Positions 1 to 64,000 of a stretch of 64,000 nucleotides of DNA are shown here, one piece after another. The translations under genes and the position numbers were made by a program. Origin of the DNA: Neotamlana sargassicola (GTDB lineage Bacteria; Bacteroidota; Bacteroidia; Flavobacteriales; Flavobacteriaceae); contig NZ_JAJAPX010000001.1 of NCBI RefSeq assembly GCF_020523965.1, positions 62,001 to 126,000 of the forward strand, in the 5' to 3' direction. The notes under the pieces were generated by a model, which did no database searches, was not told where the DNA came from, and worked only from the letters and a program-made list of their open reading frames with translations. Numbering within the stretch: position 1 is the stretch's first letter; every line of letters starts with the position of its first letter.

Positions 1-994
1 CTCCAGAAACTGTTGTGTATTTTAGCACAAATTTCTTTCCTGGATTAATGATTTTATATGCCGCTTGACACATAATAGTTGCCTCATGGAAACCACAAAG
101 AATTAATTTTAATTTTCCTGGGTAAAAGTTACCATCGCCAATAGCGAAAATACCAGGAATGTTTGTTTGATAATCTAATGCATTATTAACTTTAATAGCA
201 TTTTTCTCAATTTCTAAGCCCCAATTTGCAATTGGCCCTAATTTTGGAGACAACCCAAATAAAGGAATAAAATGATCTGTTTCTAAAGTTATTGGTTCTT
301 CGTCTTTTTTAGTAATTTCAATAGCTTCAACCTTACCATCACCAATAATATTAGTTACTTCGGCAGGTGTAATTAAATTAATTTTACCTAACTTTTTAAG
401 CTCACCTACTTTTTCAACAGAATCTAAATGACCTCTAAACTCATTACGACGGTGTACTAGTGTTACACTTTTAGCAACATCGGCTAAAAAGATACTCCAA
501 TCTAACGCAGAATCTCCACCACCAGCAATTACCACATTTTTATCGCGATACATTTCTGGTTCTTTAATCATGTATTCCACACCTTTATCTTCGTAATCTG
601 CAAGATTATCTAATTGTGGCTTACGAGGTTCGAAACTACCTAAACCACTTGCAATTGCAACAACTGGCGCTTGGTGTTGTGTTCCTTTATTTGTAGTTAC
701 AATAAACGTTCCATCTTCTTGTTTATCGATAGTTTCTGCACGCTCACCTAAAGTAAATCCAGGCTCGAATTGCTTACCTTGCTCAAGTAAATTTTTAGTT
801 AAGTCTCCAGCTAAAATTTCTGGAAAACCAGGAATATCGTAAATTGGTTTTTTTGGGTATAATTCTGAGCATTGTCCACCTGGTTGCGGTAATGCATCAA
901 TTAAATGACATTTAAGTTTTAATAATCCAGCTTCGAACACTGTAAATAAACCTGTTGGTCCTGCTCCTATGATTATGATATCTGTTTTAATCAT
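1..994 (-). CDS. Ferredoxin/flavodoxin-NADP(+) reductase, thioredoxin-reductase-like (3' end cut by window)
   Basis: Read from the sequence: an ATG at 994 opens a frame that runs off the left edge without a stop. It starts MIKTDIIIIGAGPTG, the FAD-binding GxGxxG motif. A second dinucleotide motif (VVIAGGGDSALDW) lies near residue 155, and near the end is IFAIGDGNFYPGKLKL, which binds FAD. The usual redox CxxC of thioredoxin reductase is absent where expected, which fits the TrxR-like ferredoxin-NADP reductases (YumC type) rather than thioredoxin reductase. About 331 residues are visible and perhaps 15-20 are missing. It lies 9 bases downstream of the siroheme genes, so it probably supplies electrons (through ferredoxin or flavodoxin) to the sulfite reductase; that role is inferred from context. 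Confidence 0.88.
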   Translation of the reverse strand, partial: MIKTDIIIIGAGPTGLFTVFEAGLLKLKCHLIDALPQPGGQCSELYPKKPIYDIPGFPEILAGDLTKNLLEQGKQFEPGFTLGERAETIDKQEDGTFIVTTNKGTQHQAPVVAIASGLGSFEPRKPQLDNLADYEDKGVEYMIKEPEMYRDKNVVIAGGGDSALDWSIFLADVAKSVTLVHRRNEFRGHLDSVEKVGELKKLGKINLITPAEVTNIIGDGKVEAIEITKKDEEPITLETDHFIPLFGLSPKLGPIANWGLEIEKNAIKVNNALDYQTNIPGIFAIGDGNFYPGKLKLILCGFHEATIMCQAAYKIINPGKKFVLKYTTVSG

Positions 995-1003
995 TTTGAA
1001 ATA

Positions 1004-1582
1004 TTAATTTTTCTCTATTAATCCTTTAGTAAATTCGTTTAGCGCTTCCACTTTTTGTTCGAAATCGCCTTTTATAGTTTTTCTGTATTCGTTTAAATTT
1101 TTAACTAAATCGTCGATATTCTCAGGAATAACCTCCTCGAAAAACTGACGTAAACGTTTTGCTGTTGTTGGCGATTTTCCGTTGGTAGAAATTGCCACTT
1201 TTACGTTTCCTTTAGTTACAATACCACCCATATAAAAATCACAATACGGTGGGTTATCTGCTACATTTACTAGTTTTGCTTCAGCTCTACAATCTTTGTA
1301 AACCTCAACATTAACTTCAGGCACATCGGTTGTTGCAACAACAATATGTTGCCCTTGTAAATATTTTTTACTATAAACATCCTCAATTAAGGTAACATCT
1401 CCTTTTTCAGCTAAAGCTGAAGTCCCTTCTCGAAACATTGGGGATACCATTGTTACTTTTGCATCTGGACTTGATTTGAGCAAAAAAGTAAGTTTCTCTT
1501 CTGCAACAAAACCTCCACCTACAATAAGCACCTTGAGATTTTTAACCTTTAAAAACACCGGATATAAATTATTTCTTTCCAT
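1004..1582 (-). CDS. Precorrin-2 dehydrogenase / sirohydrochlorin ferrochelatase (siroheme synthase N-terminal domain type)
   Basis: The 192-residue protein begins with an NAD-binding Rossmann motif (VLIVGGGFVAEEKL, about residues 18-31). It continues with the CysG-N/Met8p features NPPYCDFYMGGIV and KVAISTNGKSPTTAKRLR. This family oxidises precorrin-2 to sirohydrochlorin with NAD+, and some members insert Fe2+ to make siroheme. It corresponds only to the N-terminal part of E. coli CysG; the methyltransferase is the separate gene immediately upstream, 2 bases away. Clustering with a siroheme-dependent sulfite reductase supports siroheme rather than cobalamin synthesis. Whether it also chelates iron cannot be read from the sequence. 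Confidence 0.9.
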   Translation of the reverse strand: MERNNLYPVFLKVKNLKVLIVGGGFVAEEKLTFLLKSSPDAKVTMVSPMFREGTSALAEKGDVTLIEDVYSKKYLQGQHIVVATTDVPEVNVEVYKDCRAEAKLVNVADNPPYCDFYMGGIVTKGNVKVAISTNGKSPTTAKRLRQFFEEVIPENIDDLVKNLNEYRKTIKGDFEQKVEALNEFTKGLIEKN

Positions 1583-1584
1583 TT

Positions 1585-2349
1585 TTATCCGTTATTTATA
1601 ACTTCTGAAGCAATAGAACTTAAAATAGCACGCTCTTTAACCACATCGCCAATAATAATTATTGCTGGGTTTGCTAACTCTTGCTCTTTTACAATAGCTT
1701 CAATATTATGTATTCTGCCTATACCTACTTTTTCATCGGCTCTAGTGCCGTTTTGAATAATGGCAATATGCGCATCTTGCTTGTTTTCTGCTGAAAAAAT
1801 TTCAACAATTTTACCAAGTTTACCCATACCCATTAAAATAACAACCGTAGCCGTTGATTTTGCAGCTAAAGCAACATCACCAGAAATTTTATGTTCCTTC
1901 GTAGTTCCTGTAATTACCCAAAAACTCTCTGAAGCACCTCGTTTTGTTAACGGGATACCTTGATAAGCAGGCACCGCTAAACTTGATGAAATACCAGGAA
2001 CCATAAAGGTTTCTAGCCCAAACTGACGAACATAATCGATTTCTTCGGCACCACGACCAAATATAAATGGATCGCCACCTTTTAATCGTACCACATGCCC
2101 TTTTTCTTTAGCTTTAGCAACTATAAGATCGTTAATTTGCTCTTGTTGATATGCATAACACCCTCTACGTTTACCTACAAAAATAAGCTCCGCATCTTGA
2201 GAAGCATATTTTAGTAAACGCTCGTTTATAAGTGCATCGTACAGGATAACGTTTGCCGATTCTATAGCCTTAATTGCTTTAAGAGTTATTAAATCTTCGT
2301 CTCCAGGACCTGCGCCTACAACTGTTAATTTAGGGGTTAATACATTCAT
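1585..2349 (-). CDS. cobA: Uroporphyrinogen-III C-methyltransferase (SUMT)
   Basis: The 254-residue protein has the SAM-dependent tetrapyrrole methyltransferase signatures: TVVGAGPGDEDLITLKA at the N-terminus, then YDALINERLL, VRLKGGDPFIFGRG and VPGISSSLAVPAYQGIPLTKRG. It methylates uroporphyrinogen III at C2 and C7 to precorrin-2, the first committed step to siroheme. It is a stand-alone enzyme of normal length, without the CysG dehydrogenase fusion. It sits 12 bases downstream of the sulfite reductase and 2 bases upstream of the precorrin-2 dehydrogenase, in one sulfate-assimilation operon. The symbol cobA is used in the siroheme sense. Confidence 0.93.
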   Translation of the reverse strand: MNVLTPKLTVVGAGPGDEDLITLKAIKAIESANVILYDALINERLLKYASQDAELIFVGKRRGCYAYQQEQINDLIVAKAKEKGHVVRLKGGDPFIFGRGAEEIDYVRQFGLETFMVPGISSSLAVPAYQGIPLTKRGASESFWVITGTTKEHKISGDVALAAKSTATVVILMGMGKLGKIVEIFSAENKQDAHIAIIQNGTRADEKVGIGRIHNIEAIVKEQELANPAIIIIGDVVKERAILSSIASEVINNG

Positions 2350-2361
2350 TTTATATCGATT

Positions 2362-4455
2362 TTAAGCTTCTTGAGCTTGTTCTGCTTCTCTAAACGCTCT
2401 AACCGCAGCTAAGAACTTTTCCGCATTAGCGATGTAACTTACAGCAAAATCTTTAGTGGGTGCATTTTTGTTAATTTCATAGATTAATTCTGAAAAAGAA
2501 ACACCTAAATCTATTCTTCCGCTTTCAATAAAAAGTTCATCGAACTGAGAAATAATTCCTGCATGCGTATTTGTTTTCTTATTTTCGGCTAATAATAACG
2601 CTTTCGCGGAATTAACTAACGATTGGTATGCTAAGTATATAGCACCAGAGTACACTTCATTTCCAAAAGATTCTTTTGCGTTTTCAATTTTCTCTTCACT
2701 TTCGAAAAACAAGGTAGCGATTAAATCGATAACCACACCAGCACACTCACCAACACCAATGGCTTTAACATATTTTTCTTCTTCACCCCAATCGATAAAA
2801 TCTAAATCTGTTAAATTAGTAACATCTTGTAAATCATTTAACAAATCGTAAAAATAACGATCGCCAGTTTCTTTATAATACTCTACAAACTGTTTTCCGT
2901 TTGCATTAGCTTCATAGTCATTTAAAATTCTGCGTAACGCTTCAGGCCCTCTTCTACTTGGTACTTTAACCACTTTATCGGCAAAAGTAGCGTTACCATC
3001 GCCTTGGTTTCCACCACCAAGTAAAACTTGTAAAGCTGGAGCTACCAATTTATCTTTTGTACGAACCGTCATCCCTTGGAAACCAATATTTGCCATATTG
3101 TGTTGCCCACAAGCATTCATACAACCACTAATTTTTATAACTAAATCTTCGTTTTTTAAATACTGTGGATATTCTGTTTTTATAACGCGCTCTAGCTCTT
3201 CTGCAATTCCGGTACTACTCGCAATACCTAAGTTACAAGTATCTGTTCCTGGACATGCTGTAATATCGACTGCTTTGTTATAACCAGCTTCTACAAATCC
3301 TAGTTTTTCTAATTCTTGATAGAAAAACGGCACTAAATCTTCCTTTACAAAAGGAATTACAATATTTTGACGTAGTGATAAACGTACTTCGCCCGCCGCA
3401 TATTTATCTACTAAATTTGCTAATAAACGTGCTTTATCTGTATAAAAATCGCCTAATAAAACTTTAACACCAATAGCTACATAGCCTGCTTGCTTTTGAG
3501 GAATTAAGTTTGTTGATTTCCATAGATTGAAAGCTTCTTCGTTTTTAATTTCAACTTGAGGTGCTTCAACTTGAACTGGTTTAGAAGCTACATAAGCATC
3601 GGCATCAATTGCTACAGATTTAAACTCAATCGCTTTTTGTTCGTTATCGATTAGTTCTTTAAATGCTTCTAGACCTATATCTTTTACTAAGAATTTCATT
3701 CTTGCTTTGGCTCGACTTTTACGCTCACCATAACGATCGAAAACTCTTAATATACCTTCCATTATTGGGATGATTTTATCGGTTTCAACAAAATCATATA
3801 ACACATCGGCATGTCTTGGTTGCGAACCTAATCCGCCAGCAACCATAACTTTAAATCCGCGAACACCATCTTTTTCTTTTGCAATATATCCTATGTCGTG
3901 TAAATACGATAATCCGGTATCTGCATCGGTTGATGAGAATGACACTTTAAATTTACGCCCCATTTCTTGACAAATTGGGTTACGTAAAAAGAATTTATAT
4001 AAGGCATCTGCATACGGCGATACATCGAATGGTTCGTTTACATCAATACCTGCTGTTTCGCTAGCTGTTACATTTCTTACTACGTTACCACAAGCTTCGC
4101 GAACAGTTACTTCATCTTTCTCTAATTCTGCCCAAAGCTCTGGCGTTCTATTTAAATCTACGTAATGAATTTGTATATCTTGACGTGTTGTAATATGTAA
4201 TCTTCCGCGAGAATATTCATCGGACACATCGGCAATTCGGCGTAATTGATTACTTTTTAATTTACCGTAAGGCACCTTAATACGAATCATTTGAACACCT
4301 TCTTGACGCTGTCCGTAAACACCACGCGCTAAACGAAGACTTCTAAATTTTTCTTCATCAATTTTTCCTTTATGAAACAATTCGATTTTATTGGCTAATT
4401 CAATAATATCTTTTTGTACAATTGGATTTTCTATTTCCGTTTCGAAACTTAACAT
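2362..4455 (-). CDS. Siroheme/[4Fe-4S] sulfite (or nitrite) reductase with C-terminal HEPN-like domain
   Basis: In the 697-residue protein, residues 1 to about 550 are a nitrite/sulfite reductase haemoprotein: two ferredoxin-like half domains (YGKLKSNQLRRIADV; GRLHITTRQDIQIHYV) and the cofactor-binding cysteines CPGTDTC (about 400-406) and SGCMNACG (about 444-448). These give the C-x5-C...C-x3-C pattern that ligates the [4Fe-4S] cluster and siroheme. It should reduce sulfite to sulfide with six electrons. After about residue 560 comes a helical segment (AIYLAYQSLVNSAKALLLAE... THAGIISQFDELF) that resembles HEPN domains and is not part of ordinary sulfite reductases. cysH and siroheme genes flank it, so sulfite is the likely substrate. 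The role of the tail is unknown. Confidence 0.92.
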   Translation of the reverse strand: MLSFETEIENPIVQKDIIELANKIELFHKGKIDEEKFRSLRLARGVYGQRQEGVQMIRIKVPYGKLKSNQLRRIADVSDEYSRGRLHITTRQDIQIHYVDLNRTPELWAELEKDEVTVREACGNVVRNVTASETAGIDVNEPFDVSPYADALYKFFLRNPICQEMGRKFKVSFSSTDADTGLSYLHDIGYIAKEKDGVRGFKVMVAGGLGSQPRHADVLYDFVETDKIIPIMEGILRVFDRYGERKSRAKARMKFLVKDIGLEAFKELIDNEQKAIEFKSVAIDADAYVASKPVQVEAPQVEIKNEEAFNLWKSTNLIPQKQAGYVAIGVKVLLGDFYTDKARLLANLVDKYAAGEVRLSLRQNIVIPFVKEDLVPFFYQELEKLGFVEAGYNKAVDITACPGTDTCNLGIASSTGIAEELERVIKTEYPQYLKNEDLVIKISGCMNACGQHNMANIGFQGMTVRTKDKLVAPALQVLLGGGNQGDGNATFADKVVKVPSRRGPEALRRILNDYEANANGKQFVEYYKETGDRYFYDLLNDLQDVTNLTDLDFIDWGEEEKYVKAIGVGECAGVVIDLIATLFFESEEKIENAKESFGNEVYSGAIYLAYQSLVNSAKALLLAENKKTNTHAGIISQFDELFIESGRIDLGVSFSELIYEINKNAPTKDFAVSYIANAEKFLAAVRAFREAEQAQEA

Positions 4456-4475
4456 ATTGCAATTCTTTTTTTAGC

Positions 4476-5102
4476 TTATTGTAAATGTATACCACACTCT
4501 CTATTATCTAATGCCTTTACAGGATCGAAATAGTTAACGTTTTTTGGTAATTTTTTCTTTTCTATTAAACGATCTAAAGCATCATCATCCCAATAATAAA
4601 AAGGACTTACTTTTAAAATTCCCTCTTTACTTAAACTTAAAATGTCTTTTTTAGAACGTAATTCTGTTTTTCTATCTCTAATATTTGTAAACCAAACTTC
4701 TGGTTGATGTTCACTTAAAGCACGTTTAAACGGCTCTAACTTTACAACTTCTGAAAACAACGAATGATTTTCATCCTCTACGCCAGGTAAACCAATTGTA
4801 GCATCAATCTCTGATTTTGGCTTTAAAGGCTGATATTTATGAATATTTAAGTTGTATTTCTCTATTAAATTTTCGGCATGCTTATAGGTATCTGGTTCGT
4901 TGTACAATGTATCGCACCAAATTACCTTTATGTTTTTATCATGTTTTGTAATTGTGCTTAATAACACTGCTGAATAAATACCAAAACTTGTAGTTACCAA
5001 TCTATTATCTGAAAGTTTTAATGCCCAATCAATAATTTCGGCAGGTGATAAGTTCCTTAATTTCTTATTCCAAAACTCAATATCTAATTCGTGTCCTAAC
5101 AT
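4476..5102 (-). CDS. cysH: Phosphoadenylyl-sulfate (PAPS) reductase, CysH family
   Basis: The 208-residue PP-loop-superfamily protein shows TTSFGIYSAVLLSTI in the nucleotide-binding position, VIWCDTLYNEPDTYKHAENL, and the C-terminal catalytic motif ECGIH. It reduces activated sulfate to sulfite with thioredoxin or glutaredoxin. The paired cysteine (CC...CxxC) iron-sulfur motif of APS reductases is absent, only two cysteines being visible, which favours PAPS as substrate. It is the first gene of the assimilation operon, 20 bases before the sulfite reductase. The ATP sulfurylase genes (cysD/cysN) often found here are not in the window. Confidence 0.9.
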   Translation of the reverse strand: MLGHELDIEFWNKKLRNLSPAEIIDWALKLSDNRLVTTSFGIYSAVLLSTITKHDKNIKVIWCDTLYNEPDTYKHAENLIEKYNLNIHKYQPLKPKSEIDATIGLPGVEDENHSLFSEVVKLEPFKRALSEHQPEVWFTNIRDRKTELRSKKDILSLSKEGILKVSPFYYWDDDALDRLIEKKKLPKNVNYFDPVKALDNRECGIHLQ

Positions 5103-5121
5103 ATCATTCTGTTTTCACATA

Positions 5122-5174
5122 TTAATCCTATCAATTTAATAGGAATTACAAATGTATAACTTTTTTTTAAACAA
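5122..5174 (-). promoter_or_regulatory. cysH operon promoter and palindromic operator candidate
   Basis: On the minus strand a -7 box TACATTTG (5156-5149) matches the Bacteroidota consensus TAnnTTTG. The best upstream TTG (5174-5172) is only 15 bases away, so the -33 box is imperfect. Just downstream is a dyad with perfect 6-bp arms TCCTAT/ATAGGA (5126-5131 and 5139-5144) and partial extension on both sides. Its place between promoter and start codon, next to an Rrf2 regulator gene, suggests a repressor site. The assignment to that regulator is inference. Confidence 0.5.
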
Positions 5175-5249
5175 AAAAGCCATAAAACTATTTTTAAGAA
5201 ATATTTAAATTAATTGAGTTTCAGGTTAAAAAAAGCAATAAGCCAGATA

Positions 5250-5684
5250 TTATTTTACAATATTCTCAGTCTTTTTTACTGCTAAATCGGCAAGTGTTGT
5301 ATTTCTAAATACATTTAAAGCACTATCGCGAACTTGAATCATGAGTTTATGCACACTACAAGTATCTTCGTCGACACAATCGTCGCACTTTTCGTAATAA
5401 TTTAAACTCACGCATGGCACCATTGCAATTGGACCTTCAAGCACCCGCATAACTTCGGTCATTAAAATATCTGCCGGATCCTGACGTAAATAGTAACCAC
5501 CATGTTTTCCTTTTTTAGAACCTAAAACTCCTGCTTTTCTTAACGTAAGCAAAATACTCTCTAAAAACTTTTGTGGTATTTGTTCGTTTTTAGCAATTGC
5601 ACTTACTTGCACAGGATTATCTCCTGCAGAATTCACAATAAAAGTTAAAGCCTTAAGGCCGTATTTAGTTTTTTTGGATAGCAT
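5250..5684 (-). CDS. Rrf2-family transcriptional regulator (CymR/IscR-like)
   Basis: The 144-residue protein starts MLSKKTKYGLKALTF, the Rrf2 winged-helix N-terminus, with IPQKFLESILLTLRKAGVLGSKKGKHGGY as recognition helix and wing. The second half carries a cysteine group (PCVSLNYYEKCDDCVDEDTC) at the place where IscR and related regulators bind an iron-sulfur cluster, although the spacing differs from IscR. Family members control Fe-S, cysteine or nitrosative-stress genes. It is in the same orientation as, and 148 bases upstream of, cysH, which suggests control of sulfate assimilation. Its 3' neighbour has its own promoter and a dyad that could be the target. Confidence 0.88.
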   Translation of the reverse strand: MLSKKTKYGLKALTFIVNSAGDNPVQVSAIAKNEQIPQKFLESILLTLRKAGVLGSKKGKHGGYYLRQDPADILMTEVMRVLEGPIAMVPCVSLNYYEKCDDCVDEDTCSVHKLMIQVRDSALNVFRNTTLADLAVKKTENIVK

Positions 5685-5712
5685 ATTGCTAATATACTTA
5701 TTTTACAATTAT

Positions 5713-6717
5713 TTAATTTACCGTGTGCGATTTTTCTAATGCATAAAACGTGGCTTGAACGTAATCTTCATCGTTACCAGAATTATTTTGATTATAAACT
5801 CCGGCTTTAAAATACATGTATTGCCCACCTTGATCATAGCCACTATTTGCCATACTTATGGTTTTAACCACGTTGTCCTTACCTTCACGTAAAATGGTAA
5901 CTACCATAGTATTATTTACCACTCTAATTTTATATGAAAACTTTTCGTTTAACGCAATGCCATCTTCAGGATTTGAAGCCGAACTACTTCGCGAACCTAT
6001 TAACTCGTACCATTGCTCATCGCCATAACCATCGCGAGGTTCGTGGGCGAAGTAAATAGATCCTAAATTATTTTCTGGTAATTTTCTGTAATAAATTCGA
6101 ATCGGTTCATCGTCGTTTGCATGAATTTGCCCAACAATTACGCGTCCTACTTGTCCACTATCTCCGGTAGTTGTTACATGGTTTACCGCAAGTGTTGCTA
6201 ACATTTCGCCATCGTAACCTGCAGCTGCAGTAATATCGGTAGCTGGTGCAGAACCAAAGACCCAATTATTTTTATTTACACCTTGTGTACTAACGCTTGT
6301 ATTGGTACCACGAAGCATTTCGCGAAACTCCACACGTGTATAACTTGTATTTGTTGATGTTTTAAATCCCGCAATTGGACATTTAAAAACCATTCCGCCA
6401 TCTTCGGCAGTATAAAAATACTTTGAATTCTCGTAATTATCATTCAATTGAGCTACCGTAACAGTAACCGAGGTGCCATCGCCTTCATCTTCTGGAATAC
6501 TTAAATTCCATGTAGATAAATCGAAGTTTTCTGCTGGTGAAGCATCAGCATTTAATCCTCCTGAATTTTGATTATTATTATCATCGGTATCATCATCTTC
6601 AGTTTCCTCAACTTCTTCAACAACCTCTTCCTCTTCTGTTGGCGCATCGTTTGAACTACACCCAAAAATCGCTGTAAAAGCGATTAACCCAAATAGTATT
6701 AATGTTTTCTTATTCAC
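5713..6717 (-). CDS. Alginate lyase, polysaccharide lyase family 7, lipoprotein
   Basis: The 334-residue protein starts at GTG. It has a lipoprotein signal (hydrophobic stretch then AIFGC, Cys about residue 20) followed by SSND and a long Asp/Glu/Asn linker to about residue 60, typical of surface-exposed Bacteroidota lipoproteins. The catalytic domain carries the three PL7 signatures in order: RVEFREM (RxExR-like), QIH, and YFKAGVYNQ (YxKxGxYxQ). PL7 enzymes cleave alginate by beta-elimination; the QIH variant is usually linked with polyguluronate or mixed preference. It stands alone, without other alginolytic genes, 28 bases upstream of the Rrf2 regulator gene, so its presence among sulfur genes is odd and could reflect insertion. 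Confidence 0.9.
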   Translation of the reverse strand: MNKKTLILFGLIAFTAIFGCSSNDAPTEEEEVVEEVEETEDDDTDDNNNQNSGGLNADASPAENFDLSTWNLSIPEDEGDGTSVTVTVAQLNDNYENSKYFYTAEDGGMVFKCPIAGFKTSTNTSYTRVEFREMLRGTNTSVSTQGVNKNNWVFGSAPATDITAAAGYDGEMLATLAVNHVTTTGDSGQVGRVIVGQIHANDDEPIRIYYRKLPENNLGSIYFAHEPRDGYGDEQWYELIGSRSSSASNPEDGIALNEKFSYKIRVVNNTMVVTILREGKDNVVKTISMANSGYDQGGQYMYFKAGVYNQNNSGNDEDYVQATFYALEKSHTVN

Positions 6718-6768
6718 AAGTTTAGTTTTAGTTTATTTATATAAAAGAACCACAATGAGCATGCCAAA

Positions 6769-7569
6769 TTAAATCGATAAATCGGCTTTAAAGACTGTAA
6801 TTGCCTTTCCTTTTATTTTTACTTTATTATTAGAATAATTTAACATTAAGGCACCGCCACGTTTTGATATTTGGTGCGACACTAAATTATTTTTGTTTAA
6901 TTTTTTTGCCCATAAAGGTGTTAAAGCACAATGTGCAGAACCGGTAACCGGATCTTCATTAATTCCAGATTCTGGCACAAAACAACGTACAACAAAATCG
7001 GCTTCTTTATGGGTCGCTTCCGCGGAAATCATTAAATGCCCTAAGCCATTTGCGTTTAAAGCTTCGAAATTAGGCGAACAATTTTCAATATTTTTTTGAT
7101 TTTCAGCAATCGCCATAAACCAATTTGCTTCACTTTTATACATTTCCTTAGGCATAAACCCTAAAAGGGATTCAAAATTTACAGGAATTTCGGTTGCACT
7201 GACTTGGTATTCTGGGAATTCCATAGCAATAAATCCGTTTTCGTAATGAATTACTAAATCGCCTCCCTTAGCTTTAAAGTGTATAGGTCGATCTGTTGGT
7301 ACTAAACCAACACTGTACATAATATGAGCTGAAGCCAAAGTGGCGTGACCACAAAGCGGAATCTCGACTGTTGGCGTATAATATTTAATTTCGAAATAAT
7401 CATTTTTAGGAAATACAAATGCCGTTTCAGACAAATTCATTTCCATTGCCATATTTTGCATCCAAGCTTCAGAAACCTCTTCTTTTAAAAGCATTACACC
7501 TGCTGGGTTTCCTTTGAAAGCTTCTTCTGCAAAGGCATCAACTTGATATATTATACTATTATTCAGCAT
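6769..7569 (-). CDS. PhzF family phenazine-biosynthesis-like isomerase/epimerase
   Basis: The 266-residue protein has family hallmarks QVDAFAEEAFKGNPAGV at the N-terminus with NLSETAFVF, the internal-repeat motif CGHATLASAHIM (about 72-83), and GSAHCALTPLWA near residue 217. The glutamate of NLSETAF corresponds to the catalytic Glu of PhzF. Members are diaminopimelate-epimerase folds acting as isomerases, but most are of unknown substrate and no phenazine genes are nearby. It overlaps the 3' end of the metZ-like gene by 11 bases, so the two are co-translated. The physiological reaction cannot be assigned. Confidence 0.88.
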   Translation of the reverse strand: MLNNSIIYQVDAFAEEAFKGNPAGVMLLKEEVSEAWMQNMAMEMNLSETAFVFPKNDYFEIKYYTPTVEIPLCGHATLASAHIMYSVGLVPTDRPIHFKAKGGDLVIHYENGFIAMEFPEYQVSATEIPVNFESLLGFMPKEMYKSEANWFMAIAENQKNIENCSPNFEALNANGLGHLMISAEATHKEADFVVRCFVPESGINEDPVTGSAHCALTPLWAKKLNKNNLVSHQISKRGGALMLNYSNNKVKIKGKAITVFKADLSI

Positions 7570-8737
7570 GATTTAAAGCTTGATCTAGATCTTTAATAAT
7601 ATCATCGACATGCTCTAATCCTACCGAAATTCTTACAGCACCATCTGTAATACCAACTGCAGCCTTAACTTCTGCCTCTACTTTAGCATGTGTTGTGCTT
7701 GCCGGATGCGTTACAATAGTTCTGGTATCCCCTAAATTGGCCGATAAGGAACAAAGTTTAATATTATCGAAAAATTTACGACCGCCATCAATACCGCCTT
7801 TTACTTCAAAAGCTATAATGTTACCTCCTAATCGCATTTGTTTTTTCGCAATATCGTACTTAGGATGCGATTTTAAAAACGGATATTTCACCCAATTTAC
7901 TTTGGGATGATTTTCTAAAAACGCTGCAATCTTAAGTGCATTCTCACAGTGTTTTTCAACACGAACTGCTAAAGTTTCTAAAGATTTTGATAATACCCAA
8001 GCATTAAAAGCACTCATAGCTGGCCCTGTTAAACGCGAAAACAAATAAATTTCGCGAATTAACTCTTTTTTACCAACTGTAACACCACCAAGTACACGAC
8101 CTTGACCATCCATTAATTTTGTTGCTGAATGAATTACTAAATCGGCACCATATTTTATTGGGTTTTGCAAATACGGCGTAGCAAAGCAATTATCTACAAC
8201 GAGTAGTAAATTATGCTTTTTACAAATGGCGCTTAACAACTCTAAATCTAACACATCAACTCCTGGATTAGTAGGTGTTTCGGCGTAAATAAATTTAGTA
8301 TTTGGCTGAATTAAACTTTCTACAGTTTCAACTTCATTTATATTAAAATATGAGCATTCAATATTCCATTTTGGTAAATATTTGGTAAACAAACCATGGG
8401 TTGCACCAAACACCGAGCTGCATGACAATACATGATCGCCAGCATTTAACAAGGTCGCAAATGTTGAAAACACTGCCGCCATACCACTTGCAAAGGCAAA
8501 ACCACTTTCGGCACCTTCCATTTTACAAACCTTATCTATAAACTCGTTTACATTTGGGTTGCTGTAACGACTGTATAAATCGCGTTGCTTTTCTTCTGCA
8601 AACGAGGCTCGCATTTCCTCAGCATCATCAAAAACAAAACCAGAGGTTAAGTATAATGGTACAGAATGCTCTGAAAACTGACTTGTTTCTGTCTGTGTTC
8701 GTATAGCTTCGGTTTCAAAATGGTTTTTATCGCTCAT
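7559..8737 (-). CDS. metZ: O-succinylhomoserine sulfhydrylase-like trans-sulfuration enzyme (MetZ type)
   Basis: The 392-residue Cys/Met-metabolism PLP enzyme has SRYSNPNVNEFIDKV, AFASGMAAVFSTF (phosphate-binding region), TPTNPGVDVLDL, and the PLP lysine in VIHSATKLMDGQGRVLGG (Lys about residue 207). C-terminal LGDTRTIVTHPASTTHAK binds the substrate carboxylate. Family members join sulfide or cysteine to an activated homoserine; overall shape and length fit MetZ, but cystathionine gamma-synthase cannot be excluded from sequence alone. It lies downstream of the fused MetX-AK-HSD gene (132-base gap holding a short repeat) and overlaps phzF. Confidence 0.82.
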   Translation of the reverse strand: MSDKNHFETEAIRTQTETSQFSEHSVPLYLTSGFVFDDAEEMRASFAEEKQRDLYSRYSNPNVNEFIDKVCKMEGAESGFAFASGMAAVFSTFATLLNAGDHVLSCSSVFGATHGLFTKYLPKWNIECSYFNINEVETVESLIQPNTKFIYAETPTNPGVDVLDLELLSAICKKHNLLLVVDNCFATPYLQNPIKYGADLVIHSATKLMDGQGRVLGGVTVGKKELIREIYLFSRLTGPAMSAFNAWVLSKSLETLAVRVEKHCENALKIAAFLENHPKVNWVKYPFLKSHPKYDIAKKQMRLGGNIIAFEVKGGIDGGRKFFDNIKLCSLSANLGDTRTIVTHPASTTHAKVEAEVKAAVGITDGAVRISVGLEHVDDIIKDLDQALNHAE

Positions 8738-8767
8738 TCTTTTTCTTTTTATTTTTCAATTTATTAT

Positions 8768-8796
8768 TACACTTCGACTGCGCTCAGTGTGACAAT
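8768..8796. repeat. Short dyad repeat ending in GTGACA (type TTCGACTGCGCTCAG)
   Basis: Between the fusion gene and metZ lies CACTTCGACTGCGCTCAGTG flanked by ACA and TGACA, forming a short stem-loop (ACACT/AGTGT arms). Nearly the same core occurs upstream of proB at 23264-23290. It looks like a dispersed intergenic element; no function is evident. Confidence 0.6.
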
Positions 8797-8869
8797 CTAT
8801 TTTTCGTGTAATTTAAAACAATACTAAAAATCACAGTTATCTACTTAGAGATTTCTTCTTTCACAAAAA

Positions 8870-11800
8870 CTAGTTTATGTGTTTAGACAACCTTAAAATA
8901 TCGCCAAACACACCTCTAGCTGTTACCTCAGCACCCGCACCCGCACCTTGAATTACTATAGGTTGCGTACCGTAACTTTCGGTGAAAATTTCAAAAATAG
9001 CATCGCTACCTTTTACGTGACCTAAAGTGCTATCTTCTGGTATAGACACTAATTTCACTTCTAAATGTCCTTTGTTTTGCGATAAATCGCCCGACAAATC
9101 GCCTACATAACGCAATACATGTCCTGGTTTTTGCGCATCTTTTATGCCTTGATATTGCTCATCTAACACATTTAACTGACCTAAAAATTCATCAACAGAT
9201 ATATTTTGATACGCTTCTGGAATTAAATTTTGCACCGAAACATCTTCAAATTCATTTTCTAAATCTAATTCTCGTGCCAAAATTAATAACTTTCTTGCAA
9301 CATCGTTACCCGAAAAATCTTCTCGTGGATCTGGTTCTGTAAAACCTTTGTCGATAGTTTCCTGAATAATTTCACTAAACGGCTTGTCTTCCACAGAAAA
9401 ATTATTGAATAAGTAACTTAACGTTCCTGAAAACACACCTCGAATCCTTGTAATATTTTCTCCAGATTCGTGTAACAACTTAATCGTATCAATTAACGGT
9501 AAACCAGCACCAACAGTAGTTTCGTATAAATATTGTTTATTATTTTCTTCAAGCTGAACGCGTAAGTCTTTATAAAAATCGTGCGAAATGGTATTTGCTA
9601 TTTTGTTAGACGACACCAAATCGAAACCAGCTTCAACCAACGGCACGTAATTTTGATAAAATGTTGCACTAGCTGTATTATCTACCGCAATTAAATTTTC
9701 AAGGTGATGATTCTTTGCAAAAGCAATAATATCTTCAACCGAACTTTCAAAATTTGAAGATTTTATCTCGGTTGCCCAATTGGTTTTAACGCCATTTTTG
9801 TTTAGTAACAATCGTCTGGAGTTCGCAATAGCAAACACATTTAAGTTGATGCCTTTACGTTTTTCAATTTCATCTTTCGACTTTAAAATCTGATTTATTA
9901 AAGCACCTCCAACACCGCCATGACCAAAAATGGCAATATTAATTTTCTTTGAAATACCGAAAATTTCACCATGAATAACATTCATAGCCTTATGCAACTG
10001 GCTCTTTTTAACTACCAAACTCACGTTTCGCCCAGTTACCGTATTATTAAACAACAACGGCGTAATTTGGTTTTTAATAAGTGCATTAAATGGTTTATGA
10101 AACGAACTTAACTCAATACCCACAATTGATATTACAGCAACATCGTCTACCACTTTTATTTCGTTAACGTCTTGCGAGTAAAAATCTCTTTCAAACTCAC
10201 GTTCTAAAGCAATTATAGCTTGGTCTGCATCGTTAGCATCAATAACTAAACCAATACCACGCTCCGAAGAACCTTGAGAAATTATACTTACACTAATGTT
10301 TTTATTTGCTAAAGCTCCAAAAATTCTGGCATCAACACCACTAATACCTAATAAACCGCGACCTTCTAAATTTAAAAGTGCCACATTATCTAAAACAGAC
10401 AAAGATGTTACCTCTTTAGAGTTTGGCTTTGCTGTAATTAACGTGCCTTCGTCGTCTGCATTAAAGGTGTTTAAAATACGTAGGTTTATATTTTTTTCTA
10501 CTAACGGAATTATGGTTTTTGCGTGTAAAACCGTTGTTCCAAAATTGGCTAACTCGTTAGCTTCACTAAACGATAATTCGCGTATTTTTTTAGCATCTTC
10601 AACCAAATCTGGGTTTGCCGTGTAAATACCATTAACATGTGTGTAATTTTCTAACTCTTCGGCATCTAAAAAATTAGCTAATAAGGCGGCTGAATAATTA
10701 CTACCGTTACGCCCTAAAGTAGTAGTTTCACCATTTTTATTTGATGCAATAAAGCCAGTTACAACATTTACAACATCGCCACCATGTGCTTTAAAATGTT
10801 TTTTTACGTTATCCTTAGATAACTGATTTATAGGTTTTGCATTACCAAAAACATCATCGGTTTTTATAAGTAATCGCGCATCTGTTGGGTTCGCGTTAAT
10901 ACCTTTTTGCTTTAGTATTTCCGAAACTATTTTAATAGATAATAGTTCGCCTTGTGCTAAAACTTCATCTTTAGTTTTTTTACTATAATCGCCTAATAAA
11001 CTTACACCTTCAAACAATTTTTCGAGTGTAGAGAACTCTTCAGAAAAATCTATACTTGGTAGCGGCTGTAATTGTTCAGCTTTAAAAGCTTCAAACAACG
11101 TTTTATAATCTCTTCCTTTGTGAGCCAAATCTAAAATAGTCTCCAACTCGTCTGTAGCACTACCGCGAGCAGAAACCACCACAGCAATTTTTTCTCCAGC
11201 ATTTACTTTATTTTCAATTATTTGGATTACGCGGTTTAACCCTTCTCCATTCGCTAAAGATTTCCCTCCAAACTTTAATACTTTCATTCTTTTCTTTTTA
11301 GAATTTGGCACAAAAATGCCTTCTACAATTTTTTCTAACTGGTCGTACTCCATTAAAAACGCATCGTGACCGTGTACCGAATGTATTTCGTTATACGTTA
11401 CATTAGGTTTTGTTAGCGCCAATTGCTTGTGTGTTTCACGGTTTTCTTCCGCCGTAAAAAACATATCAGAATCTACACCAACAATATGAATATTGGCTTT
11501 AATAGCATCTAGCACATTAAAATTATCGCCTCTACCTTTGGTAACATCAATGGTTTTAAGCAACTGATTCATTAATTTATACGCCGATAACTGAAAACGT
11601 TCTTGCAACTTTTTACCATGATGCAACAACCAACTTTCTACATTAAAAATCTCTAAATCCTCATTTTTACTACGCTGAAAACGCTCTTTAAACGATTCTG
11701 GCGTACGATAACACAACATGGCATGCATACGCGCATCGTGCACTGGGTTTTTAGAATTTAATAAAAATTGCTCCTGTATTTGGCAATTAGCAATTAACCA

Positions 11801-12271
11801 ATCGGTCGATTTCCAATCTGTCGCCACCGGAATAAAATGCTCGGTAAAATCGGGTTTTAAAACCGCCATTTCCCAACCAATTCCACCACCTAACGACCCC
11901 GCAATAGTGGCGTAAATTTTGCCTGTTTTTAAAATTTCTAAACCAGACAAAAACAATTTTGCCACATCGCGCGCTACAAAATCCTTATAATTATCAATTA
12001 CAAAACCATCGTAACCATTACCCGGAATATTAAAGGCTAAAACCGTATACAAATTAGTATCAATAACCTTATCGTCTCCAATCAAATCCTTCCACCAACC
12101 ATCGGCGCCAGCCACATTACTGTTACCAGTTAATGCGTGATTTACCAAAACAATTTGCGCAGTACCAAGCGGCTTCCCAAAAACCTGATAACTCAAGTTA
12201 ATTTCCGGAATTTCCACACCGCTTATAGTCGTGTAATTATTAATTTTTATATGTTCCAAAAGTGTTTCCAA
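8870..12271 (-). CDS. Trifunctional fusion: homoserine O-acyltransferase (MetX-like) - aspartokinase - homoserine dehydrogenase
   Basis: The protein is 1133 residues long. Residues 1 to about 325 are an alpha/beta-hydrolase of the MetX type: NHALTGNS, nucleophile Ser in AGSLGGG (about 127), Asp in VGVDSDMFF (about 265) and His in HGHDAFL (about 301). From Met329 (MKVLKFGGKSLANGEG) follows an aspartokinase with ACT-type regulatory repeats, then from about 777 (INIAIFGHGGVGGAL) homoserine dehydrogenase to the end. One polypeptide would thus phosphorylate aspartate, make homoserine and acylate it. The start codon is TTG; a stop lies three codons upstream and no in-frame ATG occurs early, so TTG is accepted with some doubt. 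An A-rich stretch before Met329 could also allow internal initiation. It is downstream of metY and its SAM-I riboswitch. Confidence 0.9.
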   Translation of the reverse strand: METLLEHIKINNYTTISGVEIPEINLSYQVFGKPLGTAQIVLVNHALTGNSNVAGADGWWKDLIGDDKVIDTNLYTVLAFNIPGNGYDGFVIDNYKDFVARDVAKLFLSGLEILKTGKIYATIAGSLGGGIGWEMAVLKPDFTEHFIPVATDWKSTDWLIANCQIQEQFLLNSKNPVHDARMHAMLCYRTPESFKERFQRSKNEDLEIFNVESWLLHHGKKLQERFQLSAYKLMNQLLKTIDVTKGRGDNFNVLDAIKANIHIVGVDSDMFFTAEENRETHKQLALTKPNVTYNEIHSVHGHDAFLMEYDQLEKIVEGIFVPNSKKKRMKVLKFGGKSLANGEGLNRVIQIIENKVNAGEKIAVVVSARGSATDELETILDLAHKGRDYKTLFEAFKAEQLQPLPSIDFSEEFSTLEKLFEGVSLLGDYSKKTKDEVLAQGELLSIKIVSEILKQKGINANPTDARLLIKTDDVFGNAKPINQLSKDNVKKHFKAHGGDVVNVVTGFIASNKNGETTTLGRNGSNYSAALLANFLDAEELENYTHVNGIYTANPDLVEDAKKIRELSFSEANELANFGTTVLHAKTIIPLVEKNINLRILNTFNADDEGTLITAKPNSKEVTSLSVLDNVALLNLEGRGLLGISGVDARIFGALANKNISVSIISQGSSERGIGLVIDANDADQAIIALEREFERDFYSQDVNEIKVVDDVAVISIVGIELSSFHKPFNALIKNQITPLLFNNTVTGRNVSLVVKKSQLHKAMNVIHGEIFGISKKINIAIFGHGGVGGALINQILKSKDEIEKRKGINLNVFAIANSRRLLLNKNGVKTNWATEIKSSNFESSVEDIIAFAKNHHLENLIAVDNTASATFYQNYVPLVEAGFDLVSSNKIANTISHDFYKDLRVQLEENNKQYLYETTVGAGLPLIDTIKLLHESGENITRIRGVFSGTLSYLFNNFSVEDKPFSEIIQETIDKGFTEPDPREDFSGNDVARKLLILARELDLENEFEDVSVQNLIPEAYQNISVDEFLGQLNVLDEQYQGIKDAQKPGHVLRYVGDLSGDLSQNKGHLEVKLVSIPEDSTLGHVKGSDAIFEIFTESYGTQPIVIQGAGAGAEVTARGVFGDILRLSKHIN

Positions 12272-12284
12272 TGTATATTATTTT

Positions 12285-12380
12285 GGCGTTACCTCGCCCC
12301 GAATATTCGGGGTCGAGGTCGGGCTATACGTTACAAGTCCTCGCTATCGCTGTGGGCTTTCTACTACTATCCCTAACGCG
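12285..12380. repeat. Intergenic repeat with GGCGTTA/TAACGC ends (copy A)
   Basis: The element starts GGCGTTACC and ends CCCTAACGC, so its ends are inverted. Inside is a near-perfect palindrome around CCCCGAATATTCGGGG, then GGGCTATACG. It fills the gap between metY and the fusion gene and begins 13 bases upstream of the TTG start. Copies B (26597) and C (32277) share the ends and the GGGTCG...CTATA core, but have a different right half. Confidence 0.75.
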
Positions 12381-12409
12381 GAGCTTATTTGCTAAGGTAA
12401 ATTCTAAAA

Positions 12410-13684
12410 CTAAAGCTTAGCAAAAACCGCTTTTAAATCGGCTTTTAAATCTTCGATGTCTTCAATACCAACCGATAAACGAATTAAATCTGGACCAACA
12501 CCTGCCGATTCTTGTTCAGCTTCAGTTAATTGTTGATGCGTTGTACTTGCTGGGTGTATAATTAAAGATTTTGTATCGCCAATGTTTGCTAATAACGAGA
12601 ATAATTTAGTTTCGTCTGCAATAGTTTTAGCAGCTTCAAAACCACCTTTAGCACCAAAGGTAACAATTCCGCTTTGTCCTTTTGGCAAATATTTTTCAGC
12701 TAAAGCATTGTATTTATTACTTTTTAAACCAGGATAGTTAACCCAAGCCACTTCATCTTGTGCTTCTAACCATTCTGCTAAAGCTAGGGCATTTTCGCTA
12801 TGTTGCTTAATTCTAACCGGTAAGGTTTCTAAACCTTGAATAATATTAAATGCATTTGTAGGACTTAAAGCGCCACCAAAATCGCGTAAACCTTCTAAAA
12901 TTAATTTAAAAGTATAGGCCGCAGCACCTAAAGTTTCATGATATTTTAATCCGTGGTAACCTGCAGATGGCTCGGTAAATTCAGGAAATTTTCCGTTTGC
13001 CCAATCAAAAGTTCCTGCATCAATAATGGCTCCACCAAGCGATGTTCCTTGTCCGCCAATATATTTGGTCAACGAATGAATAACAATATTTGCACCATGC
13101 TCTATTGGGTTTAATAATGCCGGAGTTGCAACCGTATTATCAACTATAAACGGTACACCCGCTGCTTTGGAGTGTGCTGCGATGGCTTCTAAATCTAAAA
13201 CATCTAATTTTGGGTTTCCTAAAGATTCAACAAAAAATGCACGTGTATTATCTTGTACTGCAGCTGCAAAATTATCAGGATTATCAGCATCAACAAAAGT
13301 AGTTGTAATGCCTAAACGTGGTAAAGTAACTTTAAGTAAATTATAGGTTCCGCCGTATAAACTGCTCGATGCTACAATGTGGTCTCCTGCTTTTAAAAGC
13401 GTTAATAAACCTGTAGAAATCGCCGATGTTCCCGATGCAAAAACTACCGCACCAATACCGCCTTCAACTGCTGCTAAACGCTCTTGTAAAATTTGATTTG
13501 TTGGGTTATTTAATCGGGTGTAAATAAACCCTAATTCTTGTAACGAAAATAGGTTGGCTGCATGATCTGAGTTATTAAAAACATAACTTGATGTTTGGTA
13601 AATAGGCACTGCTCTTGTTCCTGCGTTTGCTGTAACATCGTGACCTGCGTGTAATGCGTTTGTTGCTAATTTTTGATTGCTCAT
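12410..13684 (-). CDS. metY: O-acetylhomoserine aminocarboxypropyltransferase (homoserine sulfhydrylase)
   Basis: The 424-residue PLP enzyme begins with NALHAGHDVTANAGTRAVPIYQTSSYVF, typical of MetY. It has YTRLNNPTNQILQERLAALEGG-like sequence (here AVEGG), VFASGTSAI, and the PLP lysine in VIHSLTKYIGGQGTSLGG. The extra insert after GGAIIDAGTFDWANGKFPEF is characteristic of the long O-acetylhomoserine sulfhydrylases. It uses sulfide from the sulfite reductase to make homocysteine. It is the first gene behind the SAM-I riboswitch, so repression by SAM is expected. A second sulfhydrylase (metZ-like) lies downstream. Confidence 0.93.
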   Translation of the reverse strand: MSNQKLATNALHAGHDVTANAGTRAVPIYQTSSYVFNNSDHAANLFSLQELGFIYTRLNNPTNQILQERLAAVEGGIGAVVFASGTSAISTGLLTLLKAGDHIVASSSLYGGTYNLLKVTLPRLGITTTFVDADNPDNFAAAVQDNTRAFFVESLGNPKLDVLDLEAIAAHSKAAGVPFIVDNTVATPALLNPIEHGANIVIHSLTKYIGGQGTSLGGAIIDAGTFDWANGKFPEFTEPSAGYHGLKYHETLGAAAYTFKLILEGLRDFGGALSPTNAFNIIQGLETLPVRIKQHSENALALAEWLEAQDEVAWVNYPGLKSNKYNALAEKYLPKGQSGIVTFGAKGGFEAAKTIADETKLFSLLANIGDTKSLIIHPASTTHQQLTEAEQESAGVGPDLIRLSVGIEDIEDLKADLKAVFAKL

Positions 13685-13802
13685 TTTTCTAATTTTTTAG
13701 TTTAAAATTTAAATTAAAAAGCCAAAACGTACCACTATGGTATGCTTATTAGAAAAATGTTATTAAGATTGTGCGCGTAATTACAGAAAGTAATTTACGT
13801 TA

Positions 13803-13913
13803 GTTATCTATCTAAAAACAAAAATTTTAGTAGAATGTAGCACCTTCCCCGAAAAATCGGGAGGTTGCTAAGGCTTCAGCGGGTCTATTCCCTCCACCTT
13901 TCTTGATAACATT
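13803..13913 (-). promoter_or_regulatory. SAM-I (S-box) riboswitch upstream of metY
   Basis: On the minus strand the leader reads TTATCAAGAAAGGTGGAGGG, then AATAGACCCGCTGAAGCCT, TAGCAACC, a hairpin CCCGATTTTTCGGG, and GGTGCTACATTC. These are the conserved blocks of the S-box aptamer (P1/P2 region, kink-turn, J3/4, P3 and P4) in the right order. GTTATC (13910-13905) can pair with GATAAC (13808-13803) as P1. The 323-base gap between metY and the next gene is largely explained by it. It should lower expression of metY, and possibly of the fusion gene and metZ, when SAM is plentiful. Confidence 0.93.
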
Positions 13914-14007
13914 TCAATAAGTGTTTGAACTTTGTGAGTACAAATATTCAATTAGAAAAAGTTAATATCCAAATTTTTTGGTGCTTTTTTTACTAATTTC
14001 TTAAAAT

Positions 14008-15558
14008 CTACTTATCGTTTTGTAGTGCTTTAAACTTATTTTGAATAATGACATCAATAGGTTTTCCTTCAATTTTAGTTTCTAACCAAGAAATAATATC
14101 TAGATATAAAAACGCCCTACTTTGATATGGATCGTTTTCATATTCCTTTAATTTTTTATGTAATTTTATAAATTCGTTTTTTACTTCATGCGGATAAATA
14201 TCGCCTAAACGACGTAAAAATTTTATAAATTCTTTTTGCACGTCGTATAAGTCTTGCATTTTAATTAAAAACTTATAAGTGCTTCGTATTAAAACATCTA
14301 AATTATAATCTAAACCAGCTTCGTAGTGTGCAACAAGATTTAAAATTCTTGAAAAACACAATAAATCTTCGCGTAACTGCAACGATTTATTACTAATAAT
14401 TTTATTTAAAAACTCAATACATTTTTTATTCTCTCCAGCACCAAAATACATACTTGCAATTTTGTAGTAAAACACCATAATATGGTGTTCGTCTATTCTG
14501 TTTTTATAGCTTTCTAACTGACTTAAAACTTCTTCAATTAACGGTAAACCTTCTTTAAAACTGCCTTCAATAAAATGAAAATTAAACTTATTGTTGTATA
14601 TAAAAAGGAAAGCTAAACTAGCATTATTATCATCTAAAGGAAACCATTTTTCTTGAGTTACTGTTTCTAATTTCGATAATGTACTTTTAAATTTTGAGTG
14701 CTGTTTTAAAAAGAAAAGCGATTCTAACAAATAATTATTTCCGCGTAAATAAAACACAGGATTTTGCTTAATCATTTCTGGGTTTTCATTGAATAAATCT
14801 ACCCATTTGGAAGCGTACTTGTAACATGACAAAAAATCAACAGTTAAAAAACTATACCATAAATACGATTTGTAGAGCCATAATTTTTCACGAAAACCTA
14901 GTTGATTAATGTCATACTTCGGCATTCTGTCGTTAAAGTATTTGGTAACGATTTGATGCTCTTCATCGTTTTTAACATAACCTGTTTTTAAAAACAAACC
15001 ATAAAGTTGCAACGATAAATTAGATAATTTACTTGCCACGACGTTATGCAAACTAAGCTCTTTTGCTTGAATAGTTAACTCGTCGGCCCTATTGCTTAAA
15101 CTTCTTGTAATATACTGAGATTCAATAATTTTTTCCAGTTCAACAATTTCGTAAGCTATATTTTTTTCTTCGTTTGAAACGGCCAAAGTTTTAGCTTTAT
15201 CTAATATTTTTAAACTCTGTTTATAAAGGCCTTTATGATATAAAATAGTGGCAAAATCGAGCTGCTCCCTAATTTGAATTCTAATGGTTTTATGAGATGG
15301 ATTTAATCGTAAACTTATTAAAATTTGCTTATACAAATGAGCTTTTAGGTTAGACAGTTGTTGCTTTTTTACAATACCTTTTTTTAAAATTGCCGCCTCG
15401 TCGTAAACCGGTAGTTTATCTAAAATTGTGAATAAGGTTAAAAATTTTGAATCTTCGTTACCGCCTAATCTACCAACATAAAGTTTAAATTGTCTTTTTT
15501 CTGATTTAGACAACGATTTAATTAATACAAATAAATTATCTTTTTGTTCTTTTGTCAT
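14008..15558 (-). CDS. Uncharacterised helical-repeat (TPR-like) protein
   Basis: The 516-residue protein has no signal peptide and almost no predicted beta strand. It consists of repeated amphipathic helix pairs such as ILYHKGLYKQSLKILDKAKTLA (about 112-133) and KIASMYFGAGENKKCIEFLNKII, a TPR-like pattern. The N-terminus (LIKSLSKSEKRQFKLYV) resembles proteins common in Flavobacteriia without known function. It is divergent from leuA (147 bases apart) and separated from metY by the riboswitch region, so it is probably a single-gene unit. A scaffold or interaction role is a guess from the fold only. Confidence 0.7.
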   Translation of the reverse strand: MTKEQKDNLFVLIKSLSKSEKRQFKLYVGRLGGNEDSKFLTLFTILDKLPVYDEAAILKKGIVKKQQLSNLKAHLYKQILISLRLNPSHKTIRIQIREQLDFATILYHKGLYKQSLKILDKAKTLAVSNEEKNIAYEIVELEKIIESQYITRSLSNRADELTIQAKELSLHNVVASKLSNLSLQLYGLFLKTGYVKNDEEHQIVTKYFNDRMPKYDINQLGFREKLWLYKSYLWYSFLTVDFLSCYKYASKWVDLFNENPEMIKQNPVFYLRGNNYLLESLFFLKQHSKFKSTLSKLETVTQEKWFPLDDNNASLAFLFIYNNKFNFHFIEGSFKEGLPLIEEVLSQLESYKNRIDEHHIMVFYYKIASMYFGAGENKKCIEFLNKIISNKSLQLREDLLCFSRILNLVAHYEAGLDYNLDVLIRSTYKFLIKMQDLYDVQKEFIKFLRRLGDIYPHEVKNEFIKLHKKLKEYENDPYQSRAFLYLDIISWLETKIEGKPIDVIIQNKFKALQNDK

Positions 15559-15705
15559 AGTGCAAAAACAATGTTAAGATATTGATTTTTAATTCATTAA
15601 CCAAATAAAAACCAAGTTAAACATCGTAATAAATTTTGGTTTTAGTAAAGTTTTAGTAAAGCAAAATATAACTTCGTAAACTAATACGAAAATATATTTT
15701 AATAA

Positions 15706-16881
15706 ATGTCTGATAATAAAGTCCAAATTTTTGATACTACCCTAAGAGATGGCGAACAAGTCCCTGGCTGTAAACTAAATACAGAACAGAAACTAGTTAT
15801 TGCCGAACAACTAGATAATTTAGGCGTAGACATTATTGAAGCAGGTTTTCCAGTTTCTAGTCCTGGCGATTTTAAATCGGTTGAAGAAATATCTAAACTT
15901 GTAAAAAATGCTACAGTTTGTGGTTTAACCAGATCTGTTGAAAACGATATAAAAGTTGCTGCCGAAGCTTTAAAATATGCCAAAACCCCAAGAATTCATA
16001 CTGGAATAGGCACATCGGAATCTCATATTAAATTTAAATTCAAATCTAATCAAGATGATATTATAGAGCGTGCTGTTAAAGCAGTAAGTTATGCAAAATC
16101 GTTTGTAGAAGATGTTGAATTTTACGCTGAAGATGCAGGACGAACAGATAATGCCTATTTAGCACGTGTTTGTGAAGCTGTTATTAAAGCCGGTGCAACC
16201 GTATTAAATATTCCTGACACAACCGGTTATTGCTTACCTAGCGAATATGGTGCCAAAATAAAGTATTTAAAAGAAAACGTAAAAGGTATAGATAAAGCTA
16301 TTTTATCTTGCCATTGCCATAACGATTTAGGTTTGGCTACAGCAAACTCTATTGAAGGTGTTATTAATGGGGCTCGCCAAATTGAATGTACTATAAATGG
16401 TATTGGCGAACGCGCAGGAAACACTGCTTTAGAAGAAGTAGTAATGATTTTAAGACAACACCCTCACTTAAATTTAGATACTAACATAAATTCTGAAATG
16501 CTTTACGGCTTAAGCCAATTAGTTTCAGACAACATGGGTATTTACACGCAACCAAACAAAGCAATTGTTGGCGCAAATGCCTTTGCGCATAGTTCTGGAA
16601 TTCATCAAGATGGTGTTATTAAAAATCGTGAAACTTACGAAATTATAGATCCGAAAGATGTTGGTGTTACCGAATCTGCTATTGTTTTAACTGCAAGAAG
16701 TGGTCGTGCAGCTTTAGCTTATCGTGCTAAAAATGTTGGATACGAATTAACGAAACTTCAATTAGACGAAATTTATGCGAGCTTCTTGGAATTTGCAGAT
16801 AAGAAAAAGGAAATTGACGATAACGACATTCATAAAATAATAGAAAGTAGTAGATTGTATAAAGAAATTACATCGGCGTAA
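15706..16881 (+). CDS. leuA: 2-isopropylmalate synthase, short form
   Basis: The 391-residue DRE-TIM metallolyase has the N-terminal motif [16 protein letters not shown] and the metal-binding [13 protein letters not shown]. It condenses 2-oxoisovalerate and acetyl-CoA in leucine synthesis. Standard LeuA has about 500 residues with a C-terminal leucine-binding regulatory domain; this one ends before that domain, so feedback inhibition by leucine may be absent. The pairing with leuB (71 bases downstream) supports leucine synthesis over the related homocitrate or citramalate synthases. A perfect inverted repeat TTCGTA-N6-TACGAA (15673-15690) lies just before the start and might be an operator. 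Confidence 0.87.
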
Positions 16882-16952
16882 TAAAAGTTTGATTTAAAAG
16901 CCTTACTTTTAAATTAACTTTACACGCTGTAAGTTTCTAATACCCCTAAAAA

Positions 16953-18071
16953 ATGAAGTTAAACATAGCTGTTTTACCAGGTGATGGCATTGGTCCGGAG
17001 GTTACAGCGCAAGCCGTTAAAGTTTTAAAGGCTATTGCTATAAATTTCGATCATGTATTTACCTTTTCTAATGCATTAGTTGGTGCTAGTGCCATTGAAA
17101 AATTTAACGATCCATTACCTGAAGCAACTATTGAGACTTGCAAAAGTGCAGATGCTATTTTATTTGGTGCTATTGGAAAAACGTCTTACGACCTAGATCC
17201 ATATGCAAAAATAAGACCTGAACAAGGTTTGCTTCGTTTACGTAAAACACTAGATTTACACACAAATATTCGCCCTGTAATTGCTTACGACGATTTATTA
17301 ATTAAATCATCGCTTAAAAAAACGCAAATTAAAGGCACGAATATTTTAATTTATAGAGAGTTAACTAGCGGTATTTATTTTGGAGATAAATATTTAAGTG
17401 AAGATAATAACACAGCAAGCGATGTTTGTAAATATACACGCGAGGAAATTGAACGTGTAGCACACTCAGCATTTAAAGCTGCACAAAGTAGAAAACAAAA
17501 GCTTACTTTAGTCGATAAAGCCAATGTTTTAGAAAGCTCAAGACTTTGGCGTCGTGTAGTACAAGAATTAGCTGCGCAATACCCGAACGTAGAGGTAAAC
17601 TATACGTATATTGATAATGCTGCAATGGAACTTATTATAAACCCAAAACAATTTGACGTTATTTTAACCGAAAATATGTTTGGTGATATATTATCTGAGG
17701 AAGCAAGTGTAATTGTAGGTTCAATTGGTTTATTAGCCTCTGCTTCTATTGGCGATAATCATGTTATGTTCGAACCTATTCATGGTGCTTATACTAAGGC
17801 TACTAATAAAGGCATTGCTAACCCAATTGCATCTATTTTATCTGCAGCCATGTTGTTAGAACATTTTGGGTTAGACGATGAAGCATCACTAGTTAGAGAT
17901 GCTGTAGAAAAATCATTAACATTACACATAACAACCCCAGATTTAAATAATAAGTACGACAATATTACCACCACCAAAGTTGGCGATTTTATTGAAGATT
18001 TTATCAATAATCCAGATGAGACCAACTTAAATTTTACCAACATCCATTTGGGGCAATCTACAATTATATAA
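16953..18071 (+). CDS. leuB: 3-isopropylmalate dehydrogenase
   Basis: The 372-residue beta-decarboxylating dehydrogenase opens with AVLPGDGIGPEVTAQA. It has RPEQGLLRLRKTLDLHTNIRP, VDKANVLESSRLWR, the metal/nucleotide segment MFGDILSEEASVIVGSIGLL, and EPIHGAYTKATNKGIANP. It oxidises and decarboxylates 3-isopropylmalate to the 2-oxo acid precursor of leucine with NAD+. Length and motifs are standard. It follows leuA and is closed by a strong terminator at 18114-18143. The isomerase subunits leuC and leuD are not in the window. Confidence 0.95.
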   Translation: MKLNIAVLPGDGIGPEVTAQAVKVLKAIAINFDHVFTFSNALVGASAIEKFNDPLPEATIETCKSADAILFGAIGKTSYDLDPYAKIRPEQGLLRLRKTLDLHTNIRPVIAYDDLLIKSSLKKTQIKGTNILIYRELTSGIYFGDKYLSEDNNTASDVCKYTREEIERVAHSAFKAAQSRKQKLTLVDKANVLESSRLWRRVVQELAAQYPNVEVNYTYIDNAAMELIINPKQFDVILTENMFGDILSEEASVIVGSIGLLASASIGDNHVMFEPIHGAYTKATNKGIANPIASILSAAMLLEHFGLDDEASLVRDAVEKSLTLHITTPDLNNKYDNITTTKVGDFIEDFINNPDETNLNFTNIHLGQSTII

Positions 18072-18113
18072 TTTTGGTGTAGTTAAAATTATGTAGGTTT
18101 TTCCTAAAAAAAC

Positions 18114-18143
18114 AAAAAGCACATTTTAAAATGTGCTTTTTTT
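18114..18143. terminator. Bidirectional rho-independent terminator between leuB and argH
   Basis: A perfect stem AAAAAGCACATTTT with its complement AAAATGTGCTTTTT ends in a T run on the plus strand and has an A run (T run on minus) at the other side. It sits between the convergent leuB and argH genes and should stop both transcripts. Confidence 0.9.
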
Positions 18144-18157
18144 ATTTATTCTATTTT

Positions 18158-19432
18158 TTACTGCGGAAACTTAGCCGCTATTTTATCTAAACACAGATTA
18201 TGAATACTACCTTCATGTGTGTGTTTTTTTGAAGTATCGGGTTTATATGTTCCGTTTTGAACCTCGCCACCTATTTTTTGATAGGCCTCTCTAAAACTCA
18301 TACCATCAACTACTAAAGTGTTTATATTATCTACCGTGAAAAGGTATTTGTATTTATCGTCGTTTAAATCGATATCTTTTACAATGATTTGTTGAATGGA
18401 ATAATTAAAAATATCTAAAATACCTTTTAACTCTTCGAAAGCAGCAATCATATTTTCTTTTATTAACTGAAAATCTCTATGATAACCACTTGGTAAATTA
18501 TTCGTAATTAAAATCATTTCGGTTTGAAGCGCTTGTATTTTATTACATTTCCCGCGAATTAACTCAAAAACATCCGGATTCTTTTTATGAGGCATAATAC
18601 TACTTCCGGTAGTTAATTCATCTGGAAAAGAAATGAAATTAAAATTCTGACTCATATACAAACACACATCCATAGCAAAACGCGATAAGGTATTAGCCAA
18701 ACTACCTAATGCCACAGCAATAGTTCGTTCGTTTTTACCACGCCCCATTTGTGCTGCAACCACATTGTATTTTAAGGTAGAAAACTGCATTTCCTTGGTA
18801 GTTAACGTTCTATCTATTGGGAAAGAACTACCATAACCTGCAGCAGAACCTAACGGATTTTGATCTACTGTTTTTATGGCGGCATTTAAAATATACACAT
18901 CATCTATCATAAGTTCTGCGTAAGCAGAAAACCATAATCCAAACGATGATGGCATTGCAACTTGTAAATGTGTGTAACCCGGTAACAATTTTTCCTTATA
19001 ATTCTCAGCTTGAGCTAAAAGTGTATCGAAAAGTGTTTTTGTTTTAGTTTTAATTTCTGCAAGGTTATCTTTATAATACAAATGGCAAGCCACTAAAACT
19101 TGATCGTTTCTAGAACGGGCAGTGTGTATTTTTTTACCAACTTCACCTAACATTTTGGTTAGCTCGAATTCTATTTTAGAATGCACATCTTCAAACTGCT
19201 CATCGATAACAAACGTACCATTTTCAATTTGTTTTTCAAGTGTTTTTAGTCCGCCTAATAAATCAATTAATTCTTCAGCCGAAATAATGCCAATCTTTTG
19301 CAACATTTTAGCATGAGCACGCGATGCAATAACATCGTATTTAGCAATATGAATATCAATTTCACGATCGTTTCCAACGGTAAATTGCTCTATTTTTTTA
19401 TCTATTGATATACCTTTATCCCAGAGTTTCAT
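18158..19432 (-). CDS. argH: Argininosuccinate lyase
   Basis: The 424-residue fumarase/aspartase-superfamily enzyme has the signature GSSIMPHKKNPDVFEL (about residue 277-292), HTARSRNDQV and GYTHLQVAMPSSFG. It splits argininosuccinate to arginine and fumarate, the last step of arginine synthesis. It is slightly shorter than E. coli ArgH (457). It is the last gene of the arginine/proline operon, 85 bases after argE, and ends at the shared terminator. Confidence 0.94.
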   Translation of the reverse strand: MKLWDKGISIDKKIEQFTVGNDREIDIHIAKYDVIASRAHAKMLQKIGIISAEELIDLLGGLKTLEKQIENGTFVIDEQFEDVHSKIEFELTKMLGEVGKKIHTARSRNDQVLVACHLYYKDNLAEIKTKTKTLFDTLLAQAENYKEKLLPGYTHLQVAMPSSFGLWFSAYAELMIDDVYILNAAIKTVDQNPLGSAAGYGSSFPIDRTLTTKEMQFSTLKYNVVAAQMGRGKNERTIAVALGSLANTLSRFAMDVCLYMSQNFNFISFPDELTTGSSIMPHKKNPDVFELIRGKCNKIQALQTEMILITNNLPSGYHRDFQLIKENMIAAFEELKGILDIFNYSIQQIIVKDIDLNDDKYKYLFTVDNINTLVVDGMSFREAYQKIGGEVQNGTYKPDTSKKHTHEGSIHNLCLDKIAAKFPQ

Positions 19433-19517
19433 TTTATTTTGTTATTAGTTTTTAGTTACTAGTTATTGGTTTAAAAGCTACACACCGTAAACAAACAACT
19501 ATAAACTATCAACTAGT

Positions 19518-20579
19518 TTATAATACTTTTTCTAATAATTCAATATATATTTTTACACCTTCTTCTATTTCATTTAAATAAATAAACTCATCGGCAGAAT
19601 GCGAACGCGTACTATCTCCTGGCCCTAACTTTAAACTCGGACAGCTTAATACCGCTTGATCGGACAATGTTGGCGAACCATAGGTTTCTCTACCCATAGC
19701 TATTCCAGCTTTAACCAAATCGTGATCGACAGGAATAGACGACGAATTTAACCTTAAACTTCGCGGTGTAATACTTGTTACCGGTGCTTCATTTTGTAAA
19801 ATTTCTGCAATTTCGGCATTACTATAAGCATCGTTTACACGAACATCTATCACTAATTTTAAATCGGCAGGAACTGCATTATGTTGTTTTCCGGCACTAA
19901 TTTGACTAACCGTAAGTTTAACATCGCCTAAAGCTTCAGAGCCTTTTTCAAATTTATAATCTTTAAACCATTGTAAGGCTTCAATAGACTTATAAATGAC
20001 ATTATCGTTGTTTGGGTGTGCGGCATGACTTGGTGTTCCTGTTAAAACCGCATCGAAAACCACTAAGCCTTTTTCCGCAACGGCTAAATTCATTAATGTA
20101 GGTTCGCCAACAATGGCCACATCTACTTTTGGAATTACAGACAACATGCTGTTAAGCCCGTTTGGACCGCTGCTTTCTTCTTCCGCGGAAGCGACAATAA
20201 CTAAGTTATATTTTAAATTTTCCTTATTATAAAAATAAGCAAACGTTGCCAGCAAAGACACCAAACAACCTCCAGCATCGTTACTTCCTAAACCGAATAA
20301 TTTTCCATCTTCTACAATGGCTTTAAACGGGTCTTTGGTATAAGCAGAATTTGGCTTAACCGTGTCGTGATGTGAATTTAACAACAAAGTTGGTTTACCT
20401 TCGGTAAAGTGTTTGTTTACCGCCCAAACATTGTTTTTTGTTCGTTTATAATCTATGTTTTGTTGTTTAAACCAAGCTTCAATATGTAACGCGGTTTCGT
20501 TTTCTTCGGAAGAAAATGATTGCGTTTCTATCAAGTTTTTTAGTAACGCGACAGCCTCATTGGTTAATTGCTCAATCAT
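19518..20579 (-). CDS. argE: M20-family N-acyl-ornithine deacylase (acetyl- or succinyl-ornithine)
   Basis: The 353-residue metallopeptidase of family M20 has metal ligands in SHHDTVKP (His), GSNDAGGCLVS (Asp), the catalytic EEESSGPNG pair of Glu, and a C-terminal His in STRSHSADE. It releases ornithine or citrulline from the N-acylated intermediate. In Bacteroidota with a succinylornithine-type carbamoyltransferase the acyl group may be succinyl and the substrate N-acylcitrulline; the sequence alone does not decide. Its start overlaps the argB stop by 4 bases, showing tight co-translation. Confidence 0.88.
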   Translation of the reverse strand: MIEQLTNEAVALLKNLIETQSFSSEENETALHIEAWFKQQNIDYKRTKNNVWAVNKHFTEGKPTLLLNSHHDTVKPNSAYTKDPFKAIVEDGKLFGLGSNDAGGCLVSLLATFAYFYNKENLKYNLVIVASAEEESSGPNGLNSMLSVIPKVDVAIVGEPTLMNLAVAEKGLVVFDAVLTGTPSHAAHPNNDNVIYKSIEALQWFKDYKFEKGSEALGDVKLTVSQISAGKQHNAVPADLKLVIDVRVNDAYSNAEIAEILQNEAPVTSITPRSLRLNSSSIPVDHDLVKAGIAMGRETYGSPTLSDQAVLSCPSLKLGPGDSTRSHSADEFIYLNEIEEGVKIYIELLEKVL

Positions 20580-21352
20580 ATATATAAGGTTGAAAATTTT
20601 TGATCTCTATTTGTAATAACCGATGGATTACCAATGATTACTTTTGAAACACCTTCTTGCAGTGCGTAATAACAATTTTCGAGTTTAGGAAGCATACCTC
20701 CTGCAAATTTCCCTTGAATTTTTAAGGTTTCGTAGGTTCCTGAATCCATATAATCGATTACAGAATTATCGTCATCAACATCCAACAACACCCCGTTTTT
20801 TTCAAAACAATAAATTAATTCGGTTTTATAATGCCTTGATAATGCAATAGCAACTTCTGAAGCTATGGTATCGGCATTAGTGTTTAGTAATTGTCCGTTT
20901 TGGTCGTGTGAAATAGCACAAAATACCGGAGTAATATCGTTATTAATTAACACTCGCATGGCTTTGGTGTTCACTTTTTTTACATCGCCAACATAACCAT
21001 AATCTATTTTTTTAACAGGACGCTTTACAGAAACAATAGTATTTCCATCGGCACCCGAAAAACCAATAGCGTTACAATTGTAAGCTTGTAACTTTGCGAT
21101 AATGTTTTTGTTTATTTTACCAGCATAAACCATAGAAATAATATCTAATGTAGCCGCATCGGTAATACGGCGACCATCGACCATGTTTACAGGAATCTGC
21201 ATATCTTCAGCTAATTTTGTCGCTATTTTACCGCCACCATGAACCAATACTTTTAGGCCTTCAAGCGAAGCAAATTGCGATAAAAACTTCTCTAATGCCG
21301 CTTCGTTATCTATAACGTTGCCTCCTACTTTTACTATTTTAAGTGTTTCCAT
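20576..21352 (-). CDS. argB: N-acyl-glutamate kinase (acetylglutamate kinase family)
   Basis: The 258-residue amino-acid-kinase-fold protein has KVGGNVIDNE at the N-terminus, the substrate-loop HGGGKIATKLAE, and the C-terminal KLENCYYALQEGVSKVIIGNP nucleotide-site region. It phosphorylates N-acetylglutamate (or N-succinylglutamate in this lineage) in arginine synthesis. The N-terminal extension helix typical of arginine-inhibited hexameric kinases is missing, so direct arginine inhibition is less likely. It overlaps argE and lies 145 bases after argF', a gap holding two dyad elements. Confidence 0.92.
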   Translation of the reverse strand: METLKIVKVGGNVIDNEAALEKFLSQFASLEGLKVLVHGGGKIATKLAEDMQIPVNMVDGRRITDAATLDIISMVYAGKINKNIIAKLQAYNCNAIGFSGADGNTIVSVKRPVKKIDYGYVGDVKKVNTKAMRVLINNDITPVFCAISHDQNGQLLNTNADTIASEVAIALSRHYKTELIYCFEKNGVLLDVDDDNSVIDYMDSGTYETLKIQGKFAGGMLPKLENCYYALQEGVSKVIIGNPSVITNRDQKFSTLYI

Positions 21353-21394
21353 TTAAGCTGAACTTGATATTTGGTTCTTGATTATTGTTTCATT

Positions 21395-21422
21395 TGATTC
21401 TGAAACAAATTCAGAATGACAA
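21395..21422. repeat. Short dyad repeat ATTCTGAA-N5-TTCAGAAT followed by GACA
   Basis: The stem ATTCTGAA (21397-21404) / TTCAGAAT (21410-21417), followed by GACA, sits between argB and argF'. A degenerate relative (CTACTATGCTCAACGTGACA) follows near 21463-21481. Similar dyads occur at 49401-49425 and, without TGACA, inside the metK leader at 51672-51693. Confidence 0.5.
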
Positions 21423-21497
21423 AAATTTATTTCCTTTAAATAATATCCCAAAACAACGTTTCTACTATGCTCAACGTGACAATTCAGGATAACAAAA

Positions 21498-22436
21498 CTA
21501 TAAGTTTTGCAATATTTTCTTTAGTGCTAATTGCGCTGCAAATGTTCTGTTATTGGCTTGTTGAATTACAATTGAATTCTCAGAATCTAACACGGCATCT
21601 TCTACAATTACATTTCGCCTTACTGGTAAACAGTGCATAAATTTAGCATCGCCTAATTTTTCTTTAGTAATCATCCAATTAGCATCGGTGTTTGTCACTT
21701 TACCGTAATCTTCATACGAACTCCAGTTTTTTACGTAAACAAAATCGGCATCTTTAAATGCTTCTTCTTGGTTGTGAATTATTGGCGTGTCTTTAGTTAT
21801 TTCTGGACTTAAATTATAGCCTTCAGGATTTGTTATCACGAAATCTACATCCATTTTTTGCATGGCCTGTGTAAAACTATTTGCTACCGCATGTGGCAAT
21901 GCCTTTATATGTGGCGCCCAACTTAAAACTACTTTTGGTTTCTTCTTTTTAGAAAACTCAGAAATAGTTATCGCATCGGTTAAGGCTTGTAACGGATGAC
22001 CTGTGGCACTTTCCATGTTTACAATAGGCACAGATGCGTATTTTTTAAAGGCCTCTAAAACTTGTTCGCTTTCGTCTTTTACTTTATCTGTTAAGGTTGG
22101 AAATGCTCTTACGGCAATAATATCGCAATATTGAGATACGACTGCTGCGGCTTCCTTAATATGTTCGGCGGTGTTACCGTTCATAACTGTACCGTCTTCA
22201 AACTCTAAACCCCAGGCGTCACCTGAAACATTCATTACAATAGGATTCATTCCTAAATTTAAAGCTGCCTTTTGAGTACTTAAGCGCGTGCGTAAACTAG
22301 AATTGAAGAACAACAAACCTAAAGTTTTGTTTTTTCCTAAATCTATATGTTTTAACGGCATTAGCTTGAGCGCTTTGGCTTCTTCAATCCAAGAATCGAT
22401 GTTATCGATATCGTTTATTGATGTGTAATGTTTCAT
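21498..22436 (-). CDS. argF': N-acyl-L-ornithine carbamoyltransferase (succinyl/acetyl-ornithine type)
   Basis: The 312-residue transcarbamylase has a carbamoyl-phosphate loop SLRTRLSTQKAA in place of the usual STRT, then SATGHPLQALTDAIT and HCLPVRRNVIVEDAVLD. The usual ornithine transcarbamylase substrate motif is replaced, as in the N-succinylornithine transcarbamylase known from Bacteroides fragilis and the N-acetylornithine enzyme of Xanthomonas. It should carbamoylate the N-acylated ornithine. It lies 58 bases downstream of proB. Acetyl versus succinyl specificity is not resolved here; lineage favours succinyl. Confidence 0.87.
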   Translation of the reverse strand: MKHYTSINDIDNIDSWIEEAKALKLMPLKHIDLGKNKTLGLLFFNSSLRTRLSTQKAALNLGMNPIVMNVSGDAWGLEFEDGTVMNGNTAEHIKEAAAVVSQYCDIIAVRAFPTLTDKVKDESEQVLEAFKKYASVPIVNMESATGHPLQALTDAITISEFSKKKKPKVVLSWAPHIKALPHAVANSFTQAMQKMDVDFVITNPEGYNLSPEITKDTPIIHNQEEAFKDADFVYVKNWSSYEDYGKVTNTDANWMITKEKLGDAKFMHCLPVRRNVIVEDAVLDSENSIVIQQANNRTFAAQLALKKILQNL

Positions 22437-22494
22437 CTTTTTATTTAATTAAAAACCTACAAGACTTTAACGGTCTTGCAGGCTACATATTTCT

Positions 22495-23259
22495 TTATTT
22501 TACTTTAGTAAATGACACTTTATTTTCAATGGCATTTTTTATAAAATTATCTTCAAGTCCATTTACAATCCAAGTTTCTATATTTGATTGTTTCGCTACC
22601 GAAGCGGCTTCTATTTTAGATTGCATACCACCGCTACCGTGAGATGATTTAGAATTTACAACTTCGTTTTTTAAATCTTCAAAATCTTCAACCAAAGCAA
22701 TGGTTTCTGGCGTTCCGTTTTCCATAGAAGCTTTGGTATAAATGCCGTTTGTATTTGTTGCGATTATAAACAAATCGGCTTCAATTAACGAGGCTGTTAA
22801 AGCGCCTAATTTATCGTTATCGCCAAATTTAATTTCATCGGTAGCAACCGTATCATTTTCATTTATAATAGGAATGTAATTATTGTTTACCAATACATTA
22901 ATGGTGTTTACAATATTTACTTTGCTTTCTTCTTTTTCGAAATCGGAATAGGACAGCAAACACTGCGAGGTTAGCAAGCCATATTCTCTAAATATTTCTT
23001 GATAAATACGAATTAAATGCGGCTGACCGATAGAAGCTAGCGCCTGTTTTACAAAAACATCTTCTTGCTTACTTTCTAACTTTACAAATTGCTTTGCTAC
23101 TGCAATAGCGCCAGAACTTACAATTACAAACTCGTAATCTTTTTGAAGTTTTGCTATTTGATTTGCTAAATCTTCAATTTTTCCACGAGATAAATTATCG
23201 GTTTCTTTAGTAAGCGTGTTAGATCCTATTTTTAGTAAAATGCGTTTCTTTTTTCCCAT
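22495..23259 (-). CDS. proB: Glutamate 5-kinase, short form without PUA domain
   Basis: The 254-residue amino-acid kinase has LLKIGSNTLTKE at the N-terminus, FVIVSSGAIAVAKQ, NENDTVATDEIKFGDNDKLGALTA, and the C-terminal GSGGMQSKIEAASVAKQSNIETWIVNG. It makes glutamyl-5-phosphate in proline synthesis. E. coli ProB has about 367 residues including a C-terminal PUA domain; that domain is absent. It is embedded in the arginine operon, just upstream of argF' and downstream of proA (57-base gap with a short repeat). Confidence 0.93.
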   Translation of the reverse strand: MGKKKRILLKIGSNTLTKETDNLSRGKIEDLANQIAKLQKDYEFVIVSSGAIAVAKQFVKLESKQEDVFVKQALASIGQPHLIRIYQEIFREYGLLTSQCLLSYSDFEKEESKVNIVNTINVLVNNNYIPIINENDTVATDEIKFGDNDKLGALTASLIEADLFIIATNTNGIYTKASMENGTPETIALVEDFEDLKNEVVNSKSSHGSGGMQSKIEAASVAKQSNIETWIVNGLEDNFIKNAIENKVSFTKVK

Positions 23260-23263
23260 TTTT

Positions 23264-23290
23264 AACTTCGACTGCGCTCAGCGTGACATT
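23264..23290. repeat. Short dyad repeat of type TTCGACTGCGCTCAG...GTGACA
   Basis: AACTTCGACTGCGCTCAGCGTGACATT between proA and proB matches the element at 8768-8796 over the 15-base core TTCGACTGCGCTCAG and the GTGACA tail. It is an intergenic dispersed repeat inside an operon. Confidence 0.6.
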
Positions 23291-23316
23291 CTTAGTGTTA
23301 CAGTTACTTCTTTAAT

Positions 23317-24510
23317 TTAACGTGTTTGTCCAGTACCGTGAACGTACCATTTATTGGTTACTAAATGCTGTAATCCTATTGGTCCGCGTTGGTGTAATTT
23401 ATCTGTACTAATAGCTAATTCGCCACCTAAACCTAATTGTCCGCCATCTGTAAATCGCGTTGACGCGTTGTGATACACCGCTGCTGTATCAACATTTTCC
23501 ATAAAGGTTTTAGCTTCAGCTTCATTTTTTGTGATGATAGATGAAGAATGCCCGCCAGAGTATTTGTTTATCATGGCGATGGTTGCTTCATTATTCTCAA
23601 TTTCACCTATTAAAATTTTATAATCTAAAAATTCTTCATGCCAAATATCATCAGAAGTAATTTCTTCTAAATTATTAGCTTGTGCTATTTTATTATCGCC
23701 TAAAACTTTAATTTTTGATTCGTTTAATTTTGAAATTAATTGCGCAACAAATTCGTTTTTATTAGGTAAGTTTTCATCAATTAAAACTTTATCGACTGCG
23801 TTACATGCCGAAATTTTAGATTTTCCGTTAAGGATAACATCAATAGCTATATCTAAATCGGCTTCCTTATGCACATACACAAAATTATTACCACGACCAC
23901 TAACAATAACAGGACAACGAGCGTGTTCCTTTGTAAATGCTATTAAGCGTTCGCCACCGCGAGGTACAATTAAATCGAGTTGTTGCGTTGGATTTTCTAA
24001 AAAAGCTTGAGTTTCGGTTCTGTTAAACTGAAGATACTCTACCCAATCGGTTGACGCTTCATTTTCCTTTAAAGCTTGGTGCCATAACTCAACAATTTTT
24101 AAGTTAGAGCGTAAAGATTCTTTACCGCCTTTAAGTAAAATTTTGTTACCCGATTTAAATGCAATTCCAGCAGCTTCAACCGTAACATCTGGACGCGATT
24201 CGTAAATAATTAAAACTGTACCAAACGATGCCGTTTTATTATAAATTTGCATGCCGTTTTCGTGCTTAAAGCTAAAGCGTTCAACACCAACTGGGTCGTC
24301 TTGCGATGCTAAATGCTTTGCAGATTTAATCATTTCATCAACCTTGGCATCATTCACTTTTAAACGATCGAACATCGAAATATCGTCGCCTTTGTAAGCG
24401 TCGCAATCAGTTTTATTAATGTTAATAATTTCTTGCCTTTCTTCTTCTAAAAGTTCTGCCATTCGCAATAAAACGGCGTTTCTTTTTTCAATAGATAGTA
24501 AGGTGTTCAT
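23317..24510 (-). CDS. proA: Glutamate-5-semialdehyde dehydrogenase (gamma-glutamyl phosphate reductase)
   Basis: The aldehyde-dehydrogenase-fold protein has VLIIYESRPDVTVEAAGIAFKSGNKILLKGGKE, the catalytic cysteine in KSKISACNAVDKVLI, and YSGGHSSSIIT near the end. It reduces glutamyl-5-phosphate to the semialdehyde. The open frame reaches 24546, but the ATG at 24510 (MNTLLSIEKRNAVL) is the better start because it matches the usual ProA N-terminus, giving 397 residues. It lies between argD and proB, so arginine and proline genes share one transcript. Confidence 0.93.
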   Translation of the reverse strand: MNTLLSIEKRNAVLLRMAELLEEERQEIININKTDCDAYKGDDISMFDRLKVNDAKVDEMIKSAKHLASQDDPVGVERFSFKHENGMQIYNKTASFGTVLIIYESRPDVTVEAAGIAFKSGNKILLKGGKESLRSNLKIVELWHQALKENEASTDWVEYLQFNRTETQAFLENPTQQLDLIVPRGGERLIAFTKEHARCPVIVSGRGNNFVYVHKEADLDIAIDVILNGKSKISACNAVDKVLIDENLPNKNEFVAQLISKLNESKIKVLGDNKIAQANNLEEITSDDIWHEEFLDYKILIGEIENNEATIAMINKYSGGHSSSIITKNEAEAKTFMENVDTAAVYHNASTRFTDGGQLGLGGELAISTDKLHQRGPIGLQHLVTNKWYVHGTGQTR

Positions 24511-24594
24511 TGTGTTTTCTTTTTTATAGTTTGCCTTATGGTACAATTTTTAAAACTGAATAACGATTAGGCATTTATAATGTTTTGTTAAACT

Positions 24595-25719
24595 TTAAAG
24601 TACTTCTTTTAAGGCTTTAAAAAAGACATCTATTTGTGCCTTAGTAATGTTTAATGGCGGTAAAATTCGAAGTAATTTTTTATTTGAAGCACCACCAGTA
24701 AAAATATGGTGTTCGTAAATTAATTTTTTTCTTAATTCGCCTACTTCAAAATCGAATTCTAAACCAAGCATTAATCCGCGACCTTTAATATTCTTTATTT
24801 GCGAAATGGTTTTAGCTTCAGAAATAAAATACTCAGAAATGTCATTTACATTAGCAATCAACGCTTCTTCTTCAATAGTATTTAAAACCGATAAACCTGC
24901 AGCGCAAGCCAAATGATTTCCGCCAAAAGTAGTACCTAACATACCGTATTTTGCCTCAATATCTGGGTGAATTAAAACGCCACCAATTGGAAAACCGTTA
25001 CCCATACCTTTAGCTATCGAAATAATATCTGGAGTAACATTGTAATGCTGAAATGCAAAGAATTTACCAGAACGCCCGTAGCCCGATTGCACCTCATCGG
25101 CAATAAACATGGTGTTATTAGCTTTACAAAGCGCGAATACTTGTTCGTAAAAATCTGCAGTAGCTTGATCTAAACCACCAACACCTTGAATAAACTCAAT
25201 AATAACAGCACAAACATCACCTTTTTCAAGTTCTGCTTTTACGCCTAAAATATCGTTAAGCTCTAAAATAGTTACCTTTTGTTGGGCATTAATTGGCGCA
25301 ATAATGTTTTTATTATCGGTAGCTGCAACCGCCGCCGATGTACGTCCGTGAAATCCATTTTTAAAGGCCACAACACGCTCTTTTCCTGTTTTAAACGACG
25401 CCAATTTTAAAGCATTTTCGTTTGCTTCGGCTCCAGAATTACATAAAAACAAGTTGTAACCTTTACAGCCAGATAAAGCTTCAATTTTATTTGCTAATTC
25501 AACCTGCAACGGGTTTTGAATAGCGTTAGAGTAAAACCCAAGTTTATTAACCTGCTCTGTAATGGCTTTTGTATAATTAGGGTGTGCATGACCAATAGAA
25601 ATTACTGCATGACCACCGTATAAATCTAAATATTCTGTTCCGTTATCGTCGTAAACATAAGCGCCTTTTCCAGACACTGGCGTTACGTTGTATAACGGAT
25701 ACACATCAAATAATGGCAT
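24595..25719 (-). CDS. argD: N-acyl-ornithine aminotransferase (class III PLP aminotransferase)
   Basis: The 374-residue PLP enzyme has GHAVISIGHAHPNYTKAI, NSGAEANENALKLA, FHGRTSAAVAATD, the cofactor region ADEVQSGYGRSGKF and the PLP lysine in SIAKGMGNGFPIGG. It transfers an amino group from glutamate to N-acyl-glutamate semialdehyde. It is of standard length. Substrate could be acetyl- or succinyl-protected, matching argF' and argE. It lies 84 bases upstream of the proA start codon and 61 bases downstream of proC. Confidence 0.92.
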   Translation of the reverse strand: MPLFDVYPLYNVTPVSGKGAYVYDDNGTEYLDLYGGHAVISIGHAHPNYTKAITEQVNKLGFYSNAIQNPLQVELANKIEALSGCKGYNLFLCNSGAEANENALKLASFKTGKERVVAFKNGFHGRTSAAVAATDNKNIIAPINAQQKVTILELNDILGVKAELEKGDVCAVIIEFIQGVGGLDQATADFYEQVFALCKANNTMFIADEVQSGYGRSGKFFAFQHYNVTPDIISIAKGMGNGFPIGGVLIHPDIEAKYGMLGTTFGGNHLACAAGLSVLNTIEEEALIANVNDISEYFISEAKTISQIKNIKGRGLMLGLEFDFEVGELRKKLIYEHHIFTGGASNKKLLRILPPLNITKAQIDVFFKALKEVL

Positions 25720-25780
25720 TTCTTTGTTCTTTTAGTTGTTTGTTTTTTGTTGTTGGTTATCGGTTATTAAACAAAACCTA

Positions 25781-26575
25781 CTAACTGTTTTTTAGGTGAT
25801 TAATTTTTTCGAAAGAGGCGACAATACCTTGTATTAAAGCCGAACTTAAACCTTGGTGTTCCATAGCGTTTAAACCTTCAATAGTACAACCGCTTGGTGT
25901 GGTAACTCTATCTATTTCTTGTTCTGGGTGCTTGCCAGATTCCAGCAATAAACTCGCCGACCCAAAACAAGTTTGCACCGCAAGTTCGTGAGCTTCTTCT
26001 GCCTCAAAACCTAACTGAATAGCGCCTTGGGTTGTAGCGCGAATAAGTCGCATCCAGAATGCAATACCACTCGCACAAATTACAGTTGCTGCCTGTATTT
26101 GTTCTTCAGGAATTACCATAGTTGCCCCTAACTGGTTAAATATTTTTTTTGCCAATTCAATTTTTTCCTCGCCTTTATCATTCGCAGCTAAACAGGTCAT
26201 AGATTTTCCAATTGAAATCGCCGTATTTGGCATAACGCGGATAATATTTTTATCGGCTCCAATAAGGCTTTCAATTTTAGAAATTTCAAATCCAGCAGCA
26301 ACCGACATGATTACATGATGCTTTTTAATACACTTGGCAACACTTTCCATCACAGCTTCAATATGCCTTGGTTGTAATGCAAAAATTACAACATCCGATT
26401 TTTTAACAGCCTCAGCATTATCGCTAGTAATAGTTACATAATCTTCCTTATAAAAAGCTTGAACAGCAGCCGTATTTTTATCGCTTAAATACAACGATGT
26501 AAACGATTTGTTTTTTATAAGTCCTTTGGCAATTGAACTACCTAAATTACCCGTTCCAATAATGGCTATTTTCAT
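25781..26575 (-). CDS. proC: Pyrroline-5-carboxylate reductase
   Basis: The 264-residue protein begins IAIIGTGNLGSSIAKGLI (Rossmann motif). It has FALQPRHIEAVM, SVAAGFEISKIESLIG, RVMPNTAISIGKSMT, and the C-terminal signature TTPSGCTIEGLNAMEHQGL. It catalyses the last step of proline synthesis with NAD(P)H. The usual VKPQ motif appears here as LQPR. It sits between argC and argD, with a repeat element (copy B) on its upstream side. Confidence 0.93.
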   Translation of the reverse strand: MKIAIIGTGNLGSSIAKGLIKNKSFTSLYLSDKNTAAVQAFYKEDYVTITSDNAEAVKKSDVVIFALQPRHIEAVMESVAKCIKKHHVIMSVAAGFEISKIESLIGADKNIIRVMPNTAISIGKSMTCLAANDKGEEKIELAKKIFNQLGATMVIPEEQIQAATVICASGIAFWMRLIRATTQGAIQLGFEAEEAHELAVQTCFGSASLLLESGKHPEQEIDRVTTPSGCTIEGLNAMEHQGLSSALIQGIVASFEKINHLKNS

Positions 26576-26596
26576 AATTTTAAAAATTTATTTTAT

Positions 26597-26722
26597 GGCG
26601 TTACCCCCAAGGGGTCGCGCTTTCCGCTATATCTTTTTTATTGGTTCTCGATACATTTTGCTCATACTTCACAAAACACTCGAACTAACATAAAAAAGGA
26701 TGCCGCTGCAATCGCTAACGCA
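26597..26722. repeat. Intergenic repeat with GGCGTTA/TAACGC ends (copy B)
   Basis: It runs from GGCGTTACCC to CGCTAACGC. The interior carries GGGGTCGCGCTTTCCGCTATA, a T-rich stretch, then ATTGGTTCTCGATACATTTT, ACTCGAAC and AAAAAAGGATGCCGCT. Copy C at 32277-32420 is nearly identical over the whole length except for an extra palindrome. It lies between argC and proC within the operon. Confidence 0.82.
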
Positions 26723-26777
26723 CCACTGTTATGTGATACTGAAACACTGAAACCAAAAATTCAGCATAGCAGCATGT

Positions 26778-27761
26778 CTAAAAATACGTTCCTTTTAATC
26801 CTAAACCTGTTGTTTCTTCTAAACCAAACATTAAATTCATGTTTTGTACAGCCTGTCCAGATGCACCTTTTAATAAATTATCAATAATACTTGTTATTAA
26901 TAATTTATCTTCATGCTTATGTAAATGCACTAAACATTTATTGGTATTTACAACTTGTTTCAGGTGTAAAAAATCGTCGCTTACAAAAGTAAACTTAGCG
27001 CTATCATAAAAATTTTGATACAAGTTTTTAGCATCATCTACTGTTCCTTCAAACTTTGTATAAAGTGTTGCAAAAATCCCTCTAGAAAAATTACCGCGGT
27101 TAGGCATAAAATTAATTTCTGAAGCAAAACTATCTTGCAATTGCTTAACCGACTGATTAATTTCTCCTAAATGCTGATGCGTAAATGGTTTGTAATACGA
27201 AAAGTTATTATCGCGCCACGTATAATGCGTCGTTGCAGACAACGAAGTTCCTGCACCAGTAGCACCAGTTACAGCATTAATATACACATCGTTTTGTAAA
27301 AAATTAGCATCAGCAAGTGGCAATAAACCTAATTGAATTGCTGTTGCAAAACAACCCGGATTTGCAATATAATTAGCCGATTCAATAGCCGTTTTATTTA
27401 ATTCAGGCAAACCGTAAACAAAGGTTTTACCTTCAAAAACCTTATCAGCTTCTAATCTAAAATCGTTACCTAAATCTATAATTTTAGTGTTTTCAGAAAA
27501 GGTATGACTCGATAAAAACTTAACCGAATTACCATGCCCTAAACATAAAAATAACACATCTACATTTGGGTTAACCGTATCTGTAAACACTCGGTATAAA
27601 CTTCCAACTAAATCTTGATGAATTTTACTTATTTGGTTTCCAGCATTACTGGTGCTGTAAACAAAATCTATTTCGGCTTCTGGGTGATTTACCAATAATC
27701 TTATTAATTCACCAGCTGTATAACCGGCACCACCTATAATTCCTACTTGTATTTTTTTCAT
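26778..27761 (-). CDS. argC: N-acyl-gamma-glutamyl-phosphate reductase
   Basis: The 327-residue protein has GIIGGAGYTAGELIRLLVNHPE at the N-terminus, the catalytic cysteine in NPGCFATAIQLGLLPL (about residue 138), and THQHLGEINQ with its histidine. It reduces the acyl-glutamyl phosphate to the semialdehyde. It is slightly shorter than the common 340-350-residue form but no motif is missing. It is flanked by argG (82 bases) and proC. Confidence 0.94.
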   Translation of the reverse strand: MKKIQVGIIGGAGYTAGELIRLLVNHPEAEIDFVYSTSNAGNQISKIHQDLVGSLYRVFTDTVNPNVDVLFLCLGHGNSVKFLSSHTFSENTKIIDLGNDFRLEADKVFEGKTFVYGLPELNKTAIESANYIANPGCFATAIQLGLLPLADANFLQNDVYINAVTGATGAGTSLSATTHYTWRDNNFSYYKPFTHQHLGEINQSVKQLQDSFASEINFMPNRGNFSRGIFATLYTKFEGTVDDAKNLYQNFYDSAKFTFVSDDFLHLKQVVNTNKCLVHLHKHEDKLLITSIIDNLLKGASGQAVQNMNLMFGLEETTGLGLKGTYF

Positions 27762-27843
27762 GTACTTAATGTGTAATTGTTTATTCGGTTAACTGTTTAA
27801 ATGTTTACTTGTATAACCGCTTAAACGATTCGGCAAATCAACC

Positions 27844-29019
27844 TTAATTATTTACCTGTTGATAAATTTTATTTTGGTTACCAACTATTTTAATAAATCC
27901 TTTGGCCTCATCGGCAGTCCAACCTTTATTTTCTTCGCCGTAGCTTCCAAATTTAGCACTCATTAAATCGTGTTTCGACTTAATACCGTCTAATGTAAAA
28001 TGATAAGGCTTTAATGTTACCGTTACATCGCCCGAAACTTTATCTTGGCTACTTTGTAAAAAAGCTTCCATATCACGCATAACAGGATCTAAATATTGTC
28101 CTTCGTGTAAATGCATGCCGTAAAAATTAGACAAATAATCTTTATGTTGTAATTGCCACTTTGTAAGTGTATGTTTTTCTAATAAATGATGTGCTTTTAC
28201 AGTAATTAAAGCTGCAGCAGCTTCAAAACCAACGCGACCTTTTATACCGACAATAGTATCGCCTACGTGAATATCTCTACCAATAGCATAGGCTGAAGCT
28301 ATAGTATTCAATTTTTCAATATTTACTTCAGGAGCGTTTGCTTCACCATTTAAAGCCACAAACTCGCCTTTCTCGAAAGTTAAAGTCACTTTTTCTTCAC
28401 CTTCTTTTTGTAATTGCGACGGATATGCTTCGCTTGGTAAAGGTTTTTCAGATGTTAAGGTCTCTGCGCCACCTACACTAGTTCCCCAAAGTCCTTTATT
28501 AACGGAGTATTGGGCTTTTTCCCAAGACATGTCAATTCCATTTGCCTTTAAATACTCAATTTCTTCTTGTCTTGATAATTTTTTATCCCTTATAGGTGTA
28601 ATAATTTTTATACCTGGTGCTAAGGTTTGAAAAATCATATCGAAACGCACTTGGTCGTTTCCTGCTCCAGTACTACCGTGAGCAATATATTCTGCATCTA
28701 TACTTTTTGCGTATTCTATAATTTCGATAGCTTGAATAATACGCTCTGCACTTACCGATAACGGATAAGTATTGTTTTTTAACACATTACCAAATATTAA
28801 ATACTTAACCACTTTGCTATAAAATGTTGGTACAGCATCAATATTTTTATAAGTGGTAACCCCCATTTTATAGGCGTTTTCTTCAATTTTATTAACTTCT
28901 TCTGTTGTAAAACCACCAGTATTAACACTAACGGCATGTACTTCGTATTCTTTTGATAGACTTACGGCACAATACGATGTATCTAAACCACCACTGTAGG
29001 CTATTACTAATTTTTTCAT
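27844..29019 (-). CDS. argG: Argininosuccinate synthase
   Basis: The 391-residue protein opens with the PP-loop VIAYSGGLDTSYCAVSL and has HGSTGAGNDQVRFD, TPIRDKKLSRQEEIEYL and the substrate-contact segment YSVNKGLWGTSVGG. It joins citrulline and aspartate using ATP. It is the second gene of the operon, 76 bases after the GNAT gene. The shorter C-terminal arm fits bacterial type I enzymes of this phylum. Confidence 0.94.
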   Translation of the reverse strand: MKKLVIAYSGGLDTSYCAVSLSKEYEVHAVSVNTGGFTTEEVNKIEENAYKMGVTTYKNIDAVPTFYSKVVKYLIFGNVLKNNTYPLSVSAERIIQAIEIIEYAKSIDAEYIAHGSTGAGNDQVRFDMIFQTLAPGIKIITPIRDKKLSRQEEIEYLKANGIDMSWEKAQYSVNKGLWGTSVGGAETLTSEKPLPSEAYPSQLQKEGEEKVTLTFEKGEFVALNGEANAPEVNIEKLNTIASAYAIGRDIHVGDTIVGIKGRVGFEAAAALITVKAHHLLEKHTLTKWQLQHKDYLSNFYGMHLHEGQYLDPVMRDMEAFLQSSQDKVSGDVTVTLKPYHFTLDGIKSKHDLMSAKFGSYGEENKGWTADEAKGFIKIVGNQNKIYQQVNN

Positions 29020-29095
29020 GTGTTTATTTTTATTGTTTTTTTGTATCTGAATAATTTATTTTACTAATAGAATTTTTAAAAGCCGAGTACACTTT

Positions 29096-29689
29096 TTACT
29101 CTACTATTTTAGTTTTGAGAATTTTATTAAACTGACCAATTTTAGACTCGAAATAAGCATTTACATAATACTTATATTTAAGCTCATCTCTTAATTTTCC
29201 TAACTTTTCTAAAACCTCAATTAAAACTGGAGATAAATCTTTTAAAGTTATATATTTCATTCCTAACAACTCATTATTATGATGCACTGTTGCACCCTGA
29301 GCAATTGAAATAAGGAAGTTTTTATTAAAGTGCTTTGTTAACAAATCCATTAACAACAAACCTAGGTTATGGTTACGATATTTCTCGTGAACCCAAAGCG
29401 AAGAACGTTCGTAAACCGAAAATTTACCAACTACATGTTTGTGCGCAAAGATATGACCAAAAATTTCACCATCTTTAACTATAAGATAGCATCCGTTTTT
29501 TAAACGATCTAGCAACATACCCACGTTGGCATGATACATCGCCGCTTGATTTTTAGTTCTTTCTGAAATAATTTGCAGCTGCGCATGTGTAATGTCGTGC
29601 GTGAATACAACCTGTAAGCCTTGTAACTCACAATAGGCTTTGGCTTCTTCAATAATAATATTTTTTTCAACGTCCAATACGGTTTCCAT
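29096..29689 (-). CDS. GNAT-family N-acetyltransferase, candidate N-acylglutamate synthase
   Basis: In the 197-residue protein the acetyl-CoA-binding motif A is visible as SSLWVHEKYRNHNLGLLLMDLLTKHF (about 98-123), preceded by strands YLIVKDGEIFGHIFAH. It is the first gene of a complete arginine operon that otherwise lacks a recognisable ArgA or ArgJ. The most economical reading is that it makes N-acetyl- or N-succinyl-glutamate; this is inferred from position, as GNAT sequences do not reveal substrate. The C-terminal 40 residues are charged and helical. Confidence 0.75.
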   Translation of the reverse strand: METVLDVEKNIIIEEAKAYCELQGLQVVFTHDITHAQLQIISERTKNQAAMYHANVGMLLDRLKNGCYLIVKDGEIFGHIFAHKHVVGKFSVYERSSLWVHEKYRNHNLGLLLMDLLTKHFNKNFLISIAQGATVHHNNELLGMKYITLKDLSPVLIEVLEKLGKLRDELKYKYYVNAYFESKIGQFNKILKTKIVE

Positions 29690-29777
29690 TTTCAGTAATA
29701 ATTAAACCTAGTGCAAAATGCACGTTAATGAAAATAAAAGCTTTCGACTTTTAAAATTTTACTCTAAATAATAACGA

Positions 29778-29801
29778 AAATTGAAAGCAGCGAATGCTTT
29801 C
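29778..29801 (-). terminator. Leader hairpin upstream of the arginine operon (possible attenuator)
   Basis: On the minus strand GAAAGCA-TTCGC-TGCTTTC forms a perfect 7-bp stem followed by AATTTTCG, a weak T tract. It lies 17 bases after the stop of the candidate leader peptide and about 90 bases before the GNAT start. A second GAAAGC copy (near 29745) could pair alternatively with the TGCTTTC arm. Confidence 0.45.
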
Positions 29802-29817
29802 TTAAACAGAATAGCCC

Positions 29818-29910
29818 CTAGGGGCGTGTATGTGGAAAACGCACAACAACCGCTCTAGTAAAATTTACTAGAACAAAAGAGATAAGAGATATGTTGTTTC
29901 CTGTTTTCAC
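29818..29910 (-). CDS. Candidate arginine leader peptide (30 codons, GTG start)
   Basis: The minus-strand frame GTG...TAG encodes a 30-residue peptide that starts MKTGNNISLISFVLV and ends TRAVVVRFPHTRP, with three Arg codons in the last twelve positions. The stop overlaps a perfect palindrome GCCCCTAGGGGC (29814-29825), and GGGGC also occurs early in the leader (29957-29953) as an alternative partner. A 19-base palindrome (29854-29872) lies within the frame. Position between a clear promoter and a hairpin suggests translation-coupled attenuation. The GTG start and modest Arg density make this tentative. Confidence 0.45.
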   Translation of the reverse strand: MKTGNNISLISFVLVNFTRAVVVRFPHTRP

Positions 29911-29975
29911 TGAATAACTATCTTTACTATTAACTCTAAATCGTCGGCGTGAGCCCCTTTCGTTAATATGAGTGG

Positions 29976-30005
29976 CAAATGTACAACTAATTATGAATTA
30001 CGCAA
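29976..30005 (-). promoter_or_regulatory. Promoter of the arginine/proline operon
   Basis: On the minus strand TTG (30005-30003), 19 bases, then TACATTTG (29983-29976) match the Bacteroidota primary sigma consensus TTG-N17-20-TAnnTTTG. Transcription would start near 29970, giving a leader of about 280 bases before the GNAT gene. The rest of the 521-base gap upstream (30010-30130) is AT-rich without a recognised gene. Confidence 0.75.
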
Positions 30006-30129
30006 CTAAATAATTTAAAAATAAACAGATTTTAAATTTAGTTAATCATGAATTAACGTATTCTTAAAAAGTAAACAATAACATTAATTTTTCTTTTACG
30101 TTTTAAGCCAAAAACCACTCTATTTTCAA

Positions 30130-30175
30130 TAAAAAAGCCTCCAAAACATATAACACACACATTTTTAGAGGCTTT
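30130..30175 (-). terminator. Terminator after the ThuA-like gene
   Basis: AAAGCCTC and GAGGCTTT (30134-30141 and 30168-30175) form an 8-bp stem with a long AT-rich loop, followed by a T run on the minus strand. It ends the sugar-locus transcript before the arginine promoter. Confidence 0.75.
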
Positions 30176-30210
30176 AATTAATTCAATAACTAATCTAAAT
30201 TGAATTAATT

Positions 30211-31191
30211 TTAATTTTTTAGTTCGAAATTTCTGCTAGACACCTCGGTTTCGGTTGGAAAATCAGTTGGTATTTCGGTTTGAGACACTTTGCCAGTTGC
30301 AGCCCATTCGGCGCCACGTTTTAGCAAGGTAATAAACCCAACACATTCAAAGGCTTCTACGTCGTGTCCCAAAGGCGTATGAAAAACACGTCCCTTACCA
30401 TAATTTATAACCATTACCACAGGTTCTTTTTGTTCCAATTCAGGTTTCTTTTTAGTTGACACAGCCGTTGCTAGAATATCAACATTTTTCGCTGGACCTC
30501 TTAAAAAAGCATAACACTCATCTTCGGCGTGCATCCAAACTTTAGGCATACCTTGGGTAATTGGATGTTCTGTATTATAAATAGTTATTGGGAAAGCCTC
30601 TCTTTTTCCATGTGTACCACCTTTACCTGGGCTGTAATCTCTTTTTACTTTATTATCCTTATCTACATATAAATATGGGCCATCTTTTTCGGTTCTTCCT
30701 CCCCAACCACCAACGGCAATCATATCGTTGTAGGCTTTCCATTTAGGAAAACTATTATCGGCAGCGTGCACACTTATAAAACCGCCTCCATTTTTTACAT
30801 AAGTTTCAAAAGCCTGTTTTGTTTCTTCTGGCCATGATGCTGCTTGCCAACCAAAATTGGAAATTACCACATCGTATTTTTTAAATTTTGGCTTAAAATC
30901 TGGATCGGTTTTAGGTTTTCCTTCTACACCATCGGGAACGCGTTTTGCATAACCCAACCAATCTTTAAATCGCTCGCTTTTATTTAAATATTTTGTTCTT
31001 GCAATATCGACCTTAAACAAACCTGTTTCTTCTAAATATTGCTTCATCATAATGGTAGATTTTGGCCAAACATTATGGTTATTTTGCCCATCTACAATTA
31101 GAACTTTAATTTTTTTTCTTTTATCATTAATGCTATAACCATTTGCAAAAACAGATACTACAAACAGTATAAAAACAATTCTTTTAATCAT
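30211..31191 (-). CDS. Secreted ThuA-like domain protein
   Basis: The 326-residue protein has a signal peptide (about residues 1-20) and then the ThuA/class-I amidotransferase-like fold: KVLIVDGQNNHNVWPKST, YDVVISNFGWQAASWPEETKQAFETYVKNGGGFISVHAADNSF and ITQGMPKVWMHAEDECY. ThuA proteins lack the catalytic Cys of amidotransferases and occur in sugar-utilisation clusters of Bacteroidota and Planctomycetota; their reaction is not firmly known. It lies 12 bases after the TIM-barrel isomerase gene, with which it is co-transcribed. A role in periplasmic carbohydrate processing is inferred. Confidence 0.85.
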   Translation of the reverse strand: MIKRIVFILFVVSVFANGYSINDKRKKIKVLIVDGQNNHNVWPKSTIMMKQYLEETGLFKVDIARTKYLNKSERFKDWLGYAKRVPDGVEGKPKTDPDFKPKFKKYDVVISNFGWQAASWPEETKQAFETYVKNGGGFISVHAADNSFPKWKAYNDMIAVGGWGGRTEKDGPYLYVDKDNKVKRDYSPGKGGTHGKREAFPITIYNTEHPITQGMPKVWMHAEDECYAFLRGPAKNVDILATAVSTKKKPELEQKEPVVMVINYGKGRVFHTPLGHDVEAFECVGFITLLKRGAEWAATGKVSQTEIPTDFPTETEVSSRNFELKN

Positions 31192-31203
31192 AAAGTTACT
31201 TTC

Positions 31204-32256
31204 TTAAATCCCTAAAACACGCTTTAAATAATCTTCATCAATATCGCCGCCAGCAAAATCATCAAAACTACGTGTTGCCGCTTCAATAATATGTTTTTTA
31301 ATAAATGGCGCACCTTCTCTTGCTCCTTGTTCCGACGATTTTATACAACATTCCCATTCCATAACTGCCCAAACATCACAATTATACTTTGTTAGTTTAG
31401 TAAAAATGCCTTTAAAATCTACCTGTCCGTCACCTAAACTTCTAAAACGTCCTGCACGATCTTTCCAATCGGCATAACCACCATAAACACCTTGTTTTCC
31501 ACTAGAATTAAACTCAGCATCCTTAACATGAAACGCCTTAATGCGCTCGTGGTAATAATCTATAAACGTTAAATAATCGAGTTGTTGTAGCACAAAATGA
31601 CTCGGATCGTATAAAATATTAGCCCTAGTATGGTTGTTGGTAGCTTCTAAAAAACGCTCGAAAGTAATGCCATCGTGTAAATCTTCACCCGGGTGTAATT
31701 CGTAACACACATCAACCCCATGCTCATCAAAATGATTTAAAATAGGCAACCATCGGTTAGCTAATTCTTTAAACCCTAACTCCACTAATCCCGCAGGGCG
31801 TTGTGGCCATGGATACACAGTTTGCCATAATAAAGCTCCAGAAAAACTGGCGTGCGATTTTAATCCTAATCGTCCGCTAGCCGTTCCACATTTTTTCACA
31901 AAATCTATTGCCCATTCGGTTCTAGCTTTCGGGTTTCCACGAACATGTTCTGGCGCAAAACCATCAAACATCGTATCGTATGCTGGATGCACCGCTACCA
32001 ACTGCCCTTGTAAATGCGTCGATAATTCGGTTATTTCCAGTCCGTACGACTGCACTTTTCCTTTCAATTCATCGCAATAAGTTTCGCTTTCGGCAGCTTT
32101 TTCAATATCAATTAAACTGGCTTCCCAAGTAGGAATTTGTATGCCTTTGTATCCTAAATCCGAAGCCCATTTACACATCCCATCTAAACTATTAAACGGT
32201 GCTTCGCTTCCTGCAAATTGTGCTAAAAAAACAGCCGGTCCTTTTATTGTATTCAT
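31204..32256 (-). CDS. Sugar phosphate isomerase/epimerase family TIM-barrel protein
   Basis: The 350-residue xylose-isomerase-like TIM barrel shows YKGIQIPTWEASLIDIEKA, ITELSTHLQGQLVAVHPAYD, VCYELHPGEDLHDG, ILYDPSHFVLQQLDYLTFI, IKAFHVKDAEF and AVMEWECC. The Glu, Asp, His and Glu spread over these motifs are the expected metal-site residues of the fold. Substrate is unknown. No signal peptide, so cytoplasmic, unlike its ThuA neighbour. It is separated from the Gfo/Idh/MocA gene by repeat copy C. Confidence 0.87.
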   Translation of the reverse strand: MNTIKGPAVFLAQFAGSEAPFNSLDGMCKWASDLGYKGIQIPTWEASLIDIEKAAESETYCDELKGKVQSYGLEITELSTHLQGQLVAVHPAYDTMFDGFAPEHVRGNPKARTEWAIDFVKKCGTASGRLGLKSHASFSGALLWQTVYPWPQRPAGLVELGFKELANRWLPILNHFDEHGVDVCYELHPGEDLHDGITFERFLEATNNHTRANILYDPSHFVLQQLDYLTFIDYYHERIKAFHVKDAEFNSSGKQGVYGGYADWKDRAGRFRSLGDGQVDFKGIFTKLTKYNCDVWAVMEWECCIKSSEQGAREGAPFIKKHIIEAATRSFDDFAGGDIDEDYLKRVLGI

Positions 32257-32276
32257 TTTTTTATATTTTTTATTTT

Positions 32277-32420
32277 GGCGTTACCACAAGGGTCGGGCTT
32301 TGCGCTATACCTGCCTGCCGGCAGGCAGGTCTTTTTTATTGGTTCTCGATACATTTTGCTCATGCTTCACAAAACACTCGAACTGACATAAAAAAGGATG
32401 CCGCTTCAATCCCTAACGCG
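32277..32420. repeat. Intergenic repeat with GGCGTTA/TAACGC ends and nested palindrome (copy C)
   Basis: It begins GGCGTTACCACAAGGGTCGG and ends CCCTAACGCG. It matches copy B closely (shared ATTGGTTCTCGATACATTTT, ACTCGAAC, AAAAAAGGATGCCGCT), but a 22-bp perfect palindrome, ACCTGCCTGCCGGCAGGCAG plus GT (32309-32330), is inserted after GCGCTATA. It lies between two genes of the sugar locus. Confidence 0.85.
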
Positions 32421-32446
32421 GGCACATCTGCCAACTATTTGTTTAT

Positions 32447-33595
32447 TTAATCTACTTTTTCCCAAGCGGCGTTATTCTTATCACTTGCAACAGCCGCATA
32501 AATAAATTGCATACCGCGAACGCCATCTTTAGCCGTTGGATAATCTGGTTTATCAATAGTTTTACCATTTAAAACAGCCATTAAATGCGTAGCAAAATTT
32601 TTGTAAATGGTTGCAAAAGCTTCTAAATAACCTTCTGGATGTCCAGCAGGAATTCGTGAAACGTTTAAAGCTTCATCGTATAAATTATTACCATTTGGCG
32701 TGTAAATTTTCACAGGTTCTTCCAACCAATGTGTAATTAATTGGTTTGGATTTTCTTGATGCCATTCCAAACTTCCTTTATCGCCATACACTTTAATCGC
32801 TAGGTTATTTTCTTCACCTAAAGCAATTTGCGAAAACGACATCGTTCCTTTTGCGCCATTTTCCATACGAAGTAATACATTGCCATCATCATCAAGCGTT
32901 CTTCCTTCACCAAAAACACCTAAATCGGCAGCTAATTCATCAATTTTAAGTCCGGTAATATATTCCACTAAATTTTCGGCATGCGTACCAATATCGCCTA
33001 AGGCGCCACCAATACCCGATCGTTTCGGGTCTACACGCCATGACGCTTGCTTCTGTCCAGTTTTTTCAACAGCTGTAGATAGCCAACCTTGTAAATACTG
33101 TACTTGCACTTTTCTAATAGTACCAATATCACCATGATCGACCAAAGCCTTAGCTTGCTTTACCATTGGGTGCCCGGTGTAATTATGTGTTAAAGCAAAA
33201 AGCTTACCCGTTTTTTCTACTATTTTTTCTAGCTCTATAGCTTCATCTAAAGTAAGCGTCATTGGTTTATCGCTTACCACATGAAAACCATGTTCCAAAG
33301 CCATTTTAGCTGGAGGAAAGTGCATATGATTTGGAGTAACAATAGACACAAAGTCCATGCGCTCGCCTTCAGGAAGTTCTTTTTCTTTTAAAATCATTTC
33401 TTCAAAAGAGCCATAACAACGATCTTCAGGAAGAAACAACGCTTTCCCTGAGCTAATCGATTTTTCGGCGGTACTACTAAATGCACCACAAACTAACTCG
33501 ATCATGCCATCAATTCCGGAAGCTTTTCGGTGAACATCGCCAATAAATGAGCCCGTTCCTCCGCCAATCATTCCCATTCTTAATTTTCTATTCAT
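32447..33595 (-). CDS. Gfo/Idh/MocA-family NAD(P)-dependent oxidoreductase
   Basis: The 382-residue protein has an N-terminal Rossmann motif GMIGGGTGSFIGDVH, DFVSIVTPNHMHFPPAKMALEHGFHVVSDKPMTLTLDEA (EKP-like cofactor motif as DKP), and the catalytic His region GGALGDIGTHAENLVEYITG. Such enzymes oxidise or reduce sugar hydroxyls, often at C3, with bound or free NAD. It has no export signal. It lies 7 bases downstream of the MFS gene, and the whole set points to sugar import and redox modification. Confidence 0.9.
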   Translation of the reverse strand: MNRKLRMGMIGGGTGSFIGDVHRKASGIDGMIELVCGAFSSTAEKSISSGKALFLPEDRCYGSFEEMILKEKELPEGERMDFVSIVTPNHMHFPPAKMALEHGFHVVSDKPMTLTLDEAIELEKIVEKTGKLFALTHNYTGHPMVKQAKALVDHGDIGTIRKVQVQYLQGWLSTAVEKTGQKQASWRVDPKRSGIGGALGDIGTHAENLVEYITGLKIDELAADLGVFGEGRTLDDDGNVLLRMENGAKGTMSFSQIALGEENNLAIKVYGDKGSLEWHQENPNQLITHWLEEPVKIYTPNGNNLYDEALNVSRIPAGHPEGYLEAFATIYKNFATHLMAVLNGKTIDKPDYPTAKDGVRGMQFIYAAVASDKNNAAWEKVD

Positions 33596-33602
33596 GCTAA
33601 CT

Positions 33603-34769
33603 TTATGCTTTTTGTTTTCTTTTATTCATATACATATTCAACCCAAAAAAGGCCACAATTAAAATTGCTGGTAAAACAGACATGGTTCGTAACGCTTCGC
33701 CCGCACTAGCATTATCCATTAAACTTCCCATAATTGGTAAAACCAACGATACCGAAAACATACCAGCACCACCCATAATAGATAGCCCAAGCGCTCCGGT
33801 TTCTGGTAAATATTCTGCTACAAAACTTATCATGGTTGGCCAAAAGAAGGTAACACCAATTGCAAATACTGCTGCAGCTACAAAGGTCATTCCTCCACTG
33901 GTTATGGTTAACAACCACAAGCCTATAAATGTAAATATTGCCGAGTACAACAACATGCCCGATGGTTTTAATTTGTGTGCTACCGGACCTGCAAATAAAC
34001 GCCCTAATGCCATAATACCGTTAATAAAAGCGAGTACTAATAATGGTACTGCTACCGATTCTTTTAAGAGTGATTCAATGCGTTGCGTAGTTCCTAACTC
34101 GGATGCTGCTGTTAAAAACATACAAAACACCATAAAAATAAACAGCGGTTTTCCTAAACTTGAAAACATTTGTTTATTAGTAATTCCCATTTGTACACGT
34201 TCGGTTACTGGAAAACTTTGTCCTAAAAACATAACGCCGTAAATAATTACTGGAATAAAAAGTGTTGCAACCATAATTTGCCAGCTTAAACCTAAAACAT
34301 CCATAACTAGCCAACCTACAATTGAGCCAATTACAATGCCTCCAGGAAACCAAACATGAAAACGATTTAACATTTTTGTTTTTTCTGTAGAATACATTGA
34401 GGCTACCAACGGGTTTAGTGCCGCTTCAACCATACCATTTCCAATACCCACAAATAATGTTGCTAGAAATAAGGAAGTCATAGAATCTGCCATTATGGTC
34501 CAAACAATACCTATGGAATGTGCTATAAACGCCATCCACGTTATTTTTTTTATACCCAAAAAATCTACTAATGGTCCGCCAAAAATCATGGCTAGAGTAA
34601 AGCCAAAAAAGGCTGGCGTAAAGGCATATCCTATTTGTTCAAGTGTAAGTCCAACACCTTCTGGACCAAATACAGTTTCTAATCTGGCACGAATAGCAAA
34701 CGTCATTGCCGTAGTAATTAAAGCTAAACAACTTGCCAAAAAGAGGCGGCTTTTGTTAATTTTTTTCAT
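33603..34769 (-). CDS. MFS transporter, probably for a sugar
   Basis: The 388-residue inner-membrane protein has about 12 hydrophobic segments and MFS loop motifs, e.g. GGPLVDFLGIKKITW between helices 2 and 3. Features such as NGMVEAALNPLVASMYSTEKTKMLNRFHVWFPGGIVIGS are shared with FucP-like and related sugar permeases. It is the first gene of the four-gene sugar unit (MFS, oxidoreductase, isomerase, ThuA). The upstream gap carries an inverted repeat TATTGG-N10-CCAATA (34806-34827) that might be a regulator site. Confidence 0.88.
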   Translation of the reverse strand: MKKINKSRLFLASCLALITTAMTFAIRARLETVFGPEGVGLTLEQIGYAFTPAFFGFTLAMIFGGPLVDFLGIKKITWMAFIAHSIGIVWTIMADSMTSLFLATLFVGIGNGMVEAALNPLVASMYSTEKTKMLNRFHVWFPGGIVIGSIVGWLVMDVLGLSWQIMVATLFIPVIIYGVMFLGQSFPVTERVQMGITNKQMFSSLGKPLFIFMVFCMFLTAASELGTTQRIESLLKESVAVPLLVLAFINGIMALGRLFAGPVAHKLKPSGMLLYSAIFTFIGLWLLTITSGGMTFVAAAVFAIGVTFFWPTMISFVAEYLPETGALGLSIMGGAGMFSVSLVLPIMGSLMDNASAGEALRTMSVLPAILIVAFFGLNMYMNKRKQKA

Positions 34770-34936
34770 AATTATTTAATTAAGTTGGTATATTCTAACT
34801 TTCTAAATGGTATTTATTGGTGTGGTGATTCCAATATTAAAATCAAGAATTAGAAAGATAGTTCTGTGAAAATTAAATAAAAATTACTAAAACACTGTGC
34901 GTTTTAATTCATTGAAAAAAATTAAACAAGTTAATT

Positions 34937-35968
34937 TTAAGAAACTTGCAAATTATTTAGGTTGTGTTTTAAACGAAATTCGTTAGGCGAACACTTTTCG
35001 TATTTTTTAAAAACTGTAGCAAAGTACTGGCTTGTAGCAAAACCACTCATATAAGACACTTCTGCAATAGACAACTCTGCATTTTCGATTAAAAGTTGTT
35101 TAGACAACCCTAAACGCTTCATGGTTAAATAGCGCATAGGTGTTAAATTAGTTAATTGTTTACAATGAAATGTAAAACGTGTAACGCCAACACCTGCAGA
35201 TTGTGCCATATCTTCGATAGTCCAATTTTCCGAAAGATTTTTATCGAGTTCTTTAAGAAAGAATTTCACACTTCTGGAACTATCGGTAAGCGATTCGTCA
35301 AGTTCTATTTTTTCTGCATTCATTACATCGAGAAGCAGAATTAATAGATGATTAATTAATAACCTTAAACGAGAAGCACTGCTACCATTAACATCGGAAT
35401 TAATAGTTTTTTGGATTCTTAAAAAGCAATCACGAATGCTTGAATTCGTTTTTAAAATAGACTTTTTATTTTTTCTAAGGATAGTTGTTAAACGCGTTAA
35501 ATCTTTTGGAGTAAGTGTAATCCAATCTGGCCAAACCCATTCTTGATGGGGACGACGTACGCCTAAATCTATAATTACCCAATAAAACTTACCCATTCCA
35601 ATATGCGGGTTTCCTACTTTATGAGCCTCCCACGGGCGTGTAATGGTTAAGTAATTAGGCTCTAAAATTACTTCTTTACCTTCTTGAGCGTATGGCATTG
35701 TACCCGATTCCAAAAAATGAAATTCAATACCTTCATTTCTGTGCCAATCTAAACCCCAATCTTGTGGTTCGTTGGCATCCCAATAGCCAACACTGTTTAA
35801 GCCAATAGTGTTTTCATCTAATTCATCTCCGGGGTAGCTTAATCTAGAAAGTGCTTTAAATGTTATTTTTTTTCGTTTTGCAGCATCAATTAAAGGCAAA
35901 CAAGTATCAGCATGGTAAACTATACCATCGGCTTCATAGGGCTGTATACATTGCGTTTTAATTTCCAC
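34937..35968 (-). CDS. AraC-family transcriptional regulator
   Basis: The 343-residue protein starts at GTG; a stop lies just upstream in frame and the first internal ATG is far inside. The N-terminal half resembles a cupin-like ligand-binding domain (GIEFHFLESGTMPYAQEGKEVILEPNYLTITRPWEAH). The C-terminal 100 residues are two helix-turn-helix units: WTIEDMAQSAGVGVTRFTFHCKQLTNLTPMRYLTMKRL and LSIAEVSYMSGFATSQYFATVFKKYEKCSPNEFR, classic AraC. It lies upstream of and in the same direction as the sugar genes and likely controls them in response to a sugar. Confidence 0.92.
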   Translation of the reverse strand: MEIKTQCIQPYEADGIVYHADTCLPLIDAAKRKKITFKALSRLSYPGDELDENTIGLNSVGYWDANEPQDWGLDWHRNEGIEFHFLESGTMPYAQEGKEVILEPNYLTITRPWEAHKVGNPHIGMGKFYWVIIDLGVRRPHQEWVWPDWITLTPKDLTRLTTILRKNKKSILKTNSSIRDCFLRIQKTINSDVNGSSASRLRLLINHLLILLLDVMNAEKIELDESLTDSSRSVKFFLKELDKNLSENWTIEDMAQSAGVGVTRFTFHCKQLTNLTPMRYLTMKRLGLSKQLLIENAELSIAEVSYMSGFATSQYFATVFKKYEKCSPNEFRLKHNLNNLQVS

Positions 35969-36059
35969 TGAAATATTTTAAACATTTAGTGCAAAATAGC
36001 TATTTAAATATTAAGAAACAAAATCTTAACATTTAGTTAATCATCTAATAAATATCAAC

Positions 36060-36437
36060 TTATTTTGTTTGCCTTAACAAAACAACTAAAGCAAACGCAG
36101 CAATAAATACACCTAAAAATTCTCTAGAACCTTCTAGATATGGTTTTTCATAAACCATATCTCCAAAAATTTCGTTTTTATTTTCGGTTTGCAACCAATC
36201 TATAACACTAGAAAAGTAAAAGCTACCATAAACAAGTAACGCTACTATAACCAAACCAATAAACCACTTTGGGAATTTGTAAAAATTAGCGCATAAAAAC
36301 AAAACAGATACAAACCCATAAATTAAAATCCACAGCACAGGATCTGGGTCGTTAATTTGTAATAAAGCAAATATTACAAAAACTATAAAAAATAAAACAT
36401 TTATTACTTTTTGCTTTGTATTTATTTTGACTTTCAT
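36060..36437 (-). CDS. Small membrane protein of the TMEM220-like family
   Basis: The 125-residue protein has about four transmembrane segments. The conserved signature FALLQINDPDPVLWILIYG (about residues 21-39) marks the transmembrane-220 family, which has no known function. Its short length and lack of operon partners (AraC gene 91 bases downstream, divergent receptor 143 bases upstream) give no functional hint. Confidence 0.8.
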   Translation of the reverse strand: MKVKINTKQKVINVLFFIVFVIFALLQINDPDPVLWILIYGFVSVLFLCANFYKFPKWFIGLVIVALLVYGSFYFSSVIDWLQTENKNEIFGDMVYEKPYLEGSREFLGVFIAAFALVVLLRQTK

Positions 36438-36580
36438 TTTTATTAAAATTAATTCAGCAGCAAATTAGTTATTTTATCAACATTAATGTTTAAAAAATTT
36501 CATTGTAAAAAACTGCACAGATATAAGTGAATTTATTTTTTACTTTTGAAAAATACTAAAACCAACTTTATTCTATTTTT

Positions 36581-39388
36581 ATGTTAAAAACCAAGATAAT
36601 TGCATTTATTTTTGCTTTAAATTCCTTTTTATTAATATCTCAATCTAAATTTTCTGGTCTTATTTTAGACTCTAATAGCTCACCTTTAGAAGGTGTTACC
36701 ATTCTTTTAAAATCAAATACAAATCTCCTTACTATTTCCGATTCTAATGGAGAATTTATACTAGAAAATATTTCAGATGGCAACTACACGCTTACTATTT
36801 CTCATTTAGGTTACAAAACCATTATTGAAGATTTAAATATTTCAGAAAATTTCACAAAAAATTATACTTTAAACCCGGATTTACTTAACCTTCATACGGT
36901 TGTAGTTACTGGTAATTTCACCCCTAAACCCCAACTAGAATCTAGTACTTCTATTAGTACTTTAAACACTAGCGAATTTAAACAAATTACCCCTCAAGGT
37001 ACAGCAAGTTTACTGCAAAACATTCCTGGAACTTTCGCCGATGCCTCAGCAGGCGAAGTATTTACAAGAGTTTATACGAGAGGTATTTCGGCTGCAGCCG
37101 AAGATGATTTAGGTTGGTATTATGTTTCTCTTCAAGAAGACGGATTACCCGTTAGCTTAGTGCAACACTCGTATTATGGGTCCGATTTATTTCACAGAGC
37201 AGATATTACAACGCAAAAAGTAGAAGCATTACGAGGTGGCAGCGCATCTATTACCGCTATGAATGCTCCTGGAGGCATTTACAACTTTATATCGAAAAAA
37301 CACAGCGCAACCTTATCGGGCGAAATACAAGCACAAACGGGAATTCAAGGCGACGGCAACCCTATTTACAGAACCGATGCCTTTGTAACTAGCGGCCTTG
37401 GCAACAATTGGTTCTTTAGCGCTGGAGGACATTACCGACATAACGAAGGCGCCAGAAATACCGATTTTACGTTTAGTAAAGGTGGGCAATTTAAATTTAA
37501 CCTTATTAAAGAAAATTCTCGAGGCTATTTTAAGCTTTACGGAAAATATTTAAACGACAAAACCAACCGATATAATGGCGTTGCAGCTACAAATTGGAAC
37601 GACCCAACACCTACTTTTGGTTTCGATTTTAACAACACTGCTTTAATGATGCCCGAGTTTAATGCCAATATTCCAGATGGCAGGAATTTAAGCACAACCA
37701 ACAGTTTCGATCCCTCACAAGGGGCTCATGCTAAAGATTTAGCTGTTGGCTTCGATTTTCTGCAAGATTTAGGTAATAATTGGTCGGTTAAAAACAATAT
37801 TAAGCTCTCATTTAAAGATGCAAATTGGCAAACTTCAATTAGTAATGCTTTTGTATCAATTAGCGATCCTACGGTTTATTATTTAGTAAGTAATGGCAAT
37901 CCTTTTCCTGTTGGACAAATTGTTTTTAAAGACGCCAACACTGGAAACGAATTAGCAACCATTAATAACAGCGGAATTTTTGCCGGCACTGGTTCGCAAT
38001 ACATTAGTGGTGCTCTACCAAACGATGCCGTAATGGGAACCTCAACGTGGTATAAAGACAACGATGCTAACGAAATTATGCAACAACTTAATTTTAGAAA
38101 AGAATTTAGCGATCACGATTTAAACTTTGGTTTGGCTTCTGGTTTTTCGGACACGTCGGTATTTACACAAGGAAGTTTTGCGTTTTCAACCTACGAAAAC
38201 AATCCAAGAATGCTACAAGTTACTTTAGAAAATCCTGGAGATGATGTCCTTTATTTGTCTGATGAATATGGTGTAAGCAACTATGGCGGTTTATTTTTTA
38301 CGAATAGTAGAGCCGATGTTAGTCAAATTGCTGTTTTTGCTAACGACCAATGGAAAATTTCAAACAAGCTACTTTTAGATTTAGGATTACGCTTTGAAAG
38401 CATAAAACACAAAGGAAGCAACGACATGTTTGAACCTTATACAGCAACCGGCGGTTTAGACGGCGACGAAACTACAGCTTACGATAATAATATTTTACAG
38501 CCAACCGGCGAGCGCAACGCTTTTAATTTCACCTATAATTATTTATCGTATTCTGGTGGATTAAATTATAAGTTAAATGAAGATGCGGCCTTATTTGGAC
38601 GTTTTTCAAAAGGACATAAAGCTCCTGAATTAAATTATTATTTCAATAATTTTTCTAATGTGCCAATTAATGATAAAGGTGAAATTCAAGATATCACCCA
38701 AATAGAACTTGGACTAAAATCAAGTTTGAAAGATTTCTCGTTTACAACAACTTTATTTTGGAGCGAATTGAAAAATATTGGAAGCACAAATTTTGAATTT
38801 GATAGCGATAACGGAAGTATTTTTTACACACCTATTCAAAATAACACCTCAAGAACTATTGGATTAGAATGGGAAAGTGTTTATTCACCAATTGATGTTT
38901 TAGCATTTCGTTTTAACGGTGTTTTACAAAACCCAAAAGCTAGTAAGTGGACTGTTTATGATGCCGCAGGAACTGTAGACACCAGCGACGACAGCACCAC
39001 CGACTATTCTGGAAACCAACTTGCTTTTAACCCTAAACTGCTATTTAATTTATCGGCCGAATTTAATAAAAATAAATTCTCATCTTTTATAAAATGGCAA
39101 TACATGGGTAAACGCGAAGGTAATGTTGCCAATGCCTTTCAATTAGACCCTTACAGTACGTTTAACGCCGGTATTGGTTATAAAATAAACAAAAATTTAT
39201 CAGCCAATTTACTAGCAAGCAACATTTTTAATTCGGAAGGATTAGCTAACTTTTTTGGGGCAAACACCTTTGGAGCAAATGCCAATGGCGCCACACAAGA
39301 ATATATTGAAGCTAACCCAGACGCGAGTTTTGTAGTAGTGCCTATTTTACCACGCGCTACGATGCTTCAATTAAATTATGTTTTTTAA
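36581..39388 (+). CDS. TonB-dependent outer-membrane receptor
   Basis: The 935-residue protein has a signal peptide (about 1-21), a carboxypeptidase-regulatory-like domain (about 23-105: FSGLILDSNSSPLEGVTILLKS) and a plug domain. The plug includes LLQNIPGTFADASAGEVFTRVYTRGISA and VEALRGGSASITAMNAPGGIYNFISKK. A long beta-barrel follows, ending in a C-terminal Phe (LQLNYVF). No SusD partner follows, and the plug resembles non-SusC receptors of the siderophore/other-ligand type. The ligand is unknown; proximity to the sugar locus and the haem/copper lipoproteins allows either guess. A -7 box TACTTTTG (36541-36548) precedes it. Confidence 0.9.
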   Translation: MLKTKIIAFIFALNSFLLISQSKFSGLILDSNSSPLEGVTILLKSNTNLLTISDSNGEFILENISDGNYTLTISHLGYKTIIEDLNISENFTKNYTLNPDLLNLHTVVVTGNFTPKPQLESSTSISTLNTSEFKQITPQGTASLLQNIPGTFADASAGEVFTRVYTRGISAAAEDDLGWYYVSLQEDGLPVSLVQHSYYGSDLFHRADITTQKVEALRGGSASITAMNAPGGIYNFISKKHSATLSGEIQAQTGIQGDGNPIYRTDAFVTSGLGNNWFFSAGGHYRHNEGARNTDFTFSKGGQFKFNLIKENSRGYFKLYGKYLNDKTNRYNGVAATNWNDPTPTFGFDFNNTALMMPEFNANIPDGRNLSTTNSFDPSQGAHAKDLAVGFDFLQDLGNNWSVKNNIKLSFKDANWQTSISNAFVSISDPTVYYLVSNGNPFPVGQIVFKDANTGNELATINNSGIFAGTGSQYISGALPNDAVMGTSTWYKDNDANEIMQQLNFRKEFSDHDLNFGLASGFSDTSVFTQGSFAFSTYENNPRMLQVTLENPGDDVLYLSDEYGVSNYGGLFFTNSRADVSQIAVFANDQWKISNKLLLDLGLRFESIKHKGSNDMFEPYTATGGLDGDETTAYDNNILQPTGERNAFNFTYNYLSYSGGLNYKLNEDAALFGRFSKGHKAPELNYYFNNFSNVPINDKGEIQDITQIELGLKSSLKDFSFTTTLFWSELKNIGSTNFEFDSDNGSIFYTPIQNNTSRTIGLEWESVYSPIDVLAFRFNGVLQNPKASKWTVYDAAGTVDTSDDSTTDYSGNQLAFNPKLLFNLSAEFNKNKFSSFIKWQYMGKREGNVANAFQLDPYSTFNAGIGYKINKNLSANLLASNIFNSEGLANFFGANTFGANANGATQEYIEANPDASFVVVPILPRATMLQLNYVF

Positions 39389-39412
39389 TTAGAACATACT
39401 TAGTAAAAAAAC

Positions 39413-39450
39413 AAAAACACCTAAGACAAATGCCTTAGGTGTTTTTTTTT
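39413..39450. terminator. Bidirectional terminator between TonB receptor and PVC-type gene
   Basis: CACCTAAG (39418-39425) and CTTAGGTG (39434-39441), extended by A/T pairs, are followed by a run of nine T on the plus strand and by a T run on the minus strand. It separates convergent genes. Confidence 0.9.
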
Positions 39451-39482
39451 ACTAACTATAAAATATATCAAATTTAAACGAT

Positions 39483-41726
39483 CTATTTCTCTTTTTTCTC
39501 TAAATCCATAAGCTCATCCATGGTCCAATAATCTTCTCGATCACCAGCTTTTCTTCTTGCATTACTTACATATTTTCGGTGCACACCACCTTCACCATTC
39601 ATAGCTCTTACATAAGTTAAAACATCGGCAATCCATTGGTCGCTATTATCTTTTAAAGGCATCATTATACCATATTCTTTACCTTCAATAGGACCAATTA
39701 AACCGTGTAATAATATTCTACTTAGTGTAGTAACATCACCTTTAACTCGAGCACTTCCAATTAATGGTGGTGCAACTAAACCATCGGTACCAATTGGAAC
39801 ACCCATTAAATCGGGGCCATGACATGTAATACACAATTGATTATAGGCATCGTAACCAGCAAGAATGCTTTTTTTAGTTCCTGTGCCATAACCTTTAATT
39901 TGCTCTTTAAGTTTCTCCAGTTTAGAGTCGTCTTTCTTTAAACTTTCGGTAACCGAATGTGTAATTATTTCGTTTGCTGCAAATCGATCTTTTAGCGTGT
40001 TTAAAATTTCGGTTGATTTTTTATATTTACTATACCTTAAACTTAAAGCTAGTTGGTTTACAACCTCTACCGACGGATCGTAAATTAATTCTTCTAAATC
40101 ATCTAAAATTTCAATATCGCCTTCTTTAAATAAGTTTTCGCATAAACGAATTGCTGTTATTCTAACGCGTTTATCTTCATCTTTCAACTTTGCTTGCAAA
40201 AGCGATTTATCTATTACATCCATACCTTCTAAAGTCCAAAGCGCATGAACACGTTGCAATCCTAAATCTTTATCAGAACCAAACCATTCATCCAATAAAG
40301 AGGTATTATCTAAAGCAATTTCCTTTAATAAAGGGATTACAGATTTATCATCTTCTAAAATAATTAATTTTTGTGCGGTATTACGATACCACCCATTTTT
40401 ATGCCCTAAATATTCAATTAATTCTGAAGCACTTTTATTGGTTAAACTAGGTTTCTCATCTGGCTCAATATCTTCATGAACAATTCTATAAATTCTACCT
40501 TTACCAATATTTTTATCAAGACCTTTTCGCACAATTACTGGACGTAAAAAACTTCCTTTACGCGTCCAATTTCCTTCTTGAATTATACCACGATACATAT
40601 CGACAATATACAAGGCTCCGTCTGGTCCTGTTTTAGCTTGAACTGGCCTAAAATTTAAATCGGTTGACGCCATAAATTCAGCTTGATCATAAGCATTGTG
40701 GAGTACACGTTTACCAAATCTATCGGTTTTTACTTTAGCTCTTCGAACTAATCGACCCACAGGTTCTGGTATAAATAAATCACCATAAACTGATGGTGGT
40801 AATTTGTGCCCTCGATAAATTTCTTGTCCCGCAACACCAGTAAAATGGTTTAATGTATTATCTGGACGCAAGCGTTTTGTTCCTCCTTGTACATCTGGTG
40901 TTCCTACTATTGGCCATGGTTCAATAAACCCTTCTGCAAATCTACCTTTAGGATTATAATCGCCATAAATTGCAGGCTGCTGGAACCCATACCCGGGGTT
41001 TTCACTTCCCGCCGAAGCATAATACATTATTCCTAAATCGTCTTGTGTTAGTCCCCATTGACCGCGTGGCATAACTTCAACAGAATCTACAACTACTTCA
41101 CCATTACTTTTAAATTTGAAACGAATTGGGTTATAAGTTGTGTAAACCCAATTATCTAAATTCCAAATTAGCCCACTTTGTTGGTGCTCTAAATTTCCAC
41201 CACGACGATTTGGATTAAAATATACACGCTGTTTTTTATCGGCAACGCCATCGCCATCTGTGTCTTTATAACTCCATAAATCGTATGTGTAAGTTTCGTT
41301 TACTATTAATTCATCTTTTAAAGGTAGAATCATTCTTGGCAATAATAAACTATCAATAAAAACAGTGCTTTTATCCATTTTACCATCGCCATCTAAATCT
41401 TCTAGTAATTTAATTTTACTTATTGGTTTATTTTCGGCTGTAGCATCAACATCTTGCATGTAGGTATTCATTTCAGCAACATACATACGGCCATCTCCAT
41501 CCCAAGCAATGGTAACCGGCTCATTTATCATAGGTTCGCTAGCCACAAGCTCTACTTTAAAGCCTTTAGGTAAGTGAAATGTTTCCATACTCTCTTCTGG
41601 AGACATAAAAGTTGATGGTGCTTCAGGTACTATTTCCGGTTTTTCGTAAATAATATCTGTATATTCTTTTTCCTTACAACCTAACATGGCTAACCCAACG
41701 AGGAGCAGAACTGCTATTTTCTTCAT
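39483..41726 (-). CDS. PVC-type haem-binding CxxCH lipoprotein with propeller and HEAT-like domains
   Basis: The 747-residue protein has a lipoprotein signal (Cys17 in AMLGC). It then has a membrane-bound-dehydrogenase-like beta-propeller to about residue 420 (YVAEMNTYMQDVD, LLEDLDGDGKMDKSTVF, DGALYIVDMYRGIIQ) and a helical HEAT-like part (about 440-600). A C-terminal cytochrome c domain has the haem site CITCH (about 630-634) and a distal Met region. This architecture is typical of Planctomycetota and Bacteroidota proteins suspected of sugar oxidation with electron transfer to the haem. The azurin-like gene 89 bases upstream is a plausible redox partner. Substrate unknown. Confidence 0.88.
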   Translation of the reverse strand: MKKIAVLLLVGLAMLGCKEKEYTDIIYEKPEIVPEAPSTFMSPEESMETFHLPKGFKVELVASEPMINEPVTIAWDGDGRMYVAEMNTYMQDVDATAENKPISKIKLLEDLDGDGKMDKSTVFIDSLLLPRMILPLKDELIVNETYTYDLWSYKDTDGDGVADKKQRVYFNPNRRGGNLEHQQSGLIWNLDNWVYTTYNPIRFKFKSNGEVVVDSVEVMPRGQWGLTQDDLGIMYYASAGSENPGYGFQQPAIYGDYNPKGRFAEGFIEPWPIVGTPDVQGGTKRLRPDNTLNHFTGVAGQEIYRGHKLPPSVYGDLFIPEPVGRLVRRAKVKTDRFGKRVLHNAYDQAEFMASTDLNFRPVQAKTGPDGALYIVDMYRGIIQEGNWTRKGSFLRPVIVRKGLDKNIGKGRIYRIVHEDIEPDEKPSLTNKSASELIEYLGHKNGWYRNTAQKLIILEDDKSVIPLLKEIALDNTSLLDEWFGSDKDLGLQRVHALWTLEGMDVIDKSLLQAKLKDEDKRVRITAIRLCENLFKEGDIEILDDLEELIYDPSVEVVNQLALSLRYSKYKKSTEILNTLKDRFAANEIITHSVTESLKKDDSKLEKLKEQIKGYGTGTKKSILAGYDAYNQLCITCHGPDLMGVPIGTDGLVAPPLIGSARVKGDVTTLSRILLHGLIGPIEGKEYGIMMPLKDNSDQWIADVLTYVRAMNGEGGVHRKYVSNARRKAGDREDYWTMDELMDLEKKEK

Positions 41727-41815
41727 TTTTTATCTTTTCTACAAAAAAAGTGATGATATATTAATAATTTAATAAATTATCACCTTTAAATTATAATATA
41801 TGTTTCTTTTTAGGA

Positions 41816-42337
41816 TTATTCGACAATAAATTTACCCTTCATCAAGGCATAATGACCTGGAAAGCTACAAATAAAGTCGTACGTTCCTGGTTTAGGAGCA
41901 TCGAACTCAATTGACGTCGTTTCGCCACCACCTATAACTTTAGTAAAGGCGATAACATCGTTTTCGGCATCTTTAGGAATAAATTGATTGTCTTTTGCTG
42001 AAGCAGCCTTTCTTCCAAAACCCGCAACATTTACGCCTTGTTTTAGTAGCACAAAATTATGCCCCATAATATTAACACCCATTTTTCCTTTATGCCTAAG
42101 TGTTAACTTTATTTTTTTACCAGATTGTACTTTTATTTCTGATATATCAAATTGCATTTGGTCGTTTCCAGAAATTACAACTGTTTGCAAATTGTTTTCT
42201 TCGCTAGGCTTAGTTATTGGTTGTTCTGAAGATTTTTCATAAGTAAAACCCGCTTTCTTTTTTTCTTCCTTATTACCGCAGGAGATTAAAAATGTAGATG
42301 AAAAAACAACAACGAGTACATATTTTAATGTTTTCAT
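41816..42337 (-). CDS. Azurin-like blue copper lipoprotein
   Basis: The frame extends to 42370, but the ATG at 42337 gives a proper lipoprotein signal (MKTLKYVLVVVFSSTFLISCG), hence 173 residues. The cupredoxin domain carries a copper ligand His in NIMGHNFVLLK and the C-terminal loop CSFPGHYALMKG, i.e. Cys, His and Met ligands in azurin order. It would shuttle single electrons in the periplasm or on a membrane surface. It is co-directional with the PVC-type cytochrome gene, suggesting an electron-transfer pair. Confidence 0.92.
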   Translation of the reverse strand: MKTLKYVLVVVFSSTFLISCGNKEEKKKAGFTYEKSSEQPITKPSEENNLQTVVISGNDQMQFDISEIKVQSGKKIKLTLRHKGKMGVNIMGHNFVLLKQGVNVAGFGRKAASAKDNQFIPKDAENDVIAFTKVIGGGETTSIEFDAPKPGTYDFICSFPGHYALMKGKFIVE

Positions 42338-42404
42338 TTTTAAAGTTTGGCTATTTAGTTTATGAAGCATAATATATACAATTTCAAATATAAATATTAA
42401 AAAA

Positions 42405-42447
42405 CATAAAAAAGTGCAGTATTTTTCATTGAAAAATATTGCACTTT
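42405..42447 (-). terminator. Terminator after gapN
   Basis: AAAGTGCAGTATTTTTCA pairs with TGAAAAATATTGCACTTT (one mismatch) in a long stem, followed by a T run on the minus strand. It ends the gapN transcript. Confidence 0.88.
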
Positions 42448-42471
42448 AACCAATTAGTATGTTAAAATATT

Positions 42472-44064
42472 CTATAAAATATAATCTGTACTAATAAAAT
42501 TTGATGCTTTTGTATCTAAAAGCTCATTTAATATAGCTTTGTTATAATTATTATCTTTTGAAGCCACAAAGGTTCTTATTGAAAATGAACGCAAAGCATC
42601 ATGCACACTTAATGTACCATAAGCTGAATCTTTACGCCCTGTAAATGGATAAACATCTGGACCACGTTGACAAGAACTATTTAAGTTTACACGACATACT
42701 AAATTTACCAGCGTATCAATTAATGGTGCTAAAGTGTTTACATTTTTACCAAACAAACTTACTTGTTGCCCGTAATTGGATTCTGCCATATCATCTAAAG
42801 GTTCTTGAATGTCTTTAAACGACATTACAGGAACAACAGGGCCAAATTGTTCTTCTTTATAAACACGCATGTTTTTATTTACAGGATATAACACGGCTGG
42901 AAAAATAAAATTCTCGGTAGTTTCTCCTCCCTTTTCATTTAAAATAGTTGCTCCGTTTTGTTTAGCGTCGTCTATTAATTCCTGAATGTAAGCGGGTTTA
43001 TCTTTTTCTGGCAATGGAGTTAATTTCACTCCTGGTTCCCATGGATTTCCAAATTTTAATTGATCGACGGCATACGAAAAACGTCTATTAAACTCTTCTG
43101 CAACAGATTCGTGAACATAAATTACTTTTAATGCTGTACAGCGCTGGCCGTTAAACGACAAGGTTCCTGCTATACACTCGTTTACTGCTAAATCTAAATC
43201 GGCATCGGGCAAAATTATTGCCGGATTTTTAGCTTCTAAACCTAAAACCATACGCAACCTGTTTCCTTTTGGATGAGCAGACTGTAAAGCATTTGCCGAT
43301 GTACTATTACCTATTAATGCTAAAACATCAATTTTACCAGATTCCATTATTGGAGATGCTAGTACACGACCACGCCCATAAATAATATTTACAACTCCTT
43401 TTGGAAAGCTATTTTGAAAAGCTTCTAAAAGTGGATGTATAAGTAAAACACCATGTTTTGCTGGCTTAAATATTACGGTATTCCCCATTATTAATGCAGG
43501 AATTAACAAAGTAAATGTTTCGTTTAACGGATAATTATAAGGACCTAAACACAAGACCGTACCTAATGGGCCACGACGAATATGCGCATAAACACCATCG
43601 TGTTTTTCAAACTTTGCAGAATCTCTATCGAGTTGTTTATAATCTTCAATGGTATCGTAAATATAATCTACCGTTCTATCGAATTCCTTTTCAGAATCCG
43701 GTAAATTTTTACCGATTTCCCACATTAAAAGTTTTACAACCTCTTCGCGCTTGGTTTTCATTTGCTCAACAAACTTTTCCATGCATTTTATTCGATCTTC
43801 AACTTTCATTGTTGGCCACAAACCCTGCCCTTTATTAAAAGCTCCCAATGCAGCATCTAGCGCATCCATGGCCTCAGCTTTTCCTAAAGTTGGAATACTA
43901 CCTAATAGAGTTGGTTTATAATCGTCGGTTGAAGAAATGGTGGAATACACCTCACTAGTTTCTCCGTTCCATGTTTTTAATTCTCCGTTTGATAAATATG
44001 TTTTTTGATGAAGCAGTGACGAAATTTTGTATGCTTCTGGTATTTCTGTAGCTACAATATTCAT
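42472..44064 (-). CDS. gapN: NADP-dependent glyceraldehyde-3-phosphate dehydrogenase, non-phosphorylating (GapN-like)
   Basis: The 530-residue aldehyde dehydrogenase has [37 protein letters not shown], the general-base Glu in [17 protein letters not shown], and the nucleophilic Cys in [14 protein letters not shown]. [29 protein letters not shown] residues near the end are typical of the GapN group. It would oxidise glyceraldehyde-3-phosphate to 3-phosphoglycerate, yielding NADPH for biosynthesis. It appears to be a single-gene unit with its own terminator. Another aldehyde substrate cannot be fully excluded. Confidence 0.85.
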
Positions 44065-44240
44065 ATTAAAATAGATTAATTGTTTACTACTAATATACGA
44101 AGAAGAACAAAAACAACTCTTTAAAAACTAAAGGGTTATTAAAAAAATAGGATAAGTTTAACAGATTAAATTGATTTACTTAAAGTTTTAAAACCGCAAA
44201 CGTTTTCGGCTAAAACATGTTTAATATTTGTAGCTGATTT

Positions 44241-45503
44241 TTACACTAAAAACTGAAATAAATCGGGTTTATTGTTTAAATAATCACCATAGAAGTTTCT
44301 ACTTTTCATTTTAGAAATAAGTGGTTCTAAATCTTTTGAAGCTTTTAATTGAATACCAACTACTGCCGAACCATTTTCTCTGTTTGTTTTTTTGGCATAC
44401 TCAAAAAAGGTAATATCGTCCTCTGGCCCAAGAATATCTACTACAAATTCTCGTAATGCCCCAGCACGCTGTGGAAACTTTACTATAAAATAATGCTTTA
44501 AATTAGCATATAGTAAAGCACGTTCTTTAATTTCTGGAGTTCTGGTTATATCGTTATTGCTTCCACTAACAATACAAACTACGTTTTTACCTCTAATTTC
44601 TTCAGCATAAAAATCGAGTGCAGAAATACTTAAAGCTCCAGCAGGCTCAACAACAATAGCGTCTTTATTATAAAGCTCTAAAATAGTTTCGCAAACCTTA
44701 CCTTCCGGAACCGTTATCATGTTATGCAAATTTTCTTTACAAATAGAAAACGTTAGGTCGCCAACGCGTTTTACTGCTGCACCATCAATAAACTTATCTA
44801 TATAATCTAACTCCGTATTTTTATTATTTTTTATGGAAGTCTTCATAGAAGGTGCGCCTTCAGGCTCAACTCCTATAATTTTAGTATTTGGTGATAATTT
44901 TTTAAATACTGAAGATAATCCAGACGCTAAACCACCTCCGCCAACTGCAAGAAACACATAATCTATTGGTTGTGTTGCTTGTTCTAAAATTTCAAGCCCA
45001 ATGGTTCCTTGACCTTCAATAACCTTTGGATCGTTAAACGGATGAATAAAGGTTTTTTGTTTTTCGTTACACTCTTTTGTTGCTGCTGCATTAGCATCAT
45101 CAAACGTATCTCCAATTAACTTAATTTCAATAAAATCTTCGCCAAACATTTTTACCTGCTCAACCTTTTGCTTGGGAGTTGGAGCTGGCATAAAAATGGT
45201 GCCATGAATTTTTAACAACTTACAAGACAAGGCCACACCTTGCGCATGATTACCAGCACTTGCACAAACTACCCCGTTTTTAGATTGCTCCAGAGTTAAC
45301 GAACTTATTTTATTGTAAGCACCACGAATTTTATACGAGCGTACCTGTTGTAAATCTTCGCGCTTAAGCATAATATTAGCTTGAAACTGTTTTGAATATC
45401 TTAAACTCGGACTTAAAGGCGTAATTGCCGATACTTTTTTAATATTGGCTGCTGCTTGTTTAATGTTTTCTAAACTTGGAAAATAAGTGGTTTCCGTACT
45501 CAT
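44241..45503 (-). CDS. ilvA: Threonine dehydratase (threonine ammonia-lyase), biosynthetic
   Basis: The 420-residue fold-type II PLP enzyme has the lysine motif YKIRGAYNKI (PLP Lys about residue 57), VCASAGNHAQGVA, AVGGGGLASGLSSVF and CIVSGSNNDI. A C-terminal ACT-like segment (about 335-420) may bind isoleucine; only one such unit is present, against two in E. coli IlvA. It makes 2-oxobutyrate for isoleucine. It lies downstream of ilvC but behind a strong terminator, so expression may be partly uncoupled from the ilv operon. Confidence 0.92.
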   Translation of the reverse strand: MSTETTYFPSLENIKQAAANIKKVSAITPLSPSLRYSKQFQANIMLKREDLQQVRSYKIRGAYNKISSLTLEQSKNGVVCASAGNHAQGVALSCKLLKIHGTIFMPAPTPKQKVEQVKMFGEDFIEIKLIGDTFDDANAAATKECNEKQKTFIHPFNDPKVIEGQGTIGLEILEQATQPIDYVFLAVGGGGLASGLSSVFKKLSPNTKIIGVEPEGAPSMKTSIKNNKNTELDYIDKFIDGAAVKRVGDLTFSICKENLHNMITVPEGKVCETILELYNKDAIVVEPAGALSISALDFYAEEIRGKNVVCIVSGSNNDITRTPEIKERALLYANLKHYFIVKFPQRAGALREFVVDILGPEDDITFFEYAKKTNRENGSAVVGIQLKASKDLEPLISKMKSRNFYGDYLNNKPDLFQFLV

Positions 45504-45542
45504 ATTTAAAGCGTTTTATGCTACTAAAGCGAAAATAATAAT

Positions 45543-45578
45543 TAAAAAAGAAACCTCAAGAATGCATCTTGAGGTTTC
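45543..45578 (-). terminator. Terminator between ilvC and ilvA
   Basis: A perfect 12-bp stem GAAACCTCAAGA / TCTTGAGGTTTC with a 5-base loop is followed by a T run on the minus strand. It should end the ilvDBNC transcript. Confidence 0.92.
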
Positions 45579-45602
45579 GGAAAAACTATATGTGTTTTGT
45601 AT

Positions 45603-47078
45603 TTACACGATTGGTTTCATAGCCGTCATAGATGCTCTTAAGAATTCACCAATTTTTTCAACTGGATGCTCTCTTAATGCTTTATTTACAGCAATTAATT
45701 TAGCATTATCTACACCTTCACCATTATCTTTTGCGAATGGCTTACCAATTACGTCTGTATCAATTTTAGTCATGAAATCTGCTAATAAAGGCTTACAAGC
45801 ATGATCGAATAAATAACATCCGTATTCTGCAGTATCAGAAATAACACTGTTCATTTCGTATAATTTACGTCTTGCAATAGTGTTTGCAATAAGTGGTGTT
45901 TCGTGTAACGACTCGTAATAAGCAGACTCGTCGATGATTCCAGAATCTGTCATGGCTTCAAAAGCTAATTCAACACCAGCTTTAACCATAGCTACCATTA
46001 ATACACCGTTATCGTAAAATTCTTGTTCAGAAATTTCAACATCTCCAGCTGGAGTTTTTTCGAATGCAGTTTCAGCAGTTTCAGCTCTCCATCCTAATAG
46101 TTTCTCATCTCCGTTTGCCCAATCTTCCATCATTCCGCTAGAGAAACGTCCTTCCATAATATCATCCATGTGTTTTTGGAATAACGGACGCATGATATCT
46201 TTTAATTCTTCAGATAATTCAAACGCTTTAATTTTAGCTGGATTAGATAATCTATCCATCATGTTTGTAATACCACCGTATTTTAAACCTTCGGTAATAG
46301 TTTCCCAACCAAATTGAATTAATTTAGAAGCATAACCAGCATCAATTCCTTTTTCAATCATTTTATCGAAACAAAGAATAGATCCTGTTTGTAATAAACC
46401 ACATAAAATGGTTTGCTCTCCCATTAAATCACTTTTTACTTCAGCAACAAAAGATGACTCTAAAACACCTGCTCTATCTCCACCAGTTGCAGCTGCATAG
46501 GCTTTAGCTTGCGCCCAACCTTTTCCTTCTGGATCGTTTTCTGGGTGAACCGCAATTAATGTTGGCACACCAAAACCTCTTTTATATTCTTCGCGAACCT
46601 CTGAACCTGGACACTTAGGCGCTACCATAATTACAGTTAAATCTTCACGAATTTGAGTTCCTTCTTCAACAATATTAAAACCATGAGAATAGCTTAACGT
46701 AGCTCCTTTTTTCATTAAAGGCATAACAGCGTTAACAACATTTGTATGTTGCTTATCTGGAGTTAAGTTTAAAACTAAATCGGCAGTTGGAATTAGCTCT
46801 TCGTAAGTACCAACAGTAAATCCGTTTTCTGTAGCATTTACAAAAGACTGACGCTTTTCTTCGATAGCTTTTGGTCTTAAGGCATAAGAAATATCTAATC
46901 CAGAATCTCTCATGTTTAATCCTTGGTTAAGTCCCTGAGCACCGCAACCAACAATAACAATTTTCTTTCCTTTTAATGCTTCTACACCATCTTCAAACTC
47001 TGAAGCGTCCATAAATCTACACTTCGATAATTGATCGATTTTATCTCTTAATGATAGTGTGTTAAAATAATTTCCCAT
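45603..47078 (-). CDS. ilvC: Ketol-acid reductoisomerase, class II (long)
   Basis: The 491-residue protein has [31 protein letters not shown] (NADPH-binding), [26 protein letters not shown], and two copies of the knotted helical domain with metal-binding acidic residues ([33 protein letters not shown]). Length over 480 marks class II. It isomerises and reduces acetohydroxy acids in valine, isoleucine and leucine synthesis. It is the last gene of the ilv operon, 27 bases after ilvN. Confidence 0.96.
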
Positions 47079-47105
47079 TTTATTTTTCTAGTTGTTGTTT
47101 ATTTA

Positions 47106-47636
47106 TTAATTATTAAATGCATCAAGCATTTCTGTTATCTTCATTTCATCTTTTGTTACAGCTATGCGCCCTGAACGTACAAACTGCATAATACCAAATA
47201 CGTTTAAATCGCGACGTAATGCTTCAATTTCATGACGTCGTCCAGATTTTTCTAAAACAAAAAATTCTTTGTTTACCGTTACAATTCTGGTGTTACTTTC
47301 TTTAATTATATTTTGAATTTGAGGTTCTTCAAAAAGTAATTCAGACTTTATTTTAAACATACAAGACTCTGTAAAAATAGTTTGGTCTTCGGTATGATAA
47401 TAGGCTTTAATTACTTCAATTTGTTTTTCAAATTGCCCTACAATTTTTTTAGCTTGATCTTCGCAAATATTTACTACAATAACAAAACGATTAACCCCTT
47501 CAATCTCAGATTGTGAAGTTGTTAAGCTCTCTATATTGATATGTCTGCGTTGAAAAATTGCCGAAACACGATTTAATAACCCGATGTTATTTTCGGTATA
47601 TATTGAAATGGTATATGATTTTATATCTTCACTCAT
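47106..47636 (-). CDS. ilvN: Acetolactate synthase small (regulatory) subunit
   Basis: The 176-residue protein has the N-terminal ACT domain (TISIYTENNIGLLNRVSAIFQRRHINIESLTTS, with ENxxGxLxRV-type ligand loop). The C-terminal small-subunit domain includes ILEVNKEFFVLEKSGRRHEIEALRRDL-like sequence. It activates the large subunit and confers feedback control, probably by valine. It is 12 bases after ilvB. Confidence 0.93.
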   Translation of the reverse strand: MSEDIKSYTISIYTENNIGLLNRVSAIFQRRHINIESLTTSQSEIEGVNRFVIVVNICEDQAKKIVGQFEKQIEVIKAYYHTEDQTIFTESCMFKIKSELLFEEPQIQNIIKESNTRIVTVNKEFFVLEKSGRRHEIEALRRDLNVFGIMQFVRSGRIAVTKDEMKITEMLDAFNN

Positions 47637-47648
47637 TTTTATAAGATT

Positions 47649-49382
47649 TTAGCTTAAACGAACATCTGAAACTGATGCTCCGGTTGGAATCATTGGAAAC
47701 ACGTTATCTTCTTTCTCAACACACACTTCTAAGAAATACGATTTTTTAGAAGCAATCATTTCCTTAACAGCATCGGCCAATTCTTCTCGTTTTACCACTT
47801 TGCGAGCTTCAATATGATAACCTTTTGCAATAGTAACAAAATCTGGGTTTACCATTTCGGTTGAAGCATAACGCTTATCGAAAAACAGTTGTTGCCATTG
47901 GCGCACCATTCCTAAAAACTCATTGTTTAATACTACAATTTTTACAGGTACTTGTTGCTGAAAAATGGTACCTAACTCTTGAATATTCATTTGGTAACCA
48001 CCATCGCCTATTATGGCTACAACTTCACGATCTGGCGCTGCCATTTTCGCACCAATAGCTGCGGGTAAGGCAAACCCCATAGTTCCTAAACCACCAGAGG
48101 TAATATTACTTTTAGTAACATTAAAATCGGCATAACGACAAGCAATCATTTGATGCTGACCAACATCTGATACAATAGCTGCTTTACCTTCAGACTCGAT
48201 ATTAATTTGTTTTAATACCTCGCCCATTGTTAAGCCTTCTTTTTCCGGATGAATATCGTGTTTGATAACTTTTTCGAACTCTATTTGGTATAAATCTTTA
48301 AATTCTTGCAACCAAGATTCATGTTTTGTTTCGTTTAAAAGTGGTAAAAGTTGAGATAAACTATCTTTAGCATCGCCAATTACAGCTACATCGGTTTTTA
48401 CATTTTTATCAATTTCTGCAGGATCTATATCGAAATGTACAATTTTAGCCTGTTTTGCATACGTTGCTAAATTACCCGTAACACGATCGTCGAAACGCAT
48501 ACCAATGGCTATTAATACATCGCACTCGTTAGTTAATTTATTAGGTGCATAATTACCATGCATACCAACCATACCAATATTTAAAGGATGTGATGTTGGT
48601 ATGGCAGAAGCCCCCAAAATAGTCCAAGCAGAAGGAATTCCTGCTTTTTCCATAACCGCTTTAAGTTCGTTTTCGGCTTCACCTAAAATAACACCTTGCC
48701 CCCAAACAATCATTGGTTTTTTAGCATTATTTATTAAATCTGCAGCTGCTTTTACGGCTTCGGGTTTTGTTTTTGGCACCGCAATATAACTACGAATACC
48801 AGTACATTTTTTATATTGAAAATCAAGTTCTGAAACTTGAGCATCTTTAGTAATATCGATTAAAACTGGTCCTGGACGACCACTTTTAGCAATATAAAAA
48901 GCTTTTGCTAAAACTTCAGGTATTTCTGAAGCTTTAGTAACTTGGCAATTCCATTTTGTTACTGGTGTTGAAATACCAACAATATCGGTTTCTTGAAAAG
49001 CATCGCTACCTAATAAGTGTGAAAACACTTGCCCTGTAATACAAACTAACGGTGTTGAATCTATTTGAGCATCTGCAATTCCGGTTACTAAATTAGTAGC
49101 TCCAGGTCCAGATGTTGCCATAGCGACACCAACTTTACCAGAAATACGCGCGTAACCTTGAGCCGCATGAGCTGCTCCCTGCTCGTGACGTGTAAGTACG
49201 TGATGAATTTTTCCTTGATATTTATAAATTTCGTCGTAAACTGGCATAATTGCACCTCCAGGATATCCGTAAAGTACATCTACACCTTCTTCTATTAAGC
49301 ACCTTATAATGGCTTCGCTTCCTGTGATGCGTTCTGTTTTATTTGCCACGCTCTTATTTTGTTTTATTGTTTGTGTATCCAT
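47649..49382 (-). CDS. ilvB: Acetolactate synthase large (catalytic) subunit
   Basis: The 577-residue ThDP enzyme has the catalytic Glu region GYPGGAIMPVYDEIY and TRHEQGAAHAAQGYARISGKVG. The ThDP/Mg motif is GDGGYQMNIQELGTIFQQQVPVKIVVLNN (GDG...NN). It condenses pyruvate with pyruvate or 2-oxobutyrate. It is the second gene of the operon, behind ilvD; the 56-base gap contains a dyad repeat. Length and motifs are normal. Confidence 0.95.
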   Translation of the reverse strand: MDTQTIKQNKSVANKTERITGSEAIIRCLIEEGVDVLYGYPGGAIMPVYDEIYKYQGKIHHVLTRHEQGAAHAAQGYARISGKVGVAMATSGPGATNLVTGIADAQIDSTPLVCITGQVFSHLLGSDAFQETDIVGISTPVTKWNCQVTKASEIPEVLAKAFYIAKSGRPGPVLIDITKDAQVSELDFQYKKCTGIRSYIAVPKTKPEAVKAAADLINNAKKPMIVWGQGVILGEAENELKAVMEKAGIPSAWTILGASAIPTSHPLNIGMVGMHGNYAPNKLTNECDVLIAIGMRFDDRVTGNLATYAKQAKIVHFDIDPAEIDKNVKTDVAVIGDAKDSLSQLLPLLNETKHESWLQEFKDLYQIEFEKVIKHDIHPEKEGLTMGEVLKQINIESEGKAAIVSDVGQHQMIACRYADFNVTKSNITSGGLGTMGFALPAAIGAKMAAPDREVVAIIGDGGYQMNIQELGTIFQQQVPVKIVVLNNEFLGMVRQWQQLFFDKRYASTEMVNPDFVTIAKGYHIEARKVVKREELADAVKEMIASKKSYFLEVCVEKEDNVFPMIPTGASVSDVRLS

Positions 49383-49400
49383 AGCTCATATTTATTCATG

Positions 49401-49425
49401 AGATTTCTGCCTAAACAGAAATGAC
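49401..49425. repeat. Short dyad repeat ATTTCTG-N6-CAGAAAT followed by GACA
   Basis: The stem ATTTCTG/CAGAAAT with trailing GACAAAA lies in the ilvD-ilvB gap. It resembles the element at 21395-21422 in layout (short dyad then TGACA). Confidence 0.5.
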
Positions 49426-49438
49426 AAAACGTTTTATT

Positions 49439-51124
49439 TTACGCGTCGGTTACACAGCCTTTTGAAGCCGATGCTACCGATTTTGCGTACTTGTATAAAA
49501 TTCCTTTTTTATGTTTTAATTCTGGAGCTTTCCATTGTGCTTTTCTTTCAGCTAATTCTTCATCTGAAATTAAAACGTTAATAGAATTGTCTTCTGCACT
49601 AATTCTAATTTTGTCTCCAGTTTTTAACAAACCTATTGTACCGCCCGTTTGTGCTTCTGGTGTAATATGACCAACCACAAAACCATGAGTACCTCCAGAG
49701 AAACGTCCATCGGTAATTAATGCTACAGATTTACCTAAACCTGCTCCCATAATTAATGATGTTGGCTTAAGCATTTCTGGCATACCTGGACCTCCTTTTG
49801 GACCCACATAGCGGATAACGACGACATCGCCACGCTCTACTTCGCCATTAGAAATACCTGTATTTGCCGCTTGTTCGCCATTGTAAACCACAGCTTTTCC
49901 TTCAAAAACCAATCCTTCTTTTCCTGATATTTTTGCTACAGCTCCTTCTGACGCTAAGTTTCCATAAAGTATTTGTAAGTTTCCTGAAGATTTTAAAGCC
50001 TTATCTGTTGGAAAAATTACATCTTGACTTTCCTCCTCAAACTCTAATGGCTCTACATCTTTTAAATTTTCGGCTAAAGTTTTTCCTGTAACTGTCATGC
50101 AATCTCCGTGCAGATAACCATTATCTAAAAGATATTTCATTACTGCTGGTGTACCACCAATACCGTGAACATCTTCCATTAGGTATTTTCCACTAGGTTT
50201 TAAATCTGCTATTAAAGGAGTTCTGTCGCTTACACGCTGAAAATCTTCTAAAGTAAAATCGATATCGGCAGCATGTGCAATAGCTAAAAAGTGAAGCACC
50301 GCATTGGTAGATCCGCCTAAAGCATTTACTAAAGCAATGGCATTTTCTATAGATTTTTTAGAAATAATATCTAATGGTTTTAAATCTAGCTCTAACAAAT
50401 TTTTAATCGCTCTCGCATGGCGCTCGCTTTCTGATAATTTATTAGGATTTTCTGCAGGAATAGATGAGTTATAAGGTAAAGCAAAGCCCATACACTCTAT
50501 TGCCGAAGCCATAGTATTTGCAGTGTACATACCACCACATGCTCCTGCTCCTGGAATAGCACGACGAATAATTTCTCTATATTCGTCTTCTTCAATTTCA
50601 CCAGCTACCTTTTGTCCTAAAGCTTCAAAAGCAGAAACAATATTAAGTTTTCTCCCTTTATAGTTTCCAGAAGCAATAGTTCCACCATACATCATAATAG
50701 ACGGACGATTTAATCGTAACATGGCTATTACAGCTCCAGGCATATTTTTATCACAGCCAACAATAGAAATTAACGCATCGTAACTTTGTGCATTCATTAC
50801 AGTTTCTATAGAATCGGCAATAATATCGCGAGAAGCCAAAGAATAGTTCATTCCTGATGTTCCCATTGATATACCATCACTAACCCCTATTGTGTTAAAC
50901 CCTAAACCGACTAAGTTAGCAATTTTACATTCTAATTTCACCTCATCTTTAAGCCTGTTAAGATGCATATTACATGGGTTACCATCGTAACCTGTACTTG
51001 CAATACCTACTTGGGCTTTGTTCATGTCTTCATCTGTTAATCCAACAGCATACAACATGGCTTGTGATGCAGGTTGCGATTCGTCTTGCGTTAACCTTTT
51101 ACTGTGTTTATTTAATTCTTTCAT
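49439..51124 (-). CDS. ilvD: Dihydroxy-acid dehydratase
   Basis: The 561-residue IlvD/Edd-family protein has [14 protein letters not shown] and [14 protein letters not shown] (cluster cysteines) with the third cysteine in [14 protein letters not shown]. It also has [19 protein letters not shown] near the C-terminus. It dehydrates dihydroxy acids to 2-oxoisovalerate and its methyl homologue using an Fe-S cluster. It is the first structural gene of the operon. A 314-base leader upstream contains the ILV-rich peptide and attenuator. Confidence 0.95.
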
Positions 51125-51372
51125 TGTTTGTTTACAGAAAATTTTATCTTTTATCTTAATTTTTTAGCAAATATTTAATTTTTAATTCCTCATTTTAAAT
51201 TTCACTTAAAAAAAGACATAATAAGCTTCGAAATTAGTTTTTTAAGCTGTTCTAGCTATTTTTCTATCTTTTTTTAGTTTAAATCCACAACCCCAATTAA
51301 ACACATAAAAAGCTGTTTTACAGATCTTTAAATGATTTTTTTTATGATGTTCAAAACCTATAAAAAAACGCA

Positions 51373-51400
51373 TAAAAAAAACCTTCCGTTTCGGGAAGGC
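51373..51400 (-). terminator. Attenuator terminator in the ilv leader
   Basis: On the minus strand CCTTCC-CGAAAC-GGAAGG, preceded by G and followed by TTTTTTTT, is a compact rho-independent terminator. It lies 39 bases after the stop of the ILV-rich leader peptide and about 250 bases before ilvD, the expected place for transcription attenuation. Confidence 0.88.
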
Positions 51401-51438
51401 TTTCATAAAAGTTTTATATTCAAAAATACCGTTCCCTA

Positions 51439-51498
51439 TCATTGTGAAAAAATCACAACGACAATAACTAAAACGATATTTAAAAGGTTTTTTCTCAT
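51439..51498 (-). CDS. ilv operon leader peptide (19 codons, ILV-rich)
   Basis: A minus-strand ATG at 51498 opens a short frame encoding MRKNLLNIVLVIVVVIFSQ and a TGA stop at 51441-51439. Eleven of nineteen residues are Ile, Leu or Val, eleven of them within twelve codons, exactly what a branched-chain attenuation peptide needs. A stem TTGTGA/TCACAA lies in its last codons, and a strong terminator follows. When charged Ile, Leu or Val tRNA is scarce, the ribosome would stall and prevent the terminator. A possible promoter with -7-like AATCTTTG lies about 15 bases upstream. Confidence 0.85.
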   Translation of the reverse strand: MRKNLLNIVLVIVVVIFSQ

Positions 51499-51567
51499 TT
51501 TCACTTAACAAAGATTTATAAATTATTTTAAAGTTCCAATTTTTTCATAAAAAAAAGAAAAATGGTT

Positions 51568-51595
51568 TTGGTTCTCTTTTATTTTTATAATTTTG
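51568..51595 (+). promoter_or_regulatory. metK promoter
   Basis: TTG (51568-51570), 17 bases, then TAATTTTG (51588-51595) perfectly match the Bacteroidota promoter consensus. Transcription would begin about 51601, just before the riboswitch. It overlaps the divergent control region of the ilv operon. Confidence 0.8.
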
Positions 51596-51608
51596 CGCCA
51601 CAAATAAC

Positions 51609-51715
51609 AGAGGAAAGATTTGACTGATTGCAACCTCTATTCTATTTGAACTTTTCAGAAAAACATAAAGATACTGAAACAAGTTCAGCATGAATAAAAA
51701 AATGCTAAAGGCAGT
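51609..51715 (+). promoter_or_regulatory. SAM-II-like riboswitch in the metK leader
   Basis: P1 is AGAGG (51609-51613) with CCTCT (51634-51638), enclosing GATTTGACTGATTGCAA. A distal strand AATGCTAAAGGCAGT (51701-51715) supplies the pseudoknot: ACTG (51623-51626) pairs with CAGT (51712-51715). The blocks GATTT...TTGCAA and GCTAAA...GG are the conserved parts of SAM-II. The connecting loop is unusually long (about 60 bases) and holds a hairpin CTGAA-ACAAG-TTCAG (51674-51688). A further hairpin TTGACG/CGTCAA (51726-51742) precedes the start codon. SAM binding should repress metK. Confidence 0.8.
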
Positions 51716-51767
51716 GTTAACTACCTTGACGTTTTCCGTCAAATCGATTTCTATTAAAATATATTTT

Positions 51768-53021
51768 ATGGCTTATTTATTTACTTCAGAAAGTGTTTCT
51801 GAAGGCCACCCAGATAAGGTCGCAGACCAAATTAGTGATGCTTTAATTGATAATTTTTTAGCATTTGATGTAGACTCGAAAGTAGCTTGCGAAACTCTTG
51901 TAACTACTGGACAAGTAGTACTTGCAGGAGAAGTGCGCTCAAAAACTTATTTAGATGTTCAGCAAATTGCTCGCGACACCATTAATAAAATTGGTTACAC
52001 CAAAGGCGAATATATGTTTGATGGTAATTCTTGTGGTGTTTTATCTGCAATTCATGAACAAAGTGATGAAATTAACCAAGGTGTAGACCGCGGAAGCAAA
52101 GAGCTTCAAGGTGCTGGCGACCAAGGTATGATGTTTGGTTACGCCACCAACGAAACCGAGAATTTTATGCCTTTGGCACTAGATTTATCGCACCGCATTT
52201 TAACCGAACTTGCCGAACTACGAAGAGAAAACAAAGACATTACTTATTTAAGACCAGACAGTAAAAGTCAAGTAACTATTGAATATAGTGATGATAATAT
52301 TCCGCAACGTATTGATGCCATTGTAGTTTCTACACAACACGACGAATTTGATGAAGATGAAGCAATGCTTGCTAAAATTAGAAGAGATATTATTGAAATA
52401 TTAATACCTCGTGTAGTAGCAAAATTACCAGAAGCAACACAGGCTTTATTTAACAACGACATTACATACCATATTAACCCAACAGGCAAGTTTGTTATAG
52501 GTGGACCACATGGCGATACTGGCTTAACTGGACGAAAAATTATTGTAGACACTTACGGTGGTAAAGGCGCCCATGGTGGCGGTGCATTTTCTGGTAAAGA
52601 CCCGAGTAAAGTTGACCGTAGTGCTGCTTATGCCACACGTCATATTGCTAAAAACTTGGTTGCTGCTGGTGTTGCTGACGAAGTTTTAGTTCAAGTAAGT
52701 TATGCCATTGGAGTTGTAGAGCCTATGGGAATTTTTATTGACACTTATGGTACTTGCCCTTTTAACATGACCGATGGTGAAATTGCTCAAAAAGTAAGTG
52801 AAATTTTTGATATGCGACCATTTGCTATTGAAGAACGCTTAAAACTACGCTCACCAATGTATAGCGAAACCGCCGCATACGGACACATGGGACGAAAAAA
52901 TGAAACTGTTACCAAAACCTTTAATCAACCCAACGGAGAAAGCATAACTCTTGATGTTGAACTATTTACATGGGAAAAATTAGATTATGTAGATAAGGTT
53001 AAAACTGCCTTTAATTTATAA
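51768..53021 (+). CDS. metK: S-adenosylmethionine synthase
   Basis: The 417-residue protein starts at ATG 51768: [26 protein letters not shown] longer frame from 51690 exists, but its first 26 residues come from riboswitch sequence and are rejected. Signatures are [12 protein letters not shown] (ATP-binding) and [20 protein letters not shown] (P-loop-like). It makes SAM from methionine and ATP. It stands alone between its riboswitch and a terminator and is divergent from ilvD. Its product is the ligand for both riboswitches in this window. Confidence 0.96.
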
Positions 53022-53046
53022 GAAATAAAGCATTATCATTAAAAAA

Positions 53047-53081
53047 AGTCGTTTAATATTTGAATTTAGACGGCTTTTTTT
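53047..53081 (+). terminator. Terminator after metK
   Basis: AGTCGTTTAAT pairs with ATTTAGACGGCT (with G-T pairs), followed by seven T. It lies 25 bases after the metK stop. Confidence 0.8.
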
Positions 53082-53129
53082 AGTTAATATTTTTTATATT
53101 TATAAACATAATATAATGCAAAAAAACAA

Positions 53130-53738
53130 ATGCTTAACAAAACAGCTGCAGAAGACAAACCATCTGTTTTTACTCTTGATAACTATAAGATTTTATATGA
53201 CAGTTCTCCCGATATGTTATTATCGGTTTGCGCTTCCACAACAAAAATTTTAGAGTGCAACAATACTTTAGCTAAAACACTAAATACTTCCAAAGATAAG
53301 CTAATAGGTAAATCTGTATTTTCCATTTATCATCATGATTGTATTGAAAGCGTTGAAAATGCATTTAAGACTTTTATAGAGAAAGGCCGCTTAAACAACC
53401 TTGAACTAATTCTTAAAAATAAAACCCCAATTTTACTAAAAGTAGAAGCAATTAGAAATGTTTATGGCGAAATTATTTACAGCAATTCCTGCCTAAGAGA
53501 TATTTCGAACACAAAGCACATAAAGCCAAAAGTTAAAAAGAAAAAAGAAAATGATGAGACAGAATCATTAATTCGTGCATATAACAGTTCGAAAAAAATA
53601 GCCCAATCATTAAAACTAATAAAAGATAGCGCTAAAGCCATAAGAACGCAAAATAAGACCGACAACGATTATTCGAAAACAATGAAAGATATAGAGCGCC
53701 GCATGGAAAATATTTTAGAAACTTTAAACGAGGATTAA
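53130..53738 (+). CDS. PAS-domain protein without recognisable output domain
   Basis: In the 202-residue protein, residues about 18-130 form a PAS domain: ILYDSSPDMLLSVCASTTKILECNNTLAKTLNTSKDKLIGKSVFSIYHHD and the following strands to YSNSCLRDISN. The remaining 70 residues are highly charged and helical (KPKVKKKKENDE..., then a coiled-coil-like tail). No kinase, cyclase or DNA-binding domain follows. It has no signal peptide. It lies alone between metK and tRNA-Tyr. A sensory or scaffold role is only inferred from the PAS fold. Confidence 0.82.
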   Translation: MLNKTAAEDKPSVFTLDNYKILYDSSPDMLLSVCASTTKILECNNTLAKTLNTSKDKLIGKSVFSIYHHDCIESVENAFKTFIEKGRLNNLELILKNKTPILLKVEAIRNVYGEIIYSNSCLRDISNTKHIKPKVKKKKENDETESLIRAYNSSKKIAQSLKLIKDSAKAIRTQNKTDNDYSKTMKDIERRMENILETLNED

Positions 53739-53797
53739 CTTTCTAAAATATTCATTAAAACACAAACAAAGTACACTGCAAATTCTACAAAATAAAA

Positions 53798-53822
53798 AAA
53801 GCCTGCATTTCTGCAGGCTTTT
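53798..53822. terminator. Bidirectional terminator between PAS gene and tRNA-Tyr
   Basis: AGCCTGCA-TTTC-TGCAGGCT is a perfect 8-bp stem with T runs on both strands. It would end the PAS transcript (plus) and the tRNA transcript (minus). Confidence 0.88.
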
Positions 53823-53832
53823 CACTTTTAAG

Positions 53833-53914
<82 letters not shown>

Positions 53915-53926
53915 AAAAACCGAGCG

Positions 53927-53956
53927 CAAATATATTACGCTTCTTTGTATCTACAA
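53927..53956 (-). promoter_or_regulatory. tRNA-Tyr promoter
   Basis: On the minus strand TTG (53956-53954), 19 bases, then TATATTTG (53934-53927) match the consensus exactly. The predicted start is about 6 bases before the tRNA. Confidence 0.8.
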
Positions 53957-53980
53957 AATTTTACAATCAAAATATTAAAT

Positions 53981-54020
53981 AAAAAAAAGAAGTTTCCTTT
54001 TTACTTTAGAAACTTCCTTT
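53981..54020 (-). terminator. Terminator after the beta-barrel receptor gene
   Basis: GAAGTTTC (53989-53996) pairs with GAAACTTC (54009-54016), followed by eight T on the minus strand. Confidence 0.8.
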
Positions 54021-54042
54021 TTTACTTGAGTGTTTTGCTTCT

Positions 54043-56814
54043 TTATAAACTATAAATTACTCTAAAGGTTACAAATCGGGGTAAAATATATGTAGATGAG
54101 TTAGACACCGAAAAGGTACCAACATTGTTATTAATATTTGCATCAATATTAAGTAAGTTACTTGCTTTTACTTCGAATTCCCAATGTGAATCTTCATTGT
54201 TTCTGTACGCTAAACCTGCATCCCAACTTTGAAAAGAATCAGATTCCCCATCAACATCTTGGTTTGTATAAGAATAATCGGTTACAAATGTTATCGATTT
54301 CCATATATAAGCATCAAAGCTTATTGATGGTGCATTTCTAATAATTTTTGTTGTTCTCGTTCCTTGATCTGTATTACTAATTGAGTAAGTGTAACGCAAC
54401 CTAACGTTTGGAGCGTTATTAAAATTAGTTCTAATTTCTGGACGATAGGTTTGTGACAAGGTTTTATTAATGGACTGAACGTTTTCAATAAACTGATTTT
54501 GCAAACTATAATTGAAACCTGCACTTAGGCCTGTACGTATTTTACCAAAGGTGCGTTGCCAACGCCCATTTGCAGACAGCGACTCATCGGCAAACTGCGA
54601 ATTAAAATAAGTACTTGTAGTAATAACGTTCTCAAAATTGGTTAAGGATCTTATTTGATCGATGTTTTTTGAATAATTTACGGTAGCAAAAACATTGGTG
54701 TAGTTAAACAAATTAAAACTACGATAGCGCAACGTTAAATTATGGGCTAAACCGTTTTGTAAAGTTGGGTTTCCATATGATAAATTATCGAAACTATTTA
54801 GCACCAAGCCTCTTGCTATATTTGTAACGTCGGTAAACTGATTGCTCATACGATAGTTAAACTGAAGGCTTTCGGACTTTTTAAACTGTACGCTTGTTTC
54901 AAATTCTGGCAAAAGACGGAAGAAATTATCTTCGTAAGTATCGCCAAACTGAATGTTTTGATTACCATAGGCATGAAAAGATAACCCCGGACGAAGCGTA
55001 AATTTCCCTATTTTTAAATTGTAGCGTGTTCCTAAATAAATATCGCTAAAACTGTATTGCGTATCGTTTTCACCTAACAACAAATTCCCATCGGTATCTT
55101 GTAATGTTGGTGTAGCATCAACCACATCATCATCCGCTAAAAATTGGAATATATTAGAGTTGTAATCTTGACGACTAAAAATGGTTCCTAAAGTAAAACT
55201 GATATTGCTTTTTGAATTTAAAATATTGTAATAATCTAGTTTCGCATCAAACTGATTTGATTTCACATATTGATCTTGCCCAATATTGTAATAATCTAAA
55301 CTTCTATCTAACCCTAGCTGTTCTGCTGTTTCATCGTAAGCATCTTCTTCTGTGCTTTCATCGTTATCGTCGTTTGCGTCATTGTTTGTTGGGTCGTTTT
55401 CTAAATACGCATTATAAAACGGATCTTCATCTTTTAAAACATGAAGCGCTTCAAAAGCAAAAATATTATTCTCGTTAAGCGTGTAATAATATTTTAAATT
55501 TTGTTTTAAGCTAAAAGGAGTAACCTCATCTATTTGATTAGTTTCACCTATAACTGAGGATAACTCTATTTGTTCTTCTGAATCTTTAGAAAGACTCCCT
55601 AAAACATCATACTCTATTTGGTTGTTTACATTAGGCTTAAACAAAGCACTTAATTTAACCAAACCTTGGTCTGAAGCTTCTCGCCCTGTATTAATAGTTT
55701 CTTCATCTGGAATGCCTAGTTCTGGATCTGTATATCTCACATAACTTTCTTGTCTAGTATTTAACCTAGTACTATTAAAAATTACAAAACCACTTAAATC
55801 GAGTGTAGAAATTGGCGCATAACTAAAGTTTGTTGCTGCTAATTTAGCGTCTACTTTTTGCGAGTTAGCAACGCTAGTTAAACCGCTTAAACCATTATCG
55901 CCTAAACTTAAACTTGTACCGCTATCGCGACTTGGCGCCCTAAAACCACCTCCAAAGTTTCTTACCTCACGGTTGGTTAAGGCGGGTTCGCCAATATTAT
56001 TTAAGTCTCCAATTACGTTTACACTATATTTTGGATTGTAATAAAACAACTTTGGTTGTACCAAATACAACTCATTGTTTGGTGACGGTGCGATTCCTGC
56101 ACCAACGGTAACATCGCCAAACCAAAAATTTTCTTTACCTTCTTTTAGTTTTACATTTATAGCGTAATTATTACTGTTATTCTCTACACCTTTTAACTGA
56201 CTTACCTCGGAGAAATTTCGTAAAACTTCAATTTTATCTACGGCATTCGACGGAATATTTTCGGTGGCTAATTTAGAGTCACCATCAAAAAAATCTTTTC
56301 CGTTTACGGTAAGTTTCTGCACTACGGTACCTTCAACCTCTATTTGTCCGCTGTCATTAATTTCAACACCTGGTAATTTATCAATAACATCTTCAAGTTT
56401 TCGCTCGGAGCCATTTTTAAAAGAATCGGCGTTATAAATTATGGTATCGCCTTTAACCGTAACAGGCATTTCGTAAACCAACTCAACAGCATCTAGTGCG
56501 TTATCATATTGCAAGACAAAATCTTCAATAAGGTTACTGGTTTTTGTTTCAATAAATTTTTCTCCAGGTTTCATACCAATGTAGGTTACCTGCAATTTAT
56601 AAGCTGTATTTTCTTTTAAGGTTAACCTGTAAAACCCTTTATCTGTGGTAATACTATAACCATCTAAAACATTAGTAGATTGATTTATAGCTACAATATT
56701 AGCCAACTCTAACGGATTCCCGATACTATCCCTAACAACACCTTCTAATTTAATTTGAGCATAAGCTGTCAAGCCTGTAAACATTACAAGCAACAAGGTA
56801 AGTTTAATTTTCAT
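54043..56814 (-). CDS. Outer-membrane beta-barrel protein, TonB-dependent-receptor-like, with carboxypeptidase-regulatory-like domain
   Basis: The 923-residue protein has a signal peptide (about 1-19), a CarboxypepD_reg-like domain (about 21-105: IKLEGVVRDSIGNPLELANIVAINQS), and a plug-like region with KLEDVIDKLPGVEINDSGQIEVEGTVVQKLTVNGKDFFDGD. A large beta-barrel follows, ending ITFRVIYSL-like (TFRVIYSL). Barrels of this type in Flavobacteriia often stand next to GLPGLI-family genes, as here (29 bases upstream). It may export, assemble or import an unknown substrate, possibly a peptide or metal; no SusD is present. Confidence 0.85.
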   Translation of the reverse strand: MKIKLTLLLVMFTGLTAYAQIKLEGVVRDSIGNPLELANIVAINQSTNVLDGYSITTDKGFYRLTLKENTAYKLQVTYIGMKPGEKFIETKTSNLIEDFVLQYDNALDAVELVYEMPVTVKGDTIIYNADSFKNGSERKLEDVIDKLPGVEINDSGQIEVEGTVVQKLTVNGKDFFDGDSKLATENIPSNAVDKIEVLRNFSEVSQLKGVENNSNNYAINVKLKEGKENFWFGDVTVGAGIAPSPNNELYLVQPKLFYYNPKYSVNVIGDLNNIGEPALTNREVRNFGGGFRAPSRDSGTSLSLGDNGLSGLTSVANSQKVDAKLAATNFSYAPISTLDLSGFVIFNSTRLNTRQESYVRYTDPELGIPDEETINTGREASDQGLVKLSALFKPNVNNQIEYDVLGSLSKDSEEQIELSSVIGETNQIDEVTPFSLKQNLKYYYTLNENNIFAFEALHVLKDEDPFYNAYLENDPTNNDANDDNDESTEEDAYDETAEQLGLDRSLDYYNIGQDQYVKSNQFDAKLDYYNILNSKSNISFTLGTIFSRQDYNSNIFQFLADDDVVDATPTLQDTDGNLLLGENDTQYSFSDIYLGTRYNLKIGKFTLRPGLSFHAYGNQNIQFGDTYEDNFFRLLPEFETSVQFKKSESLQFNYRMSNQFTDVTNIARGLVLNSFDNLSYGNPTLQNGLAHNLTLRYRSFNLFNYTNVFATVNYSKNIDQIRSLTNFENVITTSTYFNSQFADESLSANGRWQRTFGKIRTGLSAGFNYSLQNQFIENVQSINKTLSQTYRPEIRTNFNNAPNVRLRYTYSISNTDQGTRTTKIIRNAPSISFDAYIWKSITFVTDYSYTNQDVDGESDSFQSWDAGLAYRNNEDSHWEFEVKASNLLNIDANINNNVGTFSVSNSSTYILPRFVTFRVIYSL

Positions 56815-56843
56815 AAGTATATTTTGTAAAATTGCAGAAAAAA

Positions 56844-57713
56844 TTAGCGTCTTCCTCCTGGGCCACCACCTCTACGGTTACCAAAATTGTTTCGCATTTC
56901 TTCGGTTTTCTTTTGTACAATTTCGTTGTACTCTTCGCGCGTAACTTCTTTACCTTTTTTTGGCGCTTTTATCGTAGTTTTTTCTTCAGGATTAACCACT
57001 ATTTTTGTACATAAAATGGTTGTTTTTCCTGCATTTACTTCAAGAATTAAACCAGGCAACCCCCAATAGTCTGATGGCCCCTGATTAACTGGAATTTGCA
57101 TAGTATACCAAGCTTCTATATTAACGGTTTTAGGTCCTTTTGGCTTAGTTTCTTCTGCTTCGCCTTCGTTATTTCCTCTTCTTGGTGGTCTAAAATCCTC
57201 AAATGCCACGGCGTTGGACTGTATGGTGGCAGTTGCTTTAAAACAAGTGTATTGTCCAATTTGCTTGGTTTCACCTGTCATTTGCCATTCGTATTTTTGC
57301 AATTCATCTTTAACTAAAAACTGCTTACCAAAAAACTCTTGTTCTTGCAATAACTCGTTTGTTTTTACATTTTTATACTCTGGCCCGCCGGTAAAACTAC
57401 TACTCATCATAGCGCCAAAACCTCTACGCCCACCTTGATTTTGCCCGGGAGCTTCTAGAGTTTCATCTTCTTTATACAAAGATTCTGTTTGATTAAATGT
57501 TAGTGTGTATGTTTTTTCAAACATACTCTTCATACGTTCTGCAATACGCTTTTTTTGCTCCTCGCTCATATCTGGTCGCCCAAAATTTTCGGTATCTATT
57601 GATGTTTTAGACATATAATGAGCCACCCCTTGAAAATCGGATTGCCCCCAGGTAAAGCATGAAACCAGCAATATTAAACTGGCAAAAACTGTTTTTTGTA
57701 AATTAAGTTTCAT
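56844..57713 (-). CDS. GLPGLI family secreted protein
   Basis: The 289-residue protein has a signal peptide (about 1-23). The name-giving motif is seen in DYWGLPGLILEVNAG (motif about residues 218-223). FKATATI, IEAWYTMQIPVNQGPSDYWGLP and similar strands form the family fold. The C-terminal tail is Gly/Arg-rich (NRRGGGPGGRR). The function of the family is unknown. It is the first gene of a two-gene unit with the outer-membrane barrel, an arrangement seen repeatedly in Bacteroidota and suggestive of a joint cell-surface role. Confidence 0.9.
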   Translation of the reverse strand: MKLNLQKTVFASLILLVSCFTWGQSDFQGVAHYMSKTSIDTENFGRPDMSEEQKKRIAERMKSMFEKTYTLTFNQTESLYKEDETLEAPGQNQGGRRGFGAMMSSSFTGGPEYKNVKTNELLQEQEFFGKQFLVKDELQKYEWQMTGETKQIGQYTCFKATATIQSNAVAFEDFRPPRRGNNEGEAEETKPKGPKTVNIEAWYTMQIPVNQGPSDYWGLPGLILEVNAGKTTILCTKIVVNPEEKTTIKAPKKGKEVTREEYNEIVQKKTEEMRNNFGNRRGGGPGGRR

Positions 57714-57878
57714 AAAATCGCGTTTTAATTACAGCGTAAATTTAAATTATTCATTATTCATGGTATTAGACTCACAATATTTACCCAGGTTTAAACCGCA
57801 AACGTTAAATGATTCTTAAAAAATTAATAAACATAAACTTTAAAGTTCATATCATTTTGTAATTTACAAATCGCTACT

Positions 57879-58652
57879 ATGAAATATTACCCGTATATAT
57901 TCCTCTTTTTTTCACTTTCAGTTTTCACTCAGAACATTGAAACCACCTTTATTAAAAGCACTAGTTTTAAAGCTGATGTTATTTTTAGTATAGATTCCTT
58001 TAATACGCTTTTTTATAAGAAAGAAAATGTTTTTTACGTGCATAGCAAAGACCGCAAAGCTTCATACAATAATATTCAACTTGGCGAACTAATTGACGCT
58101 AATGCTTTTAACCCTTTAAAAATCAATTTATTTTATAAAGACTTTAATACCGTAGTGGTTTTAGATAATAGGTTAGCCGAAATTTTTAAAATTGATTTTA
58201 ACACCTTACACCCCTACAGAACGGTTAGTCACATTTCTACAGCTTTCGATAATACTATTTGGATTTTTAATCAAGACCAACAAAAGTTAGAACTTTACAA
58301 CTACAAAACTAACACAGTAAAAGCCCAAACAAGGCCTGTACAAAGCGAAGTTTTGGATATTAAAAGCAATTACAACTACTGCTGGTTACTTACTAAAAAC
58401 TTTTTATATGTTTATAATTATTTTGGCAGCCTAATAAAAAAAATAACCAACGAAGGCTATTCTAAAATAGCTCAAAGCGACGAAAACATCATTTTAAAAA
58501 AAGATAATGAGTTGTTTTTTTTAGAAGAAAACAGCACTTTTGCACGGCGAATAGAAACTTCAAATTTAAAAATAAATCAGTTTTTTGTAACCAACGAAAC
58601 CTTGTATATTTACAACAACGAAAGCTTGCAAGAATTCCAATTAAAAATATAA
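57879..58652 (+). CDS. Secreted hypothetical protein, possible beta-propeller
   Basis: The 257-residue protein has a signal peptide (MKYYPYIFLFFSLSVFTQN). The rest shows repeated four-strand blocks such as FNTVVVLDNRLAEIFKIDFN, NTIWIFNQDQQKLELYNYKTN and CWLLTKNFLYVYNYFG, which suggests beta-propeller blades. I recognise no named family. It is 6 bases upstream of the deoxynucleoside kinase, so the two are transcribed together, but a functional link is not evident. Confidence 0.6.
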   Translation: MKYYPYIFLFFSLSVFTQNIETTFIKSTSFKADVIFSIDSFNTLFYKKENVFYVHSKDRKASYNNIQLGELIDANAFNPLKINLFYKDFNTVVVLDNRLAEIFKIDFNTLHPYRTVSHISTAFDNTIWIFNQDQQKLELYNYKTNTVKAQTRPVQSEVLDIKSNYNYCWLLTKNFLYVYNYFGSLIKKITNEGYSKIAQSDENIILKKDNELFFLEENSTFARRIETSNLKINQFFVTNETLYIYNNESLQEFQLKI

Positions 58653-58658
58653 CTTACT

Positions 58659-59273
58659 ATGCACATTGCTATTGCCGGAAATATTGGCGCAGGAAAGACA
58701 ACCCTTACCAAACTACTAGCAAAACATTTTAAATGGGAAGCTCAACTTGAAGATGTTGTAGACAACCCTTATTTAGATGATTTTTACAACCAAATGGAAC
58801 GTTGGAGTTTTAACTTGCAAGTATATTTTTTAAACAGTAGATTTCGTCAAGTTTTACAAATTCGCCAAAGCGGTAAAGATATTATTCAGGACAGAACTAT
58901 TTATGAGGACGCTCATATTTTTGCACCAAACTTACATGCTATGGGCTTAATGACAAATAGAGATTTTGAAAACTACAGATCGCTTTTTGAACTTATGGAA
59001 TCGTTAGTTCAAGGCCCAGATTTACTTATTTATTTACGCAGCTCAATATCGAACTTAGTGTCTCAAATACATAAACGCGGGCGCGATTACGAAAATAGCA
59101 TAAGTATTGATTATTTAAGCCGACTTAACGAGCGTTACGAAGCTTGGATTCATGGCTACGATAAAGGAAAATTACTCATTATAGATGTAGATAACCTAGA
59201 TTTTGTTGCCAATCCAGAAGATTTAGGGAGCATAATAAACCGCATTGATGCCGAAATTAACGGCTTGTTTTAA
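58659..59273 (+). CDS. Deoxynucleoside kinase (dNK family)
   Basis: The 204-residue P-loop kinase has IAIAGNIGAGKTTLTKLLAKHF (Walker A, residues 3-24), the substrate Glu in AQLEDVVDNPYLDDFY, DRTIYEDAHIFA (DRT-type motif) and the lid-like IHKRGRDYENS. It phosphorylates deoxynucleosides (dA/dG or dC type) in salvage. Base specificity is not read from the sequence. It is convergent with the APP1-type gene, whose stop lies only 7 bases away. Confidence 0.9.
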   Translation: MHIAIAGNIGAGKTTLTKLLAKHFKWEAQLEDVVDNPYLDDFYNQMERWSFNLQVYFLNSRFRQVLQIRQSGKDIIQDRTIYEDAHIFAPNLHAMGLMTNRDFENYRSLFELMESLVQGPDLLIYLRSSISNLVSQIHKRGRDYENSISIDYLSRLNERYEAWIHGYDKGKLLIIDVDNLDFVANPEDLGSIINRIDAEINGLF

Positions 59274-59279
59274 ACCATT

Positions 59280-60278
59280 TTATTTTATTAGCCCGTTGTT
59301 TCGGGCGTGACTAATAGCTTCGGAGGTTGAACCTACTAAAAGCACAGGTATCTCTTTATAATTATCGTATAACAACTTTACCTTGTTCATTTTACGTTTA
59401 TGGTCTACATTCATTAAATATATAGCCAGTATACGACTTGGATAATCGTTTGCCAGTTGCTTGTAAATATAAGGATCATGCTCTCCGCTGTCTCCAATAA
59501 GCACAAACTTTAAATTAGGATATGTTTCTAAAAGATTTATAATTTCCTTTTGTTTTTGCGGCATATAACCTTTCTTTTTTTTACTGAAAGGCTTCGGAAA
59601 ATTACGCAATACAATGGGGCCTTTGGGAAAATTATTTTTATATAAAAAGTAGTTTAAATAGCGGTATAAATTCCACGGGCTATGGCTTACATAAAAAATA
59701 GGATTAGCTTCTTTTCCCGATTTTCCGCGATGTAATAAGTGATAAAATCCTGGAGCACCATCAAGCGGCATACGTTTACCCGCGGAAGTTAAAAATGTAT
59801 TAAAAATAACGCGCCATTTTAAAATAGAAACTAAACCTGTATGTAAGATAGTATCATCTATATCGCTAATAACACCAAATGAAGCGCTAGAAGATGGTAT
59901 TAACATTTCGCCTGGAAATTTATTATTCAATTGAATTACGCGATCTTTATTTACCGTATCGTAAGCAAACTCCAGTTGCACCCAACCTTCAGAATTAGCA
60001 TAAGGTTTTAAGTTTTCTACTTTCTCATCAAACAAAAAATAACCCCGATGATTCGTTTTTGTGTAGTAAAATCTATCGTTACCAATTTTAACTCTAATTT
60101 TAGCATATCTTATCTCGTCGGTTTCAAAACGTTTCCATGCATTAAATAACAATTTAAAAGCTCCTCGTTGTTCTAAATTTATACTTTCATCTTCAAGGGC
60201 ACGACCTCGCAAATACAAACGTTTTGATGTTCCGTAAGTTTGGAACGCTATAATTTGTAACGGATCTTTTTTTAACAT
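59280..60278 (-). CDS. APP1-type phosphatase domain protein (DUF2183)
   Basis: A GTG two codons upstream (60284) exists, but the ATG at 60278 is preferred, giving 332 residues. The catalytic HAD-like motif is FGVISDIDDTILHTG (DxDxT, about residue 136-150), followed by FYVSHSPWNLYRYLNYFL and LIGDSGEHDPYIY. The first 120 residues form a beta-rich part (YLRGRALED...). The family is named after the yeast phosphatidate phosphatase App1; a lipid-phosphate substrate in bacteria is possible but not shown. It lies downstream of hppA behind a terminator. Confidence 0.85.
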   Translation of the reverse strand: MLKKDPLQIIAFQTYGTSKRLYLRGRALEDESINLEQRGAFKLLFNAWKRFETDEIRYAKIRVKIGNDRFYYTKTNHRGYFLFDEKVENLKPYANSEGWVQLEFAYDTVNKDRVIQLNNKFPGEMLIPSSSASFGVISDIDDTILHTGLVSILKWRVIFNTFLTSAGKRMPLDGAPGFYHLLHRGKSGKEANPIFYVSHSPWNLYRYLNYFLYKNNFPKGPIVLRNFPKPFSKKKKGYMPQKQKEIINLLETYPNLKFVLIGDSGEHDPYIYKQLANDYPSRILAIYLMNVDHKRKMNKVKLLYDNYKEIPVLLVGSTSEAISHARNNGLIK

Positions 60279-60300
60279 TACCACGAAATCTATTTGTTAA

Positions 60301-60332
60301 AAATAAAAAAACCACGACAAAATACGTGGTTT
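60301..60332 (-). terminator. Terminator after hppA
   Basis: AAACCACG and CGTGGTTT (60309-60316 and 60325-60332) make an 8-bp stem with a T run on the minus strand. Confidence 0.85.
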
Positions 60333-60354
60333 GATATTATAAAATTATTTCAGG

Positions 60355-62730
60355 TTAATGTACTTTTGGATGATTCACTTTTTCGCTCACTTTTATATTA
60401 GCGCCACTAGTATGTTCTTTTAAAGCTTCAACATTTGCCAGCACCTCATTTTCAGCACCTTCAAAAGTATCATAATAGGTTGTTTCAACACCATTTTTAT
60501 TTATAATTGTTGTAACCACTGCTTTAACCGCTTGATCATCGATTTTCGTCATTTCAACTTTAACTTCTTTTTTAATTTCAATTTGATCTGAAGCATATGC
60601 CTCCACAGAGACTTCATTAACTAAACTTGGTGCAATAACTAAAGCTACTACCGACATCAGTTTTAATAAAATATTTAACGACGGTCCTGAAGTATCTTTA
60701 AACGGGTCTCCAACCGTATCTCCAACTACGGCAGCTTTATGTGCATCGGTACCTTTTCGTCCTTGTTCTTCAATAGTTTTTTTAGCATTATCCCAAGCGC
60801 CACCAGCATTCGATTGAAAAATAGCCATTAAAACCCCACAGGTTGTAACACCTGCAAGCGTTCCTCCTAACATTTCGGCACCTCCAAGAAAACCAATAGC
60901 TACAGGCACCGCAATAGCCAATAAACCGGGCAATACCATTTCCTTAATAGAGGCTTGCGTAGAAATAGCTACACATTTATCGTATTCTGCTACACCATCG
61001 GCCGCATCGAAAATTTTCCTATCGGCTTCTGATGCTTTAGACATGTCGGAGTCGTATTTACGCATTATTTCTAAAGCGGCTTTTAACTGTGGTATATCTC
61101 TAAATTGACGACGAACCTCTTCAATCATAGCCATAGCCGCACGTCCAACAGCATTCATAGATAAGGCCGAAAACACGAACGGCAACATCCCGCCGACTAA
61201 TAACCCTGCCATAATATTGGGTTGTGACACATCTATTGATGTAATTCCGGCTGTTTTCATAAACGCTGCAAAAAGAGCCAATGCCGTTAAAGCTGCCGAT
61301 GCAATTGCAAATCCTTTTCCTATGGCTGCTGTGGTATTACCCACCGCATCTAACTTATCGGTACGTTCACGCACTTCACTTGGCAATTCAGCCATTTCAG
61401 CTATTCCACCAGCATTGTCTGAAATTGGTCCGTAAGCATCTACCGCCAATTGAATTCCGGTATTAGCTAACATTCCAACTGCGGCAATAGCTATCCCGTA
61501 CAAACCTGCATAATAATGCGATACCAAAATAGCCGCAGCTATTAAAATAATTGGAATGGCTGTAGACATCATGCCAATACCCAAACCAGCAATAATATTT
61601 GTTGCAGAACCAGTTTCAGATTGTTTTACAATAGAATTAACAGGCTTTGTTCCTGTACCGGTATAATATTCGGTTACTTTACCAACAGCTAAACCAGCCA
61701 CTAAACCAGCTAATACAGCAACAAAAACTCCAGTTGCTCCGTGCGAAAGTCCTTCGGTGGTTTCTGGAATAAATGCATTAATTATAAAATACGAAGCAAT
61801 AAGCATTAATCCTGCCGAACCAAATTCGCCAATATTTAAAGCCGTTTGTGGATTTCCTCCATCTTTTACTTTAACAAAAAAAGTTCCTATAATAGACATA
61901 ATAATTCCTACAGCTGCCAGCACTAAGGGCAAATAAACAGCACCAATGCCGTTTGCAACATTTGGGGTTATTATGAAAGCACCTAAAACCATTGTTCCAA
62001 TTATAGAGCCAACATACGACTCAAATAAATCGGCTCCCATTCCTGCGACATCGCCAACATTATCACCTACATTATCTGCTATGGTAGCAGGATTTAACGG
62101 ATGATCTTCTGGGATTCCGGCTTCAACTTTACCTACTAAATCAGCACCAACATCGGCTGCCTTAGTGTAAATTCCACCTCCAACACGTGCAAATAACGCA
62201 ATAGATGAAGCGCCAAGAGAAAAACCTGAAAGTACATTAAGTACTTCGTTTAAGCCCCAACCTAATTCACTATAAATCATAAATAGTCCGCTTAAACCTA
62301 AAACTCCTAAGCCAACCACACCCAAGCCCATTACTGCGCCTCCAGCAAAAGCGACTTCTAAAGCTTTTCCTAAAGAATTCCGCGCTGCACTTGTGGTTCG
62401 TACGTTTGCTTTTGTAGCTACCTTCATACCTATAAAGCCGGCTAAAGCAGAACAAATTGCACCGACAACAAATGAAACTGCAACCATACCGTTAGAACCT
62501 TGTTCGTTACTGCCTTTAAAAAACAGTAAAATCGCAACAGCAATTACGAAAATTGATAATATTTTATATTCGGCTTTTAAAAAAGACATAGCGCCATCGG
62601 CAATATTTTTTGCGATACGCTTCATTTTATCGTCGCCTTGATCTTGTTTACCTACCCAAGAACTTTTAACAAAAACAAAAACTAGGGCTAGCACCCCGAA
62701 AAGAGGTAAAAATTTGAGAATATTTTCCAT
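60355..62730 (-). CDS. hppA: Membrane-bound ion-translocating pyrophosphatase
   Basis: The 791-residue protein has about 16 transmembrane segments. The substrate-site signatures are [22 protein letters not shown] and [35 protein letters not shown] carries Ala at the position that marks K+-dependent enzymes; those pump Na+ or Na+ and H+. [16 protein letters not shown] and [15 protein letters not shown] complete the active site. It couples pyrophosphate hydrolysis to ion export. An extra C-terminal tail of about 85 residues after the last membrane helix (from about 705) is unusual. Soluble pyrophosphatase is the next gene upstream. Confidence 0.94.
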
Positions 62731-62966
62731 GTGGTTAGTTGGTATTAATTAAAACTTAAATTAGTATACAAGCCCCTAATGTAAAAAATAAAATCAATAA
62801 AAAAAACCGTATTTAGTTTAAAAATTATTAAACGAACATTGCTTAAACTAACAATTTCGCATTTTAACAATAAAAAAAGAGCTAGTAAAAATTTTAAAAT
62901 TGATTGTTAAATTAACAAAAGAATAAAACACCTCATTTTTTAATCTGTTATTTTACAAGGACATAC

Positions 62967-63000
62967 AAAAAAAGCCATCTAAAAATAGATGGCTTTTTTT
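62967..63000. terminator. Bidirectional terminator downstream of ppa
   Basis: AAAGCCATCT (62971-62980) and AGATGGCTTT (62987-62996) form a perfect stem with T runs on both sides. The rest of the 304-base gap between hppA and ppa (62731-62966) is AT-rich; no gene is seen. Confidence 0.9.
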
Positions 63001-63034
63001 GTATTTAAAAATGTGGTTGTGTTTTTACAAAACC

Positions 63035-63562
63035 TTATATAGTAAATGTGCGCTTTTTCTTGTGTTCACTTTCGTCGTAGCGTTGTACACATTCATGATA
63101 AATTTTAACGGCTTCTTCAGCATTTCCCCAACCACCAACATCAACTTTTTTCTTTTCTAAATCTTTATAAACTTGAAAAAAGTGTTCAATTTCTTTTAAA
63201 CGGTGCGGATTTAAATCGACAATATCGGCACGCTTGTTCCAAACAGGATCGGAAACTGGCACACAAATAATTTTTTCGTCAGGACCTTTTTCATCAGTCA
63301 TATGGAAAACACCAATTGGGCGCACTTCCATTACCACCATTGGATACGAAGGTTCTGTAGACAACACTAAAACATCAAGCGGATCCTGATCAAGAGCCAA
63401 AGTTTCTGGAATAAACCCATAATCTCCAGGGTACATCATCGAAGAGAAAAGTGTTCTATCAAAACGTATTTTGTGTAATGTAAAATCGTATTCGTATTTA
63501 TTTCGACTGCCTTTTGGTATTTCAATTAAAACATCAAAAGTTGTAGATTTTTTTTTACTCAT
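63035..63562 (-). CDS. ppa: Soluble inorganic pyrophosphatase, family I
   Basis: The 175-residue protein has IEIPKGSRNKYEYDF, YPGDYGFIPETLALDQDPLDVLVL (the DxDxxD metal-binding signature) and KIICVPVSDPVWN. It hydrolyses pyrophosphate from biosynthesis in the cytoplasm. It has its own promoter and terminator. It lies beside the membrane pyrophosphatase, so the cell can both discard and exploit pyrophosphate energy. Confidence 0.95.
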   Translation of the reverse strand: MSKKKSTTFDVLIEIPKGSRNKYEYDFTLHKIRFDRTLFSSMMYPGDYGFIPETLALDQDPLDVLVLSTEPSYPMVVMEVRPIGVFHMTDEKGPDEKIICVPVSDPVWNKRADIVDLNPHRLKEIEHFFQVYKDLEKKKVDVGGWGNAEEAVKIYHECVQRYDESEHKKKRTFTI

Positions 63563-63618
63563 AACTTAAAGAATATGTTGTTATAGGTTTGTGACTAATT
63601 TAGACTGGTATTAGGTGG

Positions 63619-63649
63619 CAAATGTAAAAAACAACATAGCATTTAACAA
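63619..63649 (-). promoter_or_regulatory. ppa promoter
   Basis: On the minus strand TTG (63649-63647), 20 bases, then TACATTTG (63626-63619) fit the consensus. The start codon is about 57 bases downstream of the -7 box. Confidence 0.65.
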
Positions 63650-63692
63650 CAAAAGGCTGTTTTTTATATGTTATTTAAGCACTATAACGATA

Positions 63693-63732
63693 TAGTTTTG
63701 AGCATTCAAGAAACTTTAACTTTAAAATGCTC
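63693..63732 (+). promoter_or_regulatory. Possible promoter -7 box and leader hairpin before the M1 peptidase gene
   Basis: TAGTTTTG (63693-63700) matches TAnnTTTG; the -33 box would be a weak TTA 19 bases upstream. Directly after it GAGCATT (63700-63706) can pair with AATGCTC (63726-63732), forming a leader stem-loop of unknown role. Confidence 0.4.
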
Positions 63733-63773
63733 AACTATTCATTATATTGTAACAAATTTTTAAAGAAAACATA

Positions 63774-64000
63774 ATGCGTAATTATTTCATACTGATAATT
63801 CTTACTATAACATCATCTTTACAGGCCCAAAACCAACCTTGGCAAGGTAAATTTGAACCCATTGATAATTTAATTGCACCAGCAAATAATTACAGAACTG
63901 CTAGTGGTGCACCTGGTAAAGATTATTGGCAGCAACGTGCCAATTACAAAATTAAAGCCAGTATTAACGAAAAAACAAACGTACTTTCTGGCGAAGAAAC
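63774..64000 (+). CDS. M1-family metallopeptidase, N-terminal part (cut by window)
   Basis: An ATG at 63774 opens a frame that leaves the window on the right; 75 codons are visible. It encodes a signal peptide (MRNYFILIILTITSSLQAQ) followed by QPWQGKFEPIDNLIAP and PGKDYWQQRANYKIKASI, then TNVLSGEE. This start of the N-terminal domain is typical of flavobacterial gluzincin (M1) aminopeptidases with a secreted form. The catalytic HExxH region lies outside the window, so the call rests on N-terminal resemblance only. Confidence 0.65.
   Translation, partial: MRNYFILIILTITSSLQAQNQPWQGKFEPIDNLIAPANNYRTASGAPGKDYWQQRANYKIKASINEKTNVLSGEE

Follow-up and report, generated by a model that had tools for sequence, protein, structure and literature searches.

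The Ile/Val-rich reading frame upstream of ilvD in Neotamlana sargassicola is very probably the leader of a classical ribosome-mediated transcription attenuator which, judging from its sequence and from fold modeling, would sense charged tRNA-Ile and tRNA-Val and act on ilvD-ilvB-ilvN-ilvC-ilvA. It was found in the window, the whole 64,000-nucleotide stretch of DNA analyzed here (Table 1). Both a frame rich in cognate codons and an intrinsic terminator before the first gene are present in the sequence, covariation indicates a leader helix that excludes the antiterminator, and the cognate codons are placed, in computed folds, such that segment 2 is free when the ribosome stalls and covered when it stands at the stop codon.

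Table 1. Attenuator, promoter elements and genes of the ilv locus in the window.
Feature	Position	Strand	Basis
-7 box TTTG of the distal promoter P1 (putative)	51509..51512	-	Motif and position; TTG at 51539-51537
Leader frame MRKNLLNIVLVIVVVIFSQ, Ile/Val-rich, stop codon TGA	51439..51498	-	Sequence; like frames before ilvD in 87/199 loci
Segment 1 AATATCGTT, codons for N-I-V	51472..51480	-	Partner of segment 2
Inner hairpin of the leader helix, TTGTGA loop TCACAA	51442..51458	-	Sequence and covariation
Segment 2 GGGAACGGTATT, directly past the stop codon	51425..51436	-	Mimic of segment 4; partner of segment 1 or 3
Segment 3 GCCTTCCC, 5' arm of the terminator	51393..51400	-	Sequence
Segment 4 (GGAAGGT) and U tract, 3' arm of the terminator	51374..51387	-	Sequence
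Conserved DNA element TTGAACATCATA..CTG-N5-CAG..TGGATTTA in the attenuator-ilvD interval	51280..51354	-	Core in 87/199 loci
-7 box TAATTTCG of the probable proximal promoter P2	51229..51236	-	Motif and spacing; predicted start near 51224
ilvD, dihydroxy-acid dehydratase	49439..51124	-	TIGR00110, 720.6 bits
ilvB, acetolactate synthase large subunit	47649..49382	-	TIGR00118, 710.2 bits
ilvN, acetolactate synthase small subunit	47106..47636	-	TIGR00119, 90.2 bits
ilvC, ketol-acid reductoisomerase	45603..47078	-	NF003557, 932.2 bits
ilvA, threonine ammonia-lyase	44241..45503	-	NF006390, 632 bits

The first-pass annotation had placed the frame in front of an ilvDBNC operon. Those four genes were named as such with NCBIfam, but ilvA also belongs to the operon, whose order on the minus strand is ilvD-ilvB-ilvN-ilvC-ilvA and in which a leu gene is absent; the five gene names thus indicate an operon for the synthesis of isoleucine and valine. 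Along the minus strand, the TTTG box is followed by 10 bases, the 19-codon frame, 38 bases, the terminator (51400-51374) and, some 250 bases on, ilvD at 51124. The neighbor of the operon on the plus strand is the divergent metK, located behind a SAM-II riboswitch. As the minus strand has no upstream gene that ends here, the terminator can act only inside the ilv transcript. The SAM-II riboswitch occupies 51604-51718 of the plus strand, and the longest metK frame (51690-53021) begins within it, so that the true metK start is probably 51768. A SAM-I riboswitch (13801-13912) and a Flavo-1 RNA (26609-26734), both on the minus strand and at the Rfam gathering score, were also observed in the window.

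Translation of the leader gave the 19-codon frame with 11 Ile, Leu or Val residues that had been described at first pass (3 Ile, 5 Val and 3 Leu), and the sequence likewise contains the internal stem (TTGTGA/TCACAA plus flanks) and the terminator, GCCTTCC-CGAAAC-GGAAGG-T8, whose stem starts at 51400, 39 bases from the last base of the stop codon. The 131-nt leader folds 5 SD more strongly than its dinucleotide shuffles (z -5.09; 0/200), and covariance model R1, which contains the window sequence, matches 51504-51371 at 130.9 bits. The stop codon TGA, followed by an in-frame TAG, comes one codon earlier than in three mates of the genus. The description as an Ile/Leu/Val leader had to be narrowed: the frame is indeed rich in Ile and Val, but Leu is unenriched, accounting for approximately 7% of the residues in leaders of types A and B (the two lineages compared below), which leaves Ile and Val as the residues most likely to be sensed; on that figure, sensing of Leu was rejected. 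GTC represents 114 of the 271 Val codons in leaders from many genomes, compared with 4 of 152 in the operon of the window's single genome. Codon differences between the window leader and those of gap-free relatives comprised 51 synonymous changes, 153 within I/L/V/M/F and 152 of other kinds, indicating that the leader peptide itself drifts. Frame statistics on alignment A1 (see below) are circular, because its rows had been picked by their frame.

The upstream regions of 199 ilvD loci were surveyed, comprising 80 named loci, four from the window's genus, counting its own, and 115 from a draw of 149 Flavobacteriaceae genomes representing 148 genera, 118 of which had ilvD. One genome with a partial ilvD (G010) was excluded, and two pairs of duplicate upstreams (L013/L149 and L019/L171) left 197 distinct sequences. 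A strict module was defined as an ATG frame of 11-32 codons with at least six Ile/Leu/Val in ten codons, and a terminator within 80 bases. Such modules were found in 87 of the 199 loci (99 modules; 86/197 distinct upstreams), including 55 of the 115 drawn-genome loci; several loci from Flavobacterium species are among those with a module. Among the first 84 loci, 32 carried a strict module, compared with 2/84 on the opposite strand and 0/840 dinucleotide shuffles, and nine other residue sets used instead of ILV retrieved 0-5 of the 199 loci. In a control with real sequence, 8/496 stretches from elsewhere in the named loci passed, all located 1.0-1.5 kb upstream of ilvD. These eight, which were kept as control hits, resemble genuine leaders of a gene preceding ilvD, by analogy with L275 and L276, where a leader at 1.0-1.5 kb from ilvD lies before an aminotransferase-like gene (named by eye) that precedes ilvD. 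Nine more loci failed the strict test and matched model R1 or R2, making the module counts lower bounds, and about half of the related genera examined carry the same device before ilvD. Orientation was unsure in four loci; L195, read in the correct orientation, has no module, and the module of L049 is probably false (2:3 value 0). A search of the 149 genomes with R1 returned 45 hits at E values of 6.2e-5 or lower, each of them upstream of ilvD on its strand, 42 within about 0.43 kb of the gene and 3 at about 1.2 kb (positions compared by hand); 32 of them are sequences in the model and 13 are independent. Ten weaker hits (38.9-46.1 bits; L281, L293-L301) yielded no convincing leader, several of them being plain gene-end terminators.

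The segments of the attenuator were compared across the family. Segment 1 corresponds to the codons for N-I-(I/V)-S, segment 2, past the stop codon, reads GGAATGGTAT in many type A relatives, and segments 3 and 4 are the terminator arms CCTTCC and GGAAGG. In the type B lineage, the terminator is CCTGTATC/GATACAGG and segment 2 is GATACAG or near; segment 2 mimics segment 4 and changes along with it between the two types. Type B segment 2 scores 17.4 against type B segment 3 and 10.5 against that of type A (means over different loci), the contrast being smaller for type A segment 2 (12.9 with type A and 11.7 with type B segment 3). Alignment A1, from which R1 was built, retained 37 of 59 type A modules after a length and spacing filter, the exclusion of nine loci by hand and the removal of duplicates, and alignment A2 retained 23 of 25 type B modules (one outlier and one duplicate out). 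In the 37 type A sequences, helix 1:2 and the inner hairpin had 84.9% of cells paired, with both-sided changes at 10/15 pairs. Together they showed 35 both-sided cells, compared with 10.1 in shuffles (0/500 as high) and no more than 16 in slid versions. No excess covariation was detected for the 2:3 helix within type A (4 both-sided cells, 3.7 expected). The coding conservation among relatives proposed as a check on the original reading was thus assessed, and frame, Ile/Val run and terminator proved to be conserved; the attenuation reading survived, with these three recurring before ilvD in the family, a leader helix that covaries and helices that compete.

To place the ribosome in this competition, each leader was folded up to segment 3 with everything behind the leading edge of the ribosome blocked. 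Over the 99 modules, computed 2:3 pairing averaged 0.80 for a ribosome halfway along the Ile/Leu/Val run and 0.16 for one at the stop codon, whereas 495 dinucleotide shuffles gave 0.40 and 0.30; pairing fell by more than 0.5 from the first position to the second in 76% of the modules and 8% of the shuffles. In type A, the Ile/Leu/Val fraction is 0.73 at codon 4 before the stop but 0.27 at codon 3, and in type B it is 0.84 at codon 5 but 0.28 at codon 4. This end of the Ile/Val run, 3-4 codons before the stop, is approximately where computed 2:3 pairing begins to fall. For the window leader, the values were 0.83 stalled, 0.30 at the stop and 0.80 without a ribosome (means without a ribosome: 0.49 over the 99 modules and 0.46 in shuffles). 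With the value of 0.80, strong termination would not be expected for the untranslated RNA in this simple equilibrium model.

From a frame, terminator, helices, conservation and geometry established from sequence or by computation, we infer that P1 drives transcription, that the leader is translated and that the switch responds to starvation. The transcript would begin just upstream of the leader frame and translation would be immediate. When Ile- or Val-tRNA runs short, the ribosome would stall at codons 8-16, covering segment 1 and leaving segment 2 free to pair with segment 3 as an antiterminator, so that the polymerase would continue into ilvD. With ample charged tRNA, the ribosome would reach the stop codon and cover segment 2, and segments 3 and 4 would form the terminator.

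Two promoters may serve the operon. Upstream of the leader, TTTG starts 15-12 bases before the ATG in 36 of the 99 modules, compared with a mean of 3.1 and a maximum of 9 in shuffles. The consensus is TAnnTTTG at -12 to -5 (PMC9723704); the -7 box of P1 deviates from it, its TA being off the consensus distance, and the predicted start lies near 51504. Downstream of the attenuator, a conserved 75-bp element has the pattern TTGAAYATSATA, YTG-N5-CAR, TGAATTTA. Its core was present in 87/199 loci versus 3/995 single-letter shuffles, the equality with the number of module loci being a coincidence: 51 of these loci have a strict module and 36 do not, nine of the 36 matching R1 or R2 and 27 neither. 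The motif TAnnTT[TC]G is found 115-119 bases downstream of the element's first base at 66 sites, and it occurs once elsewhere (87 loci, beyond 70 bases); strict TAnnTTTG accounts for 28 of the 66 boxes. The full pattern was found once in the window's genome (here) and once in G002, and is absent from G001 and G003, whose elements deviate from it. An interpretation of the element as structured RNA was rejected, as RNAalifold predicted no pair in 82 sequences, and no covariation was found between its CTG/CAG arms (TTG-CAG 17, TTG-CAA 13, CTG-CAG 13, CTG-CAA 13, rest other or none). Element and box together probably constitute a promoter, P2, with an operator, at a distance of about 100 bases from ilvD; lying past the terminator, it would, on motif and spacing, add unattenuated transcripts that bypass the attenuator. 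Given this probable P2 between attenuator and ilvD, attenuation may govern only part of the transcription.

Twelve of the 199 loci contain two modules, each with its own terminator (L011, L023, L033, L037, L165, L172, L175, L184, L189, L198, L201 and L209). The second ATG lies 9-19 bases past the first terminator in ten of the twelve, and in the ten loci that combine both types the order is always A then B. In five tandems (L033, L175, L198, L201 and L209), 2:3 pairing of the second module stays at 0.49-0.61 at the stop codon, so that, in the fold model, it makes no good switch there. An AND gate with one leader reading Ile and the other Val was unsupported, as the Ile/Val shares are 0.341/0.114 in first and 0.373/0.105 in second leaders; with the same residues in both, the series would sharpen rather than combine signals. 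In L015, two more leader-like frames were observed 1.0-1.5 kb upstream of ilvD. No second attenuator or remnant was found in the window, where R2 recovered the module already described at 38.4 bits, all other matches scoring 22.2 bits at most, and R1 gave one strong match only, the next reaching 25.8 bits. Decayed forms were found in relatives: a stretch of L005 (2219-2333; R1 58.3 bits) retains the terminator behind a shortened leader without most Ile/Val codons, and the close relatives L006 and L013 have no intact leader upstream of ilvD and retain the proximal element.

Leaders for other amino acids were found in the same genus. In 4/4 genomes, a Trp leader with WWW stands upstream of a chorismate-binding gene presumed to be trpE, one for His with HHH at hisG, and one for Phe/Tyr with FFYFFF at the gene for prephenate dehydratase (loci L117-L120, L089-L092 and L242-L245, respectively). 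The terminator test was passed by all four Trp and all four Phe/Tyr loci and by one of the four His loci, the other three showing by eye a hairpin and T run in the same place. Rfam family RF01692 matches the Trp leader in both copies scanned (two loci of the genus), and the one His and the one Phe locus scanned had no match at gathering score, such matches being confined to the Trp loci. Among the weaker R1 hits, an Ile-only leader, MIKSNNIIIAIISIIAIQQ, was found before an ilvA-like gene in one genome (L277, G114), and a Thr leader, MKHIITNTTTTTTGTS, precedes thrA-, thrB- and thrC-like genes in another (L275, G136), the genes being named by eye in both cases; the thrA starts of the window's genus lie outside the stretches examined. 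Three ILV hits were located near HMGL genes (L093, L102 and L103). The metabolic logic by which Ile-only, Thr, Trp, His and Phe/Tyr leaders precede matching genes supports the attenuator reading.

The R1 search also retrieved, in 20/149 genomes including the window's own, a leader that shares the three helices and carries seven to ten codons for Asn. The copy of the window's genome, MKNNNNNNNFNNSKF (L268, contig C39:1-7500, 6037-6154, minus strand), precedes a gatC-like gene, gatA and gatB::aspS. A model made from the 20 leaders scores them at 108-133 bits and all else at 54.4 or less; at E 0.01 it hits 106/149 genomes, those beyond the 20 being weak hits, and of five such loci inspected one held a Trp-type leader and four held nothing convincing. 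Inspection by eye showed the first two frames behind the Asn leader in 19 of the 20, the contig of L279 ending after the first. In L269, of the same genus, the leader is followed by an 88-residue GatC-like protein (22 bits, below cut-off), and gatA scores 437 bits (below the cut-off of 481) and gatB 397 bits (above cut-off). The window's genome encodes a fusion of GatB with a complete AspRS, a protein of 1112 residues (GatB 13-478, AspRS 518-1110). AsnRS was above cut-off in 148/149 genomes. Genomes with the Asn leader have six matches to the AsnRS model (one has five) and most others four, and ten genomes with six matches have no strong Asn-leader hit; six matches are consistent with an extra AspRS in the Asn-leader genomes. 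Some organisms have been described that possess AsnRS and yet form Asn on its tRNA through GatCAB (PMC4206432). In the fold model, 2:3 pairing of the Asn leader was 0.91 stalled on Asn, 0.14 at the stop and 0.90 without a ribosome, all three values being for native sequence. Among the open-licence PMC papers listed, no title dealt with an Asn leader peptide or GatCAB attenuation, nor with a GatB-AspRS fusion in Bacteroidetes. We lean, with some reserve, toward a single Flavobacteriaceae RNA design (leader helix, segment-2 decoy and GCCTTCC/GGAAGGC-type terminator) whose codon run is swapped per operon: Ile/Val upstream of ilvD or ilvE-ilvD, Ile alone for ilvA, Thr for thrA, and 7-10 Asn for gatC-gatA-gatB::aspS. 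There, the leader would monitor Asn-tRNA and regulate the formation of Asn on its tRNA. In several genera, two Ile/Val switches would act in series, multiplying and sharpening the response.

Several alternatives were weighed against the attenuator. Short hydrophobic frames are common in AT-rich DNA, so that one might stand by chance before an ordinary terminator, an explanation rendered extremely improbable by the scarcity of modules in shuffles (0/840) and on the opposite strand (2/84), by recurrence across the family together with covariation, and by the lack of a same-strand gene end upstream. It is just as hard to credit that the frame encodes a functional hydrophobic peptide, membrane-bound or type I toxin-like, whose place before ilvD would be secondary. 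Many small membrane peptides are similarly short and hydrophobic, and the product, with 19-20 residues, is strongly hydrophobic; however, the residues track the operon rather than hydrophobicity, leaders of like layout for Asn, Thr, Trp, His and Phe precede matching genes, the leader codons sit in a covarying helix, and the peptide drifts in length and at its C-terminus. Riboswitches, too, combine a terminator with alternative folds, but a metabolite riboswitch or T-box in place of a translated leader is most unlikely, since what is conserved is a frame containing cognate codons and neither type has an Rfam match on the ilvD strand of the metK-ilvD interval, even at a permissive threshold, SAM-II lying on the other strand before metK.

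More weight, although still well short of an even chance, is given to an attenuator that is real but minor, with P2 and a regulator of the 75-bp element carrying most of the control. Element and box occur at fixed spacing in most of the 87 loci, the full element pattern is found only once in the window's genome, and 36 element loci lack a strict module, 27 of them matching neither model. Against this, the attenuator is retained in most close relatives and doubled in 12 loci, and both regulator and start site are putative. Counted against the attenuator itself were the lack of 2:3 covariation in type A, the ribosome-free value of 0.80 in the window, the drifting peptide, the imperfect P1 box, P2, and the close relatives without an intact leader.

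The enterobacterial attenuators of ilvGMEDA and ilvBN, with Ile/Val-rich leaders and 1:2, 2:3 and 3:4 helices, control Ile-Val biosynthesis. The predicted layout here is the same; phylum and promoter type differ. A parallel in position is Rli60 of the Listeria monocytogenes ilv-leu operon (PMC5864092), a ribosome-mediated system with a branched-chain-codon leader frame directly before ilvD, in which start-codon, RBS and terminator mutants act as predicted. Rli60 belongs to a Firmicute, has a 13-residue leader and is subject to CodY on top; unlike it, the leader described here, known from sequence, belongs to Flavobacteriaceae, has 19 residues without Leu enrichment, is accompanied by a probable proximal promoter and occurs in tandem in some relatives. 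At the Ile/Val leader of the window, no Rfam leader family reached gathering score (Phe_leader, 29 bits versus the 55 needed). In Bacteroidota, the RF01692 Bacteroid-trp leader (PMC2864571) is a leader-peptide RNA present in the same genus that senses Trp. In the same family, structured 5' regions of amino-acid operons have been described in F. psychrophilum, with pheA and hisG named and ilv not named in the available text (PMC9723704); that 2021 work reports "strong clues" from transcript data for leader-peptide attenuation before such operons, and translation starts without Shine-Dalgarno sites in flavobacteria. Hence the first-pass statement that these systems are poorly documented in flavobacteria holds to a lesser degree than implied, given the RF01692 matches in the genus and those clues. 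According to the available text of a 2010 survey, no case had been shown outside Proteobacteria and Actinobacteria except ermC and the survey's own Firmicute finds (PMC2965389); a further survey is Lopatovskaya 2010 (cited in PMC4833913). For tandems, the precedent is Salmonella mgtCBR, where two short-frame attenuators in one leader RNA respond additively to ATP and proline, termed a singular instance of attenuators in tandem that answer to different signals (PMC3641672); unlike that case, both leaders are Ile/Val-rich in the 12 tandem loci. No paper on tandem or ilv attenuation was found in open-licence PMC.

Leader-peptide attenuation is already on record in Bacteroidota for Trp through RF01692, and the Ile/Val leader appears to join a known kind, with strong comparative support from sequence. 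What goes beyond the first-pass annotation is the probable bypass promoter, the putative tandem attenuators and a candidate poly-Asn leader of the same design, which, on GatCAB/AspRS genes, would address a sensing task without a described attenuator in the open-licence PMC searched. Ribosome-mediated attenuation is a likely mode of control for isoleucine and valine synthesis across a large bacterial family, and its natural variants, single, tandem, decayed and codon-swapped, offer tests of how such switches evolve.
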